64,000 bases of DNA, taken from contig NZ_CP058601.1 of the NCBI RefSeq assembly GCF_013402815.2, positions 1,054,001 to 1,118,000 of the forward strand, in the 5' to 3' direction. Shown here piece after piece: positions 1 to 64,000 of this stretch. Numbering within the stretch: position 1 is the first letter of the stretch; the number at the start of each line of letters is the position of its first letter. Source of the stretch: Natrinema halophilum (GTDB lineage: Archaea; Halobacteriota; Halobacteria; Halobacteriales; Natrialbaceae). The position numbers and the translations under genes were made by a program. The notes beneath the pieces were generated by a model. That model was not told where the DNA came from. It saw nothing but the letters and a program-made list of their open reading frames with translations, and searched no databases.

Positions 1-534
1 GTACGTACTCACGAACCCCTCGTAGCTCCGTTTCAGCACCCAATCCGGCGGGATGTGAAACGAGACGGCGTCGATCGGTTCCTCGATTGCCATCGAGAGT
101 ATGTTGCGTTCCTTGTCGACTGCCGCGACGAGATCCTCGTTTGTGGGTTCCGACGACCAATACTGGTGCGGGCTAAAGTGCAGGCCGATGTCGTGACCCA
201 GCGAGGTGATCCGATCGATGGCGTTTCGCGTTTCCTGACATAATGTGTTATAAAACGGCGACGAGAGCAGGAAGAAGTACGTAGCGGTGACGTCGTTGTC
301 GGACTCGAGTTGCGCCATCTTCGTCGCCCGCTTCGGTGACCAGTCTACGTCGTGTCGCAAAAGGATCTCGCCATCGTCGATGGGGCCACCGTACGACGTG
401 AACTCGTATCCACGCGACCGTAACTGAACGAGGAGTTCCTCGTACGTATCGTACGTAAACTGGATCGAGTTCGGGCAGTCATTCCCTCCGTTTTCGAGGT
501 CATCCGTTGCGTTTTGTGATAACGACCCAACCAT
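1..534 (-). CDS. Polysaccharide deacetylase-like protein (3' end missing, runs off the left edge)
   Basis: The reading frame opens at ATG 534 and stays open for 178 codons to the window edge. Around residue 60 it has LLRHDVDWSPKRA, the first metal-binding motif of NodB-type deacetylases written as HDVDW, and later LGHDIGLHFSPHQYW, which matches the second histidine motif. Haloarchaeal relatives often sit in N-glycosylation or surface-polysaccharide clusters and remove acetyl groups from sugars; that role here is inference, since the neighbour to the left is not visible. No signal peptide is seen, so a cytosolic site is likely. It is a separate transcription unit from the gene on its right. 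Confidence 0.75.
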   Translation of the reverse strand, partial: MVGSLSQNATDDLENGGNDCPNSIQFTYDTYEELLVQLRSRGYEFTSYGGPIDDGEILLRHDVDWSPKRATKMAQLESDNDVTATYFFLLSSPFYNTLCQETRNAIDRITSLGHDIGLHFSPHQYWSSEPTNEDLVAAVDKERNILSMAIEEPIDAVSFHIPPDWVLKRSYEGFVSTY

Positions 535-834
535 ACCCACTTCGGTGCGACGATGGATGAAAGTTATGAGCGATGAAGGATCACCTAGGCTGCCATTACG
601 ATCGGGATCGTTCCTCGAACGTACTACCGGCTACTCGTATCCCTAATGGGATGATGACTGCGTTTAGCGTCGAAAGCTGTTCATACTGGAGGAGCACTCA
701 CTCCACATTCAACTGGAGGCGATGCCCGCTCAGTTCGGTCCGACGGGTTTCGGTGGTGGACCGATACCCAGCGCCGCATACAGGGAGAGTACTATAGAAC
801 CGAATCCGGGAACGAGTACGCCGTGACCCGGCCC
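535..834. other. Intergenic stretch, no gene recognised
   Basis: This is 300 bp between two minus-strand genes. Short frames here are arginine- and serine-rich and look like chance ORFs. It should hold the promoter of the deacetylase-like gene and the 3' end of the terpene-synthase-like transcript. No repeat or tRNA is visible. Confidence 0.5.
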
Positions 835-1830
835 TCACTTGAGACCCTCGCTCGAGATGTGATAATCCAGTATTTGTTCGAACCCCTCGAGATATGCCCC
901 TATATCGACACTCTGAATCTCGGATTCGAACTGCATCGCTCGTTCGTACTCGCCACGCCAACACTTCAGGAAGTGCTCGACGACGTTTGAGTGACGAATC
1001 GACTCGACGACGGAGCGAATCGGCGCCTCGGTCGGATTCTCCCTGATCAGTTGTATCGTCTCGTGAGAAACGATGTCGTTTTCCATCGCGTAGACGACGA
1101 CGCCGGAACTACAATCGCCCTCGGCTAGTTCTCGCTTCCAGGTCGAAATCCAGTTTCCAATGCGGGCCATCCGTTGGGTCCGGTCGCAGACCTGCCGGAG
1201 AACCGATAACTCACTCGAGTCGAACGTCGGGGCGTTCGAGAGGTCGATGTCGGCGTAGACGAAAATGAGCATGTTGTAAACGTCGTACCGCCATAGTTCG
1301 CGTTCAGAGACGAGACCGGGGTACGCGTTCGCGAGATACGAGTATTTGATCGCCTGAAAGACTTCCTGAAGGTCGAACTGAAGCAACTCCCTGAACTCTT
1401 TCGATCGAGGTCCGCTATCGTACAGCGTCGAGAACCGCTCCCAGACATCCGTTAAAAATCGAACGACGTCGCCGTCGACGTCGTCGCGGTCTGGATTCGC
1501 GCGCCGGTGGTCGAACGGAATCGCAGTCAGTTCGTCGAACGTCGCTCGGTCGGCGTGTTGTTCGGCGACGTCGTCAGCAACGACTGCGAATATCGTCGCA
1601 ACCAGTTTTGCGTCGCGAACGGGGCGGGTACGCTCCTCGTGGACGCAGGAAAGTCTAACCGTCGGAAAGAGGTGATAGAGCCATTGCCAGAGGAAACGAT
1701 CCCTGTCACCGGCAATATCGTCGTACGAATCAATCAATGGCAGGACTGTCTCGGGGAGATTTTGTTGTCGAACGGCAGCAAGTGGCCTTTCACCAGTACT
1801 GTGAGTGGAAACTTCAAACTCGTTTCGCAT
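835..1830 (-). CDS. Candidate class I terpene synthase-fold protein
   Basis: 331 residues, mostly helical, cytosolic, no signal peptide. It carries DDVAE at residues 86-90, which fits the DDxxE Asp-rich Mg-binding motif of class I terpene cyclases, and NWISTWKRE at 226-234, which fits the NSE motif N-x-x-x-(S/T)-x-x-x-E with the usual second Asp replaced by Trp. The spacing of about 140 residues is the one expected. Arg181 lies 45 residues before the NSE Asn, where the pyrophosphate-sensor Arg is found in known enzymes. A C-terminal RY pair is not obvious. An upstream ATG at 1878 exists, but the AT-rich box at 1853-1868 lies 23-38 nt before ATG 1830, so a leaderless start at 1830 is preferred. 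Function (cyclising a prenyl diphosphate) is inferred from motifs only. Confidence 0.6.
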   Translation of the reverse strand: MRNEFEVSTHSTGERPLAAVRQQNLPETVLPLIDSYDDIAGDRDRFLWQWLYHLFPTVRLSCVHEERTRPVRDAKLVATIFAVVADDVAEQHADRATFDELTAIPFDHRRANPDRDDVDGDVVRFLTDVWERFSTLYDSGPRSKEFRELLQFDLQEVFQAIKYSYLANAYPGLVSERELWRYDVYNMLIFVYADIDLSNAPTFDSSELSVLRQVCDRTQRMARIGNWISTWKRELAEGDCSSGVVVYAMENDIVSHETIQLIRENPTEAPIRSVVESIRHSNVVEHFLKCWRGEYERAMQFESEIQSVDIGAYLEGFEQILDYHISSEGLK

Positions 1831-1852
1831 TACACTGAAGCTGAAATTCAGG

Positions 1853-1868
1853 ATTAATAAATTTATAC
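1853..1868 (-). promoter_or_regulatory. TATA-like promoter of the terpene synthase-like gene
   Basis: An A/T-only stretch (attaataaatttata on the + strand) lies 23-38 nt upstream of ATG 1830, the archaeal TATA-box distance for a leaderless transcript. It argues against the longer ORF starting at 1878. Confidence 0.45.
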
Positions 1869-1945
1869 ATTCGCACACAAATTACTGGAGGCAATTTATG
1901 ACGATTGTCTCTCGAATCGCGACGACACCGGAGAGTAACACACGC

Positions 1946-1993
1946 CTATCGTGCTGGCACCAAAGAAACACCCAATTCTATCGTGCTGGCACC
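1946..1993. repeat. Two 16-bp direct repeats upstream of the MBL gene
   Basis: The sequence ctatcgtgctggcacc occurs at 1946-1961 and again at 1978-1993, exactly 32 bp apart, ending 14 bp before the chosen MBL start. It could be a double operator or a small duplication; the sequence alone does not decide. Confidence 0.8.
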
Positions 1994-2007
1994 GGAAAGG
2001 CCTCAGT

Positions 2008-2685
2008 ATGCATGAAAACGCTGGCGTTCACGCGTTACCGATACCGGTCGAGTACGCCGGCCGGGAGATCACGATCACACCGGTAGTCGTCGAAACCGAC
2101 CGAGGACTCGTACTGCTCGATGTCGGTCCTCGAGGGGCCATTTCATCGCTAGAAACGCACCTGATGAAGGTGGGTTATAGCCTCGAAGACGTCTGGTTGG
2201 TGGTCCTGAGCCACCACGACGGAGACCACGCTGCTGGCCTGGCAGCACTGCTCGAACGGGTCGATGCAGTCGTCGCAACCCATCGCGAGGAAGCGCCGTT
2301 CGTGTCGGGAGAGAAGGAGCCAATCAAGAGCGACGGGGAACGCTATCCGCCGGTGACCGTCGACCTCGAACTGGTAGATGGCGTTCGGATTCCGACGGAC
2401 GCAGGGCTGATGGAAGTCGTCGCGACGCCGGGTCACACGCCGGGTCACGTTTCGGTGTACTTCCCGACGGGAAACCTGCTGATCGCTGGCGATGCACTCG
2501 TCGCAGACGGTGACGAGCCACTCGCCGGACCGAAACCGAACTTTACGCCGGAGATGGAACGTGCGACGGAGTCTGTCGGTACGCTGGCGTCGCTCGAGGT
2601 CGACCGGACGGTGTGTTATCACGGCGGCTACGTCGACCGCGGAACCGAGCGGATCCGGGAAATCCACGATCAACTACGCGGTTGA
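2008..2685 (+). CDS. MBL-fold metallohydrolase
   Basis: 225 residues. The motif SHHDGDHAAG is the HxHxDH zinc-binding signature of metallo-beta-lactamase-fold hydrolases with the first His shifted, followed by GHTPGHVS (third metal His) and LIAGDAL (bridging Asp). Such proteins hydrolyse thioesters, lactones or related substrates; the substrate here cannot be read from sequence. ATG 2008 is chosen because the protein then begins MHENAGVHALPIPVEY, typical of haloarchaeal homologues, while the upstream in-frame codons run through a direct repeat. It stands alone, divergent from the terpene synthase-like gene. Confidence 0.88.
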   Translation: MHENAGVHALPIPVEYAGREITITPVVVETDRGLVLLDVGPRGAISSLETHLMKVGYSLEDVWLVVLSHHDGDHAAGLAALLERVDAVVATHREEAPFVSGEKEPIKSDGERYPPVTVDLELVDGVRIPTDAGLMEVVATPGHTPGHVSVYFPTGNLLIAGDALVADGDEPLAGPKPNFTPEMERATESVGTLASLEVDRTVCYHGGYVDRGTERIREIHDQLRG

Positions 2686-2788
2686 GGGTCCCAGGCGAGT
2701 CACAACTCAAGCGAGGATAGCAGGAGTCGAAACGCGGCCGAGTTTCGAAGCGGAATTCTCATCGGTCTCCGTCACCAACTGATCGGTA

Positions 2789-3211
2789 ATGCGTCTCGAA
2801 CTCCGCGTCTGTCAGCACTGTCTCGAGGGCGATCATGGCAACGAGCAACGAACAGCACTCCTCAACGACATGGTAAACTGCGCCGAACAGATCAAAGAGC
2901 ACAAAGAGGTAATCGACCTGGAGGAGGTCCACATCCGTCGTGTCAGAGACAACGAGCCGGGAAAACCGGAAGCACTGCCGGTCGTTTCGGCGACGATCCA
3001 GAACGATCAGATAGTGTTAAACGACACGCAACTCGTCGCAGAGGGACAGGACGGAAATATGCTCCTGTATGCCAATCCCGACGACGTGTTGACGGTGCTC
3101 GCGGGTAATCTAGACGAAATAAGTAAAGCCGTTACCGAGGACGTAACTGTCGATCTCTCGTCGGTCGGTGCGGAAATCGTTTCCCAGGCTGACCTGGGTG
3201 CGGATCGGTGA
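2789..3211 (+). CDS. Conserved hypothetical protein with N-terminal CxxC
   Basis: 140 residues, acidic, no membrane segment. It starts MRLELRVCQHCLEGDHGN, with a Cys-x-x-Cys pair at residues 8-11 and a His nearby that might hold a metal, but no second Cys pair is seen. The middle has ATIQNDQIVLNDTQLVAEGQDG, beta-rich in appearance. I do not recognise the family. It lies about 100 bp after the MBL gene on the same strand and could be co-transcribed with it. Composition matches a halophile cytosolic protein, so it is probably a real gene. Confidence 0.6.
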   Translation: MRLELRVCQHCLEGDHGNEQRTALLNDMVNCAEQIKEHKEVIDLEEVHIRRVRDNEPGKPEALPVVSATIQNDQIVLNDTQLVAEGQDGNMLLYANPDDVLTVLAGNLDEISKAVTEDVTVDLSSVGAEIVSQADLGADR

Positions 3212-3505
3212 GATCGCCGTCCAGGAAACTGAGAGCACACGAACGTCGCTTTTCGAGAATCCGTTACCCAGTTCACGGCCAGCCGCAGGGAGTGATATTA
3301 CTCGATCTCTCGAGTGGCCATTCGAACCCCTCGAACGCCCGTGAACCGTACTACAGAAGGGGAGACACTTCGGCCGCTGTCGACGTCCATCGTTCGTCCG
3401 CCGCCAGTAGGGAGCCATTGTGTGATCGATGGTGTCCAGTTCCACCGTCGTCCTCGTATCCGATACGGTTAATGTCCGGTGGTGGAGATTACCGGGACAT
3501 ACCGA

Positions 3506-5356
3506 ATGTGCTGTCAATACGAATTCGATCCGTCGGCGTGGAAAAACGCTAACGACGGGCGCTGTTTCGTATACGATTCCGACCTCGAGGACGGCGTCTG
3601 GTCGTGCCCGCACGATGCCGTAGACGGGTTCGATCACTGTGTGTTTCACCTCGATTCCGACGCACGTCCGGAAGGTTGTTCCGTCGAGCGGGCGCTACTA
3701 TCTCTCCTCCGCAGTACACGGGATCAGCCGTCCGACCCGGGAACTGTCGAGACGACGATCATCGGGGCGCGATTGGACAATCTTTCGTTACCGAACGCGC
3801 TCGTCAGCGGGTCACACCAATTTCCGATCGACCTCCGTCACGCCACCGTCGACGGATCCGTCGTCCTCCGGGGTGCGCGCGTCGTCCAGCCGCTTCGGTT
3901 GTGCGGGGTGACGATCGGCGGTGATATCGATCTCGACGGCGCGACCGTCGCCCACCGTCTCGATCTATCGGGGGCGACGATCGAGGGTGATTTCACCCTC
4001 CGAGAAACGGTGTTTCGTGAAACGGTTTCGGTGTACGACGTGACGATCGGTGGCCACGTCGAAGCAAAGGATGCCGCGTTCGAAAAGACGGCGACGTTCG
4101 ACGAGGCGACCGTTCACGATCGCTCAAGTTTTTGGGGAGCGACGTTCTCCGGCCCGGCTCGGTTTTCCGGACTGACGGTCGACGACACGATCCAGTTTAA
4201 TTATGCGACGTTCGAAGACGATGCCGCGTTCCACGGGTTCGAGTGTGAACAAATGCTGGCAATAGAAGCGTCGTTTGAACACGGTGGCACGTTTATCGAT
4301 ACGACGGTCGATGGATCCGGAGACTTCGCAGGCGCATCCGTTCCTGACCATCTGACCTTCGAGCGAGCGAGCATCGGCGACACCCTCTCGCTCGATGGCG
4401 GGACGATCGAATCTATCGACTTCGATGGGGCGACGATCGATGGGCGACTTTCGGCCGAACGGATCACGGTAACGGACCGACTTTCGTTAGAGGAAAGCCA
4501 GTGTCCGTCGGGAGTCGACGTTCGCGGCGGTGACATCGAAACGTTATCCGTGTCGCTGACGCTGGCGGAACGCGACGCAGTCAGAGTCGATTGCCGCGAC
4601 ACGTCGATCCGATCGGGGACGCTAAGACAACCATCGGACGGATTCGTTCTCTATGACGTCGCCGACGGGACACTGGGAGACGTCCGCTTTGAGGCACCGA
4701 GCGCCAGTAACGCGCTCACGGGGACGCGTTTCTCGCAGACGACGTTCGAGGACTTCGACTTCGATCATCACCTGGATGCTCTTGCGGCGGCCAACTGGGA
4801 TCTACACGCCACGGTCGCTCCGGAACTATATCGGTCGGTCGGTGGTGACGAAAGTGTAGACGAACGGTCCGACCCGGGCGTTCTGGAATCGACGTACCTC
4901 AAGGCGAAAAACGGCGCCCAAAAGACCGGGAGCGATAACGTCGCCGCCGAGTTCTTCCTTCGCCAACTCCGGCATCGGCGGTCCGGTCACGCGCGTTCGT
5001 TCCGGGAAAACTCCGGTTTCGCTCGTCTCAAACCGGCAACGCGATGGCTCCGGAACGCCGGACTCGATCTTCTGGCCGGATACGGTGAACGACCACTTCG
5101 GGTCGTAGGAGCGTCGCTCGGAGTCATCCTCGGCTTTGCGTTGCTGTACGCAGTACTGCTCCCGGAGTTGCCACCGTACGGCTCCACTGCGGGCTATCTC
5201 GTGTTGAGCTTTGAAGGATTCATCACGCTCGTACTCGGCGGTGCAGCAGCGATTCCTAACCCGCGAATCCGTCTCCTCGCCGAACTCGAGGGATTTATCG
5301 GTGCGTTCCTGATCGCACTATTCGTGTTTACGCTAACGCGGTCGATCCATCGATGA
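3506..5356 (+). CDS. Pentapeptide-repeat protein with C-terminal two-TM channel-like domain
   Basis: 616 residues from ATG 3506; a GTG start at 3479 would add nine residues. The N-terminus has Cys/His residues (MCCQYEF, then SCPHDAVDGFDHCVFH) that could bind zinc. The long middle repeats A(T/V)F-x-x and G-A-T-I blocks, the pattern of a right-handed pentapeptide-repeat helix. The last 86 residues hold two membrane helices (about 533-552 and 592-611) around a re-entrant-looking loop SFEGFITLVLGG, arranged like the pore module of two-TM K+ channels, but without the TVGYG filter. Haloarchaea carry similar fusions annotated as ion channels. The repeat part would lie in the cytosol. Ion selectivity cannot be inferred. 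Confidence 0.8.
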   Translation: MCCQYEFDPSAWKNANDGRCFVYDSDLEDGVWSCPHDAVDGFDHCVFHLDSDARPEGCSVERALLSLLRSTRDQPSDPGTVETTIIGARLDNLSLPNALVSGSHQFPIDLRHATVDGSVVLRGARVVQPLRLCGVTIGGDIDLDGATVAHRLDLSGATIEGDFTLRETVFRETVSVYDVTIGGHVEAKDAAFEKTATFDEATVHDRSSFWGATFSGPARFSGLTVDDTIQFNYATFEDDAAFHGFECEQMLAIEASFEHGGTFIDTTVDGSGDFAGASVPDHLTFERASIGDTLSLDGGTIESIDFDGATIDGRLSAERITVTDRLSLEESQCPSGVDVRGGDIETLSVSLTLAERDAVRVDCRDTSIRSGTLRQPSDGFVLYDVADGTLGDVRFEAPSASNALTGTRFSQTTFEDFDFDHHLDALAAANWDLHATVAPELYRSVGGDESVDERSDPGVLESTYLKAKNGAQKTGSDNVAAEFFLRQLRHRRSGHARSFRENSGFARLKPATRWLRNAGLDLLAGYGERPLRVVGASLGVILGFALLYAVLLPELPPYGSTAGYLVLSFEGFITLVLGGAAAIPNPRIRLLAELEGFIGAFLIALFVFTLTRSIHR

Positions 5357-5393
5357 TCGAACCGTTCGAAAAAGTGTCCGTCCGACTAACCGG

Positions 5394-5660
5394 TTAGATG
5401 CGGCCAACTTCGTCGATCTCGACGCTCTCGATGCCGTCGACGTTCGCGAAGTTTTCCTCGACGGATTCCGTCCCACCTGCATCGTCGGGGACGATCACGG
5501 TCGGATACAGGGCGACGAGTCCAAACGCGACGTCTTCGCGGTCGACCCGGTTGATCTTTGCACCCTCTGGAAGGGCGCTTTCGAGGCGCTCCTGGAGCGC
5601 ATCGAGGTCGATTTCGGGGCTGTCCGGCATGACCTTGATTTTAGCAGCGACTTTTCCCAT
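5394..5660 (-). CDS. ef1b: Translation elongation factor 1-beta (aEF1B)
   Basis: 88 residues, the usual archaeal length, starting [18 protein letters not shown]. It keeps the alpha-beta sandwich pattern of the EF-1 beta guanine-exchange domain, with [18 protein letters not shown] in the middle and VEIDEVGRI at the end. The protein recharges aEF1A with GTP during elongation. A longer frame to 5699 would overlap the upstream zinc-finger gene, so ATG 5660 is used. It follows that gene by 8 bp on the same strand, an arrangement known in Haloferax. Confidence 0.95.
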
Positions 5661-5668
5661 GGTGAACG

Positions 5669-5848
5669 TTATGGACCGGTGAACCCGCAGTCGGGGCACT
5701 CATAGAGGTTGCTCTGTTTGCGGCACTTGGCACAGCGGTAGATCTGCTGGCCGCACTCGGGACATTTGAACGCGGCGGCGTTCGTGCCCGCGATATTGAG
5801 TCCACAAGAGACGCAGGAGCGCGTCTCTCGATCGTCGATCGTACTCAT
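5669..5848 (-). CDS. Four-CPxCG zinc-finger micro-protein (HVO_2753-like)
   Basis: 59 residues with four short Cys pairs: CVSCG, CPECG, CAKCR and CPDCG, enough for two zinc ions. Length, motif number and position next to EF-1 beta match HVO_2753 of Haloferax volcanii, a structurally studied micro-protein whose loss affects swarming and biofilm formation. The start at 5848 ([16 protein letters not shown]) is preferred over 5857 because a TATA-like box lies 23-32 nt upstream. Co-transcription with ef1b is likely. Confidence 0.92.
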
Positions 5849-5870
5849 ACCCACCATTTCCCGCCCGCCG

Positions 5871-5880
5871 TTTTTAACGG
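5871..5880 (-). promoter_or_regulatory. TATA-like box of the zinc-finger/ef1b unit
   Basis: tttttaacgg on the + strand reads ccgttaaaaa on the coding strand and lies 23-32 nt before ATG 5848, consistent with a leaderless transcript. Confidence 0.45.
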
Positions 5881-6215
5881 TTGTCTTTCTCGAGTCTGCC
5901 CAGAACCGTCCGTCTCGAATTCCGCCAACGCCGATTCGATCGCACGAGCAACGGCGGTCACCGACTGGAACGGTGTTATATTTTCTACCGTTTTCCAGCT
6001 CAGAAAATGCTCGACCGGTTACTTATCGAGCCGACGCGTACGAAGAGATGAGGATCGGTGGCTCGACGCCATCGAACCTCTGCCTCTGACATCTCCGCTG
6101 ATCGAACTTCGGAGCTGACCGAATCGAAAGTCGATAGGATACGTTCGTGTCTATGGAGCGATACGAAGCGCCCGGAACTCAACATTCAAAGCCGTGGCAT
6201 CCCTTGTTCCGATGA
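5881..6215. other. Divergent intergenic region before nreA
   Basis: About 335 bp between the zinc-finger micro-protein and nreA. Short frames in it are arginine/serine-rich noise. It must contain the nreA promoter, but no strong TATA-like box is evident close to ATG 6216. Confidence 0.4.
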
Positions 6216-7517
6216 ATGCGCCTCGACGACTACATCGAGGATCTCGAGCCCGACGAGGAGGCAGAACGGCGCCGCCTCGCCAAAGAGAAGTCCTACGCGA
6301 TCACGGACCACCTCGAGGAGTTCGAACGTCGGTTCGATGATGCCCTAAGCGGTGATACCCTCGTCGGCTCGACGTCTCCGTCGATCTTCGTCGGGCGGTC
6401 GAACTATCCGGATATCCCGGTCGGATTGCTCTCTCCAGTCGGCGACGAAGGCGCCGCCGAGGAGTACGTCACCGACGGAGACTGGTATCAGCAGGGCTAC
6501 GCGATCGACGACGTCCTCCAGCGCCGAACCGGGCTCTTGAACTCGAGCAAACGGGCGAACGTAGAGTCCCCGAGCATCGCGAGCCGATTGGCTCCCTCCG
6601 TCCACGACACCTGGGACGGCTTCGTCGGCGTCCAGCGCGAGGTCGCCATCGCTGATCGGCCCGTCGACCTCGAAATCGGGCTCGACGACACGCCGGACCT
6701 CGGTCTCGATACCGGAACGGATGTCGCGACGCCGCGTGGCCCCCGCGCCAACGCTCGTAACGCGGAATTGCGGGAGAATCCGTACGTTCCCCGTCCGATC
6801 AAGAAAACGCTCGAGGACGACGACTGGCAGGCCCAGGGGGCGATGACCTACCTCTACCGACGCGGGTTCGACGTCTACGACATCAACTCGATCCTTTCAG
6901 CGGGCGCACTTGGCGAGACGAAACAGCGCCGGCTCGTCCCGACGCGGTGGTCGATCACCGCGGTCGACGACACGATCGGCACGTACCTGCGCGGACGCAT
7001 TCGGAACGCGTCCAGCATCGATGAGGTGCAGGTATGGGCCAACGAATACATCGGAAACCGCTACTGGATCGTTCTCGCGCCCGGAACCTGGGAGTTCGAA
7101 CTCGTCGAGATGAAGGCCCCCGGCAGTATCTGGAACCCCGATCCCGGGGACGACGTCTGGATGGCGAGCGCTTCGGAAGGATACGAGGGGCGTTCGAACT
7201 ACGTCGAGGAGACTGCGGGTGCATACTACGCGGCGAGACTGGGCGTCCTCGAGTACCTCGAGTCGATCGGTCGGCAAGCCAAGTGTCTTGTCTTGCGGGA
7301 GGTCAGCGACGACTACTGGGCTCCGGTCGGCGTCTGGCAGGTTCGTGAGAGCGTTCGGAACGCATTCGACGGCGAGTTCGGCGAATCCGAAACGTTTCAC
7401 GGAGCGATATCGGAAATCGCGACCCAGTTGCCGGTATCCGACGCGCGATTGCGGCGCAAATCCGAACTTGCCGCGGGATTGCAGTCGAACCTGAACAGCT
7501 TCTCCGGGTCGAACTGA
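6216..7517 (+). CDS. nreA: DNA repair protein NreA
   Basis: 433 residues, matching the archaeal Nre family over its whole length. Recognisable parts are the N-terminal SPSIFVGRSNYPDIPVGLLSP, the central WQAQGAMTYLYRRGFDVYD and the C-terminal block around YWAPVGVWQVRES. The tail has QSNLNSFSGSN, a QxxLxxF sequence like the PCNA-interacting (PIP) motif known at the end of NreA. In Haloferax volcanii NreA acts with UvrABC in repair of DNA damage. Start ATG 6216 gives the family N-terminus MRLDDYIEDLEPDEE. A mobile-element-like repeat begins three bases after the stop codon. Confidence 0.93.
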   Translation: MRLDDYIEDLEPDEEAERRRLAKEKSYAITDHLEEFERRFDDALSGDTLVGSTSPSIFVGRSNYPDIPVGLLSPVGDEGAAEEYVTDGDWYQQGYAIDDVLQRRTGLLNSSKRANVESPSIASRLAPSVHDTWDGFVGVQREVAIADRPVDLEIGLDDTPDLGLDTGTDVATPRGPRANARNAELRENPYVPRPIKKTLEDDDWQAQGAMTYLYRRGFDVYDINSILSAGALGETKQRRLVPTRWSITAVDDTIGTYLRGRIRNASSIDEVQVWANEYIGNRYWIVLAPGTWEFELVEMKAPGSIWNPDPGDDVWMASASEGYEGRSNYVEETAGAYYAARLGVLEYLESIGRQAKCLVLREVSDDYWAPVGVWQVRESVRNAFDGEFGESETFHGAISEIATQLPVSDARLRRKSELAAGLQSNLNSFSGSN

Positions 7518-7520
7518 GAG

Positions 7521-7634
7521 CGATAGGAGTCGTTGAAACGAGTTACCCACCGCTCGCACTGCTGCGGCCAGTGAATGTTCGCTGGCTGCGAATTCGCGAG
7601 CAGGGTGTGCAATGACGTTCAACGACTACTATAC
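7521..7634 (-). mobile_element. 114-bp palindromic MITE-like element, copy A
   Basis: Read on the minus strand this begins gtatagtagtcgttgaacg and ends with the near reverse complement, giving imperfect terminal inverted repeats of about 20 bp. The whole unit matches the sequence at 30001-30114 in opposite orientation with no gaps and about 80-85% identity by eye. It sits between the stop codons of convergent nreA and the AI-2E gene, and may serve both as transcript end. It contains no transposase. The left-hand end is more decayed than the right. Confidence 0.75.
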
Positions 7635-7662
7635 CGACCGAACGCAGTTCGTGGCGGGCCGC

Positions 7663-8730
7663 CTACCGTTTCATCTCCGCGATCGAGGTCTGCCGATCGA
7701 CGGGAGGTTCCGGGGCCTGGTTCTCGATGCGATTTACCACCGTCACGACCGCTTTGAAACTTGCGAGGACGACGGGACCGACGAACAGGCCAACGATTCC
7801 AAACAGGGAGATGCCACCGATGACCCCGAGCAGGGCGATCGCCGGATGCAAGTCGGAGCCTCGGTCGACGAGTATCGCCCGTAGGTAGTAGTCTGTCGCG
7901 GTAAGGACGACGAGCCCGTATCCCAACGTGACGGCGCCGCGGACGGGTCCGCTCGCAGTCGCGTAAGCAATCGTTACCGGTCCCCAGACGAGCCAGACTC
8001 CGATCGTCGGAAGGAAGGAGACGAGGACGAGGACGACCGCCAACGTAGTCGCGTATGGCACGCCGAGAAGCGCCAATCCGAGTCCACCGAGCGCTCCCTG
8101 TACGACTGCGACCAGGACGTGGCTGCGAAGGACCGCTCGGGTGACGACTGAAACCTCACCGAGCAATTCGTCGACGACTCGAGGATCGAGCGGCGAGACC
8201 CGCCGGAACCAGTCGACGACCGCAGGGCCGTCTTTGAGTAGATAATACAGTACGAAGACGAAAACGATCAATCCAATGACCACGTCGACGCCAAGCGTCA
8301 CGATGTCGATGGTCCGGGCCAGTGTCATTTCGGCAGCGTTCGAGAACGCCCCTTCCAGTTCAGATCGAACGATCGCCTCGAGTTCGGCGACCGTCTCTTC
8401 GCTCATACCGAGTTCGGTGCGTGCAATTTCGCGACCGGACGCCACGATCTGCGCACCATCGAACGTGGTGACGGTCGAGACAGTCGTCCGAAGAGCGACC
8501 AGCGAAACGAGAAGTAGTGGAACGACACCTGCGACGATCGCAACGGCCGTGAGCGCGACCGCAGCGCACCGGTGGCCGATTCGTGGGGCCAATCGTTCGT
8601 TCGCCGGACGGAGAACGGACGCGAGAAGACAGGCAGCCAGCACGTATTCCACCAGCGGCAGGACCACCAGGGCAGCAAGCGCCCCAAGTACGCAGACGAG
8701 AAGGACGAAAAACGCCGTACGGGCGTCCAT
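7663..8730 (-). CDS. AI-2E family transporter
   Basis: 355 residues with about seven to eight hydrophobic segments. The order, two N-terminal helices, a charged extracellular stretch (residues about 85-130), then helices including GLIVFVFVLYYLLKDG and ALLGVPYATTLAVVLVLVSFLPTIG, is that of the AI-2E/PerM family (PF01594). The motif PTIGVWLVWGP is characteristic. Members export small molecules or act as Na+/H+ antiporters; the substrate here is unknown. It ends 29 bp from the palindromic element, and its upstream region holds a 29-bp tandem repeat. Confidence 0.93.
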   Translation of the reverse strand: MDARTAFFVLLVCVLGALAALVVLPLVEYVLAACLLASVLRPANERLAPRIGHRCAAVALTAVAIVAGVVPLLLVSLVALRTTVSTVTTFDGAQIVASGREIARTELGMSEETVAELEAIVRSELEGAFSNAAEMTLARTIDIVTLGVDVVIGLIVFVFVLYYLLKDGPAVVDWFRRVSPLDPRVVDELLGEVSVVTRAVLRSHVLVAVVQGALGGLGLALLGVPYATTLAVVLVLVSFLPTIGVWLVWGPVTIAYATASGPVRGAVTLGYGLVVLTATDYYLRAILVDRGSDLHPAIALLGVIGGISLFGIVGLFVGPVVLASFKAVVTVVNRIENQAPEPPVDRQTSIAEMKR

Positions 8731-8820
8731 ATATTACAATCCCGAGTCGGGCCAATAAATGTTGGTATTAGTGACTGTCACTTCAGTCGAATGAATGGGC
8801 CGACTTTTCGTGACGCGCCG

Positions 8821-8894
8821 AACGGGCTACTGGCCGACCAGAGACGTCGAACGGGCTACCGGCCGACCAGAGACGTCGAACGGGCTACCGGCCG
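8821..8894. repeat. 29-bp tandem repeat, about 2.5 copies
   Basis: Units start at 8821, 8850 and 8879; the first two differ at one base and the third is cut after 16 bases. Each contains aacgggctaccggccg. The array ends 4 bp before the stop codon of the DUF302 gene and lies 91-164 bp upstream of the AI-2E start, so it is in the only intergenic space between these minus-strand genes. Confidence 0.9.
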
Positions 8895-8898
8895 GCAG

Positions 8899-9336
8899 TT
8901 AGAGGCTCGCGTACGCCTCGTCGACCATCGCACTGGTCTCGTCGACGATATCCTGCCAGTTCTCGTCGTCCGGGGCGATCCCGAGTAGTCGTGCGATTTT
9001 CATAATTGAGACGTGGTACACGACCTGACGAGCCGGTTCTTCCTCCCAAATGACGACATTACAGGGGAACAGCGCGCCCATCTCGTCAGTGACGTCCAGT
9101 ACCCGGTCTGCGATTTCGGGGTTGCAGGCTCCGAGGACGTAGTAGGGGTCGCGGTCTGCGTCGACCTTCTCGTTGAGCAACTCTGAGGGAGAGAACTCTG
9201 TGGGGACGCCGAACCCCGCATCCGTAAACACCGTTCGAGTGTGTTCGATGGCTTCCTCGTGGTCCATCTCGAGAACCGCTCGTTGTTCGCCGTAATCCGC
9301 CTGATCGATCTCGGTCGGGTCGATTGGCAGCGCCAT
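8899..9336 (-). CDS. DUF302 domain protein
   Basis: 145 residues. The block LEMDHEEAIEHTRTVFTDAGFGVPTEFSPSELL followed by YYVLGACNPEIADRVLD and the Cys in FPCNVVIWEE is the DUF302 (PF03625) pattern: ferredoxin-like alpha/beta fold, about 130 residues. Function is unknown in the family; some bacterial members are redox- or sulfur-linked. No signal peptide, so cytosolic. Start ATG 9336 gives a compact N-terminus. It is a single gene, 84 bp before the CPBP gene on the same strand. Confidence 0.88.
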   Translation of the reverse strand: MALPIDPTEIDQADYGEQRAVLEMDHEEAIEHTRTVFTDAGFGVPTEFSPSELLNEKVDADRDPYYVLGACNPEIADRVLDVTDEMGALFPCNVVIWEEEPARQVVYHVSIMKIARLLGIAPDDENWQDIVDETSAMVDEAYASL

Positions 9337-9420
9337 ACGCGTCGGTTAGTCGGCCCGTCACTTATAGTGACTCCGCGTCGGACGCAAGGTCAGGAGGACG
9401 ACGGCCGGAATCGAATCGCG

Positions 9421-10116
9421 TTACAGGGGAACGGGCAGCCACTCGAGATACCGCATGATGAGCACTGGATCGAACAACGGTTCGTGCAGAACGAGCCAAT
9501 CGAGCAGGACGAGACCGCCGCCGTGGGCGAGGACGGATGGAAGAATCGAATTCGATTTGTAATCGACGGCACCGAACAAGACGTCCGTCGGGCCCGAGAG
9601 GAGAAACTCGATCGGCGGCTTCGACGAGTGGTGGAGCATGTAGACGATCGGGCTGATAAACACGGCACCGAAGCCGAGTTCTTTGACGCCGACGCAGAGC
9701 AATCCTCTGTAGTAGGTTTCGGCCGCCAGCGCAAGCGTCATGAGCCTGAGTGCGTGCGGAACGAACGCCGCCGGTGCACTCGAGGTCTCCCAGATCGGAT
9801 AGAACGTGCGAATCGTCGGGAACGTCGAACCCACAACGTAAAAGGGCAGGACGAACAGTGCGAGCAGGATCGTATTTCGAACTGCCGTCAAGTCGACCCG
9901 CCAGCCGATTCGGTTTCCGTGCGATAGACCGAGCGCGAGCGGCCCCGCGATTAGTAGGACGCCGTCGAAGAGGACCCGTTGACGCAACTCAACCGGGACG
10001 AATCGCATCCACAATAGTGCGAGGATGGCACCTGCAACCAGCGACTTCTGGACCCAGGTGAGTTTCAGTCGGTTCCGGTGCCAACGGTCCTCGTGGTGAT
10101 CCGACTCCGACGCCAC
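9421..10116 (-). CDS. CPBP-family intramembrane protease-like protein
   Basis: 231 residues with about six membrane helices. The core has AETYYRGLL, aligning with the EExxxR motif of CPBP/Rce1 glutamic proteases but with Ala for the first Glu, then YMLHHSSKP and VLAHGGGLVLLD with the two later His motifs. The longer ATG frame to 10155 would overlap the upstream gene; GTG 10116 begins 4 bp after that gene's stop, so it is chosen. It probably forms an operon with the small acidic gene. Loss of the first Glu may lower or change protease activity; the family call itself is firm. Confidence 0.82.
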   Translation of the reverse strand: MASESDHHEDRWHRNRLKLTWVQKSLVAGAILALLWMRFVPVELRQRVLFDGVLLIAGPLALGLSHGNRIGWRVDLTAVRNTILLALFVLPFYVVGSTFPTIRTFYPIWETSSAPAAFVPHALRLMTLALAAETYYRGLLCVGVKELGFGAVFISPIVYMLHHSSKPPIEFLLSGPTDVLFGAVDYKSNSILPSVLAHGGGLVLLDWLVLHEPLFDPVLIMRYLEWLPVPL

Positions 10117-10120
10117 GATG

Positions 10121-10408
10121 TTACTCGTCTGTAGTCGGGATCGGTCCGGTTCCAATCACGTCCCGAACGTGATCTTCGAACTCCTGATGACGCTCGAAAT
10201 ACGTCCCGTCGACGTCTTCGAGGATGGTCGTCAGTTCGCGTGGGCCGTCGGGCGTCCGAACGACCGTGTCACCTTCGAGACGGTCGATTTCGCTCTTCTC
10301 TTTGGGCCAGGTTAGACGCGAACTCACGCGGGCGAGCGGCGCACCGTCGACGCGCGCGTGTTCTCCGAGCGAAACCGCTGGCTCCGATTCGTCATCCTCG
10401 TCACTCAT
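10121..10408 (-). CDS. Small acidic haloarchaeal protein (DUF5789-like)
   Basis: 95 residues from ATG 10408: MSDEDDESEPAVSLGEHARV, ending in EDHVRDVIGTGPIPTTDE. It is strongly acidic with a DNA- or protein-binding-size fold around RLTWPKEKSEIDRLEGD and TTILEDVDGTYFERHQEFEDHVR. I associate it with the haloarchaeal DUF5789 group, which has no known function. A longer frame to 10468 has an unlikely Cys/Arg-rich extension. Four bases separate its stop from the CPBP start, so the two are likely co-expressed. Confidence 0.7.
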   Translation of the reverse strand: MSDEDDESEPAVSLGEHARVDGAPLARVSSRLTWPKEKSEIDRLEGDTVVRTPDGPRELTTILEDVDGTYFERHQEFEDHVRDVIGTGPIPTTDE

Positions 10409-10552
10409 GAACGGTCGTTTGCATGGGCAGCGATTCAAGCTTTCGCTTCGGAAGTATGTTGGGGTCACCGCTCACGCTTTGCGGCGAAACACATACAATA
10501 ACCCACATGTGTCTGACGTATCGTTTTGTGGTGGGCCACCGAACACCCCGAT

Positions 10553-11569
10553 ATGACAAGCCTGACGGAGGTCTACGATGGGACAGCGCCCGAGGTGACG
10601 CGTCGCCGACTGTACGCGGGAACGGCGTTCGTCCTGCTGGGTGCATTCCTGGCCGTCGTAGCCGTCCTCGTTGCGACGACTGACCTCGTCGGCGGCTACG
10701 CTGTTGACCTCTCCGGCGAGATGGCCGCACAGTTCGCGACCGTCCGTGCCGCAGGCGTTCTGGCCGGTCTCAGCGTTCCTACCGTCCTCGTCGGCGTCTT
10801 CATCGTGTTGCCGGCCAGCCGCCGCATTCAGGCCACTGCCGCGATCAGCGCGAGTCTCTGCCTGCTCGGTGTCGCCCTCTTCTGGTACGCCTACCCACAC
10901 CAATGGCGGTACGGCAGTGACCAACTGACGCTAGAGGTTTCTGCGGTCTATTTGCTCGGGCTGCTGACCGCAATCTGGTGTTTGTTCGGCGCCGTTGCGA
11001 CGTTCAAGCGACGTAACGATCCCGGCGGGAGCCTCGAGATGAACGTTACCCGCCAACAAAAGACCGTCCTCGAAGTCGACGACTCGAGCAGTTCTGGCGG
11101 GTTGGGCGGCATCGGCTTCCTCGGTGGCACGCCGGATGGTGACGTCGAAACGCAGACCAACGCTGATATCGACGCGGCCGCGAGCGACGCCGGAAACACG
11201 ACCGGTTCAGGCGGAGATGACTCGAGCGGGCGTCTATCCGCAGCGGAGTCATCGGATTCGTCGGTAACAGGGAAGACCACGGGAGCCGCTGTGTCCACAC
11301 CCGGTCGGTCCGTCGGTGCCACGACCAGCGACGGCGGATCGACGACTGCTGACATCTCCTCGCCGCTCGATGCGGGCGACGGTTGCGACGCCGAGATAGT
11401 CAAGTCACAGGAGGACAGGCCGGACGATCCGACGGACCGATACTGCGGGAACTGCACGCACTTCGAGTACGTTCGTTCGTCTGACGGGATGGTGCCGTAT
11501 TGTGCCCGCCACGACACGGCCATGGACGATATGGACGCATGCGAAGTCTGGGCGCCGAATCGGCGATGA
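10553..11569 (+). CDS. Four-TM membrane protein with C-terminal zinc-ribbon-like tail (DUF7139-like)
   Basis: 338 residues. Four hydrophobic helices fill residues about 15-150 (for example GTAFVLLGAFLAVVAVLVAT). A long Ser/Gly/Asp-rich, probably disordered linker follows, and the last 45 residues hold YCGNCTHFEYV and VPYCARHDTAMDDMDACEVW, a four-Cys cluster likely to bind metal. This layout is common and conserved in haloarchaea without a known role. The linker and Cys domain would face the cytosol. Start ATG 10553 (MTSLTEVYDGTAPEVTRRRLY) is preferred to the upstream 10526. Confidence 0.82.
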   Translation: MTSLTEVYDGTAPEVTRRRLYAGTAFVLLGAFLAVVAVLVATTDLVGGYAVDLSGEMAAQFATVRAAGVLAGLSVPTVLVGVFIVLPASRRIQATAAISASLCLLGVALFWYAYPHQWRYGSDQLTLEVSAVYLLGLLTAIWCLFGAVATFKRRNDPGGSLEMNVTRQQKTVLEVDDSSSSGGLGGIGFLGGTPDGDVETQTNADIDAAASDAGNTTGSGGDDSSGRLSAAESSDSSVTGKTTGAAVSTPGRSVGATTSDGGSTTADISSPLDAGDGCDAEIVKSQEDRPDDPTDRYCGNCTHFEYVRSSDGMVPYCARHDTAMDDMDACEVWAPNRR

Positions 11570-11850
11570 GGCTCGAGATTCCTCCTCGTCTCTCCGTCAC
11601 ATTGGTCTCGAGTTCCGAATCGTTCATCAGCTTCGGACCGTTCGTCAGTTTCGAATCGACCGTATCGAATTGTCGCCACCAGCGTTTGGTCGTCCCATAG
11701 ACGGGGTGTCGAAGGGATCGTTCAGCTGTTGGCGAGGCGTTCGCTTCGCTTTTCGGTGATAATACCCGGCTTTCAAATTGGTAATTGCCACCCGATAATC
11801 ACAGCATACCAAAGTGAGTCGTCGATGGCCTGCACCATAGAAGTGAATAC

Positions 11851-12120
11851 ATGGGGGATGAACTGTTCTGTGGTCGATACGTCTGGTCGAGTACGACACC
11901 GACGGTTGCGATCGTCAATGCCATCGCTGGTATCGAAAACGTCGACCCGACCGATCTTCCGGTGACGCTCAACACCGCCCTGTACGATCACATCGATCCG
12001 GAAGCGCTCGATACGCTCGTCACTACCAGCAACGACCCGAAGTTATCATTCGCCATCGACGAGTACCGAATCGAGATCGACGGCAACCAGCTGTTTATCG
12101 TTCCTGACAGCGACTGGTGA
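11851..12120 (+). CDS. HalOD1 output-domain protein
   Basis: 89 residues. The stretch VAIVNAIAGIENVDPTDLP, then LYDHIDPEALDTLV and FAIDEYRIEIDGNQLFI, is the HalOD1 domain found alone or after receiver/PAS modules in haloarchaeal signalling proteins. The domain's biochemical role is unknown. It stands alone here with no sensor gene next to it. ATG 11851 is the first usable start; upstream the frame has no signalling module. Confidence 0.78.
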   Translation: MGDELFCGRYVWSSTTPTVAIVNAIAGIENVDPTDLPVTLNTALYDHIDPEALDTLVTTSNDPKLSFAIDEYRIEIDGNQLFIVPDSDW

Positions 12121-12183
12121 TGCAAGAGACTCGTACGCAAAGCATTCGCCATCCCGATTGAGAGGTTCGAGAAATGCTGGCGA

Positions 12184-12669
12184 CTAGATTCCGAGAAGCT
12201 GCCGTCCCATCGAAAACCCCCATTGGGGTATCCGGAACACGAGTATCCCGGCGATTATCAGTTCGGCAGCGGTAACGAACATCATCATGAGATCGGCTCG
12301 TTTGCTGCTGACCGTGACGCCGATCGGTAATCCGAACTCCTTCTTCCAGACCGGGTAAAACAGTGCGATCCCGCGCTTGCTCCCCGCGACGTCGAGGACG
12401 TAATGGGTCAACACGCCGATCCAGACGTACTCGAGATTGCCGAATACGTATGGAAACGCCACGAACCCGACCAGGATGGGAAGGTTGTGCAGCGTCTTCC
12501 GATGTGACCCGAATGCCGTGTCCACGTCCGGGAAGAGCGCACCCAACGTCACTGGGACGCCGATCATCACGATCGTCTGGAACGTCGCTACGTCCCCCGC
12601 CGGCTCGAGCAGATATCCAAGCCCGATACTCAAAAGAACGGCATTCAGTACGTGCCCCTTCTTGTTCAT
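12184..12669 (-). CDS. YdjM/DUF457-type membrane-bound metal-dependent hydrolase
   Basis: 161 residues. It begins MNKKGHVLNAVLLSIGLG and has LGALFPDVDTAFGSHRKTLHN and VLTHYVLDVAGSKRGIALFYP, giving the conserved His and PD motifs of the LexA-binding/YdjM membrane hydrolase family (PF04307). Four hydrophobic helices are visible. Bacterial relatives are induced in the SOS response, but the substrate is not known, and archaea lack LexA. It runs convergent to the HalOD1 gene. Confidence 0.88.
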   Translation of the reverse strand: MNKKGHVLNAVLLSIGLGYLLEPAGDVATFQTIVMIGVPVTLGALFPDVDTAFGSHRKTLHNLPILVGFVAFPYVFGNLEYVWIGVLTHYVLDVAGSKRGIALFYPVWKKEFGLPIGVTVSSKRADLMMMFVTAAELIIAGILVFRIPQWGFSMGRQLLGI

Positions 12670-12798
12670 CTACTCGTCTCTGGGGAGGCGATCGGGGAAT
12701 AGTTTACTCTCGAGATTGTCATCCAGTCGTGTTTTTCTCGAGGTTACTGTAACAAAACTGAACGGATAACTCGGCATAGAACGAATTCGACCGCAGGA

Positions 12799-13317
12799 TC
12801 AGCGCATCTCGAGTTCCGCGAGTAGGTCTTCCAGCGCTCGATCGACTGTTTTTGCACGGACGGCCGCTCGATCGCCGTCGAACTCGTAGCGGGAAACGGA
12901 CGAGTACGACTCCTCGGTTCCCCACGGAGCCGCGTACGAAACGCCGATATAGACGGTGCCAACTGGATCCGCCTCGCTTCCGCCGGTCGGCCCGGCGACG
13001 CCAGTGGTCGAGACGCCCCAGGTTACGTCCGCGACGTCTCGGATTCCTGTTGCCATTTCTCGAGCCACTGGCTCCGAGACGGCACCGTGTTCGTCGAGTG
13101 ATTCGCGACTGACGCCGAGGTGACGACGCTTGGCGTCGTATGCGTACGTCGCTAACCCGGCGTCGAAGTAGTCGCTCGCACCCGGGACGGCGGTGATCGC
13201 AGCCCCGACCAGGCCGCCGGTACAGGATTCAGCGACGGCAAGCGTCTCCTCGGCGTCCCGTAGGGCGTCGCCGACCTCCATCGGTAGGTCGCGGTCGAAG
13301 TCGAAATTCTGGTCCAT
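12799..13317 (-). CDS. cinA: CinA-family nicotinamide-nucleotide amidase
   Basis: 172 residues, the length of a stand-alone CinA C-terminal domain. Motifs are LAVAESCTGGLVGAAIT near the N-terminus and TTGVAGPTGGSEADPVGTVYIG later, both diagnostic of NMN deamidase, which turns NMN to nicotinate mononucleotide in pyridine-nucleotide salvage. No competence-type N-terminal domain is fused. The ORF is open to 13521, but the extra residues are unlike the family, so ATG 13317 (MDQNFDFDRDLPMEVGDAL) is used. It is divergent from the subtilase gene. Confidence 0.93.
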   Translation of the reverse strand: MDQNFDFDRDLPMEVGDALRDAEETLAVAESCTGGLVGAAITAVPGASDYFDAGLATYAYDAKRRHLGVSRESLDEHGAVSEPVAREMATGIRDVADVTWGVSTTGVAGPTGGSEADPVGTVYIGVSYAAPWGTEESYSSVSRYEFDGDRAAVRAKTVDRALEDLLAELEMR

Positions 13318-13462
13318 ATATCGGGTGAGGGCACGACGGGTTGTCAAATCGATGGGCGAAGGTGACGGCTGGTATAAGCGGTGTTGTGATAGCATATAGT
13401 ACGTCGAAATGAAATAGAAATTATTTTCATCGTTGCAATGCGATAAGTTATTGTTGATGCTG

Positions 13463-14827
13463 ATGTGTAATACCGAAACGTCGAGACGATCCGTCCTTTG
13501 CGGAATCGCCGGAAGCACCATCGCAGTCGGGGGGGTCGAGGGCGTGCGTTCGACTGACCGTCAAGCGCCGGCAGACCACGAGATATACATCGTGCTCGGA
13601 GGTGGAGCGGGGCTCCGGTCTCGTCTCGAGAGCGCGGGCTTCGAGGTCCTGCACGCACTGGCCGACGGATCGGTCTTCATCATCCAGGGTCCGGCGGGGA
13701 AGGAAGACGAACTCCGATCACTGGCGGCCGTGGCTGACGCCGTCACGAACGAGACGTTCGCTCTCGGAGAGATCGAACGAAACGAGCGAGACATCGAACG
13801 CGGGGACGAAGCACTGTCCGAAGAGCAGTGGGACAATCAGCTGATCCGGGCCGAAAGAGCCCACGAGCGGGCAACTGGAGCAGGAACGACGCTTGCGGTT
13901 ATCGATTCTGGGGTAAGCTTTGCACATCCGGACCTGCGATCGCAAGTCGACACGGACCGGAGCCGACTCGTTCGGGACGCCCGGATCCGCTCGGGAACCG
14001 ACTCGGTTACCGTCGCTTCGGGGCCGCAAAATCCGCTTAGCCGATTGAATCCGATCGAAACGACGACGCAGGCACTGGCGACCGACGTAGACGGACACGG
14101 GACTCACGTCGCCGGTATCGCCGCTGCATCTCGAGGGGATACCGGTGTCGTCGGCGTGGCACCCGATGCATCGGTCGTCTCGCTTCGGACGATGTTTTTC
14201 GACCCGGTGTTGGAAGATGGAGAGTCCACATACGGTCGCTTGATCGGATCGATCGCGGACATACTCATCGCGATCGACTACGCCGTCGAGATCGGCGTCG
14301 ACGTGGTGAATGCGAGTTTGCGAACGATCCAACCCGGAGACAGCCGTGCATTCGCCGCGTTTCGGCGGGTGATTCAACACGCGATCGAAAATGGGACGCT
14401 GATCGTCGTTTCCGCCGGGAACGACTTTCTCGATCTCGATCGCGTGGCAAGGTATGTCCTGCCCGCCGACGTCTCCGGCGCAGTCGCCGTCGGTGCGACC
14501 GGCCGAACCGATACACGGGTTCTCTTCTCGAACTACGGTGACGCGATCGACGTCGCTGCACCCGGCAGCGGGATTCTTTCGACGGTCCCGAATCGTCTCT
14601 ACTACGAATCGCTGTACAGGCGCAAGCCCGGGACGTCGATGGCGGCACCGCAAGTGGCCGGACTGGCGTGTCTGCTCCGGGAAATCGATCCAGATCTCCA
14701 TCCCCGACGCGTCGAACAGGCGATCGAGATGGGCGCGATCGAACTCTCAGGCGAGTCCACATCGGGTCTCGGGGCCGGACGTATCGACGCACCGGCCGCC
14801 ATCGAGCAGATCGCCGGTCAACCCTGA
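13463..14827 (+). CDS. Secreted subtilisin-like serine protease (S8) with Tat signal
   Basis: 454 residues from ATG 13463; starts at 13457 or 13433 are possible. The N-terminus TSRRSVLCGIAGSTIAVGG is a twin-arginine signal. Residues about 38-105 look like an I9-type propeptide that is removed on maturation. The catalytic triad is Asp148 (AVIDSGV), His212 (DGHGTHVAG) and Ser392 (GTSMAAPQVAG), with the oxyanion Asn in VVSAGND. This is a folded-export extracellular protease of the halolysin/subtilase type. No C-terminal anchor or PKD domain follows the catalytic domain. Single gene, divergent from cinA. Confidence 0.94.
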   Translation: MCNTETSRRSVLCGIAGSTIAVGGVEGVRSTDRQAPADHEIYIVLGGGAGLRSRLESAGFEVLHALADGSVFIIQGPAGKEDELRSLAAVADAVTNETFALGEIERNERDIERGDEALSEEQWDNQLIRAERAHERATGAGTTLAVIDSGVSFAHPDLRSQVDTDRSRLVRDARIRSGTDSVTVASGPQNPLSRLNPIETTTQALATDVDGHGTHVAGIAAASRGDTGVVGVAPDASVVSLRTMFFDPVLEDGESTYGRLIGSIADILIAIDYAVEIGVDVVNASLRTIQPGDSRAFAAFRRVIQHAIENGTLIVVSAGNDFLDLDRVARYVLPADVSGAVAVGATGRTDTRVLFSNYGDAIDVAAPGSGILSTVPNRLYYESLYRRKPGTSMAAPQVAGLACLLREIDPDLHPRRVEQAIEMGAIELSGESTSGLGAGRIDAPAAIEQIAGQP

Positions 14828-14929
14828 CTGCTCGCTCACGCACCGATCCCGACTCGACGACCGATCCCCTCGAGAAACTTCCGATTCGGACCGGGAATCG
14901 GGAGGGGAAGAACGAAAGAGGAAACGACC

Positions 14930-14990
14930 CATATCGTCGCGCATGAACTACGAAACGCCCCACATCGTCGCGCATGAACTACGAAACGCC
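14930..14990 (+). repeat. 30-bp tandem duplication across a start codon
   Basis: The segment at 14930-14959 recurs at 14961-14990 with one mismatch (catatcg versus cacatcg). Both copies contain cgcatgaactacgaaacgcc, that is, ATG plus the first five codons of the aminotransferase gene. The 31-bp offset puts the first ATG (14943) out of frame with the gene. Confidence 0.95.
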
Positions 14991-16074
14991 GCTGTTCTTC
15001 CAGGTGATGGAGTACGCGAACGCGGCGGGCCGCGACGTCATCGACATGGTCAGCGGAAACCCCGACTGGGAGCCTCCGGAGGCGCTTCGCGAGGGGTTCA
15101 CCGAATATGCCGAACTCGAGCCCGACAGGCTCCAGTACCCGCCCAGCGGGGGCTTGCTCGAACTCCGCCAGGAAATCGCGGCGCGCCGCGGCGTCGCCAC
15201 TGATCAGGTAGTCATCACGAACGGTGGCGGAGGGGCGAACTATCTCGCGATGGCGCGTGCCCTCGAGCGTGACAGCGGGAACGAGATTCTGTTGACGGAG
15301 CCCGTGTATCCGTACTATCCGGGAAAGACGACCATGCTCGGCGGAACGCAGGCGTTCGTCGAGACGGCCAGCAACGGCCAACTCGACCCGGTCGACGTGC
15401 GCAACGCCGCCAACTCGAACACGGCTGCGATCGTCGTTAACACGCCGAACAACCCGACAGGCGCCGTCTACCCCGAACGGACGATGCGAGAACTGGTCGC
15501 GATCGCCGAAGAGTACGATGCGATTCTGATCAGCGACGAGGTGTACGACCATTACGACCTCTCGGAGAAATTCACGAGCGCGCTCTCGATCGACTCCGCT
15601 CACCGGATCGTCACCAACGCGTTTTCGAAGTCGATGGCGATCACCGGCGTTCGAGTCGGGTACGCTATTCTGCCGCCGGATCTCGTCGAAGCAGCAAAAA
15701 GCCGGCACATGCTGGTCAACGTCGCGACTACTCGGCCCGGCCAGTACGCGGTCTTGAACACTCTCCGGGAGACGCCGCCCGAGTACTCCGAGCGCAATCG
15801 GGAACGGCTCCGCGAACGTGTCGTCTCGTTTACCGACGCGCTCGAGGCTGCGGGAGCGGCCTATACCAGAGCGAACGGGTCGTTCTACGTGATGGCTCGG
15901 TTCGACGGCTATCCGGGGACGCTCGAGAACGTGGCGCGATTGATCGACGAAGCAGGCGTCGCGGGGATGCCGGGTGAGGCATTCGGTGACTCGCGAACGG
16001 CCTGGGTGCGATTTGCGCTCGTCACCCCGCGGGTCAAGGAAGCCACAGAGCGGTTGGCGAACTACTTCGAGTGA
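14974..16074 (+). CDS. PLP-dependent class I/II aminotransferase
   Basis: 366 residues. Fold type I aminotransferase features are present: TPNNPTG (157-163), SDEVYDHY with Asp188 that contacts the PLP pyridine nitrogen, the PLP lysine Lys219 in NAFSKSMAITG and Arg227 for phosphate. The N-terminal VSGNPDWEPP is common in archaeal members acting on aspartate, aromatic or branched-chain amino acids; the substrate is not determined. The in-frame start is ATG 14974; an identical decoy start lies 31 bp upstream and is out of frame. Confidence 0.92.
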   Translation: MNYETPLFFQVMEYANAAGRDVIDMVSGNPDWEPPEALREGFTEYAELEPDRLQYPPSGGLLELRQEIAARRGVATDQVVITNGGGGANYLAMARALERDSGNEILLTEPVYPYYPGKTTMLGGTQAFVETASNGQLDPVDVRNAANSNTAAIVVNTPNNPTGAVYPERTMRELVAIAEEYDAILISDEVYDHYDLSEKFTSALSIDSAHRIVTNAFSKSMAITGVRVGYAILPPDLVEAAKSRHMLVNVATTRPGQYAVLNTLRETPPEYSERNRERLRERVVSFTDALEAAGAAYTRANGSFYVMARFDGYPGTLENVARLIDEAGVAGMPGEAFGDSRTAWVRFALVTPRVKEATERLANYFE

Positions 16075-16178
16075 TCGATCGGAGTACCGTTCCCAGGCCA
16101 CTCGATGATCGGTCGCTCGTTCGATCACATCTCTATCTGGCCACCATGGATGCACACTGGCTCGAGAGGTAGCGGGAG

Positions 16179-16319
16179 ATGCTGCTCGATGCCGTCGTCG
16201 TTGCGTTCGGTCTGACGCAGGGGGCCTATTTCATCGTCAACTGCGGCCGCCTGTCCCGTTTGGTCCGCCGATCCGGGAATCAAATCGACGATAGCGCGCT
16301 CGCTCGCGCCGTCGACTAG
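16179..16319 (+). CDS. Possible 46-residue membrane micro-protein
   Basis: ATG 16179 opens a frame coding MLLDAVVVAFGLTQGAYFIV and a basic then acidic tail ending AVD. One membrane helix is plausible in the first 20 residues, and a purine-rich gaggtagcgggag lies just upstream and could pair with 16S rRNA. The region 16075-16575 has no other credible gene. There is no homology I can name, so this could be chance. Confidence 0.3.
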   Translation: MLLDAVVVAFGLTQGAYFIVNCGRLSRLVRRSGNQIDDSALARAVD

Positions 16320-16575
16320 ACGGCATCCCAACACGAGACGACCAACGCAAATCGACGCCGTCCAGCTCGTCTCCGCGACGACAGCAACCGAGTCAAGCGC
16401 TCCGTATCGGTATCGAAACCGAGTGCGACTGCAGGGTGTCGTCTATCGGTACGTACGGACCCGGTGTCCGGATACCTTCAATTCGTGGATACGACAGAAG
16501 CGACACTGGGTCCGCGGCGTGTATCGGCGCCTCTCTGCACCGAGCACGCGGTGACTCGGGCGAGGGTGGAACGGA

Positions 16576-16938
16576 ATGGGAATGGTCGTGTTGCATGCAG
16601 TTTCGATGACGAACGTCTTCGGAATCCCGATCGGGGCTCTCGTTTTGATTCTGACCGTCAGCGATACCACTGTCGTCTCGATTCCCTCGTTTCTGACGCC
16701 GGTCATCCTGTTCAACGTCGCCATCTGGGCGTATTACGGCTGGCGCTCGTCTCATGCCGCATGGGAAGGAGTCCCATTCAGTAGCGGCTGGGATCGCCTC
16801 AGATACTCCGTACTATGTAACCCGATCACGCAGGCCCTCTACGCGACGCTCTGGGTTGTACCGATCCGTCTGGCTGTCCTCGACGCAACCGGCGTCGTGG
16901 AACTGACTAACGACCCACCACAGGACCGGTACGTCTGA
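16576..16938 (+). CDS. Small membrane protein of unknown function
   Basis: 120 residues. Hydrophobic helices lie at about 12-30 and 38-56 and around 85-105. Between them are WAYYGWRSSHAAWEG and a conserved-looking NPITQALYATLWVVPIRL. I do not recognise a family. Codon use and the lack of antisense competition suggest a real gene. ATG 16606 (MTNVFGIPIG) is an alternative start. It precedes the Get3-like gene by 134 bp on the same strand; a link in membrane-protein insertion is only speculation. Confidence 0.55.
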   Translation: MGMVVLHAVSMTNVFGIPIGALVLILTVSDTTVVSIPSFLTPVILFNVAIWAYYGWRSSHAAWEGVPFSSGWDRLRYSVLCNPITQALYATLWVVPIRLAVLDATGVVELTNDPPQDRYV

Positions 16939-17072
16939 TCCGGTCGACGGACGCTCCCGTTCGAATCGGGTGTCGAAACCCTGGAGGAACTCGCATCCGA
17001 ACCTTCTCCGCGCGCCAGACGTGTCGGATCGGGACCGACGAATACTCGTGCCTGGACGGGCAACCGAAGCGC

Positions 17073-18260
17073 ATGAGCGGTATCGAGGTCGAGCCGGTCG
17101 ATGGGGACGACGAGACAGCGGCCGAGACGAACGACGGCGCAAAACGGATCGAGGTCACGCCGACCGACTCGGTCGAGGACGAGAGATCCGGACGAGAGAT
17201 GATCGATGTCCAACCGTCCGAGGAGCCGATAGACGGCCCCGACTACGTACTCTATGGCGGAAAAGGCGGCGTCGGGAAGACGACGATGGCCGCAGCAACT
17301 GCGCTCGATAGTGCCCGCGGCGGTACCCGAACGCTCGTCGCTTCGACCGATCCGGCACACTCCCTATCGGATACCTTCGAAACGGCTGTTCCGGCACGAC
17401 CCGATCGAATTCGCGAGGACATCCCGCTCTTCGCTGCCGAAATCGATCCCGATACAGCACTCGACGAGGGCCAGACCGCGTTCTTCGGCGGTGGGAACGC
17501 CGAGGCCGACGACGGTATGCTCGGCGGTGGCGCCGCGAACGGTCCCCTCGGCGGCCTCGGCGAACTGCTCGGCGACGAATCGCCAATGGACGCTCTCTTC
17601 GGCGGTGCGATGCCCGGTGCGGACGAAGCCGCTGCGATGCAACTCTTACTCGAGTACATGGACGACGATCGGTTCGATCGCGTGATCATCGATACGGCCC
17701 CGACGGGCCATACGCTCCGACTGTTGCAACTTCCAGAGATCATGGACACGATGATGGGACGGCTCGTCCAGTTTCGCCAGCGCATCGGCGGAATGATCGA
17801 CGGCGTCAAGGGCATGTTTGGCGGAGACGAGGTCCCTGACGACGGGGAAGATCTCGAGGATCTGCAGGAACTACGGGAGCGCATCGAGCGGCTGCGGGCG
17901 GCGCTGCGCGATCCAGCGCGGACGGACTTTCGAATCGTCATGATCCCGGAGGAGATGAGCGTCATCGAGTCGAAGCGGCTCCGCCAGCAACTCGGGGAGT
18001 TTGAGATACCCGTCGGCACCGTGGTCGTCAACCGGGTGATGGAACCGCTGTCGAACGTCACCGACGACGTCGAAGGCGAATTCTTGCAGCCCAATCTCGA
18101 CGACTGCGAGTTCTGTCAACGACGGTGGGACGTCCAGCAGTCGGCACTGGCCGAAGCTCAGGACCTCTTTCGCGGGACTGACGTGCGCCGCGTTCCCCTG
18201 TTCGCGGACGAAGTTCGAGGGGAACAGATGCTCGAGGTCGTCGCGGCCTGCCTGCGGTAG
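17073..18260 (+). CDS. Get3/ArsA family (TRC40) ATPase
   Basis: 395 residues. An acidic N-terminal tail of about 55 residues precedes the deviant Walker A GGKGGVGKTT (62-71), then STDPAHSLSD (switch I) and DTAPTGHTLRLLQLP (switch II). A CxxC pair at 345-348 (CEFC) matches the zinc-binding dimer motif of Get3. A Gly/Met-rich stretch near 145-185 and a Met-rich segment around 225-255 fit the hydrophobic-cargo groove. Archaeal members may deliver tail-anchored membrane proteins; arsenite transport is less likely because no ArsB/ArsR gene is nearby. Confidence 0.92.
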   Translation: MSGIEVEPVDGDDETAAETNDGAKRIEVTPTDSVEDERSGREMIDVQPSEEPIDGPDYVLYGGKGGVGKTTMAAATALDSARGGTRTLVASTDPAHSLSDTFETAVPARPDRIREDIPLFAAEIDPDTALDEGQTAFFGGGNAEADDGMLGGGAANGPLGGLGELLGDESPMDALFGGAMPGADEAAAMQLLLEYMDDDRFDRVIIDTAPTGHTLRLLQLPEIMDTMMGRLVQFRQRIGGMIDGVKGMFGGDEVPDDGEDLEDLQELRERIERLRAALRDPARTDFRIVMIPEEMSVIESKRLRQQLGEFEIPVGTVVVNRVMEPLSNVTDDVEGEFLQPNLDDCEFCQRRWDVQQSALAEAQDLFRGTDVRRVPLFADEVRGEQMLEVVAACLR

Positions 18261-18441
18261 CCGTTCTGGCGGTAAAACGCCTCGACGTACTTCGCCTGTA
18301 GATTCGCGAACGCGGGCGGAGCGTGCGGGCCGACGTCCGACCTGGGGCGAGTGACGCGAGTAGCTGGGAGGGGGAGCGCTTTTTGATCGAATTTTGCGGA
18401 GAATGGGTCTTTGTCGCACCCACAGAGGAAAATTTCGCCTC

Positions 18442-19953
18442 TCAGTCGTCAGCGTGCATCGGCTGTCCGGCGAGGTCAGGACGGCTCACGTCTCGATCGG
18501 TCTCTTCGCCGTCTATGTCGTAGGGATATTCGCCAGTCACGCACCCGAGACAGAGATCGATGCGTTCCTGTTCGAGGACGTCGGCGACGGCGTCGGTCGA
18601 GAGGTACGCGAGACTGTCGGCGTCGATCGCGTCGCGAATTTCGGCGGTCGATTTGTCCGAGGCGATGAGTTCCTCGCGGGTGGCCATGTTGATTCCCATG
18701 TAGCAGGGGGCGACGATAGCCGGTGCTCCGATTCGAACGTGGACCTCTTTTGCCCCGCAGTCTTTGAGCAACTGGACGAGCTGGGTTGAGGTCGTCCCGC
18801 GAACGATGCTGTCGTCGATGACGGTGACCGTCTTGCCCTCGACAGTGGATTTGATCGGGTTGAGTTTCAGCCGCACCGCGCGTTCGCGCTCGTCTTGCGT
18901 CGGCATGATGAACGTCCGGCCGACGTACCGGTTTTTCATCAGGCCCTCGGCGAATTCGACACCGTCGTCGTCCGCGGCCCGGGGTTCGCCGTCTGCGGTC
19001 GTTTCGCTCGCTGCATCAGCATACCCCGAAGCGAAGGCGCGCCCGGAGTCGGGAACCGGCATCACGACGTCGGTCTCGACGCCGCTTTCCTCCCAGAGCT
19101 GTCGCCCGAGTTCTCGCCGGGCTTCGTAGACGAGCGTGCCGTCGATGACGCTGTCGGGTCGTGCGAAGTAGACGTGTTCGAAAAAGCAGTGAGCCGTGTG
19201 CTCCTGATCGACGAGCTGGTACGTGTCGAACCCCTGCCCGCCGTCCTGGAGGACGACCAGTTCGCCTGGCTGTACGTCTCGGACGAGGTCTCCATCTAGC
19301 GTGTCGATCGCTGCCGATTCGGAGGCCAGCATGTAGCCGTCGTCGAGTTTCCCGATACAGAGTGGTCGATTTCCCTGTGGGTCCCGTACACCGAGGATCG
19401 TATCGTCGTGGCTAATAGTCAGCGAATACGACCCGTGAATCCGACCCATGGTGCGTTTGACGGCCCGTACCAGATCCTCCTCGAGGAGGTTGCGCGCCAG
19501 GTCGTGAGCGATGACCTCGGTATCGCCGTCGCTCGTGAACGCGTGGCCCGCGGCAGCGAGTTCGTCGCGAATCTCGTCGGCGTTGACGAGGTTGCCATTG
19601 TGCGAGAGGCCGAGGGAGCCGCTCTTAAACGAGACGGAGAAGGGCTGGGCACAGGAGGAATCGACAGAACCGGCCGTCGGATATCGAACGTGACCGATCC
19701 CCGCCGAGCCGTTGAGCGTATCGAGGTCGTCCTCTCCGAAGGCATCTCCCACGAGACCCATTTCGACGTGGCTGTGTTGCTGGAAGCCGTCGTGCGTGAC
19801 GATCCCCGCGGACTCCTGTCCACGGTGCTGGAGTGCATAGAGTGCATAGTACAGCGGACGTGCTGCGTCTCGACCGTCGAGTGAGACGCCGACGACGCCG
19901 CACTTTTCGGTCATTCCTGTTCGCCGGGGAGTCTCGCCCCGCCCATCAGTCAT
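18442..19953 (-). CDS. purF: Amidophosphoribosyltransferase PurF
   Basis: 503 residues from ATG 19953. The glutaminase Cys sits in TEKCGVVGVSL, followed by ALYALQHRGQESAG and LGLSHNGNLVN; the PRTase domain has VTVIDDSIVRGTTS, the PRPP-binding loop. It makes phosphoribosylamine, the first step of purine synthesis. Four late Cys residues, including CLGCVTGEYP, fit the Fe-S type of the enzyme. If translation starts at 19953 a 17-residue propeptide must be removed to free Cys; ATG 19914 would leave four. A TATA-like box 25-32 nt upstream supports 19953. Confidence 0.95.
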   Translation of the reverse strand: MTDGRGETPRRTGMTEKCGVVGVSLDGRDAARPLYYALYALQHRGQESAGIVTHDGFQQHSHVEMGLVGDAFGEDDLDTLNGSAGIGHVRYPTAGSVDSSCAQPFSVSFKSGSLGLSHNGNLVNADEIRDELAAAGHAFTSDGDTEVIAHDLARNLLEEDLVRAVKRTMGRIHGSYSLTISHDDTILGVRDPQGNRPLCIGKLDDGYMLASESAAIDTLDGDLVRDVQPGELVVLQDGGQGFDTYQLVDQEHTAHCFFEHVYFARPDSVIDGTLVYEARRELGRQLWEESGVETDVVMPVPDSGRAFASGYADAASETTADGEPRAADDDGVEFAEGLMKNRYVGRTFIMPTQDERERAVRLKLNPIKSTVEGKTVTVIDDSIVRGTTSTQLVQLLKDCGAKEVHVRIGAPAIVAPCYMGINMATREELIASDKSTAEIRDAIDADSLAYLSTDAVADVLEQERIDLCLGCVTGEYPYDIDGEETDRDVSRPDLAGQPMHADD

Positions 19954-19977
19954 GAGAGTCAGTACGGCACCGAATCG

Positions 19978-19985
19978 ATAAAAAT
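19978..19985 (-). promoter_or_regulatory. TATA-like box of purF
   Basis: On the coding strand this reads tttttatc and lies 25-32 nt before ATG 19953. It supports a leaderless mRNA and the longer purF start. Confidence 0.45.
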
Positions 19986-20326
19986 CCCCGTGTTTGTGCT
20001 GCAACGGTCTCCATCGTTCCCTATTGTTATTCACGTTCTTGGATACCTATCGGGCGATGACGGTCGGCGGAAGGATTCGAGACGCGGTGACGGGCGGTGC
20101 GAATCGCCGGGAAGTCACTCGTGGACGGCCGGCGCCGACGAAGAGAGGCAGGTATTCGCGATCCGTCCACGACCGTGGACGGCTCGCGATACGGCCGTGA
20201 ACAGCAACGCACGACGGGATCGATTTCGGCTCGGGACTCCCGTCCGTATAGATGGGGCCGTTGATGACATCGATACGACACGGCGATGACACAGCGTTCA
20301 AGACAGTCGCCTCGAGTGCAGGACGT
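19986..20326. other. Divergent intergenic region between purF and the MutS5-like gene
   Basis: About 340 bp without a credible gene. Frames in both strands are arginine-rich. It contains a short palindromic ccgtccacgaccgtggacgg at 20160-20179 that could be an operator or a chance hairpin. No tRNA is seen. Confidence 0.4.
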
Positions 20327-22138
20327 ATGCGACTCGAGGAGTACTGGGGGGTCGGTCCGAAAACGCGGGAGACACTGGTCGACGAATTGGGAAGAGAACA
20401 GGCGATCCAGGCCATCGAAAGCGGCGACGTGCGGGCGCTTTCCGACGCCGGCCTCGCCCGTGGCCGGGCGACGCGAATCCTGCGCCGAGCGACCGGCGGG
20501 GCTGGAATGGACATACTAGCGACGCGCGATGCCCGGTCGGCGTACAAAGAGTTGCTGGACCTTGCGGTCGGTCACGCGGTTACCCAACGTGCAGCCGACC
20601 GAATCCGAGTGCTCACGCCGCTTGCCAGCCGTGACGCGATGGAAAGCAGACTCGAGGACGTTCTTGCGGCACGGGACGCCTGGGCAGGGCTTCCGGACGA
20701 AGACCGATCGGCGGTCCTCGCTGCCTACGACCGCTACGACGAGCGTGACGGCAGCGAACACGCGGCCGTCGAGGCCGCGCTGGCGCTGCTCGAGGCGGGA
20801 GTCGATTCCGGACCGTTCGCCGCAATCGCCGACCTCGAGCCCGACCGTCTCGAGGAGTCCGCGGAGGCGCTGGCTGCAATCGACGGCGGGCGAGTCCGCG
20901 ACGGTGTAGACGAGGAACTCGACCGCTTACGTGACGCGCTGGGTGCGATCGAGGATATGGACGCGAACGCCCTCGCGTTGATCGACGACCTCCGTTCGGA
21001 GGGCGTTCGCGACGTCGAGGGATTCCGCCAATCGTTCGAGGACCATCTCCTGAACGAGACGGACGTAACGATCGACCGGGTTCGAGAAGCGATGCCGACG
21101 GACGCGTCGGATGCGACGGACTTCGTCGGCGCGACGCTCCGAACACTTCGAAACGACCTCACCGCGGCGGTCGACGAGCGCGAGGAAGCCGTCGCGAGCG
21201 ACCTGCAGGACACGCTCGAACAAGCCCGTGACGGTATCGATCAGGCCGTCGAAGCTGTCGACGACATCGCGTTGCACCTCTCTCTTGCGCGTTTCGCACT
21301 CGAGTACGAGTGTACTCGTCCGTCCTTCGTGACCGGTACCGATGCCGCGGTTTCGGTCGTCAATGCCCGCAATCTCACACTCGCCGCCCGCGATGACGCT
21401 TCAGGAACGCGAAGCGCGGACGACCGCGAAGGTGAGTCCGTCCAGCCCGTTACCTACGCGCTCGGCGATCACGACGTGACGGCCGTTCCCGACGAGGTAA
21501 ACGAAGTCCCCGGCGAGGAACGCGTCGCCGTCCTGACGGGCGCGAACAGCGGCGGGAAAACCACGTTGCTCGAGACGATGTGTCAGGTCGTTCTGCTGGC
21601 AACGATGGGGTTGCCGGTTCCGGCAGATCGCGCGGAAGTGACGCCGGTCGACTCGCTGGTCTTTCACCGCCGGCACGCGAGTTTCAACGCCGGTGTCCTC
21701 GAGTCGACGCTTCGCTCCATCGTTCCGCCGCTATCGACGGATGGGCGGACGCTGATGCTGGTCGACGAGTTCGAGGCGATCACAGAACCGGGCAGCGCCG
21801 CCGACCTGTTACACGGCCTCGTCACGCTTTCCGTCGATCGCGAGGCCCTCGGCGTGTTCGTCACCCACCTCGCCGACGACTTGGAACCGCTGCCGTCCGA
21901 GGCGCGGGTCGACGGCATATTCGCGGAAGGGCTGAATCCTGATCTCGAGTTGCTCGTCGACTACCAGCCCCGCTTCGGGACAGTAGGTCGTTCGACCCCC
22001 GAATTTATCGTCTCGCGACTGGTGGCGAACGCGAGCGACCGGACCGAGCGGGTCGGATTCGAGACGCTTGCCGAGGCCGTCGGTAACGATGTCGTTCAGC
22101 GGACGCTCGCTGACGCCCGTTGGGCCACCGGCGAGTGA
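20327..22138 (+). CDS. MutS5-like DNA-binding ATPase
   Basis: 603 residues. The N-terminal 60 residues (RLEEYWGVGPKTRETLVDELG) form a helix-hairpin-helix-like DNA-binding segment. The C-terminal third is a MutS-type ABC ATPase: Walker A GANSGGKTT (405-413) and Walker B LMLVDEFE (476-483), then EPGSAADLLHGL and the switch His in VFVTHLADD. The mismatch-recognition N-terminal domain of MutS1 is missing, and so is a C-terminal Smr nuclease. Archaeal MutS5 relatives bind branched DNA. The ORF opens at 20252, but ATG 20327 begins the conserved part. Confidence 0.85.
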   Translation: MRLEEYWGVGPKTRETLVDELGREQAIQAIESGDVRALSDAGLARGRATRILRRATGGAGMDILATRDARSAYKELLDLAVGHAVTQRAADRIRVLTPLASRDAMESRLEDVLAARDAWAGLPDEDRSAVLAAYDRYDERDGSEHAAVEAALALLEAGVDSGPFAAIADLEPDRLEESAEALAAIDGGRVRDGVDEELDRLRDALGAIEDMDANALALIDDLRSEGVRDVEGFRQSFEDHLLNETDVTIDRVREAMPTDASDATDFVGATLRTLRNDLTAAVDEREEAVASDLQDTLEQARDGIDQAVEAVDDIALHLSLARFALEYECTRPSFVTGTDAAVSVVNARNLTLAARDDASGTRSADDREGESVQPVTYALGDHDVTAVPDEVNEVPGEERVAVLTGANSGGKTTLLETMCQVVLLATMGLPVPADRAEVTPVDSLVFHRRHASFNAGVLESTLRSIVPPLSTDGRTLMLVDEFEAITEPGSAADLLHGLVTLSVDREALGVFVTHLADDLEPLPSEARVDGIFAEGLNPDLELLVDYQPRFGTVGRSTPEFIVSRLVANASDRTERVGFETLAEAVGNDVVQRTLADARWATGE

Positions 22139-22161
22139 TCTGCTGGTCCGCGTTCGGCGCG

Positions 22162-22761
22162 TTATTTTCCCTCCTCACTCTCCTCCTCACTCTCCTCCTG
22201 TCTCTCCGAATCGTCCTCGACGCACATATCAGTCGCCAGTGGAGACGCCGTTCCGGCACGGCTTTGCGGTTCGGTCGAGTCGCCGTACGTGTAGACGACC
22301 CCATCTTTCTCCTCGCAGATCCGAGCCTCGAGATACGCCCGTGCGGCCCGCCGCGAAAGGACACCCATCTCGATGGCGTCTGCAAGTGCGGTCTTGGTCG
22401 CGCGAAACCAGACTCTGAGAGCACGGTCTTCAGCGGGTTCGGTCTCGACGATCACACCCCGACCGCTATCCCGTCCGAGACCCCACTCGAGCCAGCAAAC
22501 TCGAAATGCGTCGGTCGCGTAGTCGGCCGTCGGTGTGACGAGGTAAAGCGCCTCGTGAATCCGAGGGTCGAGATAGTCCGTCAGGATTCGATCGCACGTG
22601 ATCGAGTTCGTCAGCACGTCGCTGTCGATCGCACCCTCGGCGAGGGGAGTGCTGGCGGTTATTTCGGCAGCGAACGATAGCTCCTCACCACCCCAGTGAC
22701 TGTACCGCAGGTCGTAGAGCCGATCCGGCCGCTGGTAGGCGACCAGCGCCCTATGCCCCAT
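22162..22761 (-). CDS. Haloarchaeal conserved protein (DUF6735-like)
   Basis: 199 residues from ATG 22761. The start MGHRALVAYQRPDRLYDLRY followed by SHWGGEEL is typical of the haloarchaeal DUF6735 group as I recall it. The rest is soluble and acidic, ending in a run of Glu and Ser that produces a tcctcctcact-rich tract in the DNA. No catalytic motif is recognised. It ends convergent with the MutS5-like gene, 23 bp apart. Confidence 0.75.
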   Translation of the reverse strand: MGHRALVAYQRPDRLYDLRYSHWGGEELSFAAEITASTPLAEGAIDSDVLTNSITCDRILTDYLDPRIHEALYLVTPTADYATDAFRVCWLEWGLGRDSGRGVIVETEPAEDRALRVWFRATKTALADAIEMGVLSRRAARAYLEARICEEKDGVVYTYGDSTEPQSRAGTASPLATDMCVEDDSERQEESEEESEEGK

Positions 22762-22976
22762 GGTCCACCCGGCAGAACCGACGCAACTCGACCGGAGCGA
22801 CTGCATCGACGTTCGATGGGGGTACGGTAGTACGGATCACGGAGAGTCTGGCCGCCCATCCGTACTTGAATCTGCGGACGTGCCGGAACTGGATCTGCGA
22901 TCCCAGCCGACGTTCACGTCCGTCGTTTACGAGTGTCCCTCGCATCGCACGGGGCTCCCCCGGCGCACGGGACGCC

Positions 22977-24503
22977 TTACTCGCAGGAGGCGGCGATCAA
23001 CTCCCGTCGGATCGGCTCGCCGACCGGGCCGTCGGCATCGACCGGCTGGTCAGCGCGATAGATCGTTATCGATTCGACGTCGGCCGGAGCACGACCGCAG
23101 AAGTAGACGGCCGCCGGCTCGAGGTGGGCCGCTCCTGCGCCCTGTGTTTTCGTTCCGTACCGTTTCCAGAGTGTCGTCGGATACCGATCCATCGCGTCGG
23201 GCGGCCGGTCGAAATCCGCCGCTTCGCCGTCCACGAGATCCATCGAGGCCCCGGATTCGCGTTCGGCTTCGATCACGTACCAGCTGTACGAATCCGGCGG
23301 GTTCGGCGCGAAGAATGCCCAGCTCGCCCCATCCAGGTCGCTATCAGCCACTGCCGCAGGTGCGTCGACGAGGCCAGCCGCTACCACCTGCCAGCATCCC
23401 GAAATGAGAACGAAACCCACGAGAAACGCCACTCCGACGAGGCGAGCCCCGCGGCGTATGCGCGGCGGGACTGCGATTTCGGACGACGATGATTCGGATT
23501 TGTCGCCGGATCGTCTCTCTGTCGCGAGGGACTCGAGCCGACGACCGCGGTCGAACCTCGAAACCAGGTGAGCGAGACGATCCCACACTCGCGGGGGAAA
23601 GAACAACAGCAGGACGGCAACCATGACGAACGGAAAGGCGCCGAGACGCATCGTCGCAGCCATTCCGAGGTGCGCGACCACGAAGGCCGAGACGGTCACG
23701 GATCGAATCCAGCCGGACGAAAGGACGAGTAACACCGACGTGGAAAGGGTCACGATCCAGAGCCAGTTGATTGCTGTTAGAACCGCGGTATGCTCTGCGA
23801 GAACGGGCCCTAACAGATAAATGAAGTCCTCGAGCTGGAAAATGCGCGGGACTGCGACGCCGCTCATCCACGCATCGCTCCGGAACTTGAGAATCGCGTT
23901 GATCGCGTAGATACTCACGACGTGGACGAGGACCGTTGCAGTCGCTATCGAAGTGATGCGGCGGTTCTCGACGGAACGCGTGCCGACGCACCGGCCGTCG
24001 AGGCGACGACGGAGCGACCACCGCGCCTCGAGCGGCAGAAATGCTGCGATGATGAGCAGCGAGATGAGGATCGTATCGCCGCCGTTTACCAGAAACGGAT
24101 TGCGCGCGTGCAACGACGCGAGAAGAAGGGCCGTACCGACGGCTGCGAGACGGGATCGGTAGCCGGCCAGGACGCACGTCGCGAGGAGACAGGTACCTGC
24201 GAGCAGGAACGCCTCTATCCAGAAAGACCCCGACTGCGCGTGGAGGGACCACCTCGCGAGGGCGGGATAGAGTTCCCCCAGAGCAGACCGCGGAAGGATT
24301 CCCCCGTCGGTATAGAACGTACCCAACCCCGGGGCCCGGAGAACGAGCAGATCGAAAAGAACGACGAGCCCGAGTCCGATCCGGAACGCACCCAGCGCTC
24401 GCGGGTCGATCCCGAGACGGGAGCGGACGACCGCTCGAACCGACGACGGTCTCGTCCCATTTCCGCTGGTCGTCGATGTCGGTTCGGATCGAGCAACTGT
24501 CAT
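22977..24503 (-). CDS. HTTM-domain membrane protein (gamma-carboxylase-like)
   Basis: 508 residues. After a short Ser/Thr-rich tail, residues about 35-310 hold several membrane helices with FRIGLGLVVLFDLLVLR, FYTDGGILPRSAL and LVNGGDTILISLLIIAAFLPL, the signature of HTTM proteins related to vitamin-K-dependent gamma-glutamyl carboxylase. A C-terminal extracytoplasmic domain of about 150 residues follows a last helix around GVAFLVGFVLISGCWQVVA. Haloarchaeal members have unknown substrates. ATG 24503 is the only start giving the full first helix. It stands alone. Confidence 0.88.
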   Translation of the reverse strand: MTVARSEPTSTTSGNGTRPSSVRAVVRSRLGIDPRALGAFRIGLGLVVLFDLLVLRAPGLGTFYTDGGILPRSALGELYPALARWSLHAQSGSFWIEAFLLAGTCLLATCVLAGYRSRLAAVGTALLLASLHARNPFLVNGGDTILISLLIIAAFLPLEARWSLRRRLDGRCVGTRSVENRRITSIATATVLVHVVSIYAINAILKFRSDAWMSGVAVPRIFQLEDFIYLLGPVLAEHTAVLTAINWLWIVTLSTSVLLVLSSGWIRSVTVSAFVVAHLGMAATMRLGAFPFVMVAVLLLFFPPRVWDRLAHLVSRFDRGRRLESLATERRSGDKSESSSSEIAVPPRIRRGARLVGVAFLVGFVLISGCWQVVAAGLVDAPAAVADSDLDGASWAFFAPNPPDSYSWYVIEAERESGASMDLVDGEAADFDRPPDAMDRYPTTLWKRYGTKTQGAGAAHLEPAAVYFCGRAPADVESITIYRADQPVDADGPVGEPIRRELIAASCE

Positions 24504-24683
24504 AAAACGACCAGTGGAGTCGATCCTCGGTTTCTAATAGTCGGTTAAGTACTTTCTCATCACTCGAGACCGGAATCGAGCGCAGAACTGTTCCGAAAGA
24601 GAGGGGGTCGATTCCACGCCGAAACGGGGCGAAATCCCCGGTGGCAAAACACCGAAATCCGTCCGTCACTACGTATGGAATGC

Positions 24684-25343
24684 ATGAGTACCGGGACGGC
24701 ATACGACGCGGTCGTCTTCGACAACGACGGCGTACTGACGACGCCGACGGATCGGGACGTGCTAGTCGAGGCGATGCACGAAGCGTTCGAAACCGTCGGC
24801 GTCACGGAGCCGCCGGCCGATCACGTCGACATTCTCTTGAGCCCCGACGTTCCGTCGTTGCGTGGAGTCGCAGCCGAACACGCCATCGGACCGCACGAGC
24901 TCTGGACCGCCCGCGAAGAGGCGGCGATCGCGGCCCAACTCGCCGAGCTTCGATCCGGCCGAAAACGCGGCTACGATGACATCGCGACGCTCGAGTCGCT
25001 GTCGGTCCCGACCGGGATCGTCAGCAACAACCAGCACGAAACGATCGGTAACATCCTCGACCACTGCAATCTCGAAGGCTTCGACGTCTGGTACGGCCGC
25101 GAGCCGACGATCGAAGGAATCGAACGGAAGAAACCGACGCCGTACTACCTCGAACAGGCGCTTGCGGACCTCGGTGTCACGAATCCGTTGTACGTGGGGG
25201 ACAGTCGAGTCGACATCGCTGCCGCCGATGCGGCCGGAATCGACGCGGCGTTCATTCGTCGCGATCACCGGGCTGGCTACGAGCTACCGACTGAGCCGGC
25301 ACACGAAATCGAGACGCTTTCGACGCTGACCGGGTTGGTCTGA
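24684..25343 (+). CDS. HAD-superfamily hydrolase
   Basis: 219 residues from ATG 24684. Motif I is VVFDNDGVL (nucleophile Asp plus acid/base Asp), motif II GIVSNNQ, motif III Lys in KKPTPYYLEQAL, and motif IV YVGDSRVDIAAADAAG. An alpha-helical cap lies between motifs I and II, as in phosphoglycolate-phosphatase-like (subfamily IA) enzymes. It dephosphorylates a small phosphate ester; the substrate cannot be told. Monocistronic. Confidence 0.92.
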   Translation: MSTGTAYDAVVFDNDGVLTTPTDRDVLVEAMHEAFETVGVTEPPADHVDILLSPDVPSLRGVAAEHAIGPHELWTAREEAAIAAQLAELRSGRKRGYDDIATLESLSVPTGIVSNNQHETIGNILDHCNLEGFDVWYGREPTIEGIERKKPTPYYLEQALADLGVTNPLYVGDSRVDIAAADAAGIDAAFIRRDHRAGYELPTEPAHEIETLSTLTGLV

Positions 25344-25391
25344 TAGCGACTCGAGCGATGCTCGGATCGGCGTTCTGGTCGCGACTCTCGG

Positions 25392-25874
25392 TCAAATAGT
25401 CGGACTCGCTCGACGTTCGGCCCGGGCGGCGATCGCCTCGTTCATTTCGACGAACGCTCGTTCGACGCGATCGTGATCGAACGCGAAGGGGACGAGCGCT
25501 CCCCGAACGGTCTCCCGTTGAAGCAGTCGCGTCCGTCGACTACCGTCGGAAAGTGGTTCCGACGTGAATCGGCCGCTATCGGTGATCGGCTCGAGGTGAA
25601 ACTCGTGGTAGCGGTCGAAGGCGAACGGGACCACGAACCGATCGAGCCAGGCGAGTCGCCGGTGCGGTTCAACGGCTACCACGGACGATTCGATGGTGCG
25701 TCGGCCACGCCCGGATGGGGCGGCCGGTGGTCGTTCTATCCCGGGATCGACGACGACACCCTCGATCCGTCGAGAAGCCGGATTCCACTCGGGATAGCTC
25801 TCGAACGAACGAAGGGCTTCCCATACGTCGGGTGGCGGGGCATCGATTTCGACGAACACTTCGACCTCCTCCAT
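25392..25874 (-). CDS. SRPBCC-family lipid/polyketide-binding-fold protein
   Basis: 160 residues from ATG 25874. The opening MEEVEVFVEIDAPPPDVWEAL and SYPEWNPASRRIEG are the START/SRPBCC N-terminal pattern, and the tail VEMNEAIAARAERR is the long C-terminal helix. The fold forms a hydrophobic pocket; in haloarchaea such proteins may bind lipids or assist aromatic-ring chemistry. The frame is open to 26111, overlapping the next gene, but the extra part is not family-like. The stop of the Dps-like gene is 178 bp upstream, same strand. Confidence 0.85.
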   Translation of the reverse strand: MEEVEVFVEIDAPPPDVWEALRSFESYPEWNPASRRIEGVVVDPGIERPPAAPSGRGRRTIESSVVAVEPHRRLAWLDRFVVPFAFDRYHEFHLEPITDSGRFTSEPLSDGSRRTRLLQRETVRGALVPFAFDHDRVERAFVEMNEAIAARAERRASPTI

Positions 25875-26052
25875 GATGGGAGGTAACTCACCACGTGCTA
25901 TGGCAGTATCGGTCGCTTCACCGATGCGATCGAGTCGGTTGTCATCGACGACCGAACGGGCACGATGGAACCACGAATCTGTCGGGCCAGAGACCATCGG
26001 ACTGGAACGCGTTTCGATCCGAAGCAATCGGGAGGCAGTTGCGATGGCCCGC

Positions 26053-26712
26053 TTATGCGCTATCGTTGAACCGGCGGTTCGTCGAGTAGGGGGCATCGCC
26101 GGGTTCGCCACGGATGAAGTGGCCTGCGGGGTTGATCTCGCCGTCGCGCTCCATCGAGAGCAGTTCGACGAACCACGCCTCGTGTTCGATCTCTTCCTGA
26201 AGGATGCGGGAGGCCATGTCGTAGGTCCGGGGGTCTTTCCCCTGGGTCATGTCGCAGATTTCCGACCACGTGCGGATGGCACAGCGCTCGGCCTCGAGCA
26301 GTACCTCCAGAATCGACTCGGCGTCGAGGCTGTGGGTGTCGAAACCGCCCTCGTCGTCCATTGGGGTTGGGACCTCCGCATCCGGACAAGAAGCCCGGTC
26401 TGCGAAATCTCGGATGTCGTTCGGTAACGCACCGCCGAGTTCGTACACTCGCGGCGCGACGAGTTCGAAGTGCGCCCGGTCCTCGAGGCGGGCATCTTCG
26501 GCTATTTCCTTGTAGTCTTCGTGACCAGCAAGATGCATTCGCAGGTTCGTATAGTAGTAATAGGTGGTGAATTCGGCACCAATCGCGTCCACTAGTTTTT
26601 CGCGAAGGTCTTCGGGTTCGAGTCCCCGTTCGCGAAGGACATTCATTCCAACTCGTTCGCTCGTATCCCCTGCATCGACGTTGCCTGCAACGTGTGGTTT
26701 TTCGTCGGACAT
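26053..26712 (-). CDS. Dps-like ferritin (thioferritin/DPSL type)
   Basis: 219 residues from ATG 26712. It has the four-helix ferritin pattern: [20 protein letters not shown], then [18 protein letters not shown] (E-x-x-H iron site) and [15 protein letters not shown] (E-x-x-H). [10 protein letters not shown] places two Cys near the second helix pair, as in archaeal Dps-like thioferritins that use H2O2 to oxidise and store iron while sparing DNA. The upstream ATG 26757 is unlikely, since cccataagcc gives a TATA-like box 16-25 nt before 26712. It is divergent from the DyP-like gene, sharing 165 bp. Confidence 0.87.
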
Positions 26713-26877
26713 CGCACCGTACGACTCCCATAAGCCACCACTTAGATGTTTGCCCAAAGCCAGCGAAATTTATTCATGCTGAAGCGACTGTCAGTCGATT
26801 CGTCCAGTTTGCCGGCGACTGATGACGAGGGCGTTCGGACCGCAACCCCCTTTTGCGACGGGCCCGCAGACTCGAAT

Positions 26878-28146
26878 ATGGACGGACCGGATCGCGGACT
26901 CTCGCGTCGCGCGTTCGTTCGTAGTGCAGTCGCTATCGGCGGCGCGAGTGCGCTCGCCGCTTGCCTCCAGCGCGAGGAAAGCGAGGACGTGCCACAGGCA
27001 GCCCTCGCTCCCGAGGACCTCCCCGATCGCCAGCACGCCTGGAACGAATTTCTCTCGACTGACGATCACGGCAACGTACACCCACCCGAACACCACCTCT
27101 TGCTCGGCCTCGAGTACGTCGGCAACGGCCCAGCCGATGCGTCCGGCGAACGCGAACGACTCGAGTCCGCGTTCAGAACGCTCGAGAAAGCGTACAGGCG
27201 GGGGAACGACGGTCTGGTGTTCGCAGTTGGATACGGGCCGGTGTATTTCGACCGGTTCGACGGCGACGGACCCGAAGGGATCGACCTACCGGCTCCGAAG
27301 GCGTTGACGCCGTTCGAGGATCCCGCATTCGACGAGTACGACGCGCTCGTTCACCTGGCCAGCGACTACGGTCACGTCACCTTAAGCGCCGAAGAGGCCC
27401 TGAAAGGTGAACTCGAGCAGCTAAACGGTCTCGAGACCGAGGGGTCGTTCAACGATATCTTCGAGGTTGCCGGCCGTCGGACGGGATTCATCGGGCGCGG
27501 CCTCCCCGCAGAACGCCAGTCGGGCGTCAGCGGCATTCCGGATAGCGAACCCGTCCCCGAGGATGCGCCGATGTTCATGGGATTTAAATCCGGGTTTCGA
27601 CACAATCAGGCGAGCGAGGACCGCGTTACAATTCCGGACGGACCGTACGCGGGTGGGACCACGATTCACCTCTCGAAGATACAGCTCCACCTCCACCAGT
27701 GGTACGAGCAAGACAGCCGGGCCCAGCGCGTCTCCAAGATGTTTTCGCCGACCCACAACACAGATAACCTGGTCGAAGGAGCCGGCCAGAACCTCGGCGA
27801 CTCGAGTGGCGTAACCGACGGTCCGAACACCGCAGCCGAGGCTGCCCGGAGCAAGGGGACCGTCGGCCACGCTCAGAAAGCCGCCCGCGCACGTGAAGAC
27901 GGTGAGCCGATCATCCTTCGACGGGACTTCGACTCGACCGACGACGAAACGGCGACCACTCACTTCCTCTCATTGCAGCGCTCCATCGCGGACTTCGTGA
28001 AAACTCGCGAAGCGATGACCGGGGCCGACCTCTCCGGTCCGCCAACCAACAGCGGTATTCTCCAGTATCTCACCGTTCGTAACCGGGCGAACTACCTCGT
28101 CCCGCCGCGGGAGCGTCGGTCCCTTCCCGTTCCGAACCCCCGGTGA
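26878..28146 (+). CDS. Tat-exported DyP-type peroxidase-like lipoprotein
   Basis: 422 residues from ATG 26878. The N-terminus LSRRAFVRSAVAIGGASALAAC joins a twin-arginine signal to a lipobox Cys. The body matches haloarchaeal proteins (DUF7405) that resemble dye-decolourising peroxidases: FMGFKSGFRH stands in for the GxxDG region, GGTTIHLSKIQLHLHQWY resembles the core sheet, and GHAQKAARAR may carry the proximal haem His. DyP enzymes such as EfeB act in haem or ferric iron handling. The upstream ATG 26746 would add a non-signal tail. It faces the Dps-like gene. Confidence 0.8.
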   Translation: MDGPDRGLSRRAFVRSAVAIGGASALAACLQREESEDVPQAALAPEDLPDRQHAWNEFLSTDDHGNVHPPEHHLLLGLEYVGNGPADASGERERLESAFRTLEKAYRRGNDGLVFAVGYGPVYFDRFDGDGPEGIDLPAPKALTPFEDPAFDEYDALVHLASDYGHVTLSAEEALKGELEQLNGLETEGSFNDIFEVAGRRTGFIGRGLPAERQSGVSGIPDSEPVPEDAPMFMGFKSGFRHNQASEDRVTIPDGPYAGGTTIHLSKIQLHLHQWYEQDSRAQRVSKMFSPTHNTDNLVEGAGQNLGDSSGVTDGPNTAAEAARSKGTVGHAQKAARAREDGEPIILRRDFDSTDDETATTHFLSLQRSIADFVKTREAMTGADLSGPPTNSGILQYLTVRNRANYLVPPRERRSLPVPNPR

Positions 28147-28733
28147 GGGACAAACTCGCCGTCTTCTCCGTGCGCCGTCGTCGTCGCTCGAGCCCGGAAA
28201 CACGATCCGGGGACAATCCACCACACTCACGGCGTCGTCCTGCCGATAGAGCCAACGCCCGACGGGCCGGTGTTCGCGCCGGTCCCGACTGCGTTCGAAC
28301 TGCCGAACGGGGAGACCCAGCACTTTGTCCATGCAATGTGGGAGCAGGACGAACTCGTCGACGGGCCGTTCGCGGACGGGAATATCCCGGTGACGGTGGC
28401 GAACGGGAGATCGGCAGCGACGGTGCCGACATTCGTCTCCTCGCCGACGCATCCGGCTGGCGAGGCATCGCGCCCGAGGATATCGCGGAGACGGAGAACC
28501 CGACGCTGACGCTCGAAGCAGGAACCGAGTACGTCCTCGGCTGGGAGAACGGCGACGGCCTGCAGCACAATTTCACGCTCGAAGACGAGAACGGCGAGGA
28601 CCTGCTCGCAACGAACCTCGTGGGCGAACAGGGGATGACCCAGTCGGTCACGTTCACGGCCTCGGCCGAGATGATCGAGTACTACTGGCAGGTCCATCCG
28701 TCGTCGATGCGAGGAGCGGTCGACGTTCGCTGA
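28147..28733 (+). pseudogene. Frameshifted cupredoxin-domain gene without a start
   Basis: From about 28430 the frame coding LLADASGWRGIAPEDIAETE runs to the stop at 28733 and is a plastocyanin/halocyanin-like domain: LQHNFTLEDENGED supplies the first copper His and EYYWQVHPSSMRG the second His and Met, but the Cys ligand that should precede the His is replaced by Trp. Further upstream, protein-like sequence (HHTHGVVLPIEP, AFELPNGETQHFVHAMWEQD) is in another frame, joined near 28410. Neither frame has a good start codon, and it follows the DyP gene directly. A relic, or a single-base sequencing error, can explain this. Confidence 0.6.
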
Positions 28734-28746
28734 CGACAGCGTTATC

Positions 28747-29181
28747 TCACGTACTCGGCACGTGCGTTCGCTCGCCGTTCGCCGCCAGCTCGTCGAACAG
28801 CGCCGCGGCGTCGTCGACCAACGGATACGCGTCGTGATAGGGATCGATATCGCGGTCGACTCCCGAAACGGACCGGACGGCGTCCGCGAACCGCTCGTAG
28901 TTCTCGTCGACGATATCCCGGACTAGAACAGGCATACCGGCACGGTCACAGAGTTCGCTTGCCGCGGCTCGGCCCGCCCAGACCGTCTCGGCCGCTATAT
29001 CGACGTAGAACAGGGCGAACGGAGCCTCGCCGAATTGCGCCTCGAGAAACGCCTGTGCGGCCGGGTCGTCCCACGGAACGGCGACGACGTCTTCTAGTCG
29101 ACGCATCGCGGTCGACGCCGCCGAACAGAACGGGCAGTCGCCGTCGTAAAGCAGAACGCCGGTGACCTGCGGTTCGGGCAT
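28747..29181 (-). CDS. DCC-family thiol-disulfide oxidoreductase-like protein
   Basis: 144 residues from ATG 29181. VLLYDGDCPFCSAASTAMRRL near the start is the defining DxDCPxC motif of the DCC1-like (DUF393) family, a thioredoxin-like fold. The middle region WAGRAAASELCDRAGMP is family-like. Members are predicted redox proteins with few tested roles. The ORF is open far upstream (to 29499), but the conserved part begins at MPEPQVTGVLLYDGD. It lies 77 bp after the ferredoxin gene on the same strand, which suggests one redox transcript. Confidence 0.9.
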   Translation of the reverse strand: MPEPQVTGVLLYDGDCPFCSAASTAMRRLEDVVAVPWDDPAAQAFLEAQFGEAPFALFYVDIAAETVWAGRAAASELCDRAGMPVLVRDIVDENYERFADAVRSVSGVDRDIDPYHDAYPLVDDAAALFDELAANGERTHVPST

Positions 29182-29258
29182 ATCGCCTCGTACGCCACGA
29201 GGGGAAACCGTCCGGTGGAGCAGTTGCCGGTTTCGGTAATCCGGACACGTTTCGACCG

Positions 29259-29633
29259 CTATCCGAGCTTCGATCGGCCCGGTGGCTTGTCGTGGTCGGC
29301 CCGGTGTTGAAGCAGTTCGGCGTACTGTTCGGCCTCGATGACGCAATCCGATCGGGGGCGGGCGACGCAGGTGAGGACGAAACCTGCTTCCTCGTCCTCC
29401 GGATAGTACCGTTTGGCCTGACTGTGGTCGACTTCGCCGGAAACGAGCTTCGCGCCGCACGTGATACACCACCCCTGCTGACAGTCGGCGGACAGCCACA
29501 GGTCAGCGGCGCGGGCTGCCGCCAGTATCGACTCGTCCTCGCCGACCTCGATCGTTCGCGACTCGCCGGCCGCGTCCAGATCTGCGTCGTCGGGGAGTAG
29601 CAGTTCGACCTCCCAGGTAGTGGGGGCTGTCAC
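29259..29633 (-). CDS. [2Fe-2S] ferredoxin
   Basis: 124 residues if started at GTG 29633. The plant-type cluster motif is ADCQQGWCITCGAKL (Cys-x4-Cys-x2-Cys) with a fourth Cys in FVLTCVARP. It has the acidic halophile pattern and a C-terminal helix EAEQYAELLQHRADH. It carries single electrons to partners such as the DCC protein or an oxygenase; the partner is unknown. No ATG is suitably placed: upstream sequence is in a decayed dehydrogenase region, so the GTG (VTAPTTWEVELLLPDD) is preferred. Confidence 0.88.
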   Translation of the reverse strand: MTAPTTWEVELLLPDDADLDAAGESRTIEVGEDESILAAARAADLWLSADCQQGWCITCGAKLVSGEVDHSQAKRYYPEDEEAGFVLTCVARPRSDCVIEAEQYAELLQHRADHDKPPGRSKLG

Positions 29634-29724
29634 GGGATCGTATACGATGGGTTGGGGAAAAGACCTCCTGCCGGACGGTCGCAAGCCGCGAGAGAAATCT
29701 ATACCGATCGAGGGGCAAGCGAGA

Positions 29725-29901
29725 CCCGTCGTCGGGTCCACGATGGGTACCCAGGACGACCTCCGGCGACTCGTCGATTTCGTCGCCGCCGACGATCTGT
29801 CGCCGGAGATCGACCGGACGTATTCGCTCGAGGGAACTGACGAGGCCTTTGCGGCAATGCGAGACCGCGGGATCGTGGGCAAGATCGTCGTCCAACCGTC
29901 G
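29725..29901 (+). pseudogene. C-terminal relic of a zinc-type alcohol dehydrogenase/quinone reductase
   Basis: The frame codes VVGSTMGTQDDLRRLVDFV and, later, RTYSLEGTDEAFAAMRDRG then IVGKIVVQP, the last 60 residues of a medium-chain dehydrogenase (GSTMG nucleotide-side loop, EAF-A-helix, VGKIVV strand). The other 270 or so residues, with the zinc and Rossmann motifs, are absent upstream, where the ferredoxin gene lies instead. So this is a truncated remnant. The palindromic element starts 100 bp downstream. Confidence 0.75.
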
Positions 29902-30000
29902 GTCGGCGGGGCCGGATCGGAACGCGACAGTAGCTACTGGAAGTCGTGCGCACCCGATTCGGCCGACCGCCGTCGACCGGATCGTGGACAGTTCCCGTCG

Positions 30001-30114
30001 GTATAGTCGTCGTTGAACGTCATTTCACACACCGCTTTCGAATTCGCGGCCAGCGAGTACCTACCGACCGCAGCAGTGCGAGCGGTGGGTGAATCGTTTC
30101 AACGATTACTATAC
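30001..30114 (+). mobile_element. 114-bp palindromic MITE-like element, copy B
   Basis: It begins gtatagtcgtcgttgaacg and ends cgtttcaacgattactatac; these are inverted repeats of 20 bp with three mismatches or so. Copy A lies at 7521-7634 in the opposite orientation. In both, an open frame begins MNVI and codes FAASE and AVRAVG then SFQRLL, so it is often miscalled as a protein. There is no transposase; a transposase elsewhere may act on it. Confidence 0.8.
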
Positions 30115-30276
30115 CAGCGGTGCTCGCGCTGCTTTCGACGTCTGAGCTGGACCGACGGACGTTCCGGCTGTCGTCGACCGCTACTGCGGTCCGAATTTTT
30201 CGAGGGCGTCTCCTCGGAGGAAGCGGCCGGAACGCGCTGGCCCGATCTATTTCCGTCAGTTCGCTGTTCGTCGCGT

Positions 30277-31083
30277 ATGACTGATATCGCCATCAACGGC
30301 GCGGCGGGAAACGTCGGCCGGGAAGCCGTCGATTCCTTTCCGGACGACGACCACGAACTGACGCTATTTTCCCACAGCGAGACCGACGATCTGGATGCGA
30401 CGCCGCTCGAGATTACCAACAGCGAGGCGTTCGGCGACGCGCTCGAGGGACAGGACGTATTGATCCACCTCGCTGCGAACGCGTCGCCGCGAGCGGAGTG
30501 GGACGAACTACGTGGGCCGAACGTCGACGGCCTCTACAACGCCTTCGAAGCCGCAACCGCAGCCGACCTCGAGCGGGTGGTTTTCGCGAGTTCGAACCAC
30601 GCGGTCAACAGGAAAAATACGGTCTCGCCGATCCGACCGGAGTCGTCGGTCGCCAGCCCCGCTATCGTCCGACCGTCTGATTCGACGGACCCCGATACCT
30701 ACTACGGCGTGACGAAGGTTTTCGGGGAGGCGATGGGATCGTATTACGCCAAGCGCCACGGACTCGACGTGGTGAACTTGCGGATCGGCTGGCTGCTCAC
30801 TCGAGACGAACTCCGTCAAGAGTGCCAGAAGCGGGATGGGGCAGGCGAGCGCTACGCACGCGCGATGTGGCTGAGCCCCGGCGACTGCCGCCGAGTGATT
30901 CACGCGGCCGCAACGGCAACGCTCGAGGAGTCGCCGCTGATCGCCCATGGAATTTCCGATAATTCGGAACGGTTCCTCTCGCTTTCCGAGACCATGCAGG
31001 CGCTCGAGTATCGACCGCAGGACGATGCGGAAGCGGTACTGAGCGACGAATCGAACGGTCACAACGGGCTCGAAACGACGTAA
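30277..31083 (+). CDS. NAD-dependent extended SDR (Azf/uronate dehydrogenase-like)
   Basis: 268 residues from ATG 30277. The dinucleotide motif NGAAGNVG (7-14), VVFASSNHAVN and the catalytic Tyr143-x3-Lys147 (YGVTK) are those of extended short-chain dehydrogenases. Its order of motifs, including RYARAMWLSPGDCRR and GISDNSERF, resembles Azf, the NAD-dependent glucose-6-phosphate dehydrogenase of Haloferax, and bacterial uronate dehydrogenases. Either sugar could be the substrate. The longer frame to 30013 runs into the palindromic element and is not used. Confidence 0.85.
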   Translation: MTDIAINGAAGNVGREAVDSFPDDDHELTLFSHSETDDLDATPLEITNSEAFGDALEGQDVLIHLAANASPRAEWDELRGPNVDGLYNAFEAATAADLERVVFASSNHAVNRKNTVSPIRPESSVASPAIVRPSDSTDPDTYYGVTKVFGEAMGSYYAKRHGLDVVNLRIGWLLTRDELRQECQKRDGAGERYARAMWLSPGDCRRVIHAAATATLEESPLIAHGISDNSERFLSLSETMQALEYRPQDDAEAVLSDESNGHNGLETT

Positions 31084-31189
31084 TACCCGACCACCATTTC
31101 CTGAGCGTTTGTCAAAAGACGGGCCGTTCGGTCCGGACGCTACTTATGGAGTCGAAAGACGGAATAGCGACACGTTCGTATCGTCGCAC

Positions 31190-31411
31190 ATGTCACCCAA
31201 GGTGTCGGAGTCGACAGGCTACGGGCCGAACACGCAGATGTCCCTGTTCGGATACGTGATGGCCGCGATTCTCGTCATTGTTCTCCTTCCGTTACTTCCG
31301 GTCCTCGTTCTCGCGTGGATCCTCTGGAAAGTGTTTGTTTCGGAGGAGGACATCGAGCATAGCTTCGAAGACTGGCGTCGCGAATCGGGCCGCCCGCCGA
31401 GCGGGTCCTGA
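31190..31411 (+). CDS. Small membrane protein (DUF7535-like)
   Basis: 73 residues from ATG 31190: MSPKVSESTGYGPNTQMSLF, then a strongly hydrophobic helix pair GYVMAAILVIVLLPLLPVLVLAWILWKVF and an acidic end EEDIEHSFEDWRRESGR. I link this to the haloarchaeal DUF7535 group, conserved but of unknown role. The ORF is open from 31109, but the extra residues are not conserved in style. It follows the SDR gene by 107 bp on the same strand. Confidence 0.7.
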   Translation: MSPKVSESTGYGPNTQMSLFGYVMAAILVIVLLPLLPVLVLAWILWKVFVSEEDIEHSFEDWRRESGRPPSGS

Positions 31412-31530
31412 TACCGGAAATGAGTTGTTCCTCAGGCGTTGCCCTCCCAATCCAACCTCCCGTCTCTCCAGTTTCCAGTTTTCCGTCTCCCATCTCTCGT
31501 CCGAATCAGGTTTGGTTCGGCCTCGACCAC

Positions 31531-32541
31531 TCAATCGTCGACGCTCGCAGCGGTGGCGAGATCTGACGGTGGGCCGCCGGGGAGTTCGTCCCGATCCTGT
31601 GGCGCATCGAAGTTCAGATCGGGACCGCGAGCGACGATCCGATGCGGGTTGACGTCCGGGTGCGTCGTGTAATAGTGTTCTTTGATGTGACCCATGTCGA
31701 CGGTCTCGGCGACGCCGGGCGTTTGATACAGATCGCGGAGATAGGGCCAGAGATTGTCGTATTCTCTGACGTACTGAACGTTACACATGAAGTGAGTGTG
31801 ATAGACGTTGTCGAACCGAACGAGCGTCGTGAACATCGCGATGTCGGCCTCGGTCAATCGATCTCCTGCGAGGTACCGCTGATCAGCGAGTACATCGTCC
31901 CAGCGATCGAGATCCGAAAAGAGGTCGTCGACCGCCTCGTCGTAGGGCTCCTGTTCCGTCGCGAAGCCCGCACGATAGACGCCGTTGTTGATCGGTTCGT
32001 AGATTTCGTCGATGATCCGGTCGACTTCGTCGCGGTAGCCGTCGGGGTAGAGATCCACGTTCCGCGTCGCGTATTCGTCGAACTCCGTATCGAGCATCCG
32101 CATGATCTCCTCGGACTCGTTGTTGACGATCCTGTCCGTCTTCGTATCCCAGAGGATCGGCACTGTGACCCGACAGGTCACGTTCGGATCCGCACGAACG
32201 TAGAGTTCTCGGAGGGAGTTCGCGTCGTGGACGTGATCGCGCGTACAGCCCTCCTTCTCGGGCGTGAACTGCCAGCCGTCCTCGTCGCGATAGGGGTCGA
32301 CCACCGAGACGGAAATCGCGTCTTCGAGCCCTTTTACCGCCCGTGTCACGAGCGTTCGGTGGGCCCAGGGGCAAGCGTAGGAAACGTAGAGGTGGTACCG
32401 GTTTGCCTCGGGTGGAAACTGAGCATCGGGATCGTCGCGGATCTCGTTCCGGAACGTCGTCTCCTGACGGTCGAACGAGCCGTCGTCCGTTGTCGACTCG
32501 TACGCGTCGGTTCGCCACTCACCATCGACGAGCATATTCAT
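31531..32541 (-). CDS. Glutathionyl-hydroquinone reductase-like protein (Xi-class GST, YqjG/ECM4)
   Basis: 336 residues from ATG 32541 (MNMLVDGEWRTDAYES). The catalytic Cys is in VSYACPWAHRTL, followed by NNESEEIMRMLDTEF and YLAGDRLTEADIAMFTTLVRFD of the C-terminal GST helix bundle, all diagnostic of Xi-class enzymes that remove thiol adducts from hydroquinones. Haloarchaea use gamma-glutamylcysteine rather than glutathione, so the natural thiol is probably that one. The frame to 32592 adds a likely artefact. Convergent with the DUF7535-like gene. Confidence 0.92.
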   Translation of the reverse strand: MNMLVDGEWRTDAYESTTDDGSFDRQETTFRNEIRDDPDAQFPPEANRYHLYVSYACPWAHRTLVTRAVKGLEDAISVSVVDPYRDEDGWQFTPEKEGCTRDHVHDANSLRELYVRADPNVTCRVTVPILWDTKTDRIVNNESEEIMRMLDTEFDEYATRNVDLYPDGYRDEVDRIIDEIYEPINNGVYRAGFATEQEPYDEAVDDLFSDLDRWDDVLADQRYLAGDRLTEADIAMFTTLVRFDNVYHTHFMCNVQYVREYDNLWPYLRDLYQTPGVAETVDMGHIKEHYYTTHPDVNPHRIVARGPDLNFDAPQDRDELPGGPPSDLATAASVDD

Positions 32542-32642
32542 ACGGTCAAAAGGGACGCGGGCTACAAAGGGCCTCGCTAATCCTCGCGTCACCAGCCCCG
32601 CGACGGTCGCGTCGAGACGTCGCTACCGGCTCCGTCCTCGAG

Positions 32643-33638
32643 TCAGACGACGACGCTGACGACCCAGTAGCCTGCTCCGAGGGCGATGAGCGCGACCCCC
32701 TCGAGACGGGTGAGCGTCCGGCCCGTCGCGAGCACCACCGTCGCGAAGGCGGTGACCACGGCGAGCCACGCAAGCCCGAGGAAGACCGCCGGATCGACCG
32801 TCAGCGGTTGGATCACCGCTGCGATCCCCAGCACGCCGAGGGCGTTGAAGACGTTCGACCCGATGACGTTGCCCGCAGCGATGCTGACGTCGCCCCCGCG
32901 GGCGGCCACGATCGACGTCACGAGTTCCGGCAGCGAGGTTCCGGCCGCGACGATCGTTGCACCGACGACCCACTCCGAGATGCCGACGGCCAGGGCCAGC
33001 CCAACCGCCGCGTCGACCAGCACGCGTCCACCGCCGATCACGAGAACGAGCCCGACGAGAACACGGACGGTTTCCGGGCCGAATTTCGCGTTCCGTCCGT
33101 CGTCTCCGTCGGACGGAACAGAAGCGGTCGCCACCGTCGTTGCCGCCTCGGGCGATTGGGTTCCCGCGTCATCCGCGCCATCGGCGTTTCGAATCGCAAC
33201 GCCGAGCGCACCGAGATAACAGCCCAGAATCACGAGGAGAATTCCTCCATCGAGCCGCGAGACGATGCCGTTTGCGAGGACGACAGTTGCGATGCCCGTC
33301 GAGAACGCCATCGCGAGCGCGTCCCGGCGGACTAGCGTCTCGGAGACTCGAAACGGCGAGAAGGTCGCGACGAGCCCGAGGCTCACCGCGAGATTGAACA
33401 GATTCGAGCCGACGACGTTTCCGACCGAGATGCTCCCCCGTCCCTCGAGTGCCGCCTCGGTCGAGACGACGATCTCCGGGGCAGAGGTCCCGAAAGCGAC
33501 CACCGTGAGGCCGACGATGAGCGCGGAAACGCCGGCCGCGCCGGCGAGTCTCGCGGCCCCAGTCACGAGTAGGCGAGCGCCGATCCACAGAGCGAGAACC
33601 CCGACGACGAGCAAGCCGACCTCACCAGCGGGAACCAT
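32643..33638 (-). CDS. Ca2+/cation antiporter, CaCA family (YrbG-like)
   Basis: 331 residues, ten membrane helices in two inverted halves. The alpha-1 repeat has VVAFGTSAPEIVVS and VGNVVGSNLFNLAV; alpha-2 has VAAGTSLPELVTSIVAA and AGNVIGSNVFNALG. The central cytosolic loop of about 50 residues is Asp/Ala-rich. These are the ion-binding sequences of Na+/Ca2+ exchangers, so it likely exports calcium (or handles another cation) using the Na+ gradient. Monocistronic. Confidence 0.95.
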   Translation of the reverse strand: MVPAGEVGLLVVGVLALWIGARLLVTGAARLAGAAGVSALIVGLTVVAFGTSAPEIVVSTEAALEGRGSISVGNVVGSNLFNLAVSLGLVATFSPFRVSETLVRRDALAMAFSTGIATVVLANGIVSRLDGGILLVILGCYLGALGVAIRNADGADDAGTQSPEAATTVATASVPSDGDDGRNAKFGPETVRVLVGLVLVIGGGRVLVDAAVGLALAVGISEWVVGATIVAAGTSLPELVTSIVAARGGDVSIAAGNVIGSNVFNALGVLGIAAVIQPLTVDPAVFLGLAWLAVVTAFATVVLATGRTLTRLEGVALIALGAGYWVVSVVV

Positions 33639-33756
33639 CGTGGCGAATTAGTTCGGACGGGATTCTCAAAAGAACACGGACTATTCGCCACCGGACGATG
33701 CGGTTCGTTCGGAGGGAGGCGCAAGCGTTTAAGCGGTTCGCGTGAGGACTCGAGGT

Positions 33757-34821
33757 ATGGCAGACGACGGGGATCGACACCGCCAGAGTCGCCTGTTCAC
33801 TGATGACGATGGGTCGTTCGACGCCGAACGGGCGCGAGAGGAGTCCCTTCCGGTCGAAGACGGCGAGGTGATCGATACCGACGAGTTGGCAGACCACCAG
33901 CGCTACGTCGAGGGGCGCGGGATCTACGACGAGCGCAATCGGGTGAACGACCTCACGGGAAAGGAGTGGAAGTACGCCACGAAGTCAGTGATCGACGAAA
34001 GCTATCCGCCGGCCGTTCAGCATGATCTTCGCAGCGAACACGGCGGTCAAAAGCCGCCCCGACTCTGTGCCGATCTGATCGGCCAGTTCTCCGCGGCCGG
34101 CGATACCGTCCTCGATCCGTTTGCGGGCGTCGGCGGCACGTTGCTCGGTGCAAGCTTTTGCGAGCACGAAGGCACCGGTCTCCGGGAAGCCATCGGCTTC
34201 GAACGAACCGAACGGTGGATCGAAATCTACCACGAGGTCCTCGAGCGCGAAAACGAGGACCGCCACGCTCGGGGTGAGTCGCCGCTTGCGGCCCAGGACA
34301 TGCGCCACGGGGATTGTGCCCAGTTGATCGAGGACGTTCCCGACGACTCGGTTGACCTCCTGTTGACTGACGTCCCTTACTGGCACATGGACGAACTGGA
34401 GCAGACGCGCAACGAACGCCGAACCCGCGAGAGCAAGCTCGGCACGTTCGCCGGGGACGCGAACACCGAGGGAGACGGTACCGATGCGACCGATGCGTCC
34501 GCGAAGCGAGAGACGAAAAACGAGTGGCTCGCGGATATGGCCGAGAAATTCGATCGGTTTACGGACGCCGTCACACAGGCTGGCCACGTCGTCGTCTTCA
34601 TCGGGGATATGTACCGGGATCAATCCTACGAGTTCCTCTCTGCCGACCTCGCGCGCGCGATCGAGTCGACGGCACCACTGACGCTCATCGCGAACCTGGT
34701 CTGGTACGATCCGACGAAGGACCTCCACGTCTACGGATATCCCTTTTCGTTCGTTCCCTCGATGGTCCATCAGAACGTTCTCGTCTTTCGCCTCGAGGAC
34801 GGGACCGAAACCGATGACTGA
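33757..34821 (+). CDS. Orphan DNA methyltransferase (N4/N6 amino-methylase type)
   Basis: 354 residues from ATG 33757; a TATA-like gtttaagc lies 24-31 nt upstream. The SAM-binding motif DPFAGVGG (120-127) comes before the catalytic motif TDVPYW (204-209), the order of alpha/gamma type enzymes. DVPYW is a variant of DPPY. Around residue 65 there is DLTGKEWKYATKSV and the conserved HGGQKPPRLCADLI, a target-side segment seen in phage-type DNA methylases. There is no restriction endonuclease or specificity subunit nearby, so it is an orphan. tRNA or RNA methylation is a less likely alternative. Confidence 0.82.
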   Translation: MADDGDRHRQSRLFTDDDGSFDAERAREESLPVEDGEVIDTDELADHQRYVEGRGIYDERNRVNDLTGKEWKYATKSVIDESYPPAVQHDLRSEHGGQKPPRLCADLIGQFSAAGDTVLDPFAGVGGTLLGASFCEHEGTGLREAIGFERTERWIEIYHEVLERENEDRHARGESPLAAQDMRHGDCAQLIEDVPDDSVDLLLTDVPYWHMDELEQTRNERRTRESKLGTFAGDANTEGDGTDATDASAKRETKNEWLADMAEKFDRFTDAVTQAGHVVVFIGDMYRDQSYEFLSADLARAIESTAPLTLIANLVWYDPTKDLHVYGYPFSFVPSMVHQNVLVFRLEDGTETDD

Positions 34822-34926
34822 AGTTGTCTGACCGGCGTCTGTCGGCCGTCTGACGCGGTTTTATTGGAAAGCGCGGTGACGAAACGATCAGACGCGCCGA
34901 CGATCCCCAACACCTCATCCACTGCT

Positions 34927-34954
34927 CCCCCATCCCTCATCCCCCATCCCTCAT
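34927..34954 (+). repeat. 14-bp tandem duplication in a C-rich tract
   Basis: cccccatccctcat is repeated directly at 34927-34940 and 34941-34954, within a pyrimidine-rich intergenic region between convergent genes. It may come from replication slippage or lie in the transcript-end region. Confidence 0.85.
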
Positions 34955-35053
34955 CCGTTCGTCGGCGCGTCTGGTCCCGTTCGTCGCCGCTCGTTCGACG
35001 CAGACCCACGTGACGGTCGAACGACCCCTGCGGAAGCCGTCGACACCTCCCGA

Positions 35054-35716
35054 TCAGGCGCTTGCCGGCAGCAGCGCTGACCTGACCGCCTCCATGCGCT
35101 CGGTCTCGCTAATAACCGCGATTTCGTCACCGACCGCGAATTCGGTTCCCGGCAGCGGAATCGTCAGCGGTTCGCGAGCGCGACCGTGGGCGTAGATGCG
35201 TGCGGACTCCGGCAACTCGAGTTCGCTCATCCGCTTGCCAACCGCAGGTGATCCGTCCTGAATCTCGAGGACCGTGAGTTGAAGGTTCTCCGCGAGGTCG
35301 GTGACGACGTTGAAATCGCCGCCGAGCAGGGCCGTTTTCGCGCCTGCTGCACCGAGGCGCTCGGGATAGATGATGTCGTCGACTTCCTCAGCGTACTTTT
35401 CGTAGATGTCTTCGCGGTAGTCTTCGTCGATCCGAAGGACGGTCCGACAGCCGTGATGTGTGCCAACCATACAGGCCGCAAAATTGACGTTCAGATCGGG
35501 CGTGAACGCACCGACGGAGTCGACGGTATCGATCCCCGCCTCGAGGAGGGTGTCTTCGTCGGCGCCGTCGCCCAGCACGGTTTCGAATCCATCGTTGGTG
35601 GCTCGCTCGATCCGATCACTGTCGCTGTCGACGATGACGACTTTGTGGCCCTCCTCCGCCAGTATCGTCGCCGTTCGGGAGCCGACACGACCGTACCCCA
35701 CGATAACAAACTTCAT
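35054..35716 (-). CDS. trkA: TrkA-type K+ uptake regulatory subunit
   Basis: 220 residues from ATG 35716. The N-terminal RCK domain has KFVIVGYGRVGSRTA (NAD-binding GxGxxG) and VIVDSDSDRIERA; a TrkA_C (RCK_C) domain follows with ESARIYAHGRAREPLTIPLPG. Such proteins gate Trk/Ktr potassium channels by sensing nucleotides, important in salt-in halophiles. No TrkH gene is next to it. The frame to 35866 would add a Cys/Arg-rich tail that is not family-like. Confidence 0.93.
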   Translation of the reverse strand: MKFVIVGYGRVGSRTATILAEEGHKVVIVDSDSDRIERATNDGFETVLGDGADEDTLLEAGIDTVDSVGAFTPDLNVNFAACMVGTHHGCRTVLRIDEDYREDIYEKYAEEVDDIIYPERLGAAGAKTALLGGDFNVVTDLAENLQLTVLEIQDGSPAVGKRMSELELPESARIYAHGRAREPLTIPLPGTEFAVGDEIAVISETERMEAVRSALLPASA

Positions 35717-35944
35717 GGTAATACAGTACGTGCTCGGAGATGAAATACGTTGGTCCGTCGGGTACCTACCGCTCGATAGAGCAAAACAGGGTCTGATAGG
35801 CCAGACCCGACCGCAATCTCTCGATACGACCAGGGAACCAATCGCCACGTCGTGGAACTCATTCATTCACAAATGAAGTGATTCAAGCGCCAGAATCGGC
35901 CAAAATATTTAACTAATCGGTCTGGTAATGCTCGATCGTCCAAT

Positions 35945-37393
35945 ATGAGCTCCGTAGATCAACTCGGCAGGTATTTCGGATTCGACGAGCACGAGACAGA
36001 TTTCAAAACAGAATTGATCGCGGGGATTACGACATTTTTGGCGATGTCGTACATTATCGTCGTCAATCCGACGATCCTCTCTGCCGCGATCATGGCAGGC
36101 GGTTCAAACGGGACAACGACAATCAACGGGGCGGAGTACACGGCAAACGAGGTGTTTCAGATGCTCGCGATCACGACGATCCTCGCTTCGGTCGTCGCGA
36201 TGCTCGTTATGGCGTTGTATGCCAAACGACCGTTCGGGCTCGCGCCCGGAATGGGACTGAATGCCTTCTTTGCGTTCACCGTCGTCCTCGGACTGGGTAT
36301 CCCGTGGCAGACTGCTTTCGCAGCGGTCTTCATCGAGGGGATCATCTTCCTCTTTCTTACGGCTGTCGGGGCTCGAAAGTACATTATCAACCTCTTTCCC
36401 AAGCCGGTGAAGTTCTCGGTGGGTGCGGGTATCGGTGTGTTCCTCCTGTTTATCGGCCTTCAGGAAATGCAACTCGTCGCGGCCGACCCCGCGACGATGG
36501 TTACGCTCGGAAGCATCGCGCAGAACCCTGCTGCGGCTCTCGGTGTGGCTGGCCTTTTCCTGACGCTGGTGCTCTGGGCCCGAGGGGTGAAAGGTGCGAT
36601 TATCCTCGGTATCTTTACCACGGCGATCGCCGGTTGGGCGCTTCTGTTCGCTGACGTCGCGAGTGCGAACGCACTCGCGCCTTCGACGCTTCTTACGGAA
36701 TCCGGAGAAGTCAGCTTCGACGCCGTAACGTCGCCACACTACGATATTACGCCTCTTGTCGGGGCGTTTATCGACGGGCTAACCAATATCGACACACTTG
36801 ACTTTTGGCTGGTCGTCTTCACGTTCTTCTTCGTCGACTTCTTTGACACTGCCGGAACGCTCATCGGCGTCTCGCAGTTCGGCGGGTTCCTGGATGACGA
36901 CGGAGAGTTGCCCGAGATTGAAAAACCGCTGATGGCAGACGCGATCGGTACGACGTTCGGCGCGATGATCGGGACGTCGACGGTAACGACCTTCATCGAG
37001 TCCTCTGCAGGTGTCGAAGAAGGCGGGAGTACCGGATTCACCGCCCTCGTCGTCGCTATCCTGTTCTTGATATCGCTGGTTGCGGTGCCGGTCGTCGCCG
37101 CGATTCCCGCGTACGCGTCGTACATCGCGCTCGTCGCCGTCGGTATCATGATGCTTCGTGGCGTCCTCGACATCGACTGGCAGGATCCAGCGTGGGCAAT
37201 CTCAGCCGGACTAACGGTCACCGTCATGCCGTTGACCTACTCGATTTCCAACGGTCTCGCGGCGGGGATTATCGCCTTCCCGCTCATGAAGACGGCGATG
37301 GGCGAACACGACGACGTCCACTTTGGACAGTGGATCCTCGCGGCCATCCTCGTGGGCTACTTTTACGTGTCCACGAGCGGGATGCTCGGCTAA
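35945..37393 (+). CDS. NCS2-family purine/guanine-hypoxanthine permease (AzgA type)
   Basis: 482 residues, about 12-13 membrane helices. The start YFGFDEHETDFKTELIAGIT and TFLAMSYIIVVNPTILS, then FGLAPGMGLNAFFAFTVV and FFFVDFFDTAGTLIGVS, are the conserved AzgA sequences. It brings in adenine, guanine or hypoxanthine with H+ or Na+. An AT-rich atatttaa at 35905-35912 lies 33-40 nt upstream and may be its promoter. It is divergent from trkA. Confidence 0.95.
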   Translation: MSSVDQLGRYFGFDEHETDFKTELIAGITTFLAMSYIIVVNPTILSAAIMAGGSNGTTTINGAEYTANEVFQMLAITTILASVVAMLVMALYAKRPFGLAPGMGLNAFFAFTVVLGLGIPWQTAFAAVFIEGIIFLFLTAVGARKYIINLFPKPVKFSVGAGIGVFLLFIGLQEMQLVAADPATMVTLGSIAQNPAAALGVAGLFLTLVLWARGVKGAIILGIFTTAIAGWALLFADVASANALAPSTLLTESGEVSFDAVTSPHYDITPLVGAFIDGLTNIDTLDFWLVVFTFFFVDFFDTAGTLIGVSQFGGFLDDDGELPEIEKPLMADAIGTTFGAMIGTSTVTTFIESSAGVEEGGSTGFTALVVAILFLISLVAVPVVAAIPAYASYIALVAVGIMMLRGVLDIDWQDPAWAISAGLTVTVMPLTYSISNGLAAGIIAFPLMKTAMGEHDDVHFGQWILAAILVGYFYVSTSGMLG

Positions 37394-37503
37394 CGACGCT
37401 CGCGCCAAACGAATCCACACACTGCGACCTCCTCTTTCGTTTTCCACCGTGACCGCCGCTACCGGTGTTTACTTCTCTCTGGAAGACCCTATTTTCGTCC
37501 ACA

Positions 37504-37761
37504 ATGGCAGATATCACACTCTACGAACTCCCCGGCTGTCCGTTCTGTGCGAAGGTTCGCTCGAAACTCGACGAACTCGACCTCGAGTACGACATCATCG
37601 AGGTGCCCCGCACGCACGGCGACCGAACCGAGGTCGAAAACGTCAGCGGTCAGACGGGCGTGCCGGTCATCACCGATGAAGCAAACGGCGTCGACGGAAT
37701 GAACGAAAGCGACGACATCGTCGAGTACCTCGAGGAAACGTACGGCGAACGCGCCACCTAA
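37504..37761 (+). CDS. Glutaredoxin-like protein
   Basis: 85 residues from ATG 37504. MADITLYELPGCPFCAKVRS gives the CPFC redox pair; TGVPVITDEANG is the cis-Pro loop, and the end ESDDIVEYLEETYGERA is the final helix. This is the small GST-N/glutaredoxin fold; in haloarchaea the thiol partner is probably gamma-glutamylcysteine. Start chosen since the upstream 37465 would add a non-family tail. Same strand, 110 bp after the permease. Confidence 0.92.
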   Translation: MADITLYELPGCPFCAKVRSKLDELDLEYDIIEVPRTHGDRTEVENVSGQTGVPVITDEANGVDGMNESDDIVEYLEETYGERAT

Positions 37762-37883
37762 ACATTTCAACTCGCGTCAAGTAGTCCGCGCGGATACCCG
37801 CTGATAGGTTTCGTCGGCTGTGCTCGAGACTGAACTCGGGGCGATCAAGACCGCCGTACTGATTTGTGAGTTCTCGAGAGTAG

Positions 37884-38849
37884 TCAGGCCGCTTCTTCGT
37901 GCTCGGATCGCTCTCGGATAACGTCCCGGAGTTCGTCGGCGTTTCGGAGCTGTGCGAGTTCGTCGCGTTCGACTAGCGCAGTGCCGTCGACCGACTCTCG
38001 TTTCGCCCGGTCGACGACGTAGACTGATTGCGTACGCGTAACGTGACCGATCGAACTCATGATCCGTGCGCGTTTCTCCGCGGCTTTCGTGAAGTTGGAG
38101 TGACCGGTCAGGAGGACGTCGCTGTCGTCTTCGTCCTCGCTGACCGCGGTAAACGGCGATCGAACCGTCGGGTGAACGCGGTAGCCGGCCCGCGTGAGGA
38201 CTGCGACCACTTGTTCGTCGTCCGGATCCGCTTCCGGATCGTCCGGCGTCGAGTCGCTCTCGTGGACCTCATCAGCCCCCTCGAGGACGTCGACGGGGCT
38301 CGTAAGCGGTGCGTCGAACAGTTCTTCGAGCGCCATCGCGACTTCGACGGACGCGTTCATGCCGTCTTCGTACTTCGAAACAGTACGGCGGGAGACGCCG
38401 AGTTCGGTTGCAAGTTGGCCCAGACTCCAGTCGCGGTCCTCGCGTTCGTCAGCCAGCAGTTCACCGTCGATGTTGACGTAGAGGCCGCCCGGTGCGGCAT
38501 AGATCAACGGCGGTACGTCCTCGATAAATAGGTTGTACGCGGTGTCTGGACTGAAGACGGGGACGCCGTGGCGGAAGTAGACGACGTCGGGTTTGAGATC
38601 CTCGTCGCGACTTCGAAGGCCGATGACCAGCGGCGTCGCCTGGAGATACGTTCCCAGGCGGCGCATTTCGTGGCCGATCGCCTCGTTGAACGCGTCGATG
38701 TTTGCAAGAATTTTGACGAGGATGAGATCTTCACCGCGACGTGCAGCGATATCGAAGCTCTTTGGACGAATCGCACACAGGTCGCTTACCACGAATCCCG
38801 CGTCCTCTAACATCGCGGTAACGTTTCCGACCAGTGCGGAGCGGGACAT
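37884..38849 (-). CDS. Archaeal HTH-type transcriptional regulator (MF_00584 type)
   Basis: 321 residues from ATG 38849. An N-terminal domain resembling a restriction-endonuclease fold ([17 protein letters not shown], with [21 protein letters not shown]) is followed by an XRE-type [24 protein letters not shown]. The C-terminal part repeats an alpha/beta domain ([15 protein letters not shown]). This is the family annotated as putative HTH-type regulatory proteins in Archaea. The target genes are unknown. A TATA-like box at 38870-38878 supports the start. It is divergent from tiaS. Confidence 0.92.
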
Positions 38850-38869
38850 ACGGGGAGGTAAGCTATTCC

Positions 38870-38878
38870 TCCTATAAG
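38870..38878 (-). promoter_or_regulatory. TATA-like box of the HTH regulator
   Basis: On the coding strand the box reads tcttatagg, 21-29 nt before ATG 38849. A second AT-rich box facing tiaS, cttatatacc at 38937-38946, is 66-75 nt before that gene's start. Confidence 0.4.
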
Positions 38879-39011
38879 ACGTTTTCCCCGGTTGCCCGTA
38901 TGCCGTGTCGCGATTGGGATCTATACCGGGACTATACTTATATACCTGCAGTTCCCCTGTCGGAGGATCAGTCCCGAAAGGGGTTACTCGAGCGAACCAC
39001 AAGGTCCGTCG

Positions 39012-40319
39012 ATGACCGTCGTCGGGATCGATGATACAGACTCGCGCGAGCGAGGAATGTGTACGACCTACGTCGCCACGGAGATCGCCGACCAGCTCCG
39101 CCGGAACGGCTCTCCAGTAGTCTCGAGACTCCTCCTCGTCCGCCTCAACCCCGCCATCAAGTACAAGACGAGGGGTAACGCCGCACTCGCGATCCACACC
39201 GACTGCGATCCGGATCGTGCCTTTGCGGTCGCGCGCAAACGACTCGAGGCGCTGGCCAAAACGGAAGACGAACGGACGAATCCGGGGCTGGTCGTCGCAG
39301 ATCACGATCCCGAGGAACGCGACGTTCCCGACGATGTACGTGAGTTCGCGCGCGCAGCCGTCCGAGACAAGCTCAGAATAGCCGACGCAACAGACGTACT
39401 CGAGCGCCACGGATATCGATCGTGGCACGCAGGCGACGGCCGCGGCCGGATCGGCGCGCTGGCCGCAATCGGCTCTTGGGCCGCGCTCGAAGAGTGGACG
39501 TACGAATATATCTCCTACCGTGACTCCGACCGCTGGGGAACACCGCGCGACGTCGACCGGGAGAGCGTCGTCGTCGCGGCGGACTGGGGCTATCCAGACG
39601 TCTGGGATACGGTCGACCGGGGCGAAGGCGAGACCGTTTGCGTCCCACATACGCCGGGACCGATCCTGCACGGAATCCGCGGCGACGACCCCGCCGCGAC
39701 CCGATCGGTCGCCGAGCAGATCGAGAGCGAGCCCGTTACCGCGAGCCAGCTGTTCGTCACCAACCAGGGGACTGACGTCCACCTCCAGAAGGGCACGCTT
39801 GGAGCCGTCGAAAATGGTCGTGCCTACCGACTCGAGGGCCGGGTTGCGACCGAGCCGGAGACACGTCGTGGGGGACACGTCTTCGTCGACCTCGAGGCAC
39901 CGGCCCCTGCGGCGAACGAAGTTCGAAACGAACCAGACCGACTTACGTGTGCAGCCTTCGAGCCGACGAAGCGATTCAGGGATCGCGTGCGAGCGCTTCG
40001 GATCGGCGATCGGATCACCGCCTGTGGCGAAGTGTCCGATGGGACACTTAAGCTCGAGAAATTCGCCGTTCGCGACCTCGTTCGAACCGAACCTGTGACC
40101 CCCACCTGTCCCGATTGTTCCCGGACGATGGAGAGCGCCGGCCGTAATCAGGGCTATCGCTGCCGGACCTGCGAAACGTCACGCGACGGGAAGGTGGAAC
40201 GGTCGCTCGACCGTGGTCTCGAGATCGGTTGGTACGAAGTGCCGCCGTGTGCGCGTCGTCACATTGCGAAGCCGCTCATCCGCGGCGGGTTCGACGCGCC
40301 GACGCATCCCGAACGGTGA
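39012..40319 (+). CDS. tiaS: tRNA(Ile2) 2-agmatinylcytidine synthetase TiaS
   Basis: 435 residues from ATG 39012. It opens [20 protein letters not shown] (the THUMP/TCKD-like kinase motif) and continues with [20 protein letters not shown]; an OB fold ([14 protein letters not shown]) and a C-terminal zinc ribbon [19 protein letters not shown] follow. It attaches agmatine to C34 of tRNA-Ile(CAU) so that it reads AUA, an essential archaeal function. The upstream in-frame ATG at 38892 lies in the promoter zone and is rejected. Confidence 0.95.
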
Positions 40320-40688
40320 TGTCGACGATTGACACCTGAGCCATAGACCACTATATGTGACCGACGGCACTGGCTCCGCCACGAAGCCGTTCTCCTCCCG
40401 ATGTAACGGCCTGGGGCCATCTGGTTTTGTGCCGCTCGGCGCGGTCGGCTCTGGCCGTGACAGACACCGAGTCAACTGGCAGTTCTCTACGCACAAGACT
40501 CGGTACGGGTGATGTGTAACCAGGCTTCCGGCACGCGTCCCACGACTGTAGTCGTGGGTTTTGCGCCTGCCTTCAACTATAACAGGCTACCGAGTGTGAG
40601 CCGAATAAACCAGAGACCACAACCGGTGGCGTCACAGTCGATCGAAAAGGACGATCGGAACGAGGTCCCGTTGGAACGCGGTCTACAG
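40320..40688. other. Gap between tiaS and a small KH-like gene
   Basis: About 370 bp with no credible gene. It holds the hairpin at 40539-40562. Frames are short and of mixed composition. The hairpin with the following T run and the flanking ggcttccggcacgcg look like the end of an IS200/IS605-family element, but no transposase is present. Confidence 0.4.
40539..40562 (+). terminator. Perfect hairpin followed by four T: terminator or IS200/IS605 end
   Basis: The arm cccacgac (40539-40546), loop tgta and arm gtcgtggg (40551-40558) pair perfectly and are followed by tttt. It resembles the subterminal hairpins of haloarchaeal IS605-group elements. On its own it could end the tiaS transcript, although it is 220 bp past the stop. 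Confidence 0.5.
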
Positions 40689-40892
40689 TCAGCGAACGCT
40701 GACGCCGTGACGGGCGAGGAACTCGCTGGCCGCTTTGATCTCGACGGGGCTGCCGATGATTCGACAGCAGTTTTCACTTTCGGGAAAGACGGTGACGGTA
40801 AACTCGTCGTCGAGCTGCTGTTCCAGTCCTTCGAGTGCCTCTCGGGAGAGGACGATCTGGGTACTGTCTCGCAGCTGCGACGCGTTGGACAT
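40689..40892 (-). CDS. Small KH-like protein (VNG_1110C-like)
   Basis: 67 residues: MSNASQLRDSTQIVLSREAL, then VTVFPESENCCRIIGSPVEIKAASEFLARHGVSV. The RIIGSPVEIKAA stretch looks like a KH-type RNA-binding GxxG region. I place it in the conserved haloarchaeal VNG_1110C group. RNA binding is inference. ATG 40892 is the only start. It has its own promoter region on the right. Confidence 0.82.
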   Translation of the reverse strand: MSNASQLRDSTQIVLSREALEGLEQQLDDEFTVTVFPESENCCRIIGSPVEIKAASEFLARHGVSVR

Positions 40893-41165
40893 AGATGAGT
40901 GGTTTTCCGCCCATCGTTTATGTGTGTCGAAGTTCAGTTGTCATTGGTAATGGGACCAAGAAGTCGCCTCGAGGTGTTTCACGAGAAGATACGACCACAC
41001 CGAACGAGAAGCTGTCTGTCGCGGACCGACGAAAATCGATCCGGAAATACGACGCACGGCAGCGTGATACGTTGGTTTGCCGAGACACGGTGAGATAAGT
41101 ACGACCCCGAATGTCTCTTCTCGAGTATCTGTCGGTCACGACCGATGTCGAAACCGGGTCCGATA

Positions 41166-41717
41166 CTACGGGTCCATCTGCTCCGAGTCGAGGGACCGCT
41201 GTCGGCCCTTTGGCACCATCGAACGCAGTTCGCCGTGGACGTACAGGCCGATGCCGAGGGGTTCGCGCTCGCCCGCGACGTCGTGGGCGGCGATAAGATA
41301 CCCCCAGTCGCCGTCCCATTCGAGATCTTGGTCCTCGCCGGCGACGAACCGTCGGGCCTCCTCGCGTTCGAGGTGGATCACGCACTCGGTCGCCGCCCGG
41401 CCGAAGCGCTGGACGAAGTCCGTCGTCGGTTTCCAGTGTTCCTGCCGAGTACGCAGGCACGTCATCCCGATCGCCTCGATTTCGATCGGCGTCGGAGCCT
41501 CGTCGGCGTAAATCCATATCTTGCCTGCCCCCTTTTCCCAGAACGTATAGGCGTCGAACGTTTCGGGCGGAATGGCAAACCGGTCCGCGAAGTAGTCGAC
41601 GACTTCTTCGCGCGTAGCGCGGCCCTCGACAGATCGCTCCGCCTCGGTGGCCGGTAATCGATCGAACCGCTGTCCGACGTTCGTCTCCGGATCGGCGCCG
41701 TCACCGCCGTTGCTCAT
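41166..41717 (-). CDS. PUA-like partner of the RNA m5C methyltransferase
   Basis: 183 residues from ATG 41717. The part TREEVVDYFADRFAIPPETF and FWEKGAGKIWIYADE is followed by GMTCLRTRQEHWKPTTDFVQRFG, similar to the C-terminal domain of RsmF-type rRNA methylases and PUA-like RNA-binding folds. Its ATG overlaps the stop of the methyltransferase gene (ATGA at 41714-41717), so the two are translationally coupled. It probably presents the RNA substrate. A longer frame to 41939 is a shadow of the upstream gene. Confidence 0.8.
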   Translation of the reverse strand: MSNGGDGADPETNVGQRFDRLPATEAERSVEGRATREEVVDYFADRFAIPPETFDAYTFWEKGAGKIWIYADEAPTPIEIEAIGMTCLRTRQEHWKPTTDFVQRFGRAATECVIHLEREEARRFVAGEDQDLEWDGDWGYLIAAHDVAGEREPLGIGLYVHGELRSMVPKGRQRSLDSEQMDP

Positions 41718-42625
41718 TCGGCGGTCACCTCCAGTTTCGCGACGAAAAAGCCGCCGGTGTCGTTCTGGTGTGGATAGATCCGCGCCGCTCGCTCGAGGCC
41801 GTCGTCGAAGTCGTCGCCTTGCCAGGCCGTGAGACCTGTCGAGTGCTCGAGCCCCAATTCGAAGTCGACGAGGCGACAGGATTCGGTTTCGAGCGCGTGC
41901 TGGACGACCGCCTCGTTCTCTTCGGGGGCGAACGTACACGTAGAGTACACGACGGCACCTCCCTTCCGGGTAGCCTGGATAGCCCGTCGGAGGATTCCCT
42001 TCTGGATCCCGGCGACGGACGAAATATGTCCCTCAGACCAGTTATCGAGCGCGTCGGGGTTCTTTCGAATCGTCCCCTCGCACGAACAGGGTGCGTCGAC
42101 CAGCGTCCGGTCGAACGCGTCGAAACCGAATCGCTCGAGCGAGTAGGTGCGCGCGTCCTCGTTAGTCACGGCGAGGCTTGTCGCGCCGAGTCGCTCCGCG
42201 TTAAATCGGAGCGCCGAGAGACGACCGAGGTTGTCGTCGTTGGCGACGACCGTCCCGCGGTCGTCCATTCGTGCGGCGAGCTGGGTCGCCTTGCCGCCGG
42301 GGGCCGCACAGCAGTCCCAGACCCGTTCGCCGGGTTCGGGATCGAGGACGACTGGCGGCACGGCCGAAACCTCCTCCTGGCCGTGCGTAAAGCCGTGAAA
42401 GGAGGTCCAGGTCGATCCCGGGGAATCGGTTTCGAGGCGTAAAACCCGCGGGTTCCAGTTCGCCTGCTCGTAGCCGACCCCCTCCCGTTCGAGGGCCGCG
42501 AGCGTCCGCTCGACTGATGACTTGATCGTGTTCACGCGGACGGCGCTCGCGAGGGGCCGCTTACAGGCCGCGAGAAAAGCGTCGAAATCGTCGATGATCG
42601 ATCGATACCGCTCGAGTGGCTCCAT
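41714..42625 (-). CDS. RsmB/NOP-family RNA m5C methyltransferase
   Basis: 303 residues from ATG 42625. Motif I is VWDCCAAPGGKATQLAA (SAM), motif IV VDAPCSCEG with the release Cys and motif VI VVYSTCTFAPEENEA with the catalytic Cys. The N-terminal LASAVRVNTIKSSVERT is the usual substrate-binding start. These make 5-methylcytosine in rRNA or tRNA. Start 42694 would add a poor tail. It overlaps the PUA-like gene by four bases; in many organisms both parts form one protein. Confidence 0.93.
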   Translation of the reverse strand: MEPLERYRSIIDDFDAFLAACKRPLASAVRVNTIKSSVERTLAALEREGVGYEQANWNPRVLRLETDSPGSTWTSFHGFTHGQEEVSAVPPVVLDPEPGERVWDCCAAPGGKATQLAARMDDRGTVVANDDNLGRLSALRFNAERLGATSLAVTNEDARTYSLERFGFDAFDRTLVDAPCSCEGTIRKNPDALDNWSEGHISSVAGIQKGILRRAIQATRKGGAVVYSTCTFAPEENEAVVQHALETESCRLVDFELGLEHSTGLTAWQGDDFDDGLERAARIYPHQNDTGGFFVAKLEVTAE

Positions 42626-42742
42626 CGACCGCGGATTCGGTGGCCCACCGCTTGTGGGTTTCGAAGCGGCCGGAACGACCCACATCGACGGCAACGAACG
42701 TCTTCCCCCGATTTTATGCCGGTAACGATCCTCTGTCTGAGT

Positions 42743-43489
42743 ATGGCAGAGATTCGCCAGCAGGGACAGGAAGCGGAGCTCGATGACCCCACGCTAATCG
42801 AGGGTTTTCCGGGCGTCGGTCTCGTCGGGAAAATCGCAGCCGATCATCTCGTCGAACAACTCGACATGCGCTATTACGCGAGCGTCCACTGCGACGGGTT
42901 GGCTCAAATAGGTGTCTACCGCGGTGGCGATCGAACCGTGCAGCCACCGGTTCGGATCTACGTCAGCGAGGCCGACGATCTGCTCGTTCTCCAGAGTGAC
43001 GCACCGATCGCCTCGCAGGCCGTCGAGAGTGTCGCAGGATGTCTGAGCGACTGGATCGTCGATCGAGCGACGACGCCGATCTACCTGAGCGGCCTCCCCG
43101 CCGAGCGCAGCGAGGACGACCGACCGGACATCTACGGCATCGCGACCGGCGACGGAGGCGAGTTGCTCGAGTCAGCCGACGTACCGATACCGCCGGAGGA
43201 CGGCGTCATAACCGGGCCGACAGGCGCGCTTATAAACCGCGCAGCGCGGGAGAACGAGGACTGTCTCGGCCTCGTCGTCCAATGTGATCCCCAGTTTCCC
43301 GATCCGAAGGCCGCGAGCGTCCTGCTCGAGGACGGCATCGGTCCGATCGCCGACCTCGAGATAGACGTCCAGGATCTCGTCGACCGCGCCGAGGAGATTC
43401 GGTCGAAGCGACAGCAATTGGCTCAGCAAATGCAGGCGATCGGCAAGGATCAGAGCTCGCAGGCTCAGCCGCTACGGATGTACCAGTAA
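42743..43489 (+). CDS. PAC2-family proteasome assembly chaperone-like protein
   Basis: 248 residues from ATG 42743; ttttatgcc 24-32 nt upstream is a likely TATA box for a leaderless start. LIEGFPGVGLVGKIAADHLVEQL is the PAC2 opening, and TGALINRAARENEDCLGLVVQ and FPDPKAASVLLE follow. A coiled C-terminal helix ends in RMYQ, a hydrophobic-Tyr-x (HbYX) tail like those by which activators dock onto 20S proteasome rings. It fits archaeal PbaA/PbaB. ATG 42716 is an upstream alternative. Confidence 0.92.
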   Translation: MAEIRQQGQEAELDDPTLIEGFPGVGLVGKIAADHLVEQLDMRYYASVHCDGLAQIGVYRGGDRTVQPPVRIYVSEADDLLVLQSDAPIASQAVESVAGCLSDWIVDRATTPIYLSGLPAERSEDDRPDIYGIATGDGGELLESADVPIPPEDGVITGPTGALINRAARENEDCLGLVVQCDPQFPDPKAASVLLEDGIGPIADLEIDVQDLVDRAEEIRSKRQQLAQQMQAIGKDQSSQAQPLRMYQ

Positions 43490-43672
43490 TCATCACCTGA
43501 ACCACTGGCTCGAGAAGAGCCGGCATCGATATTCGTTCTCGCGTGCCTGCGTTCTCTACGAACAGAAACCGACGACGCGTTCCGTGTCCGATCGCCGAAG
43601 TGCTACGATTTACGTCCTGCAACCGCGAAAACCGAGCGAACGTATATCATGGTACCGTGACGTTCTAACGGT

Positions 43673-45097
43673 ATGTCATGCAGAACGGAACTTCCGCGGC
43701 TTTCCGCGTCTGAACTCGGCGCTCGAATCCGAGACCGGGATGTGACGGTCACCAACGTCATCGATGCCCACCTCGAGCGAATCGACGAACGGGACGACGA
43801 AATCAACGCCTTCGTCACGGTCTGTAAGGACGAGGCACGTGAGGCCGCTGCCGAGGCCGATCGTGCACTCGAAGCGGACGAGGACGTCGGGCCGCTCCAC
43901 GGCGTCCCGCTGGCGCTGAAAGACCTCGGCGCGGAAAAAGAGGGCGTCCGACACACGTACGGCTCGGCGCTGTTCGAAGAGTACGTCTCCCAACGGACGG
44001 CTGCGGTCGTCGAGCGTCTCGAGGCAGCCGGTGCGATCGTAATCGGGAAGACGAACACGCCGGAGTTGGGTCACAAAGGCACGACCGACAACGAAGTGAT
44101 AGGCCCAACGGCGTCACCCATCGACCCCACGCTGAACGCGGGTGGGTCCTCCGGCGGTTCGGCGGCGGCGCTTTCCGCCGGCATGGCGCCGATCGCGACG
44201 GGAAGCGATGCCGGCGGTTCGCTTCGCATTCCGGCCGCAGCCTGCGGCGTCTACGGGTTCAAGCCGACGTTCGGCCTGGTGCCCGACGACGGCCGACCGA
44301 GCGCGTTCGGCCGGGAGCTGCAACACACGACGAAGGGGCCGATGACCCGCAGCGTCGCCGATGCCGCCTTGCTACTATCGGTGATGGGCGGGCCGCACTC
44401 GGCAGACCCAAACAGCGTTCCCGTCGACATCGAGTACACCGCCGCACTCGATCGACCGATCGACGAGTTTCGCATCGCGTACAGTCCCGACTTCGACGCG
44501 TTTCCGATCGACGACGAAGTGCGTGCGGTCGTCGACGACGCGGTCGACGCGTTCGCGGACGCGGGTGCGACAGTCGAGACGGTGACCGTCGACCACGGCT
44601 ACTCGATGACGGATCTGAGCGAAGCGGCGATGCCGACGTACACGACGTCCGTCCTCGAAAGTACGACGGTAATGGAGCAGGCCCACGGCGTCGAGTTCCG
44701 GGATCGTTCCGACGAGGTCTCAGACAGTCTGCTTGCGATGCTCCACGTCAGCGGGGAGTACGGTCCCGCGGACGTCGCCCGATCCGGCGTCGTTCGAACC
44801 GGCGTCTACGACGCCGTCGAAGACGTACTGGGGGACTACGACCTGCTTGTCACGCCGACGCTTTCACGGGCCGACGTCAGACTCCACGAGGACATCGGCG
44901 CGGAGGCCTGGGAGTGGCCGTTGACGTGGCCGTTCAACTGGACCGGCCATCCGGTCGCGTCCGCGCCCGCCGGGGTGACGGAACGCGGCCATCCTGTCGG
45001 CCTGCAACTCGTCGGTCGGCGATTCGGTGACGATGATATCCTCGCGGCGAGCGCCGCGTTCGAACGGGAACGGCCCTGGGACTACCTCTACGAGTAG
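43673..45097 (+). CDS. Amidase-signature hydrolase
   Basis: 474 residues. The Ser-cisSer-Lys triad is Lys83 (PLALKDLGA), Ser159/160 (NAGGSSGGS) and Ser183 (GSDAGGSLRIPA). It hydrolyses an amide, alone rather than as GatA, since no gatB or gatC is next to it and the protein lacks the usual GatA C-terminal helices. A TATA-like gtatatc at 43641-43647 precedes the start. Substrate unknown. Confidence 0.93.
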   Translation: MSCRTELPRLSASELGARIRDRDVTVTNVIDAHLERIDERDDEINAFVTVCKDEAREAAAEADRALEADEDVGPLHGVPLALKDLGAEKEGVRHTYGSALFEEYVSQRTAAVVERLEAAGAIVIGKTNTPELGHKGTTDNEVIGPTASPIDPTLNAGGSSGGSAAALSAGMAPIATGSDAGGSLRIPAAACGVYGFKPTFGLVPDDGRPSAFGRELQHTTKGPMTRSVADAALLLSVMGGPHSADPNSVPVDIEYTAALDRPIDEFRIAYSPDFDAFPIDDEVRAVVDDAVDAFADAGATVETVTVDHGYSMTDLSEAAMPTYTTSVLESTTVMEQAHGVEFRDRSDEVSDSLLAMLHVSGEYGPADVARSGVVRTGVYDAVEDVLGDYDLLVTPTLSRADVRLHEDIGAEAWEWPLTWPFNWTGHPVASAPAGVTERGHPVGLQLVGRRFGDDDILAASAAFERERPWDYLYE

Positions 45098-45262
45098 CGC
45101 GGTACTGGCGGGCACTCGATCGGCAGCGGGCGAACGGACGGAGTCGGTCAGGATCGTCGTTCACCGTCCGCTGACGACGTCGCCTTCCAGATCCCGACGT
45201 CGCAACCCGCACCGCTGACCGGTACCAAAACCCCTTTTCGCGTTCTTACCCATCGTACGTTT

Positions 45263-46105
45263 ATGGAACCCGAACACGCCGACTCGATCGCTCCGGGGAC
45301 GTGTCCAACCGCTAGCGGTATGCCGATGCTCGGTCTCGGCACCTGGCAAAACGACGACGCGGATCAGTGTGCCGAGAGCGTACGAACGGCACTCGAGGCG
45401 GGCTACCGTCATATCGACACCGCCCAGTTCTACCGGAACGAGGAGGCTGTCGGCGACGGCCTCGCGGCCGCTGGCGTCGACCGCGAGGACGTCTTTCTCG
45501 CGACCAAGATCTGGATCGCGAACCTGTCCTCCGACGACGTCCTCGAAACGACTCGAGACAGTCTCGATCGGCTCGGTGTCGATTACCTCGACCTGCTGTA
45601 CGTCCACTGGCCAGCCCGAACGTACGACGCTGAAGAGACACTATCTGCGTTCACCGAACTCCACGACGAGGGGCTGATCGAGAACGTCGGCGTCAGCAAT
45701 TTCCAGCCCGAACAGCTCGAGACCGCCGTCGACGTTTGTGATACGCCAATTTTCGCAAACCAGGTCGAGCTACACCCGCTGCTCCCACAGGAGTCGGTCC
45801 GTAACGCCTGCGACGACTACGACGTCGAAGTCGTCGGCTACTCGCCGCTTGCGCGTGGCCGGGTCATCGAACAGCCCGAGATACAGACGATCGCGGAGAA
45901 GCACGACGCCACCGAGGTGCAAGTCAGCCTCGCCTGGGCCCGTCAAAAGGGCGTCACCACGATCCCGAAAGCGACGAGTGCGAATCATATTGTCGACAAC
46001 TGGGAGTCGCTCACCGTAGAACTCGATAGAGAGGACATCAATAGAATCGACGCCATAAATAAAACGAGCCGACAGGTAGACCCAGATTTCGCCCCCTGGA
46101 ACTGA
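45263..46105 (+). CDS. Aldo/keto reductase
   Basis: 280 residues. The catalytic set is Asp52 (HIDTAQFY), Tyr57, Lys82 (LATKIWI) and His115 (YVHWPART), followed by ENVGVSNFQPEQL and the NADPH loop TTIPKATSANHI. This is a standard (beta/alpha)8 reductase of aldehydes or ketones, with NADPH. Same strand as the amidase but 165 bp away, so likely its own unit. Confidence 0.95.
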   Translation: MEPEHADSIAPGTCPTASGMPMLGLGTWQNDDADQCAESVRTALEAGYRHIDTAQFYRNEEAVGDGLAAAGVDREDVFLATKIWIANLSSDDVLETTRDSLDRLGVDYLDLLYVHWPARTYDAEETLSAFTELHDEGLIENVGVSNFQPEQLETAVDVCDTPIFANQVELHPLLPQESVRNACDDYDVEVVGYSPLARGRVIEQPEIQTIAEKHDATEVQVSLAWARQKGVTTIPKATSANHIVDNWESLTVELDREDINRIDAINKTSRQVDPDFAPWN

Positions 46106-46218
46106 CGGCTTCACCGTCTTCGAGGGGTTGAAAACACCGTTTTTCTGATTGCATCCGACCTGTCGAACACAAAGAAAAAGCAGGAAAGTTTACGGTACGC
46201 CGGGCTTTTGGCTCGCGT

Positions 46219-46989
46219 ATGTCTACCCGCTCGCAACGAAGTGGCGGTGGTGGGTTCGTCGGCGCGATCAGGGCCGACATACAGCGGTTACACGGTGCCT
46301 GGATGGAGATCGTCTTCCCCAGACAACGTGGCCGCGGTCACTCCGTCATGGGCAAGTGGAAACCCGAAACTGTCCCCCAGAAAGTCAGCTATTACGGCTG
46401 GAGCGTTCTCGGCCTCATCGGTTTGCTCGCCCTCTATCCGTTGACCGTTCTCGGACTCGCGACCCGCTTTTACGCGGCGAAACTCGACTCGACGCGAACC
46501 CGGCTCGGCATCGTCGGCGTCACGGCTCTCGCGCTGCTCGGGTGGGGGCTACTCACTGTCGCGTGGGGGGCGATGTCGTACATGGAACAGGTCGACATCC
46601 CACTCGAGGCAGTTCTCGCGGTGGCTGCGGCGAGTGGCGTCGCAACGGTGTCGACCGCGCTCGCAGCGACCTTTTCGAAAGTCGGCGGCCGCGCTGCAAC
46701 GGTTATTCTGGCGTATCCGTTCGCGATGACGGCGCTGTTCCTGCCGCCCGTCGTTGCTGCGCTCGTGACGCCGTCGCTGCATCCCTACGTTCTCGACCCC
46801 AGCTACGATTTCGCCGTCTGGGTGCTCGATAACGTGTTGGTCCTCGGCGGCGCAAACGACATTCTCCGATCGAACTTCACGCTCGAAGGGCCTGCCTACG
46901 CGGGCATGTGGCTCGGCATCTCCATTCCGCTTGGCTGGTTCCTCGGCAGTATCGTCGCGCTGGCGAACCTGGTTCGGCCGTCGGAGTAA
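46219..46989 (+). CDS. Haloarchaeal multi-pass membrane protein, unknown function
   Basis: 256 residues. Five or six hydrophobic helices follow an N-terminal cytosolic part that includes RLHGAWMEIVFPRQRGRGHS and KWKPETVPQKVSYYGWS. The most conserved-looking stretch is EGPAYAGMWLGISIPLGWFLG. I know similar haloarchaeal proteins only as hypothetical. A TATA-like gtttacg 24-30 nt before ATG supports the start. Not clearly linked to its neighbours. Confidence 0.78.
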   Translation: MSTRSQRSGGGGFVGAIRADIQRLHGAWMEIVFPRQRGRGHSVMGKWKPETVPQKVSYYGWSVLGLIGLLALYPLTVLGLATRFYAAKLDSTRTRLGIVGVTALALLGWGLLTVAWGAMSYMEQVDIPLEAVLAVAAASGVATVSTALAATFSKVGGRAATVILAYPFAMTALFLPPVVAALVTPSLHPYVLDPSYDFAVWVLDNVLVLGGANDILRSNFTLEGPAYAGMWLGISIPLGWFLGSIVALANLVRPSE

Positions 46990-47070
46990 GCACGGACGGT
47001 TCCGATCACCGTCGGTGAACGGACTGCCGATTCCCGATATCATTAGTCGACCAGGCTCCAAGACGAAAAT

Positions 47071-47265
47071 ATGGAGTTCGACCTCCCAACAACCGCTGCC
47101 ACGTTTATCACCGTTATCGCGATCGGCGTCGTCAGTCTTATCGCGGCACCGATGATGGCTATGGATACCGTACTGATGATGGTCGCACCGTCGATGATCG
47201 TATTCGGACTGATTATGCTCGTCCTCGGTATCAAACACGGCGAGTACCGCGCTATGGGACGGTAG
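47071..47265 (+). CDS. Small two-helix membrane protein (DUF7333-like)
   Basis: 64 residues: MEFDLPTTAATFITVIAIGV, then SLIAAPMMAMDTVLMMVAPSM and a last helix ending LGIKHGEYRA. Two membrane helices with short ends. The pattern, including TVLMMVAPSM and KHGEYR, is shared with a haloarchaeal family of unknown role. An AT-rich atatcatta lies about 25-33 nt upstream. Confidence 0.82.
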   Translation: MEFDLPTTAATFITVIAIGVVSLIAAPMMAMDTVLMMVAPSMIVFGLIMLVLGIKHGEYRAMGR

Positions 47266-47405
47266 CCAGCCGCACCGTGGCAGCAGTCACCCTCCGTAAC
47301 CCAGTCGGTCGTTCACCCGGTTCGTTCGCAACAATACGATCGCGACCGAGAGAATCGAGGCGAAAATCGGAGCGTATCGCTTCGACTATCGTCGACCGCG
47401 ACGAT

Positions 47406-48377
47406 TTACATGTAACCGAGATCGCGCAGGCGCTCCATCAGGTCTTCCTTGTCCTGTGCGCGGCCTGCGCGCTCGGTCGTCCCCTCGAGGTCCTGTAGCC
47501 ATGCGGGTTCCTGGTCACTCTTTTCCGTACTGACTTCGCTACCCAGCGATCGGAAGCCGGCGAAGTACTTCGGCGAGATCGGAACGTCGTCCTGTTCGAC
47601 GCCCGCGGGGAGGTCGTCGTCGCTTTCGGGAACGTAGCCCTCCTCCGGGAATTCGTCGACGGTGTCCGGAACCACGAAGTTCCAGAACGCCTCCCACACT
47701 GCGGCCTCGTCGAACTGCAGGATGGGCTGAATGCGATCGTGGGGCGGGTAGATATCGGGGTCGTGACGCGGCGAGAAGAACGTCTCGTCGGCTCGAGCCT
47801 CCTGTTCGTCCCAGCGGACGCCGGAGATGACGCCGTCGATGTCGTACTCCTCGAGCGCGTCGTTGAGCGCGACCGTCTTCAGCAGGTGGTTGCCGACGTA
47901 GGTGTCGAGCAGGAACGGGAACGTGTCCTCCTCGTATTCGAGGATGTCTTCGACGTGGTGCTGGTTGTGATCGGAGAGGTCTGCGATTTCGATCTCGTCG
48001 CCGGGCTCGAGGCCGTGCTCGTCGACGTAGCCACCGACGTCTTCGTTACGCGCGTAGATCACGTCGAGGTCCCACTCGTCAGCCCAGTGGTCGACGAAGT
48101 CGTGGATCTCGTCGAAGTGCTGGTAGTGATCGATAAACACCGCCGGGGGTACCTCGAGGTCGAAGCGGTCGGCTACCTCCTTGATGAAGTACAGGGTCAG
48201 CGTCGAGTCCTTGCCGCCGGTCCACATGACCGCCGGGTTCTCGTACTCCTCGAGGCCATCACGGGTCACCTCGATCGCCTTCTCGATTTTGTCCTGAATG
48301 TGTGGATAGTCGACAGGGTCTTCATCTTCGCCGTCGGAATAGTCTACGTTGACGTAGTCGGGGAAGTTCTCAGCCAT
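47406..48377 (-). CDS. PAPS reductase/ATP-sulfurylase-like PP-loop protein
   Basis: 323 residues from ATG 48377, very acidic. The PP-loop MWTGGKDSTLTLYFIKE binds ATP or adenylyl sulfate; VFIDHYQHFDEIHDFV and ISGVRWDEQEARADE belong to the phosphoadenosine phosphosulfate reductase family. The redox Cys of true CysH (ECGLH) is not seen at the C-terminus, so it may be a different adenylyl- or sulfur-transfer enzyme. The longer frame to 48689 is poor and is excluded by AT-rich promoter DNA right before 48377. Confidence 0.87.
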   Translation of the reverse strand: MAENFPDYVNVDYSDGEDEDPVDYPHIQDKIEKAIEVTRDGLEEYENPAVMWTGGKDSTLTLYFIKEVADRFDLEVPPAVFIDHYQHFDEIHDFVDHWADEWDLDVIYARNEDVGGYVDEHGLEPGDEIEIADLSDHNQHHVEDILEYEEDTFPFLLDTYVGNHLLKTVALNDALEEYDIDGVISGVRWDEQEARADETFFSPRHDPDIYPPHDRIQPILQFDEAAVWEAFWNFVVPDTVDEFPEEGYVPESDDDLPAGVEQDDVPISPKYFAGFRSLGSEVSTEKSDQEPAWLQDLEGTTERAGRAQDKEDLMERLRDLGYM

Positions 48378-48734
48378 CTCGTAATTAGATATAATTAGGA
48401 GATGTAAATTCTTTGTGTCGCCGGAAAGGACTGTCGACAACGTGGACCGACGCAGACGATTGGACGATGGTTCGACCGACGGTACTCCGCCGCTGCAATG
48501 CGACGGGGCCGGTGGCACTTCGTCTCCTGGGTTCCCAGACCATATCTGCCGACGGAATCGAACGGACCGCCTATCAGCGGGTCGAGCGAGCGGTGGAGCG
48601 AACGAGTGGCTGATTCGTTCGGAGTGACCGACCGCGAGTGAGTGCGGCGTCTCGTCAACTGGAACTGGCTCGACCGCCTCGAGCGACACGGACGGAATCG
48701 GTCTCCGTTATCCACCGCTTTCCACCGTACGGAT
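48378..48734. other. Intergenic stretch with promoter of the PP-loop gene
   Basis: About 357 bp. Nearest the PP-loop gene it is AT-rich (gtaattagatataattagg at 48381-48399), a probable promoter. The rest is GC-rich, has only short arginine-rich frames, and shows no RNA gene or repeat. Confidence 0.45.
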
Positions 48735-49166
48735 TCATGACGAATCGTACATCGTAAACTCCCGCCAATGGCGGAGCGACCACATGCCGAGAGCGGTACA
48801 TATCAACCCTGCAGCCACGAAATACACCAGAAGCCGGGAGCCGACGATCCGATCGGGGTGCTGGCTTCCAAAGACGATACCCTCGATAGCGAGCGAAACC
48901 AGCGATCCGCTGCCGATTGCGATACCGGACGTCGCGATGAGGACCGTCGTGCCGTCGACGGTCTCGTCGTCGAGCTTCCAGAGGCTGATGACGAACGCAA
49001 TCGCGGTCAAAAGAACGTAGTACGGAAACCGCCCGCCTGCCCCGCCCGCCTTTCCAGATACCAGCGCGACCACACCGACCATACTCGCGGTCAGCACGAC
49101 GGTTACGCCAGCAACGGCGCCGAATATTCGTCCCGGTATCGTTTCAGATGCTCGACCCCAGTTCAT
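48735..49166 (-). CDS. Four-TM membrane protein of unknown function
   Basis: 143 residues with four hydrophobic helices, for example FGAVAGVTVVLTASMVGVVAL and LLVYFVAAGLICTALGMWSL. Loops are short; the third loop holds GSQHPDRIVGSR. I recognise only that haloarchaea have similar short membrane proteins. ATG 49166 gives the first helix directly after MNWGRASETIPGRI. It is divergent from the HerA-type gene. Confidence 0.65.
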   Translation of the reverse strand: MNWGRASETIPGRIFGAVAGVTVVLTASMVGVVALVSGKAGGAGGRFPYYVLLTAIAFVISLWKLDDETVDGTTVLIATSGIAIGSGSLVSLAIEGIVFGSQHPDRIVGSRLLVYFVAAGLICTALGMWSLRHWREFTMYDSS

Positions 49167-49269
49167 ATGCTCTCAACCTTCCCCTCGAGAGAAAAACGTT
49201 GAGGCCGACTGACCGGTCGGTGAACGGACAGGAAGCATTTATGCAATGACTGCCAATGAGCCGAAACGA

Positions 49270-50583
49270 ATGCCCGATTCGATCGAGAAATTCCCGGTCT
49301 CAGACAGTGGATTCACGTTTCCCGCCGAGGACGTACTCACCGGACGTGGGTTCATTACGGGCAAATCGGGAAGCGGGAAGTCCAATACCGCAAGCGTGAT
49401 CGTCGAAGAGTTACTCGATCGGAACCTTCCGTTGTTGATCGTCGATACCGACGGCGAGTACACCGGGCTAACGGACACGTACGATCTCCTGCACGTGGGG
49501 AGGGACAGCGACTGCGACGTCGAAATCACGAGCGACGATGTGACTCCGCTGGTCTCCTACGGACTCGAGGATCGCGTTCCGATTCTCCTCGACCTCTCGA
49601 CGTACGTCGACGAGGAAGAATTGGAATCGGTCCTCTACGAGGCGATTAAGGCCCTGTTCGACGCCGAAAGCGAGCATCGGATTCCGTTTCTGATCCTCCT
49701 CGAAGAAGCCCACGAGTTCCTTCCCCAACACGGTGGGAAAGGCGGTTCGGACCTCAAAACGCTCCTCATCCGCGTGGCAAAACGCGGACGAAAGCGAGGA
49801 CTCGGGATCTGTGCGTTGTCCCAGCGACCGGCGTCCGTCGACAAGGATTACATCACGCAGTGTAACTGGTTCATCTGGCACCGACTGACGTGGGAGAACG
49901 ATACCGCCGTCGTCGGACGGATTCTCGGCGACGATTCAGCTGAAACCATTCAGTCGTTAGCGGACGGCGAGGCGATCGTCCAGACTGACTGGGACGAATC
50001 GATCGAACGGGTCCAATTTCGACGAAAACACACCGCAGACGCCGGCTCGACGCCGTCACTCGAGGATCTCCATCCGTCCCCTCAAGACGGTACTGATCGA
50101 ACGACTGACTCGACTACCGCGGCTACGAAGACGACCCCGTCCACGGGCAGCGACGGCGAATCGTCATCGGAGGCCGAGTCGGATTCCCGATCCGTCCAGG
50201 CAGATTCCACTCAGGTGAGTTTCGACGAGTCCACCGTTCCTTCGTCGACCGTTCCAACCCACGGCGCGAAGCCATCGCTCGAGCAGCGTCGTGAACGCCG
50301 TGACACGCCACTGGATACGGCAGATCCGATCTGGGAGATCGGCGGCATTATCGTCTACCTGTACGATTCGCTCGTCTGGTATCATCTGGCTATCCTGTCG
50401 ACCATCGAGACGAAGGTGGCAGAAACGGTCGAACGAGTCGACGACCTGGCTGTTGGACGGCGGAGGGCCCGCAAACCGGGAACATACGAGCGGTACGCAT
50501 ATAGACTGGGAGCCGTTCTGGTGATCGGTCTGGCATACGCGTTCGCCCTCCTTGCGTTATTGCTTGTGATTCGAGCAGGATGA
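49270..50583 (+). CDS. HerA/DUF87-type ATPase with C-terminal membrane anchor
   Basis: 437 residues from ATG 49270; ATG 49246 is possible, but atttatg at 49237-49243 fits as TATA box for 49270. Walker A is GKSGSGKS (31-38) and Walker B FLILLEEAHEF (140-150); LSQRPASVDKDYITQCNW is the HerA-family sensor/arginine-finger region. After the ATPase core (to about 280) comes an Asp/Ser/Thr-rich linker, then a short helix pair and a final membrane helix (about 413-434). HerA pumps DNA with NurA in end resection; the anchor and lack of a nurA gene point instead to a membrane-linked DNA translocase. Confidence 0.85.
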   Translation: MPDSIEKFPVSDSGFTFPAEDVLTGRGFITGKSGSGKSNTASVIVEELLDRNLPLLIVDTDGEYTGLTDTYDLLHVGRDSDCDVEITSDDVTPLVSYGLEDRVPILLDLSTYVDEEELESVLYEAIKALFDAESEHRIPFLILLEEAHEFLPQHGGKGGSDLKTLLIRVAKRGRKRGLGICALSQRPASVDKDYITQCNWFIWHRLTWENDTAVVGRILGDDSAETIQSLADGEAIVQTDWDESIERVQFRRKHTADAGSTPSLEDLHPSPQDGTDRTTDSTTAATKTTPSTGSDGESSSEAESDSRSVQADSTQVSFDESTVPSSTVPTHGAKPSLEQRRERRDTPLDTADPIWEIGGIIVYLYDSLVWYHLAILSTIETKVAETVERVDDLAVGRRRARKPGTYERYAYRLGAVLVIGLAYAFALLALLLVIRAG

Positions 50584-50626
50584 GCCAGCGATCCGACTCG
50601 GTGACCTGGACGCCGTGTTACCGGCA

Positions 50627-51358
50627 TTATTCTGTCGATTCGCCGTGGCGACGGCGATTCGACCAGTAAATCGGACCAGCGACGATCGAAGCAAGTGGGA
50701 GGGCAACGAACGCATTCCCAACAAAGTAGATGGTCGGTTCGGAGACCGTCCGTCCTGCAATCAGTATCTCTCCGGCGCGTACTCCAACGAGTGCGAGTGC
50801 TCCGCCGCAGATGTAGAGCCACGGATTCGGCTGCCAACGACCGTCTCCATCCTGCAGTAGGCGACTATCACTATACAACTGAAGTGTGGAATAGCCTGAA
50901 AGGTGAAGCAGCGTGCCGAGTAACACGTACGCACCTAACTGCGTAAAACCGGACGCAGCGGTATCGAACACTCCGGGCCCGAGAAGAGCAGCCAATCCAA
51001 CGTACACTACCGAGACGATGAACGGGGCGAGTAGTTCCGCTGATCCGGCCCGTGGTGTTTCAGGCCCGTCGTCCCCAGTGGAACGAGTTCTCTCGAAGAC
51101 GATTTCGACTGGCTTCGCGGTCGTTCGTCCGAGCCGAACGATCCGTTCGAAAAAAAGCTCGGGAGTCAGTCGGTACCGACGGTTCCGCTCGGGATCCGCC
51201 CCATCGTCGACGGACGTCCGCTCGATGGACTGATCGAGTTCGGTCCGGTCACGTGACTCTCGGACGTCGATAGTACCGTCGTCGTCCGAGTCAGCAGACT
51301 GGCTCCTCTGTTCGGCACCTCCTCCGTTCGATGGGTTTTGATCTCTATTCTGATACAT
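50627..51358 (-). CDS. Membrane protein of unknown function with acidic N-terminal tail
   Basis: 243 residues from ATG 51358. A polar, acidic N-terminal part of about 105 residues precedes four membrane helices (LAPFIVSVVYVGLAALLG, AYVLLGTLLHLSGYSTLQL, WLYICGGALALVGVRAG, YFVGNAFVALPLASIVAG). I do not recognise the family. It is convergent with the HerA-type gene, 43 bp apart; both end in membrane helices. The frame is open to 51436 but less convincing there. Confidence 0.65.
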   Translation of the reverse strand: MYQNRDQNPSNGGGAEQRSQSADSDDDGTIDVRESRDRTELDQSIERTSVDDGADPERNRRYRLTPELFFERIVRLGRTTAKPVEIVFERTRSTGDDGPETPRAGSAELLAPFIVSVVYVGLAALLGPGVFDTAASGFTQLGAYVLLGTLLHLSGYSTLQLYSDSRLLQDGDGRWQPNPWLYICGGALALVGVRAGEILIAGRTVSEPTIYFVGNAFVALPLASIVAGPIYWSNRRRHGESTE

Positions 51359-51661
51359 GGTGACTCGGCAATTCGTCGGGACGCGCGTCCACCGGCGGTG
51401 GGCAAAGACGTGTGACGTGACACGATCATCACGCAACGACGGTTCGTCGCCAGTAGCGTCGCCACTCGCTGGGAAAGGCTTATGCGGTCGTAGGAAGAAG
51501 GCAGAGGTGTTCCACTCCCTTCGGCCTTCTCCGCTGTGTCCCTAGTCCCTCAGCAGTGGTACTCTCGTCTCTTTAACCTTTTCACAGTTAACGGATACGT
51601 GACGGATACAATAGCTGTCCTGGTGCCACCCGTGGTATCTAACGCAAGTTCTCCCTTTCCA

Positions 51662-51724
51662 TTGACATCCTCCCGCGCCTGAAGACGCGGGAATCCCACG
51701 GCACCGCGCCGCTGGATTGGGATA
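51662..51724 (-). ncRNA. 3' end of an omega-RNA-like scaffold of an IS1341-type element
   Basis: On the minus strand a hairpin (arms 51672-51677 and 51686-51691, cccgcg with cgcggg) is followed by ggaggatgtcaa, which is the usual right-end sequence of haloarchaeal TnpB elements. In active systems the guide RNA overlaps the tnpB 3' end and its last bases come from flanking DNA. Here that flank would read tggaaagggagaacttgcg. Function is doubtful since the tnpB gene is broken. Confidence 0.4.
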
Positions 51725-52176
51725 TTAGGGTTTGCAGTCTACCACCTCTGCTCGAGGGTGGGATCCTCGAGAGAGGTCGTGGAGGTAGACTCCGGGCTGT
51801 GCCAACCAGCCGGTACTCCTATCTGGTGGCGATCCATCCAAATCGGGTGCAGACTCGGAGTTACTTTCGCTACCGTTGATGGTGAGACGGATGTTCTCCG
51901 CCCCGTTCACGTCAGCGTTGAACGCCGCATCACACTCCTCGCAAACGTACAGCCCACGTTCAACACGCTGACTATCGTCCTCTCTACTGCACACGCAACA
52001 CGTCTTACTCGTGTCGCGTTCGGACACTTCTACGACTTCACTGCCACTGACTTTCGCCGTGTAGGTGAGACTCTTCGTGAAGCGGCCGAAGCCCACCCGT
52101 GCAAGTCGAGGTTGCCGTGTTTACCCCAGTTCTTCGACTCGCCGTTCTCGTCATCGCGGACACCAGCAAGTTCCCC
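51725..52176 (-). pseudogene. tnpB: C-terminal part of tnpB, frameshifted
   Basis: Minus-strand homology begins at GELAGVRDDENGES and runs through KNWGKHGNLDLHGWA, the RuvC-II side of TnpB; near 52090 one base is missing, and the rest continues in a second frame: FGRFTKSLTYTAKVSG, EVVEVSERDTSKTCCVC, the zinc ribbon VCEEC, and FNADVNGAENI with the last RuvC Asp. The proper C-terminal end CKP and stop are kept. About two thirds of the protein at the N-terminus is gone, so it cannot be an active RNA-guided nuclease. Confidence 0.85.
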
Positions 52177-52245
52177 TCCTCGTGACTGCGGTTGCTGTAT
52201 ACTGTGCGTTGGGTTTTATCATGGCCCGACGACGTGTGCCAATTA

Positions 52246-52548
52246 ATGGCAGAACCAGAATTTACGGTTCGCGGGAATAAAGTTCGTATTGCTGGAAATA
52301 CGAACGAGAAAACCAATTGTGGTAAGATAGAAGTCTACAAAGACCGGATAAAGATACAGCAGAAGGGGACCATAATGTCCAAAGGCTGGATAACCGTCCA
52401 ATTCGATAACATCGTTGACGTTCAAGTATCCTCGTTAGGGAAAATGCGATTCCAGACGCGCCGTCAAGATGTTTCCGTAACTGGACTTGGTGGTCCACCC
52501 GGTACGAAGCTATTAGAGCATATCCGCGACTATCTCCAGAATCGGTAG
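52246..52548 (+). CDS. PH-like-domain hypothetical protein, AT-rich
   Basis: 100 residues from ATG 52246: MAEPEFTVRGNKVRIAGNTN followed by KIEVYKDRIKIQQKG and ITVQFDNIVDVQVSS and a final helix PGTKLLEHIRDYLQNR. Beta strands and one C-terminal helix suggest a bacterial PH-like domain, a membrane- or protein-docking fold. The gene is clearly richer in A+T and in Lys and Asn than its neighbours and lies beside the TnpB relic; recent transfer is likely. No family certain. Confidence 0.6.
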   Translation: MAEPEFTVRGNKVRIAGNTNEKTNCGKIEVYKDRIKIQQKGTIMSKGWITVQFDNIVDVQVSSLGKMRFQTRRQDVSVTGLGGPPGTKLLEHIRDYLQNR

Positions 52549-52869
52549 AGTAGATTCTGAACGTCTCAGAGACGAGGGTCAGTATCTCGCTTGCCTCTCA
52601 GCCACTTCCTCATCTCTGCTTCCAGCTCCTTCGTCAACTTCTGGTGGTGTGTAGTTCGGCATATCTTCGCTCCTCAGTTAGTGAACATACAGCAAGCGAC
52701 ATTTAATTTCCCTATGGAACGCCCAATCGGGTCGGTATCAGCACTCTCTTGGCCGAATCAGGTAGTTTGAAACCCCCGAAAACCGTGATTTCATCTGGAC
52801 GGATTACGATGCAATCTTGCAAGCAGACCCATAACCTAATCTGCCAAAATCGGCAGTCTAAGGTGAGTC
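52549..52869. other. AT-rich gap with a possible 27-residue ORF
   Basis: About 320 bp of low-GC DNA continuing the patch from 52246. On the minus strand 52579-52662 codes MPNYTPPEVDEGAGSRDEEV and a few more residues, with a gaggag motif 7 nt before its ATG. That could be a small gene or the shell of one; no homologue is known to me. Nothing else is recognised. Confidence 0.35.
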
Positions 52870-53199
52870 TTAGTTGTATTCTCGCCAGCGGTGACCGCAC
52901 TCAGTGCACTTGAAAAAGCGCGTGGGCGGTTCGTCAGCCGACGCAGTCTGCTTGAGCGTGTACCACGCTTCTTGGGTGCCGCATTCGTCACAAACGACGT
53001 CGGTCGCCTTCGGTTTTCCTTCGAAATTCGCGTTTTCGTCGGATTCGATCACGTCGTCGTCGGTCTGTGACTCCGTCGTGATGAATGCGTCTTCCCGTTC
53101 CTGGTCCCGTTCGCTCGAGGCCCCGCAGTCCTCGTTCGTACAGACCATATTGTCCCCCTGGGCTTTCATCATCGAGCCGCATTCGTCGCAAAACTGCAT
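52870..53199 (-). CDS. tfs: Transcription factor S (TFS, archaeal TFIIS-like)
   Basis: 109 residues. An N-terminal zinc ribbon (FCDECGSMMKAQGDNMVC, then DCGASS) is joined by an acidic linker to the C-terminal ribbon VCDECGTQEAWYTLKQTA with SADEPPTRFFKCTECGHRW. The Asp-Glu pair in SADEP is the catalytic acid tip that makes stalled RNA polymerase cut its transcript. Length and both ribbons are normal. It is last in the row of genes coming from 55644. Confidence 0.95.
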   Translation of the reverse strand: MQFCDECGSMMKAQGDNMVCTNEDCGASSERDQEREDAFITTESQTDDDVIESDENANFEGKPKATDVVCDECGTQEAWYTLKQTASADEPPTRFFKCTECGHRWREYN

Positions 53200-53267
53200 A
53201 CCGGTTAGCTACGAACTCGAGACGCAAAAATACACCACTCCTCATACGCTTTGGTCCGCTGGTTCCG

Positions 53268-53843
53268 TCACGACGAGTCCTCGAGCATTTCGTCCTCGCG
53301 AACGAACGGGCAGTCCGCAACCCGAACGGTCGTCATCGTTGGGACGGCGAGAATTTCGGTTCCCTTTCGGGAGCATGCAACGTCGGGAGGGTCGGCAAAG
53401 TACTCGCAGTCCTGGCAGTACGACCGTTTCTCGATTTCGTGGACGGTCCGCTTGGTCGGCGTTAGGTCGTCGTTCGAGGCAACGGATTCGTCGGCCTCGA
53501 GTTGCTCCCAGAGCCGATCGCCGTCGATGTCGGCGACGTCCTGACTGTCGAATAGATCGTCGAAGTCGGGCGAACCCGATTTCGAACGGTCGGTATCGGA
53601 TCGTTCCGAGACGGTAGCTGCGAGGTCACCGAGCGGTTTGGGTTGTGCGCCTTCGTCCGTATTCACATCTCCATCGACCTCGGTGTCGGTACGGCTCGGA
53701 GACTCTCGATCGTCACCGTACGTGAGTTCAGTTTCTTGTGGTTCGGTTCGGTCTGTGCCTTCCCGATTAGCGTCGGTTTTGTCTGTGCCTTCCCGATCAG
53801 CATCCTTCTGGCTCGTCTCGTCGCTATTACCTCGGTCGGTCAT
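53268..53843 (-). CDS. Acidic protein with C-terminal Cys cluster
   Basis: 191 residues. The first 120 are Asp/Glu/Thr/Ser-rich and look disordered. The end has EIEKRSYCQDCEYFADPPDV, ACSRKG and VADCPFV, four Cys that may form one metal site. I know this layout only from haloarchaeal hypothetical proteins. Its ATG shares its A with the stop of the preceding gene (TGATG at 53841-53845), so they are translationally coupled. The conserved coupling suggests the two proteins work together. Confidence 0.78.
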   Translation of the reverse strand: MTDRGNSDETSQKDADREGTDKTDANREGTDRTEPQETELTYGDDRESPSRTDTEVDGDVNTDEGAQPKPLGDLAATVSERSDTDRSKSGSPDFDDLFDSQDVADIDGDRLWEQLEADESVASNDDLTPTKRTVHEIEKRSYCQDCEYFADPPDVACSRKGTEILAVPTMTTVRVADCPFVREDEMLEDSS

Positions 53844-54703
53844 CAGTCGGTGCCTCCGTCGTCAGTCGATCGGTTCGAACTGTACTGGTCTGACGCCGTC
53901 CCATCGGCATCGCCCTCGATGGCCTCGAAGACGCCATCAGCTGTTGCGTCGGTCGCTCGTTCGCCGTTTCCTTCGAGGGCTGGTGGTTCGCCAGTTACGA
54001 GTCGATGCGAACCGAACAACGACGATCGTTCGACGACCTCGACGAACTCGCTCCCACAGTGAGGGCACTCGGGCGCAGTCAGCAACGCGATATCGACGCT
54101 CGAATCACAGTCCTCACACACCGCGGTTCGGATTTGGAGTTGGTTCGCCGCCACCTGGAGCCGATCGGCCGCCTCCTGACGGCGGTGTTGCTCGGCGAGT
54201 TCGGCTTGCCAGTCTCGCAACCGGACCACGGCCTGTGCAAGTACCGTCGAACGGTGTGCGAGATCGTCGGTTTCGTCGACCAGGTCATCGAGGACGGTCT
54301 CGAAGTTTTCGAAGCCGCGTTCGACCGTCGTCTCGAGAGTCGCAATGTCCTTCTCGATGGCTTGCCACTCCGCTTCGCTCGGTATTTCGGGGTGATCGTG
54401 GTCGGCCGATGCCTTGCTGTCGGTTTCACGTTTAACCTGAATTACTCGGCTGCGGACGTCCTCGATGAGATCGGTAAACTCCTGGTGTTGGGCCTCGAGT
54501 TCGCCCTGCAACGCCGCAAAATCCTCACGGGCGGCAGGCTCAAACCCGTCGTCGTCGGTCGCTTCGTGGGCCGCAGTCACGAGACGACGGCACATCTCTC
54601 CGGGGCTGTCGCCTCGTCGAGCGGCTTCCTCGGTGAGCCAGTCGGTAATCTCTTCGGATGGGGAAAACGAAATCACACCCTCGTCCCGCTTCTGGCTCGA
54701 CAT
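53843..54703 (-). CDS. Coiled-coil protein with zinc-ribbon segment
   Basis: 286 residues. The N-terminus VISFSPSEEITDWLTEEAARRG with CRRLVTAAHEA looks like a ribbon-helix-helix or small helical DNA-binding domain. Residues about 60-190 are predicted coiled coil (long heptad-like Glu/Leu/Val stretches such as FENFETVLDDLVDETDDLAH). VCEDCDSSVDIALLTAPECPHCGSEF is a rubredoxin-like zinc site. Its role is unknown; a structural or DNA-linked regulator is a fair guess. Coupled to the downstream gene. Confidence 0.78.
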   Translation of the reverse strand: MSSQKRDEGVISFSPSEEITDWLTEEAARRGDSPGEMCRRLVTAAHEATDDDGFEPAAREDFAALQGELEAQHQEFTDLIEDVRSRVIQVKRETDSKASADHDHPEIPSEAEWQAIEKDIATLETTVERGFENFETVLDDLVDETDDLAHRSTVLAQAVVRLRDWQAELAEQHRRQEAADRLQVAANQLQIRTAVCEDCDSSVDIALLTAPECPHCGSEFVEVVERSSLFGSHRLVTGEPPALEGNGERATDATADGVFEAIEGDADGTASDQYSSNRSTDDGGTD

Positions 54704-54807
54704 CTACTCGAAAATGTGGTCGCGCTCGCATAAGGGTTGGTTCGAACTCAGCCGCTGAGTTCCGGCCGGCGTCGACTTTTCCGGCCGTCCGCCAACGACG
54801 ATACCGG

Positions 54808-55644
54808 TTACCTGATCTTGCGGACGTTGCTGATATCGAATCCGCCGTCGTGGATCTCGGTTTCGAACCGAACGATGTCCTCGTCTTCCAGGCGGGAGAG
54901 AACCCCTCGAAACTCTTCGACGACGAGGGTTCTGGCCCGCTCCGACCCGCCGCTTTCCCACTCGAACGAGAGGGTACCGTCCGTCGCTTCCTTGAGTCGC
55001 CCCAGATCGGACGGCTCGAGCACTTCCGCGTTGACGAGCAACAGGATTACGCCGCCCCAGCGGTGAGATGCTCGTTTGAGGCCTTTCAACAGAACGGTCA
55101 GATCCGAGAGACCGAGACGGTCGTCGGCCGCCGCAATGAGGTCGGTCAACGAGTCGATCACGACGAGATTACCCGTCGCGTGATCGGTCAGGAATTCACC
55201 CAGCGCCTCGAGAACGTCGGTGCGTTCGCTTTGACTCCCTAATTCCGTGATGTCGGCCATCCCGTCTGCATACCAGTTGGTCGGGACTGGCGTCACCTGG
55301 AAGTACTCTTCCGCGAGTTCGACGAACGAGACGTCGGACATCCCTGCATCGACGAGTTCGTCGTCCATGACGAACTCCATTTCGCTGACGACAGCGCTTC
55401 GCTCGTCCGTAAACGAGACGTAGTGGATGGATTCGGGGACCGTCACCCCCTGCTCGAGATCGCCGTAATAAAGGTCGAACATGTCGGGGTCGACTTTCAC
55501 GAGTCCATTCATAGCCGCACTCGTATAACAGAACTCGCGCGCACCGGCGCCGGATTCACCCGCGAGGAGGACGACGCTTCCGGCTGGAGCACCGCCACCG
55601 ATGGTCCGGTCGAACCGTGAGATTCCAAGCGGCATCCGCTCCAT
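54808..55644 (-). CDS. RecA/KaiC-like protein with altered P-loop
   Basis: 278 residues. It begins with the KaiC/RadA-like MPLGISRFDRTIGGGAPAGSVVLL and a P-loop AGESGAGAREF where Gly-Lys-Thr is replaced by Gly-Ala-Arg, so normal ATP binding is doubtful. LVVIDSLTDLI is a Walker B-like strand, and WGGVILLLVNAEVL a third core strand. Haloarchaea have many such HTR-like proteins. Start 55644 (MERMPLG) or 55635 (MPLG). First of a likely operon of four ending with tfs. Confidence 0.8.
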   Translation of the reverse strand: MERMPLGISRFDRTIGGGAPAGSVVLLAGESGAGAREFCYTSAAMNGLVKVDPDMFDLYYGDLEQGVTVPESIHYVSFTDERSAVVSEMEFVMDDELVDAGMSDVSFVELAEEYFQVTPVPTNWYADGMADITELGSQSERTDVLEALGEFLTDHATGNLVVIDSLTDLIAAADDRLGLSDLTVLLKGLKRASHRWGGVILLLVNAEVLEPSDLGRLKEATDGTLSFEWESGGSERARTLVVEEFRGVLSRLEDEDIVRFETEIHDGGFDISNVRKIR

Positions 55645-55979
55645 ACACTCCCGTTTGGACGGATCGGTATACCTGTTGTGGCAAAACCGAGTGGTCCCTC
55701 ACGCAATCGGGATTCGCTCCGTCTCCGTTCCTCGTTCATCGAGGCCGGCCCTCAGTCGGAATCTCGGACGACGTCACCGTTTTCCGTCCCGATCGCGAAC
55801 CCACGGTCTTTCCTCGCGATTCCTCTCGAGTCTCGATGACGGACACCGGTTCGAAACCGACGAGTTCCGACTCGCACGCGATAGGCGCAACTACGTTCCC
55901 CCCGCAGAGAAACGGGTGTGCCGTCGCGGTCTTCCGTGTCGGACTGGCGACGGCACAGGCGGTTCAGGAGCGTATCGGG
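55645..55979. other. Intergenic stretch, no gene seen
   Basis: 335 bp between the RecA/KaiC-like gene and the end of the beta-propeller gene. Arginine-rich frames on the + strand are noise. It must contain the operon promoter, but no clear TATA-like box is obvious. Confidence 0.4.
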
Positions 55980-57215
55980 TTACTCGTCCATGGAGGTCCA
56001 TGGGTACGTTCGGATCAGCAAGAATTCCCGATTACCGTCGCCACCGCACCCCGTCCCACCGAGTGCATATCCGCCGTCTCGCGTCTGGATCGCCGACTGT
56101 GCTCTGTATCCGCGATCGAACTGAGCGGTCCATTCTCTGTCTCCGGAGCCGTCTATCTTTACGAGGCCGAGATGAGGCCCCGTGAGCACATATCCGCCGT
56201 CGAAAGTCGGCTCGATCGATTTCCACGCGCGATCCGGGAGAGTCACCGTCCACTCAGACCGTCCGATCGGACACGTCTTTACGACGCGCGTATGGAACGT
56301 CTCGCCCGATTGAGACACCAGTCCCACGAAGACGAACCCATCGTCGTGAGCCGACACGATAGATGAGGCGTTTTCGCGAGCATTGCTGGTCCCGAACGAC
56401 GTGAGGAACTCCTCGGTGACGCGCTCCGAGTGGAACTTGCACTTTCCGAGCATTGCGTCTTGCCTTCCGTCCAGAACGGTCCCGACGTGGGTTCCGACGA
56501 ACGCAACCCCGCCGTCTGCTGAGACCACGAGATCCGATACGGAAACCATATCGGATCTTGAATATTCCCCCACTGCGTTTCCGCGTCGATCGACCTTGAG
56601 AATCGAGGCTCGTGGACGATCGAATCCACCGGCTGCGAATCCACCGTCGACCGTCTGAGCGATGGAAAATAGCGTTCCGTCTCCGCCGTACGTTCGTGAC
56701 CACTCGAGCGAACCAGCTGCGTCCGTTCGAGCGATCCAGAGTTCCGATTCGGCGCCGCTTATTCCACCGGCTATGGCATAGCCGCCGTCGGTCGTCTGCA
56801 CGACCGAATTTATCGTCCCCCACCCGAAGGTTCGCGTCCACAGTTCTCGCCCGCCCGGATCAGTTTTCACCATCCACGCATTTGCGATCGCCTCACCGTG
56901 CGATCTCGTATTACCGACGAGAACGTATCCGCCGTCCGACGTCCGGATCAAATCTCGAACTCGTTCGTCGTCGAGACCACCGTACGTACGGCGCCACAAT
57001 TCTTTCGGTCCGTCGTGAACTGTTTGTGTCTTCGAGAGTCCGATATCCGTCCGTTCTTCCGTCGGGCTCCGGTCAGCCGTTTCTCTCGCAGTTCCGGGCC
57101 GTGTTCCGAACGTCCCTGCGCCGAGCAACGCTGTCGATCCACCAAGTGCGCTTCCGAGAACCGTCCGACGAGTAGTTCGGCGTCTTTCGTCCGCCGCGTC
57201 TCTCTTTTCTGCCAT
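55980..57215 (-). CDS. Tat-exported beta-propeller repeat protein
   Basis: 411 residues. The N-terminus RRTTRRTVLGSALGGSTALLGAG is a Tat signal. The rest consists of about seven repeats of the pattern W-x-RTYGG...QT-DGGYA-x-GG, for example SVVQTTDGGYAIAGG and SAIQTRDGGYALGGTG, which make a propeller of blades. Such exported propellers often bind polymers or partners; no catalytic residue is known. Start ATG 57215. It is a single gene with its promoter to the right. Confidence 0.85.
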   Translation of the reverse strand: MAEKRDAADERRRTTRRTVLGSALGGSTALLGAGTFGTRPGTARETADRSPTEERTDIGLSKTQTVHDGPKELWRRTYGGLDDERVRDLIRTSDGGYVLVGNTRSHGEAIANAWMVKTDPGGRELWTRTFGWGTINSVVQTTDGGYAIAGGISGAESELWIARTDAAGSLEWSRTYGGDGTLFSIAQTVDGGFAAGGFDRPRASILKVDRRGNAVGEYSRSDMVSVSDLVVSADGGVAFVGTHVGTVLDGRQDAMLGKCKFHSERVTEEFLTSFGTSNARENASSIVSAHDDGFVFVGLVSQSGETFHTRVVKTCPIGRSEWTVTLPDRAWKSIEPTFDGGYVLTGPHLGLVKIDGSGDREWTAQFDRGYRAQSAIQTRDGGYALGGTGCGGDGNREFLLIRTYPWTSMDE

Positions 57216-57420
57216 ACTTTCTATCGGTTATTCTATTTTACTATTTGTTTCGGTATCGAAAACAATGGCTGAAGAGAGGAACAAGTGACGGCATGTCGGC
57301 GAAACACACGGCCGTCCCATCGACCCGAGCCGCACGGGAAGCGCGATGTCGACTTTTGAATCGCCACGAGATAGCGGGTCAATCCTGGGCACCGAAAACT
57401 GCAGAGCACGCATTCGTCAC
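57216..57420. other. Promoter side of the beta-propeller gene
   Basis: The AT-rich stretch tctatcggttattctattttactatttg at 57219-57246 is the only clear low-GC segment and probably holds the propeller-gene promoter. The rest shows no gene. Confidence 0.35.
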
Positions 57421-57611
57421 ATGGCTGTCGTCGCCGAAATGTCGATCGGGGCAGACGAGTTCCGTCTCGGTCAGGTTGTCGCCGCGTCCCCGGTCTCTCG
57501 GTCGAGATAGAGCGCATCGTCCTGGCTGTAAAACGGGGTGTATCGGTCATTCGAGGGTACGGAACAGATCTGCAATCGTTCGAGAGAGCCACGGGGGAGA
57601 GTCCGCACTGA
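57421..57611 (+). pseudogene. Relic of a Bat/HTH-10-type regulator N-terminal domain
   Basis: Frame one, ATG 57421 to stop 57510, codes MAVVAEMSIGADEFRLGQVV. From about 57495 a second frame codes SVEIERIVLAVKRGVSVIRG and on to a stop at 57609. Joined by a one-base shift they resemble the first 65 residues of haloarchaeal bacterio-opsin-activator-like regulators (the ADEF-L-G and VE-ERIV patterns). The rest, with the helix-turn-helix, is missing or unreadable up to 57861. Hence a decayed gene. Confidence 0.6.
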
Positions 57612-57861
57612 CGGTACGACACGTTCACTTACCGATACTACACCATGCAGGAGTAATTACGTGGACTCGAGTCCCCCTGCATCGCGCCGTCTCAGTTCTG
57701 GGATGTGCTTTCGGCCTCCGTTCGTGGAGTCAGTTGGCTGCTCGAGTCGACGGTACCGGTCCGGCTGGAAAATCCAGTCGCTGTCAAGGGGGGTACCACG
57801 ACCCTGAAACGCACGACGAACGACCAGTCACGGATCGATAACGAGCCCGTCTTCACCGCCG
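57612..57861. other. Non-coding or decayed DNA downstream of the regulator relic
   Basis: About 250 bp. It may contain further decayed parts of the Bat-like regulator, but no frame matches convincingly. The RFA-P synthase gene ends on the right side on the opposite strand. Confidence 0.35.
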
Positions 57862-58842
57862 TCACGTTCCGTTCGTCTCGACGGTAGCCCCCGCCTTGGC
57901 CGGCTCTGTGAGAACGAGACGTCCCTCGAGGCCGCTGTCGGCGAGCGCGTCTTCGGCCGCTGCCCGGGCCTCGTCTGCGTGGGCAGTATCGGTAACGCCG
58001 TAGACGACGGGCCCCCACGACGATTGGCCGACGCCGGAGAGAACCGGACAGTCTTCGAGCGCTTCGACGAGTTCTCCCGCAGGTGGCCGGAAGACGCCGC
58101 CCTGGGCGTCGGCGTACCAGGACCCGTTCTTGCGGCCGATTTCGCCGATCGCTTCCCCGAAGGCATCGAGCCGGCCCTCGGCAGTAGCCGGCAGGAGTTT
58201 TCGAGTGACGACGCCGGCGATCTCGTCGGCCACTGCGGGGTCGGCGCGTTCGACGACCGCGCGCATGCTCGCATCCTCATCGTCCCCGCTGCGGCCGGGT
58301 TCGGCGTCCGGGACGATGATCACAAACCGCCACTCCGTCGGCAGGTCATGGCGAGCGACGACCGGTGGCACCGTCCAGTCGCCCTCCGCAGGTGGTTTCG
58401 TCGTAAATCGATTCGTCGGATGGCCAGCGTCGACGACGAATCTTCCGCCTTCGAACGTCGCAACGCCGACCCCGCTACGTCCCCCTCGTCCGATCGCCGG
58501 GGCGTGGGTCCTGACCCGAGGCCGGCGACCGTGTGCACGGGCCGTCGCAGCGAGCACGCTCAGCGCGAGTTGTGTCCCGCTACCGAGACCGACGTGGCGC
58601 GGGAGCGATTCCTCGAGCGAGATCGACACGCCGGGGACGCCGAGGACGTCGACAGCGCGGGTCGCGTATTTTCGAACCAGTGGATCGTCGGTAACGACGG
58701 CGGCAGCGGGCTCAGCGGTAACGGTCACTCGCGGCCTCGCGAGCCCGACACCGATGCCACCGTAGAGACGCTCACGTGCGAGCGACAGATTCTGAAAGCC
58801 GACGTGGAGTCGCGCACCTGCGCTGACAGTGGCGGTCGCCAT
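57862..58842 (-). CDS. Beta-ribofuranosylaminobenzene 5'-phosphate synthase-like GHMP protein
   Basis: 326 residues from ATG 58842. ATATVSAGARLHVGFQNLS opens the family; SLEESLPRHVGLGSGTQLAL is the GHMP-type phosphate loop, and later LSGVGQSSWGPVVYG is the conserved end. RFA-P synthase joins 4-aminobenzoate to PRPP in the route to methanopterin-type pterins; in haloarchaea, which are not methanogens, it would serve the folate- or methanopterin-like C1 carrier. The frame to 58974 adds a low-quality tail. Confidence 0.9.
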   Translation of the reverse strand: MATATVSAGARLHVGFQNLSLARERLYGGIGVGLARPRVTVTAEPAAAVVTDDPLVRKYATRAVDVLGVPGVSISLEESLPRHVGLGSGTQLALSVLAATARAHGRRPRVRTHAPAIGRGGRSGVGVATFEGGRFVVDAGHPTNRFTTKPPAEGDWTVPPVVARHDLPTEWRFVIIVPDAEPGRSGDDEDASMRAVVERADPAVADEIAGVVTRKLLPATAEGRLDAFGEAIGEIGRKNGSWYADAQGGVFRPPAGELVEALEDCPVLSGVGQSSWGPVVYGVTDTAHADEARAAAEDALADSGLEGRLVLTEPAKAGATVETNGT

Positions 58843-59042
58843 GTCGTGGCGTAGGGGGTGGGCAATCAAGGGAATTTCGACGGTGGCAACGAGGAACCAC
58901 GACGTTCCCTGAGACGTCCGAACCAGGTTACGTCGGAAACAGCCTCGTGCGCAGACACGGGGTTCTCTCCGCACAGTATTCTGCCTCCCGTTCGAACCTG
59001 CCTATCGGCTGTTCGGCGAATTCTTCCAGCCGGTCGTACCGG

Positions 59043-60362
59043 TTAGTATGGTGCATAGAAGACCCAGCCTTCGGGCGGGACCCAGATTTCGACCCAGCCG
59101 TCGCCGTCGACGGTAACGTCCGCAGCCGTCCCGCTGTAGTCCGTGAGCGTTTCGTTGCGCCACGTCGTGTATACGCGGTCGCCGTGCCACTCACTGGTGT
59201 CGTTGTTCAAGCCCACGAGCAAGGTATTGTCTCGCTCGTAAATCGCGAGATCCGAATCGGTGTGTCGCCAATACGTTGTGCCACCGGCGAGGTTCGTCTT
59301 GACCCACACCATGTTGGTTATCGCGTCGTCGTCGAGAATCTCCGTCGGGTAGAGGTTGTACACCAATGGCGTTCCCTCGATCGTGAGTACGTGTGCGTAC
59401 GCCAAGTGATATTGTGGAGGCGCGCCTTCGTCGTGGTTCTGGACGAACGGCCAGGAATGCCACGGATCCTGCGTCGTGACGCCCGCACCCTCGAGCCGAC
59501 TCATATCGCCGTAGTCGAAGACGTCATCGAGAACCCAGTATAGCGGATAGTCAAGCGCGTTCATACCGGTGTTGATGTAGGTCCGAACGTAGTCGACGGT
59601 GCCGGCCAGTACTTCACCGACACGGTTCATGTCGAATTCGTCCGCCCATCGGTTCGCGTACCGCTCCCAGTACTCGGGGTCGATGTGCTTGACCGCATCG
59701 TACCGGTAGCCGTCGGCGCCGAAATCGGCGATCTTTTTCATGTACTCGCGCAACTGCTCGCGGACGTGCGGAGCCGTGTCCTCGTGGCCGTGTGACTCGA
59801 GTTGTGCGAGATCTTTCAGCCCGAGGAGATCGCCGTGTTCGACCTGATGTTCGTCGTCCCAGTCGTCGATCGAACTGACGTGCGTGTGAAAGTGCTTTTC
59901 GTCGAACTGCGGAAAGTCGTATCCGCGGTTCGCGGCCATATGATTCATGACGCAATCGACGTACACCTCGAGGTCGTTTTCGTGGGCGGTATCGATGAGA
60001 CACTGGAAGTCCTCTTCGGTTCCGAACTCACTATCGAAGGAGCGAAAATCGACGGGTTGGTAGCCCAACGGTGGGTCGTTCCTGCTCTCCTGGTCGGACC
60101 ACGACAGCGCACTCTCCTGTGGTGCCTGAATCCAGATTCCATCGTACCCGCGATTGGCAACTGTCGGGAGCGTATCCGTGATCGTCGGCCACGTCTCGTG
60201 GAAATACTGAAAAAACACGGACTCGCCAGCGGCCGCGGCAGTCGAGGCGACTCTCGCGCCAGCGAAGGAAAGACCGGCCATCGCAGCTCCGCAGACTAGA
60301 GTGCGTCTACTGATTGGTTTGGCCCGTTGATTCCCAGATGAATGATTGCCATTCTCTGCCAT
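59043..60362 (-). CDS. Tat-exported GH13 alpha-amylase
   Basis: 439 residues from ATG 60362. The signal is ISRRTLVCGAAMAGLSFAG. GH13 regions: I DCVMNH (136-141), II GYRYDAVKH with nucleophile Asp222, III GEVL with acid Glu250, IV FVQNHDEG with Asp311. All three catalytic residues are present. A short C-terminal beta domain (from about 370) closes the protein. It cleaves alpha-1,4-glucans outside the cell, folded before export. The TATA-like agatatatatct fits a leaderless start at 60362, not 60380. Confidence 0.95.
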   Translation of the reverse strand: MAENGNHSSGNQRAKPISRRTLVCGAAMAGLSFAGARVASTAAAAGESVFFQYFHETWPTITDTLPTVANRGYDGIWIQAPQESALSWSDQESRNDPPLGYQPVDFRSFDSEFGTEEDFQCLIDTAHENDLEVYVDCVMNHMAANRGYDFPQFDEKHFHTHVSSIDDWDDEHQVEHGDLLGLKDLAQLESHGHEDTAPHVREQLREYMKKIADFGADGYRYDAVKHIDPEYWERYANRWADEFDMNRVGEVLAGTVDYVRTYINTGMNALDYPLYWVLDDVFDYGDMSRLEGAGVTTQDPWHSWPFVQNHDEGAPPQYHLAYAHVLTIEGTPLVYNLYPTEILDDDAITNMVWVKTNLAGGTTYWRHTDSDLAIYERDNTLLVGLNNDTSEWHGDRVYTTWRNETLTDYSGTAADVTVDGDGWVEIWVPPEGWVFYAPY

Positions 60363-60386
60363 GTAGACAGAGTGGACCATTTCACC

Positions 60387-60398
60387 AGATATATATCT
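60387..60398 (-). promoter_or_regulatory. TATA box of the amylase gene
   Basis: agatatatatct is a perfect palindrome 25-36 nt before ATG 60362. It is one of the strongest TATA-like boxes in the window. Confidence 0.5.
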
Positions 60399-60712
60399 AA
60401 TGATTATATCTATTAGAACTATATATTGCGAGGGAAATAGTAGGTGTGAATACGATTCGAATTAGTCGAGTTACAGAGCGAAGAAAGCGATTGCGGACAG
60501 CGGACAGCAATTCTCCCCTCGGTGGGCGGTGATTACCGTTTCGTCGGTGCTGTACGCCACCGAAAGGCTGGGCAACCGACGACGGCCAGGATGGTTCAGA
60601 TAATTCGAGTGACGACGATAGCGTCGACTGGGGGGTCGGCTGGATCGACGGGAGGCGAGTCGAGTTCGGCAGGGCGCAGCGATTATAACCTTCGGAAGGA
60701 CAGTCACCGACG
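60399..60712. other. Divergent intergenic region between amylase and GT2
   Basis: About 314 bp. The left part is AT-rich (tgattatatctattagaac, then actatatattgcg) and may hold regulator sites for the amylase gene. The right part is GC-rich with no gene. It should contain the GT2 promoter. Confidence 0.4.
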
Positions 60713-61423
60713 ATGGCGAATGTCGATGCATCGGTCGTCGTTCCCGCCCGTAACGAGAGACGTTGCCTCGAGCAGACGCTTGAGTCGCTTTCGGCGCAGA
60801 CGTTCGACGGGCGTCTCGAGATAGTCGTCGTGGCGAGTGACTCAAAAACGGTGCGAACTGCTCGAGAACATCCGGTCGTCGATCGCGTTCGTGTCGATGA
60901 CAAGCGGGCAGGTCCCGGCCCGGCCAGAAATATGGGCGTGGCCGCGTCCAGCGGCGATGTTTTGTTGTTTACGGACGCCGATACGGTCGTTCCACCCACG
61001 TGGGTCCGACGTCACTGTCGCCACTACGTCACCCCTGCCGTCGTCGGCGTCGGCGGCCCGCTCCGACCGCTCGAGGACGCGTTTCGACACCGCGCCTGTT
61101 TTCGCGTTCTCTCGGACTGGTGGTATCGAGCGTGCTGGCCGCTCGGCTTCGTCCAGCAACCCGGCTGTAACTGTAGCATTCGCCGGTCCGCGTTCGAAAC
61201 GATCGGCGGATTCGACGGTTCGCTGCGGTTCCTCGAGGATACCGACATCTCTCTGCGGCTCCGCCACACCGGGACCGTCGTCTACGATCACACCTGCCCC
61301 GTCGAAACGTCGGCTCGTCGGCAAGAGCGCATCGGCTACGGTCGACTTCTCTGGACGTATCTCGTCGGCTACCTCGAGTATACACTGCCCAACCGATCAC
61401 CGTCGCGAAACTACTTTCGATGA
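60713..61423 (+). CDS. GT2-family glycosyltransferase
   Basis: 236 residues. SVVVPARNERRCLEQTLES opens the GT-A fold; LLFTDADTVVPPTWVRRH has the DxD-like Asp-Ala-Asp that binds the metal and nucleotide sugar; GCNCSIRRSAFETIGGFD and FLEDTDISLRLR (ED acid pair) are the acceptor side. No membrane helix, so the cytosolic face. It transfers a sugar to a lipid or protein acceptor; the cell-surface target is unknown. It stands alone between amylase and ilvD. Confidence 0.92.
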   Translation: MANVDASVVVPARNERRCLEQTLESLSAQTFDGRLEIVVVASDSKTVRTAREHPVVDRVRVDDKRAGPGPARNMGVAASSGDVLLFTDADTVVPPTWVRRHCRHYVTPAVVGVGGPLRPLEDAFRHRACFRVLSDWWYRACWPLGFVQQPGCNCSIRRSAFETIGGFDGSLRFLEDTDISLRLRHTGTVVYDHTCPVETSARRQERIGYGRLLWTYLVGYLEYTLPNRSPSRNYFR

Positions 61424-61597
61424 GATACCGAGGACCGATAGGGACCGGAAGGTGGGCGTACGAGCTTCCTCGCCCTGAATATCGTTGGCGGGCGCGGTTA
61501 CCTGTACTCCCCCGCGATAGTCGAGGTTTGTCGGGGTCGGCACCCGAATCCGTTCGGACTAATCGGACACCCACGTTCGATTGGCCGAGAAAGGGCA

Positions 61598-61604
61598 ACT
61601 TATG
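61598..61604 (+). promoter_or_regulatory. TATA-like box of ilvD
   Basis: acttatg lies 24-30 nt before ATG 61628, the distance of a leaderless haloarchaeal transcript. Confidence 0.4.
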
Positions 61605-61627
61605 TCCTTTCGAATCAAGGTCTGACC

Positions 61628-63355
61628 ATGAGCGGTGACAGCGAGTTCAATTACGGGAAAGATGAGACGTTGCGGAGCCGAGAAGTGACGGAAGGTGCCG
61701 ACAAGGCACCGCACAGAGCCATGTTCCGTGCGATGGGATTCGACGACGACGACTTCGGCGCGCCGATGATCGGTGTTCCGAATCCCGCGGCAGACATCAC
61801 GCCGTGTAACGTTCACCTGGACGACGTCGCCGAGTCCGCACTCGAGGGGATAGACGAGGCTGGAGGGATGCCGATCGAATTCGGGACGATCACCATCTCA
61901 GACGCCATCTCGATGGGAACCGAGGGAATGAAAGCCTCGCTGATCTCCCGGGAACTCATCGCCGACTCGGTCGAACTCGTCACGTTCGGGGAGCGCATGG
62001 ACGGACTGGTCACCATCGGCGGCTGTGACAAGAACATGCCCGGAATGATGATGGCGTCCATTCGGACCGACCTCCCGTCGGTCTTCCTCTACGGGGGTTC
62101 CATCATGCCCGGCGAGCACGAGGGACGCGAGATCACCGTCCAGAACCTCTTCGAGGGCGTCGGTGCCGTCGCGGACGGAGAAATGTCGAGCGAGGAACTC
62201 GACGAAATGGAACGGAATGCCTGTCCCGGCGCCGGCTCCTGCGGTGGCATGTTCACCGCGAACACGATGGCATCGATTTCGGAGGCGCTCGGGTTCGCCC
62301 CACTCGGCAGCGCCAGTCCGCCCGCTGAGGGCAATTCGCGCTACGAGGTCGCCCGCGAGGCCGGCGAACTCGCCGTCGAAGCCGTCAAAGAGCAACGAAA
62401 ACCATCCGACTTCCTCAGCAGGGAGTCGTTCGAGAACGCGATCGCCCTCCAGGTCGCCGTCGGCGGCTCGACTAACGCCGTCTTGCACCTGCTGGCGATG
62501 GCCGCCGAAGCCGGGGTCGAACTCTCCATCGAGGAGTTCGACCAGATCAGCCAGCGCACCCCGAAGATAGCCGACCTCCAGCCCGGTGGCCAGCGGGTAA
62601 TGCAGGACCTCCACGAAGTCGGCGGCGTCCCAGTCGTCTTGAACGCCCTCTACGAGGCGGATCTGCTCCACGGAGACGCGCTGACGGTTACGGGCAACTC
62701 GATCGGCGAAGAACTCGAGCGACTCGATCCACCGACGATCGAAGATCTCGACGCAGACTTCCTCTACACCGTCGACGAGCCGAAAAACGAGCAGGGGGCG
62801 ATTCGAATCCTGACCGGGAACCTCGCGCCCGGCGGTTCGGTCCTCAAGGTTACCGGCGACGACGATCTCCACCACGAAGGTCCCGTCCGCGTCTTCGAAG
62901 ACGAGGAAAACGCCATGGCGTACGTCCAAGAGGGACACGTCGAGAGCGGCGACGTGATCGTCATCCGCAACGAGGGGCCTCAAGGCGGGCCCGGAATGCG
63001 GGAGATGCTGGGCGTCACGAGCGCGGTCGCGGGTCAGGGTCACGCTGAAGACGTCGCACTCATCACCGACGGCCGCTTTTCCGGTGCCACGCGCGGGTTC
63101 TCGATCGGCCACGTAGCTCCGGAGGCGTTCGCGGGCGGCCCCATCGGCCTCATCGAGGATGGCGACGTGGTCACCATCGACATCGCCGAGCGGACCCTCG
63201 AGGTGGACGTCGACGACGACGAACTCGAGGCCCGACGTGAGGAGTGGGAGCAACCCGAGCCGAACTACGAGACCGGCGTCCTGGCCAAATTTGGCCGCGA
63301 TTTCGGGTCGGCTGCGAACGGTGCGGTGACTAACCCTGGCGTCAAAGACGAGTAG
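61628..63355 (+). CDS. ilvD: Dihydroxy-acid dehydratase IlvD
   Basis: 575 residues, full length. Cluster-ligand Cys are in ITPCNVHLDD, GGCDKNMPGMMM and CPGAGSCGGMFTANTM; the C-terminal LITDGRFSGATRGFSIGH with its conserved Ser completes the active site. The enzyme makes 2-ketoisovalerate and 2-keto-3-methylvalerate in valine and isoleucine synthesis. No other ilv gene is next to it. The halophile character shows in Glu/Asp-rich loops such as VDVDDDELEARREE. Confidence 0.97.
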   Translation: MSGDSEFNYGKDETLRSREVTEGADKAPHRAMFRAMGFDDDDFGAPMIGVPNPAADITPCNVHLDDVAESALEGIDEAGGMPIEFGTITISDAISMGTEGMKASLISRELIADSVELVTFGERMDGLVTIGGCDKNMPGMMMASIRTDLPSVFLYGGSIMPGEHEGREITVQNLFEGVGAVADGEMSSEELDEMERNACPGAGSCGGMFTANTMASISEALGFAPLGSASPPAEGNSRYEVAREAGELAVEAVKEQRKPSDFLSRESFENAIALQVAVGGSTNAVLHLLAMAAEAGVELSIEEFDQISQRTPKIADLQPGGQRVMQDLHEVGGVPVVLNALYEADLLHGDALTVTGNSIGEELERLDPPTIEDLDADFLYTVDEPKNEQGAIRILTGNLAPGGSVLKVTGDDDLHHEGPVRVFEDEENAMAYVQEGHVESGDVIVIRNEGPQGGPGMREMLGVTSAVAGQGHAEDVALITDGRFSGATRGFSIGHVAPEAFAGGPIGLIEDGDVVTIDIAERTLEVDVDDDELEARREEWEQPEPNYETGVLAKFGRDFGSAANGAVTNPGVKDE

Positions 63356-63474
63356 GCGAATCCGCCTTTCCGGACGTTCTGGCTCGGCGGTTACCCACCG
63401 CGTCGTAACGTTCCCTTCGATTTCCTGCACGAATCTTTCCCGCCCCTGTGACCGAATAGCAGATAGAACGATCC

Positions 63475-63630
63475 ATGTGTAAATATTGCCTCGAATGCGA
63501 CTGGCAGATTAGCATGGCCGGTGGCCATACTGAAAAAGAGGTTTCGAAAAAGGCCATCGAACACTTCGTCGAGACGGGACACACAGTCGATTCGATCCGG
63601 CTTCCACCGCCAGTGATACTCGAAAACTGA
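63475..63630 (+). CDS. 51-residue Cys/His micro-protein
   Basis: The frame codes MCKYCLECDWQISMAGGHTE and goes on KEVSKKAIEHFVETGHTVDS to stop 63628. Cys2, Cys5, Cys8 and three His (18, 33, 40) can form a zinc site. Haloarchaeal relatives have a C-x2-C-x(n)-H-x-H plan with EHF-ETGH at the end, a common micro-protein type of unknown role. No opposing ORF is better. A start near 63475 is the only one in frame. Confidence 0.65.
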   Translation: MCKYCLECDWQISMAGGHTEKEVSKKAIEHFVETGHTVDSIRLPPPVILEN

Positions 63631-63759
63631 CCCACCTCAATCGACGGGTTTCGTTCGTCCGTCGATGCCCGCCGTTTGACTCTGTGGGGGAAGCTGACGC
63701 ACCCGAGAGGTACGGTCGGTCCGTGAATGTACCAGGCGAAACGTACCGATCGATCCCGC

Positions 63760-64000
63760 TTACCCTCGTCGCTCGAGAATTCGATCGATGATCAGCCTTG
63801 TCGATAACAGTTCCTCCTCGTCGGTCGGTTCGCGGCCGCTTGCCCGACGAACCTCGCAGTCGATGCCGCGGCGCTCGAGTTCGGTTTCGATAGCCTCGTC
63901 GTCGAGGTGCTGGTCGTGGCCCAGGGCGATTACGTCGGGATCGATCGTTTCGATCGGGACGAAGATATCCTCCTCGTGACCCAGCATGGCCTCGTCGACG
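63760..64000 (-). CDS. ribL: FAD synthase RibL (5' part missing, runs off the right edge)
   Basis: The visible 79 codons are the C-terminal half of an archaeal cytidylyltransferase-type FAD synthase: [40 protein letters not shown] (the GHDQH motif that contacts the nucleotide), and [16 protein letters not shown] at the end. RibL attaches AMP to FMN using ATP, making FAD, and needs a reduced thiol. The HxGH start motif lies beyond position 64000. An internal ATG at 63987 is within the protein and not the start. Confidence 0.88.

Follow-up and report, generated by a model that had tools for sequence, protein, structure and literature searches.

Three neighbouring genes on the minus strand of the window (the whole 64,000-nucleotide stretch of Natrinema halophilum DNA analysed here) probably encode an accessory or regulatory module for the type IV adhesion pilus (PilB3-PilC3) of haloarchaea. 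The genes, here called P1, P2 and P3, respectively encode a KaiC/ArlH-like pseudo-ATPase without a P-loop, a protein with a probable ribbon-helix-helix (RHH) N-terminus followed by a long coiled coil and a zinc ribbon, and a protein with an acidic N-terminus and a four-cysteine C-terminal domain. The link between the module and the pilus is strong; its action on the pilus motor is something we infer. P1, P2 and P3 are most likely pilus control parts because they are gained and lost with the PilB3 motor and not with TFS, a paralogue of the RNA cleavage factor encoded beside them.

The first-pass annotation had described an operon at 52870-55644 in which a RecA-like protein lacking a P-loop, a coiled-coil zinc protein and a cysteine-tailed acidic protein coupled by TGATG precede TFS. 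All four minus-strand ORFs are present as described: P1 (54808..55644, 278 aa), P2 (53843..54703, 286 aa), P3 (53268..53843, 191 aa) and the TFS paralogue (52870..53199, 109 aa), which adjoins the module without being one of its functional parts. The stop codon of P2 and the start codon of P3 have one base in common (TGATG), and the two genes overlap by 1, 4 or 8 nt at 65 of the 66 named loci that have both. The gene order, which the annotation proposed to check in many haloarchaea, is indeed conserved. Among the best 80 of 207 named P1 relatives, the one-strand order P1-P2-P3-TFS is kept at 56 loci, and is therefore above chance; P1-P2-P3 occur in order at 66, and P1 has no nearby P2, P3 or TFS at 12. 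A GHMP kinase gene (57862..58974, minus strand) is the upstream neighbour in most relatives, with a match at 70 of these 80 loci.

The conserved order thus stood, but the four genes do not look like a single transcription unit. Judged from the sequence, the word operon appears too strong because each of the genes for P1, P2 and TFS is preceded by a promoter-like box of its own and because in some lineages P1 or TFS is split from P2-P3. The box before P1 (55666..55682) includes the AT-rich promoter position and is GCCACAACAnGTAAnCG-like in relatives, and AT-rich boxes at the TATA position precede P2 (54730..54733) and TFS (53226..53232), all on the minus strand and about 30 nt upstream of the start codon. 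A/T is found in 67-81% of 67 sequences at -30 to -28 of P2 and in 77-88% of 60 sequences at -29 to -27 of TFS; no AT-rich box is found near -30 of P3. Strong terminators between the genes, named by the annotation as a sign against an operon, did not appear: two terminator-like sites were found, compared with 3.4 expected from shuffles, and both lie within genes. A regulon sharing the P1 promoter box was rejected (two genome matches against one in the reversed control), as was the CsmR motif TATCA(N4)TGATA, which the box does not resemble by eye.

Phyletic profiles across 194 Halobacteriales genomes carry the link to the pilus. P1 (E<=1e-30) and PilB3 (PilB3_C, E<=1e-12) occur together in 152 genomes and are both missing from 39, with P1 alone in one and PilB3 alone in two (odds ratio 2964, p 2.4e-37, a value that overstates independence because the genomes are related). 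The PilB3 cut-off was set after the list had been viewed, inside a gap from 2e-13 to 1.3e-11. P1 and P3 are nearly always found in the same genomes. P3 and PilB3 are both present in 149 genomes and both absent from 40, with PilB3 alone in five and P3 alone in none; for TIGR03880, an intact KaiC-like ATPase, the counts are 151 with both, 39 with neither, three with PilB3 alone and one with TIGR03880 alone. All four markers are present in 145 genomes, none in 39 and a mixture in 10. Four of the eight tabulated genera are mixed (with/without: g1 7/5, g8 1/1, g13 1/1, g39 2/1), and within them the four markers switch jointly and TFS is constant. The link between P1 and PilB3 is independent of proximity, since in the window's genome more than 1 Mb separates P1 from both PilB3 and TIGR03880 and P1 has no gene linkage to pilB/pilC, and since P1 and P3 are more than 6 kb apart or on different contigs in 32 of the 147 genomes with both placed. 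The genome of Haloferax volcanii, included as a control, has positive matches to both PF23989 and TIGR03880. PilC profile scores did not split the genomes and were of no use as a marker. Two draft genomes of 88-89% completeness, G019 and G028, are possible counterexamples, having very strong PilC matches (E 3.9e-165 and 1.1e-160) yet neither P1 nor TIGR03880; G008, which shares its genus with G028, carries P1 and TIGR03880 and falls below the PilB3 cut-off.

The same profiles bear on the partnership originally suggested, in which a complex of pseudo-RecA and zinc proteins cooperates with TFS, either during elongation or on the DNA. The conserved neighbourhood and the zinc-type cysteine patterns of three of the proteins are consistent with such a complex, but it is very improbable: this TFS is a second paralogue found almost everywhere (188 of 194 genomes) and kept in 36 of the 39 genomes without any P1 match, it shows little association with P1 (odds ratio 4, p 0.11, among the same related genomes), it has its own promoter-like box, and the ORFs picked from loci L174-L192 gave no TFS match. 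A DNA-linked role for the complex likewise went unsupported. The GHMP kinase gene is usually retained upon module loss: of 20 P1-less genomes, 17 have it no more than 2 kb from TFS and 13 no more than 400 bases away; the TFS surroundings in these 20 genomes contain no P1 or P3 match and a P2 remnant in one. The identity of TFS itself was correctly called (TIGR01384, 70.7 bits, cut-off 64.75). Like the rest of its family, the window's paralogue retains its two zinc ribbons and the acidic DE pair at the tip, and the eight zinc cysteines and this pair are invariant (alignment A4, n=29). Its tip loop, QTASADE, lacks the loop arginine. All 60 extracted copies read QT[AG][SA]ADE and lack the arginine three residues before the tip aspartate, with alanine or glycine at a position that is arginine in the genome's other copy (QIRSADES) and in 1qyp (QTRAGDEP). 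Halobacteria have been described as having multiplied their tfs genes independently (Fouqueau et al. 2017, PMC5715097).

A module belonging to the archaellum, as a spare ArlH system, would fit two observations: ArlH (NF052589) is the best NCBIfam match of P1, at 52 bits and short of the curated cut-off of 215, and ArlH and P1 are associated across the 194 genomes (odds ratio 10). However, P1 occurs without ArlH in 29 genomes and ArlH without P1 in 12, compared with one and two for PilB3, and within the window's genus ArlH is missing from four of the seven genomes that carry P1, leaving this reading little likelihood.

Outside crown haloarchaea the link to the pilus becomes one of gene position. 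At all 21 fetched loci the gene immediately after P1 (gap -11 to +29 nt) is a KaiC gene whose product retains GxGK[ST], and the L174, L177 and L193 copies of this partner exceed the TIGR03880 cut-off. PilB-type (GGTASGKT) and PilC-type genes are found at 16 of the 21 loci; no pilB/pilC gene was found at the other five, and none of the 21 has a P2 or P3 match. The L176 locus also has an archaellin/pilin-type gene, the sole such gene scanned. P1 and TIGR03880 in methanogens and their relatives are thus a gene pair mostly beside pilB/pilC-type genes. This arrangement weighs against the idea that pili and module have no direct tie and were lost separately when surface-attached life was abandoned; phyletic association alone does not separate that idea from ours, but because 16 of the 21 distant loci hold the pair next to pilB/pilC, we give it scant probability.

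P1 has a RecA/KaiC core fold, as the annotation proposed (VIA-align Z 20.8 to KaiC 8dba and 20.6 to FlaH 4yds, from an AF2 model with mean pLDDT 74.7 and pTM 0.79; the four other models score 48-60). KaiC and FlaH top the lists and RadA/Rad51 are weaker by sequence, so a DNA repair/RadA identity was rejected; Rad51 entries are present among the Foldseek rows. At the place of Walker A (GxxxxGK[ST]), P1 has GESGAGAREF, containing the GAGARE noted previously. GAG[AG]REF is found in 79 of 81 haloarchaeal P1 proteins, one of the others having GSGAREF and one a mis-called start; the Walker A lysine is absent from the remaining 80 and from the P1 orthologues at all 21 outside loci. A pattern search found [YF]x[ST]FT in 78 of the 81, with three unmatched. 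At the [ST]FT position, TIGR03880-type partners have the glutamate pair SLEE in 8 of 11, and hhalign aligns the two stretches. The glutamate pair after strand 2 is catalytic in KaiC. P1 therefore looks catalytically dead, because the Walker A lysine is missing and [ST]FT replaces the partner's glutamate pair. Its C-terminus, GFDISNVRKIR, is near-invariant.

P2 is probably an RHH/coiled-coil/zinc-ribbon protein. It carries the CxxC...CxxC expected of the coiled-coil zinc protein first described, with all four cysteines in 66 of 67 aligned sequences and a gap there in the other. The AF2 model (mean pLDDT 80.4, pTM 0.46) has N-terminal helices at 17-30 and 34-50 (block pLDDT 75-95), and this N-terminus matches EndoAI 4me7 (E 4.4e-4); Foldseek returns MatP, Arc and CopG, all at E>1. 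RHH_1 matches are weak: 8 of 34 members have one, the best at E 5.8e-4, and the window protein's own list contains none; the motif is degenerate-looking in some members. Matches to SMC/Rad50 or FlaC proved to be generic coiled-coil matches, unrelated coiled-coil families scoring equally or higher. P2 is dispensable, since it is absent from ten P1-bearing genomes, five of which have P3 (G113, G123, G152, G157 and G162), and shortened in G037 and G136; the P2 of locus L045 is an 82-aa form. All four C-terminal cysteines of P3 are present in 67 of 67 sequences, and P3 is missing from the P1-bearing G008, G010, G085, G097 and G167. The window's P3 has no Pfam match, and by profile search neither P2 nor P3 appears to have a Pfam family of its own.

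The RHH signals in P2 raise the possibility of transcriptional control of pilus genes, in which P2 binds DNA, P1/TIGR03880 is a KaiC-like switch and P3 a co-regulator, the PilB3 motor remaining uncontacted. There is a precedent in Haloferax, where deletion of the KaiC homologue CirA is reported to alter archaellum gene expression (PMC13286277). Such control is conceivable but unlikely: P2 is the least constant member, the RHH matches are weak, and P2 and P3 are unmatched at the outside loci, most of which have P1 and its KaiC partner close to pilB/pilC.

We therefore favour a pilus control module acting at the motor. Active TIGR03880 and catalytically dead P1 would be subunits of one KaiC-like assembly that docks onto the cytoplasmic PilB3 motor, and the nucleotide or phosphorylation state of this assembly may gate pilus assembly, by analogy with ArlH for ArlI in the archaellum. 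P3, with the coiled-coil P2 in most species, would be haloarchaeal additions scaffolding the assembly, and the P2 RHH may link it to DNA or a promoter; TFS would work apart, on RNA polymerase. A more elaborate version, which we consider rather improbable, has a mixed P1/TIGR03880 ring as a nucleotide-driven switch or timer on PilB3, coupled physically to the chromosome by the RHH and coiled coil of P2. If true, one protein assembly would join pilus assembly to DNA-bound information, unlike ordinary gene regulation. The module offers specific candidate genes for on/off switching of an archaeal adhesion pilus; the archaellum has ArlH, and these may be pilus-side control genes testable by adhesion. 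A conserved operon-like neighbourhood here misleads as to the partner, and phyletic profiles give a better one.

We found no title or abstract naming the haloarchaeal P1-P2-P3 module, which may be in print in subscription papers or supplements. KaiC-family genes near the pilus operons of some archaea have been published (Makarova et al. 2016, PMC4858521), and the methanogen P1/TIGR03880 pairs are probably this case. In crown haloarchaea, by contrast, the two genes of the pair lie apart, P1 has P2 and P3 as companions beside TFS, and the link to PilB3 is visible in phyletic profiles, unmentioned in the available portions of that paper. The same source proposes a MinD-type ATPase as the ArlH counterpart for the PilB3-containing pilus clade. 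PilB3 is assigned to clade 2 in PMC6491452, which treats the PilB3-PilC3 adhesion pilus of Haloferax volcanii; the ATPase family of this pilus, PF23989, is what the module follows. In the accessible text of that paper the word KaiC is absent, and accessory KaiC-like or zinc proteins are unnamed. CirA, a Haloferax regulator of motility and cell shape (PMC13286277), resembles the module in being a haloarchaeal KaiC-family protein acting on type IV filaments. TIGR03880 is probably not CirA, because CirA adjoins an archaellin gene and TIGR03880 lies far from ArlH (on a different contig in G111, more than 1 Mb away in G176). OE4643R of the Halobacterium taxis network, also considered, is a DUF151 protein. 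The closest parallel is ArlH (FlaH), the archaellum motor partner of ArlI, which like P1 has a single-domain KaiC fold and is associated with the motor of a type IV filament in archaea; P1 differs in scoring far under the ArlH equivalog cut-off, lacking the Walker A lysine, occurring without ArlH and having a separate, intact KaiC-like partner.

The gene set comprises four ORFs on the minus strand, which encode P1, a P-loop-less KaiC/ArlH-like protein (54808-55644), P2, a coiled-coil zinc protein (53843-54703), P3, a Cys-tailed acidic protein (53268-53843), and a paralogue of transcription factor S, TFS (52870-53199). All four ORFs proposed in the first-pass annotation were recovered, as was the TGATG coupling of P2 to P3, which share a single base. 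The surrounding genome is 4.84 Mb, and the closest named P1 matches are from Natrinema. Between a GHMP kinase gene and P1 lies a gene for a 411-aa repeat-containing, probably exported protein (55980-57215), matched in one of the best 80 of 207 named loci, at another place. An ORF fragment with a CxxC...CxxC stretch (51725-52096) resembles, by eye, a TnpB/IS605-type C-terminus.

Pfam and NCBIfam scans gave P1 partial KaiC/ArlH matches (ArlH 52 bits versus a cut-off of 215), and its AlphaFold model (mean pLDDT 74.7; four other models 48 to 60) matches KaiC and FlaH/ArlH at Z about 20. GESGAGAREF stands at the Walker A position and the lysine is replaced by Ala or Gly in an alignment of 20, bearing out the earlier assignment of P1 as a P-loop-deficient KaiC-like protein. 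Among 81 P1 proteins (the window's plus those of 80 named loci, the best 80 of 207), 79 contain GAG[AG]REF; of the other two, one carries GSGAREF and the start of the other is mis-called. By pattern, [ST]FT occurs in 78 of the 81 at the position held by SLEE in 8 of the 11 partner proteins aligned, and hhalign aligns these two stretches with each other. The Glu pair of SLEE is catalytic in KaiC. Judged by these motifs, P1 looks like a dead KaiC.

The gene order is conserved in many haloarchaea, as the first-pass annotation anticipated: of the named loci (best 80 of 207), 56 carry P1-P2-P3-TFS in this order on a single strand, 66 carry P1-P2-P3, and a GHMP kinase match is present in 70. P2, P3 and TFS are all missing near P1 in 12 of these 80, from Halorussus, Halobellus, one Halopenitus and one Halolamina, and other DNA separates P3 from TFS in many Halorubrum loci. 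In a conserved-ORF scan, the clusters found in more than 50 loci were these genes plus opposite-strand frames, which we regard as antisense; after them, the most widespread real-looking gene occurred in 24 loci. AT-rich boxes occupy the leaderless TATA position before P1, P2 and TFS, with none before P3, and three transcription units are likely. An unusual box, GCCACAACAnGTAAnCG (55666-55682, minus strand), recognisable in many relatives, overlaps the TATA position of P1 and is a possible operator for P1 autoregulation.

The last gene clearly matches TFS (70.7 bits versus 64.75), as first annotated, and is one of two TFS genes in the genome (the other at L036:1498-1806). The tip loop reads QIRSADES in the distant copy versus QTASADEP in the window; all 60 extracted window-type copies replace the Arg with Ala or Gly and keep DE, and in the two displayed alignments, to 1qyp and Pol I A12.2, the Arg is retained. 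On this loop evidence, window-type TFS may have altered cleavage activity. It is present in 188 of 194 Halobacteriales genomes and persists in 36 of the 39 without any P1 match, so the suggested functional tie to P1-P2-P3 is not supported and TFS is a bystander. TFS surroundings were fetched for 20 of those 36 genomes: 17 have a GHMP kinase no more than 2 kb away, 13 of them no more than 400 bases; P1 and P3 matches are absent near TFS in all 20 regions, and one (L133, genome G177) retains a P2 remnant. This remnant (L133:6474-6782), between GHMP kinase and TFS, is probably a relic of recent loss; by the cut-offs used, G177 is without P1, P3, the intact KaiC-like ATPase TIGR03880 and PilB3, motor ATPase of the haloarchaeal adhesion pilus.

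P2 gave weak zinc-ribbon and coiled-coil matches in the Pfam and NCBIfam scan and P3 none. The predicted P2 structure (mean pLDDT 80.4, pTM 0.46) combines a pair of helices sized as in ribbon-helix-helix domains with a long coiled coil and a zinc ribbon; together with the conserved cysteines (four zinc Cys of P2 in 66/67 aligned sequences, four of P3 in 67/67), it agrees with the original descriptions of both proteins. RHH_1 matches 8 of 34 P2 members and is absent from the window P2's own list; profile comparison found the antitoxin EndoAI (E 4.4e-4), and structural similarity to MatP, Arc and CopG, with E above 1, is only suggestive. Of the 66 named loci that carry P2 as well as P3, 65 have the start of P3 overlapping the P2 stop, by 1, 4 or 8 nt. 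P2 occurs in 145 genomes, two without P1 (the G177 remnant and G049); it is missing from ten P1-bearing genomes, five of which also have P3, and two relatives of the window's genus carry a truncated form. P3 is still present in Natrinema thermotolerans (L045), where P2 is shortened to 82 aa, the N-terminal part only, and in Haloterrigena sp. H1 (L046), where P2 was not detected. Five genomes, G008, G010, G085, G097 and G167, lack P3; these gaps in P2 and P3 count against a fixed link of the module to PilB3. P3 overlaps or directly follows P1 in three genomes (G113:C1:217341-218608, G152:C1:408684-409930, G157:C79:2957-4254) in which P2 was found nowhere, suggesting that the closer partnership is between P1 and P3.

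Across genomes, P1 and P3 are both present in 148, P1 only in 7, P3 only in 1 and neither in 38. In 32 of the 147 genomes with both placed, they are on separate contigs or more than 6 kb from each other, and P2 adjoins P3 in 20/20 fetched regions of such genomes. TIGR03880 exceeds its cut-off in 152/194 genomes, and PF23989, the PilB3 C-terminal family, divides them 154 versus 40 at E 1e-12, a cut-off chosen after the list was seen. The P1-P2-P3 module follows PilB3. P1 (at E<=1e-30) and PilB3 occur together in 152 genomes, P1 alone in 1, PilB3 alone in 2 and neither in 39; the corresponding counts are 149, 0, 5 and 40 for P3 with PilB3, 151, 1, 3 and 39 for TIGR03880 with PilB3, 150, 3, 38 and 3 for P1 with TFS, and 124, 29, 12 and 29 for P1 with ArlH. 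The p-values of these cross-tables ignore the relatedness of the genomes. All four markers (P1, P3, TIGR03880, PilB3) are found in 145 genomes, none in 39 and a mixture in 10; both states occur in 4 of 8 tabulated genera, where all four switch together. Against the link, the PilC profile did not separate the genomes. Also against it, PilC matches are very strong in G019 and G028, which lack P1 and TIGR03880, and G008 has P1 and TIGR03880 and misses the PilB3 cut-off. Both pilB3-pilC3 (near C1:44,000) and TIGR03880 (C1:3,358,613) lie more than 1 Mb from P1 in the window's genome.

When the P1 alignment was used to search the phylum, full-length relatives turned up in families beyond the order. 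In all 21 loci outside crown haloarchaea (20 fetched regions, of which L193 from G010 represents a deep lineage within the haloarchaea, plus L210 from G008), P1 directly precedes an intact KaiC-like gene, identified as TIGR03880 in the three copies scanned. PilB-type and PilC-type genes are present in 16 of the 21; the other five show no pil genes, a result against the link. The three haloarchaeal TIGR03880 proteins inspected (L207:5095-6291, L213:5674-6798, L214:5811-7016) are extended at the N-terminus by a long segment that includes a common VxAVSD...DWF-like stretch; at 232 aa, the methanogen copies are too short to contain it.

Our best reading is that P1 and TIGR03880 are the inactive and the active part of one KaiC-like assembly, which would act on the PilB3 motor through a putative contact, and that haloarchaea dispersed the genes and added P2 and P3. 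The main rival reading is transcriptional control through P2. Makarova et al. (PMC4858521) have already described KaiC-family genes in the vicinity of pilus operons in some archaea. In the literature searched, at the level of titles and abstracts, we found no account of a P1-P2-P3 module in haloarchaea, of the dead ATPase within it or of its lock-step with PilB3. The proposed counterpart of P1/TIGR03880 on PilB3 is ArlH acting on its motor partner ArlI in the archaellum.
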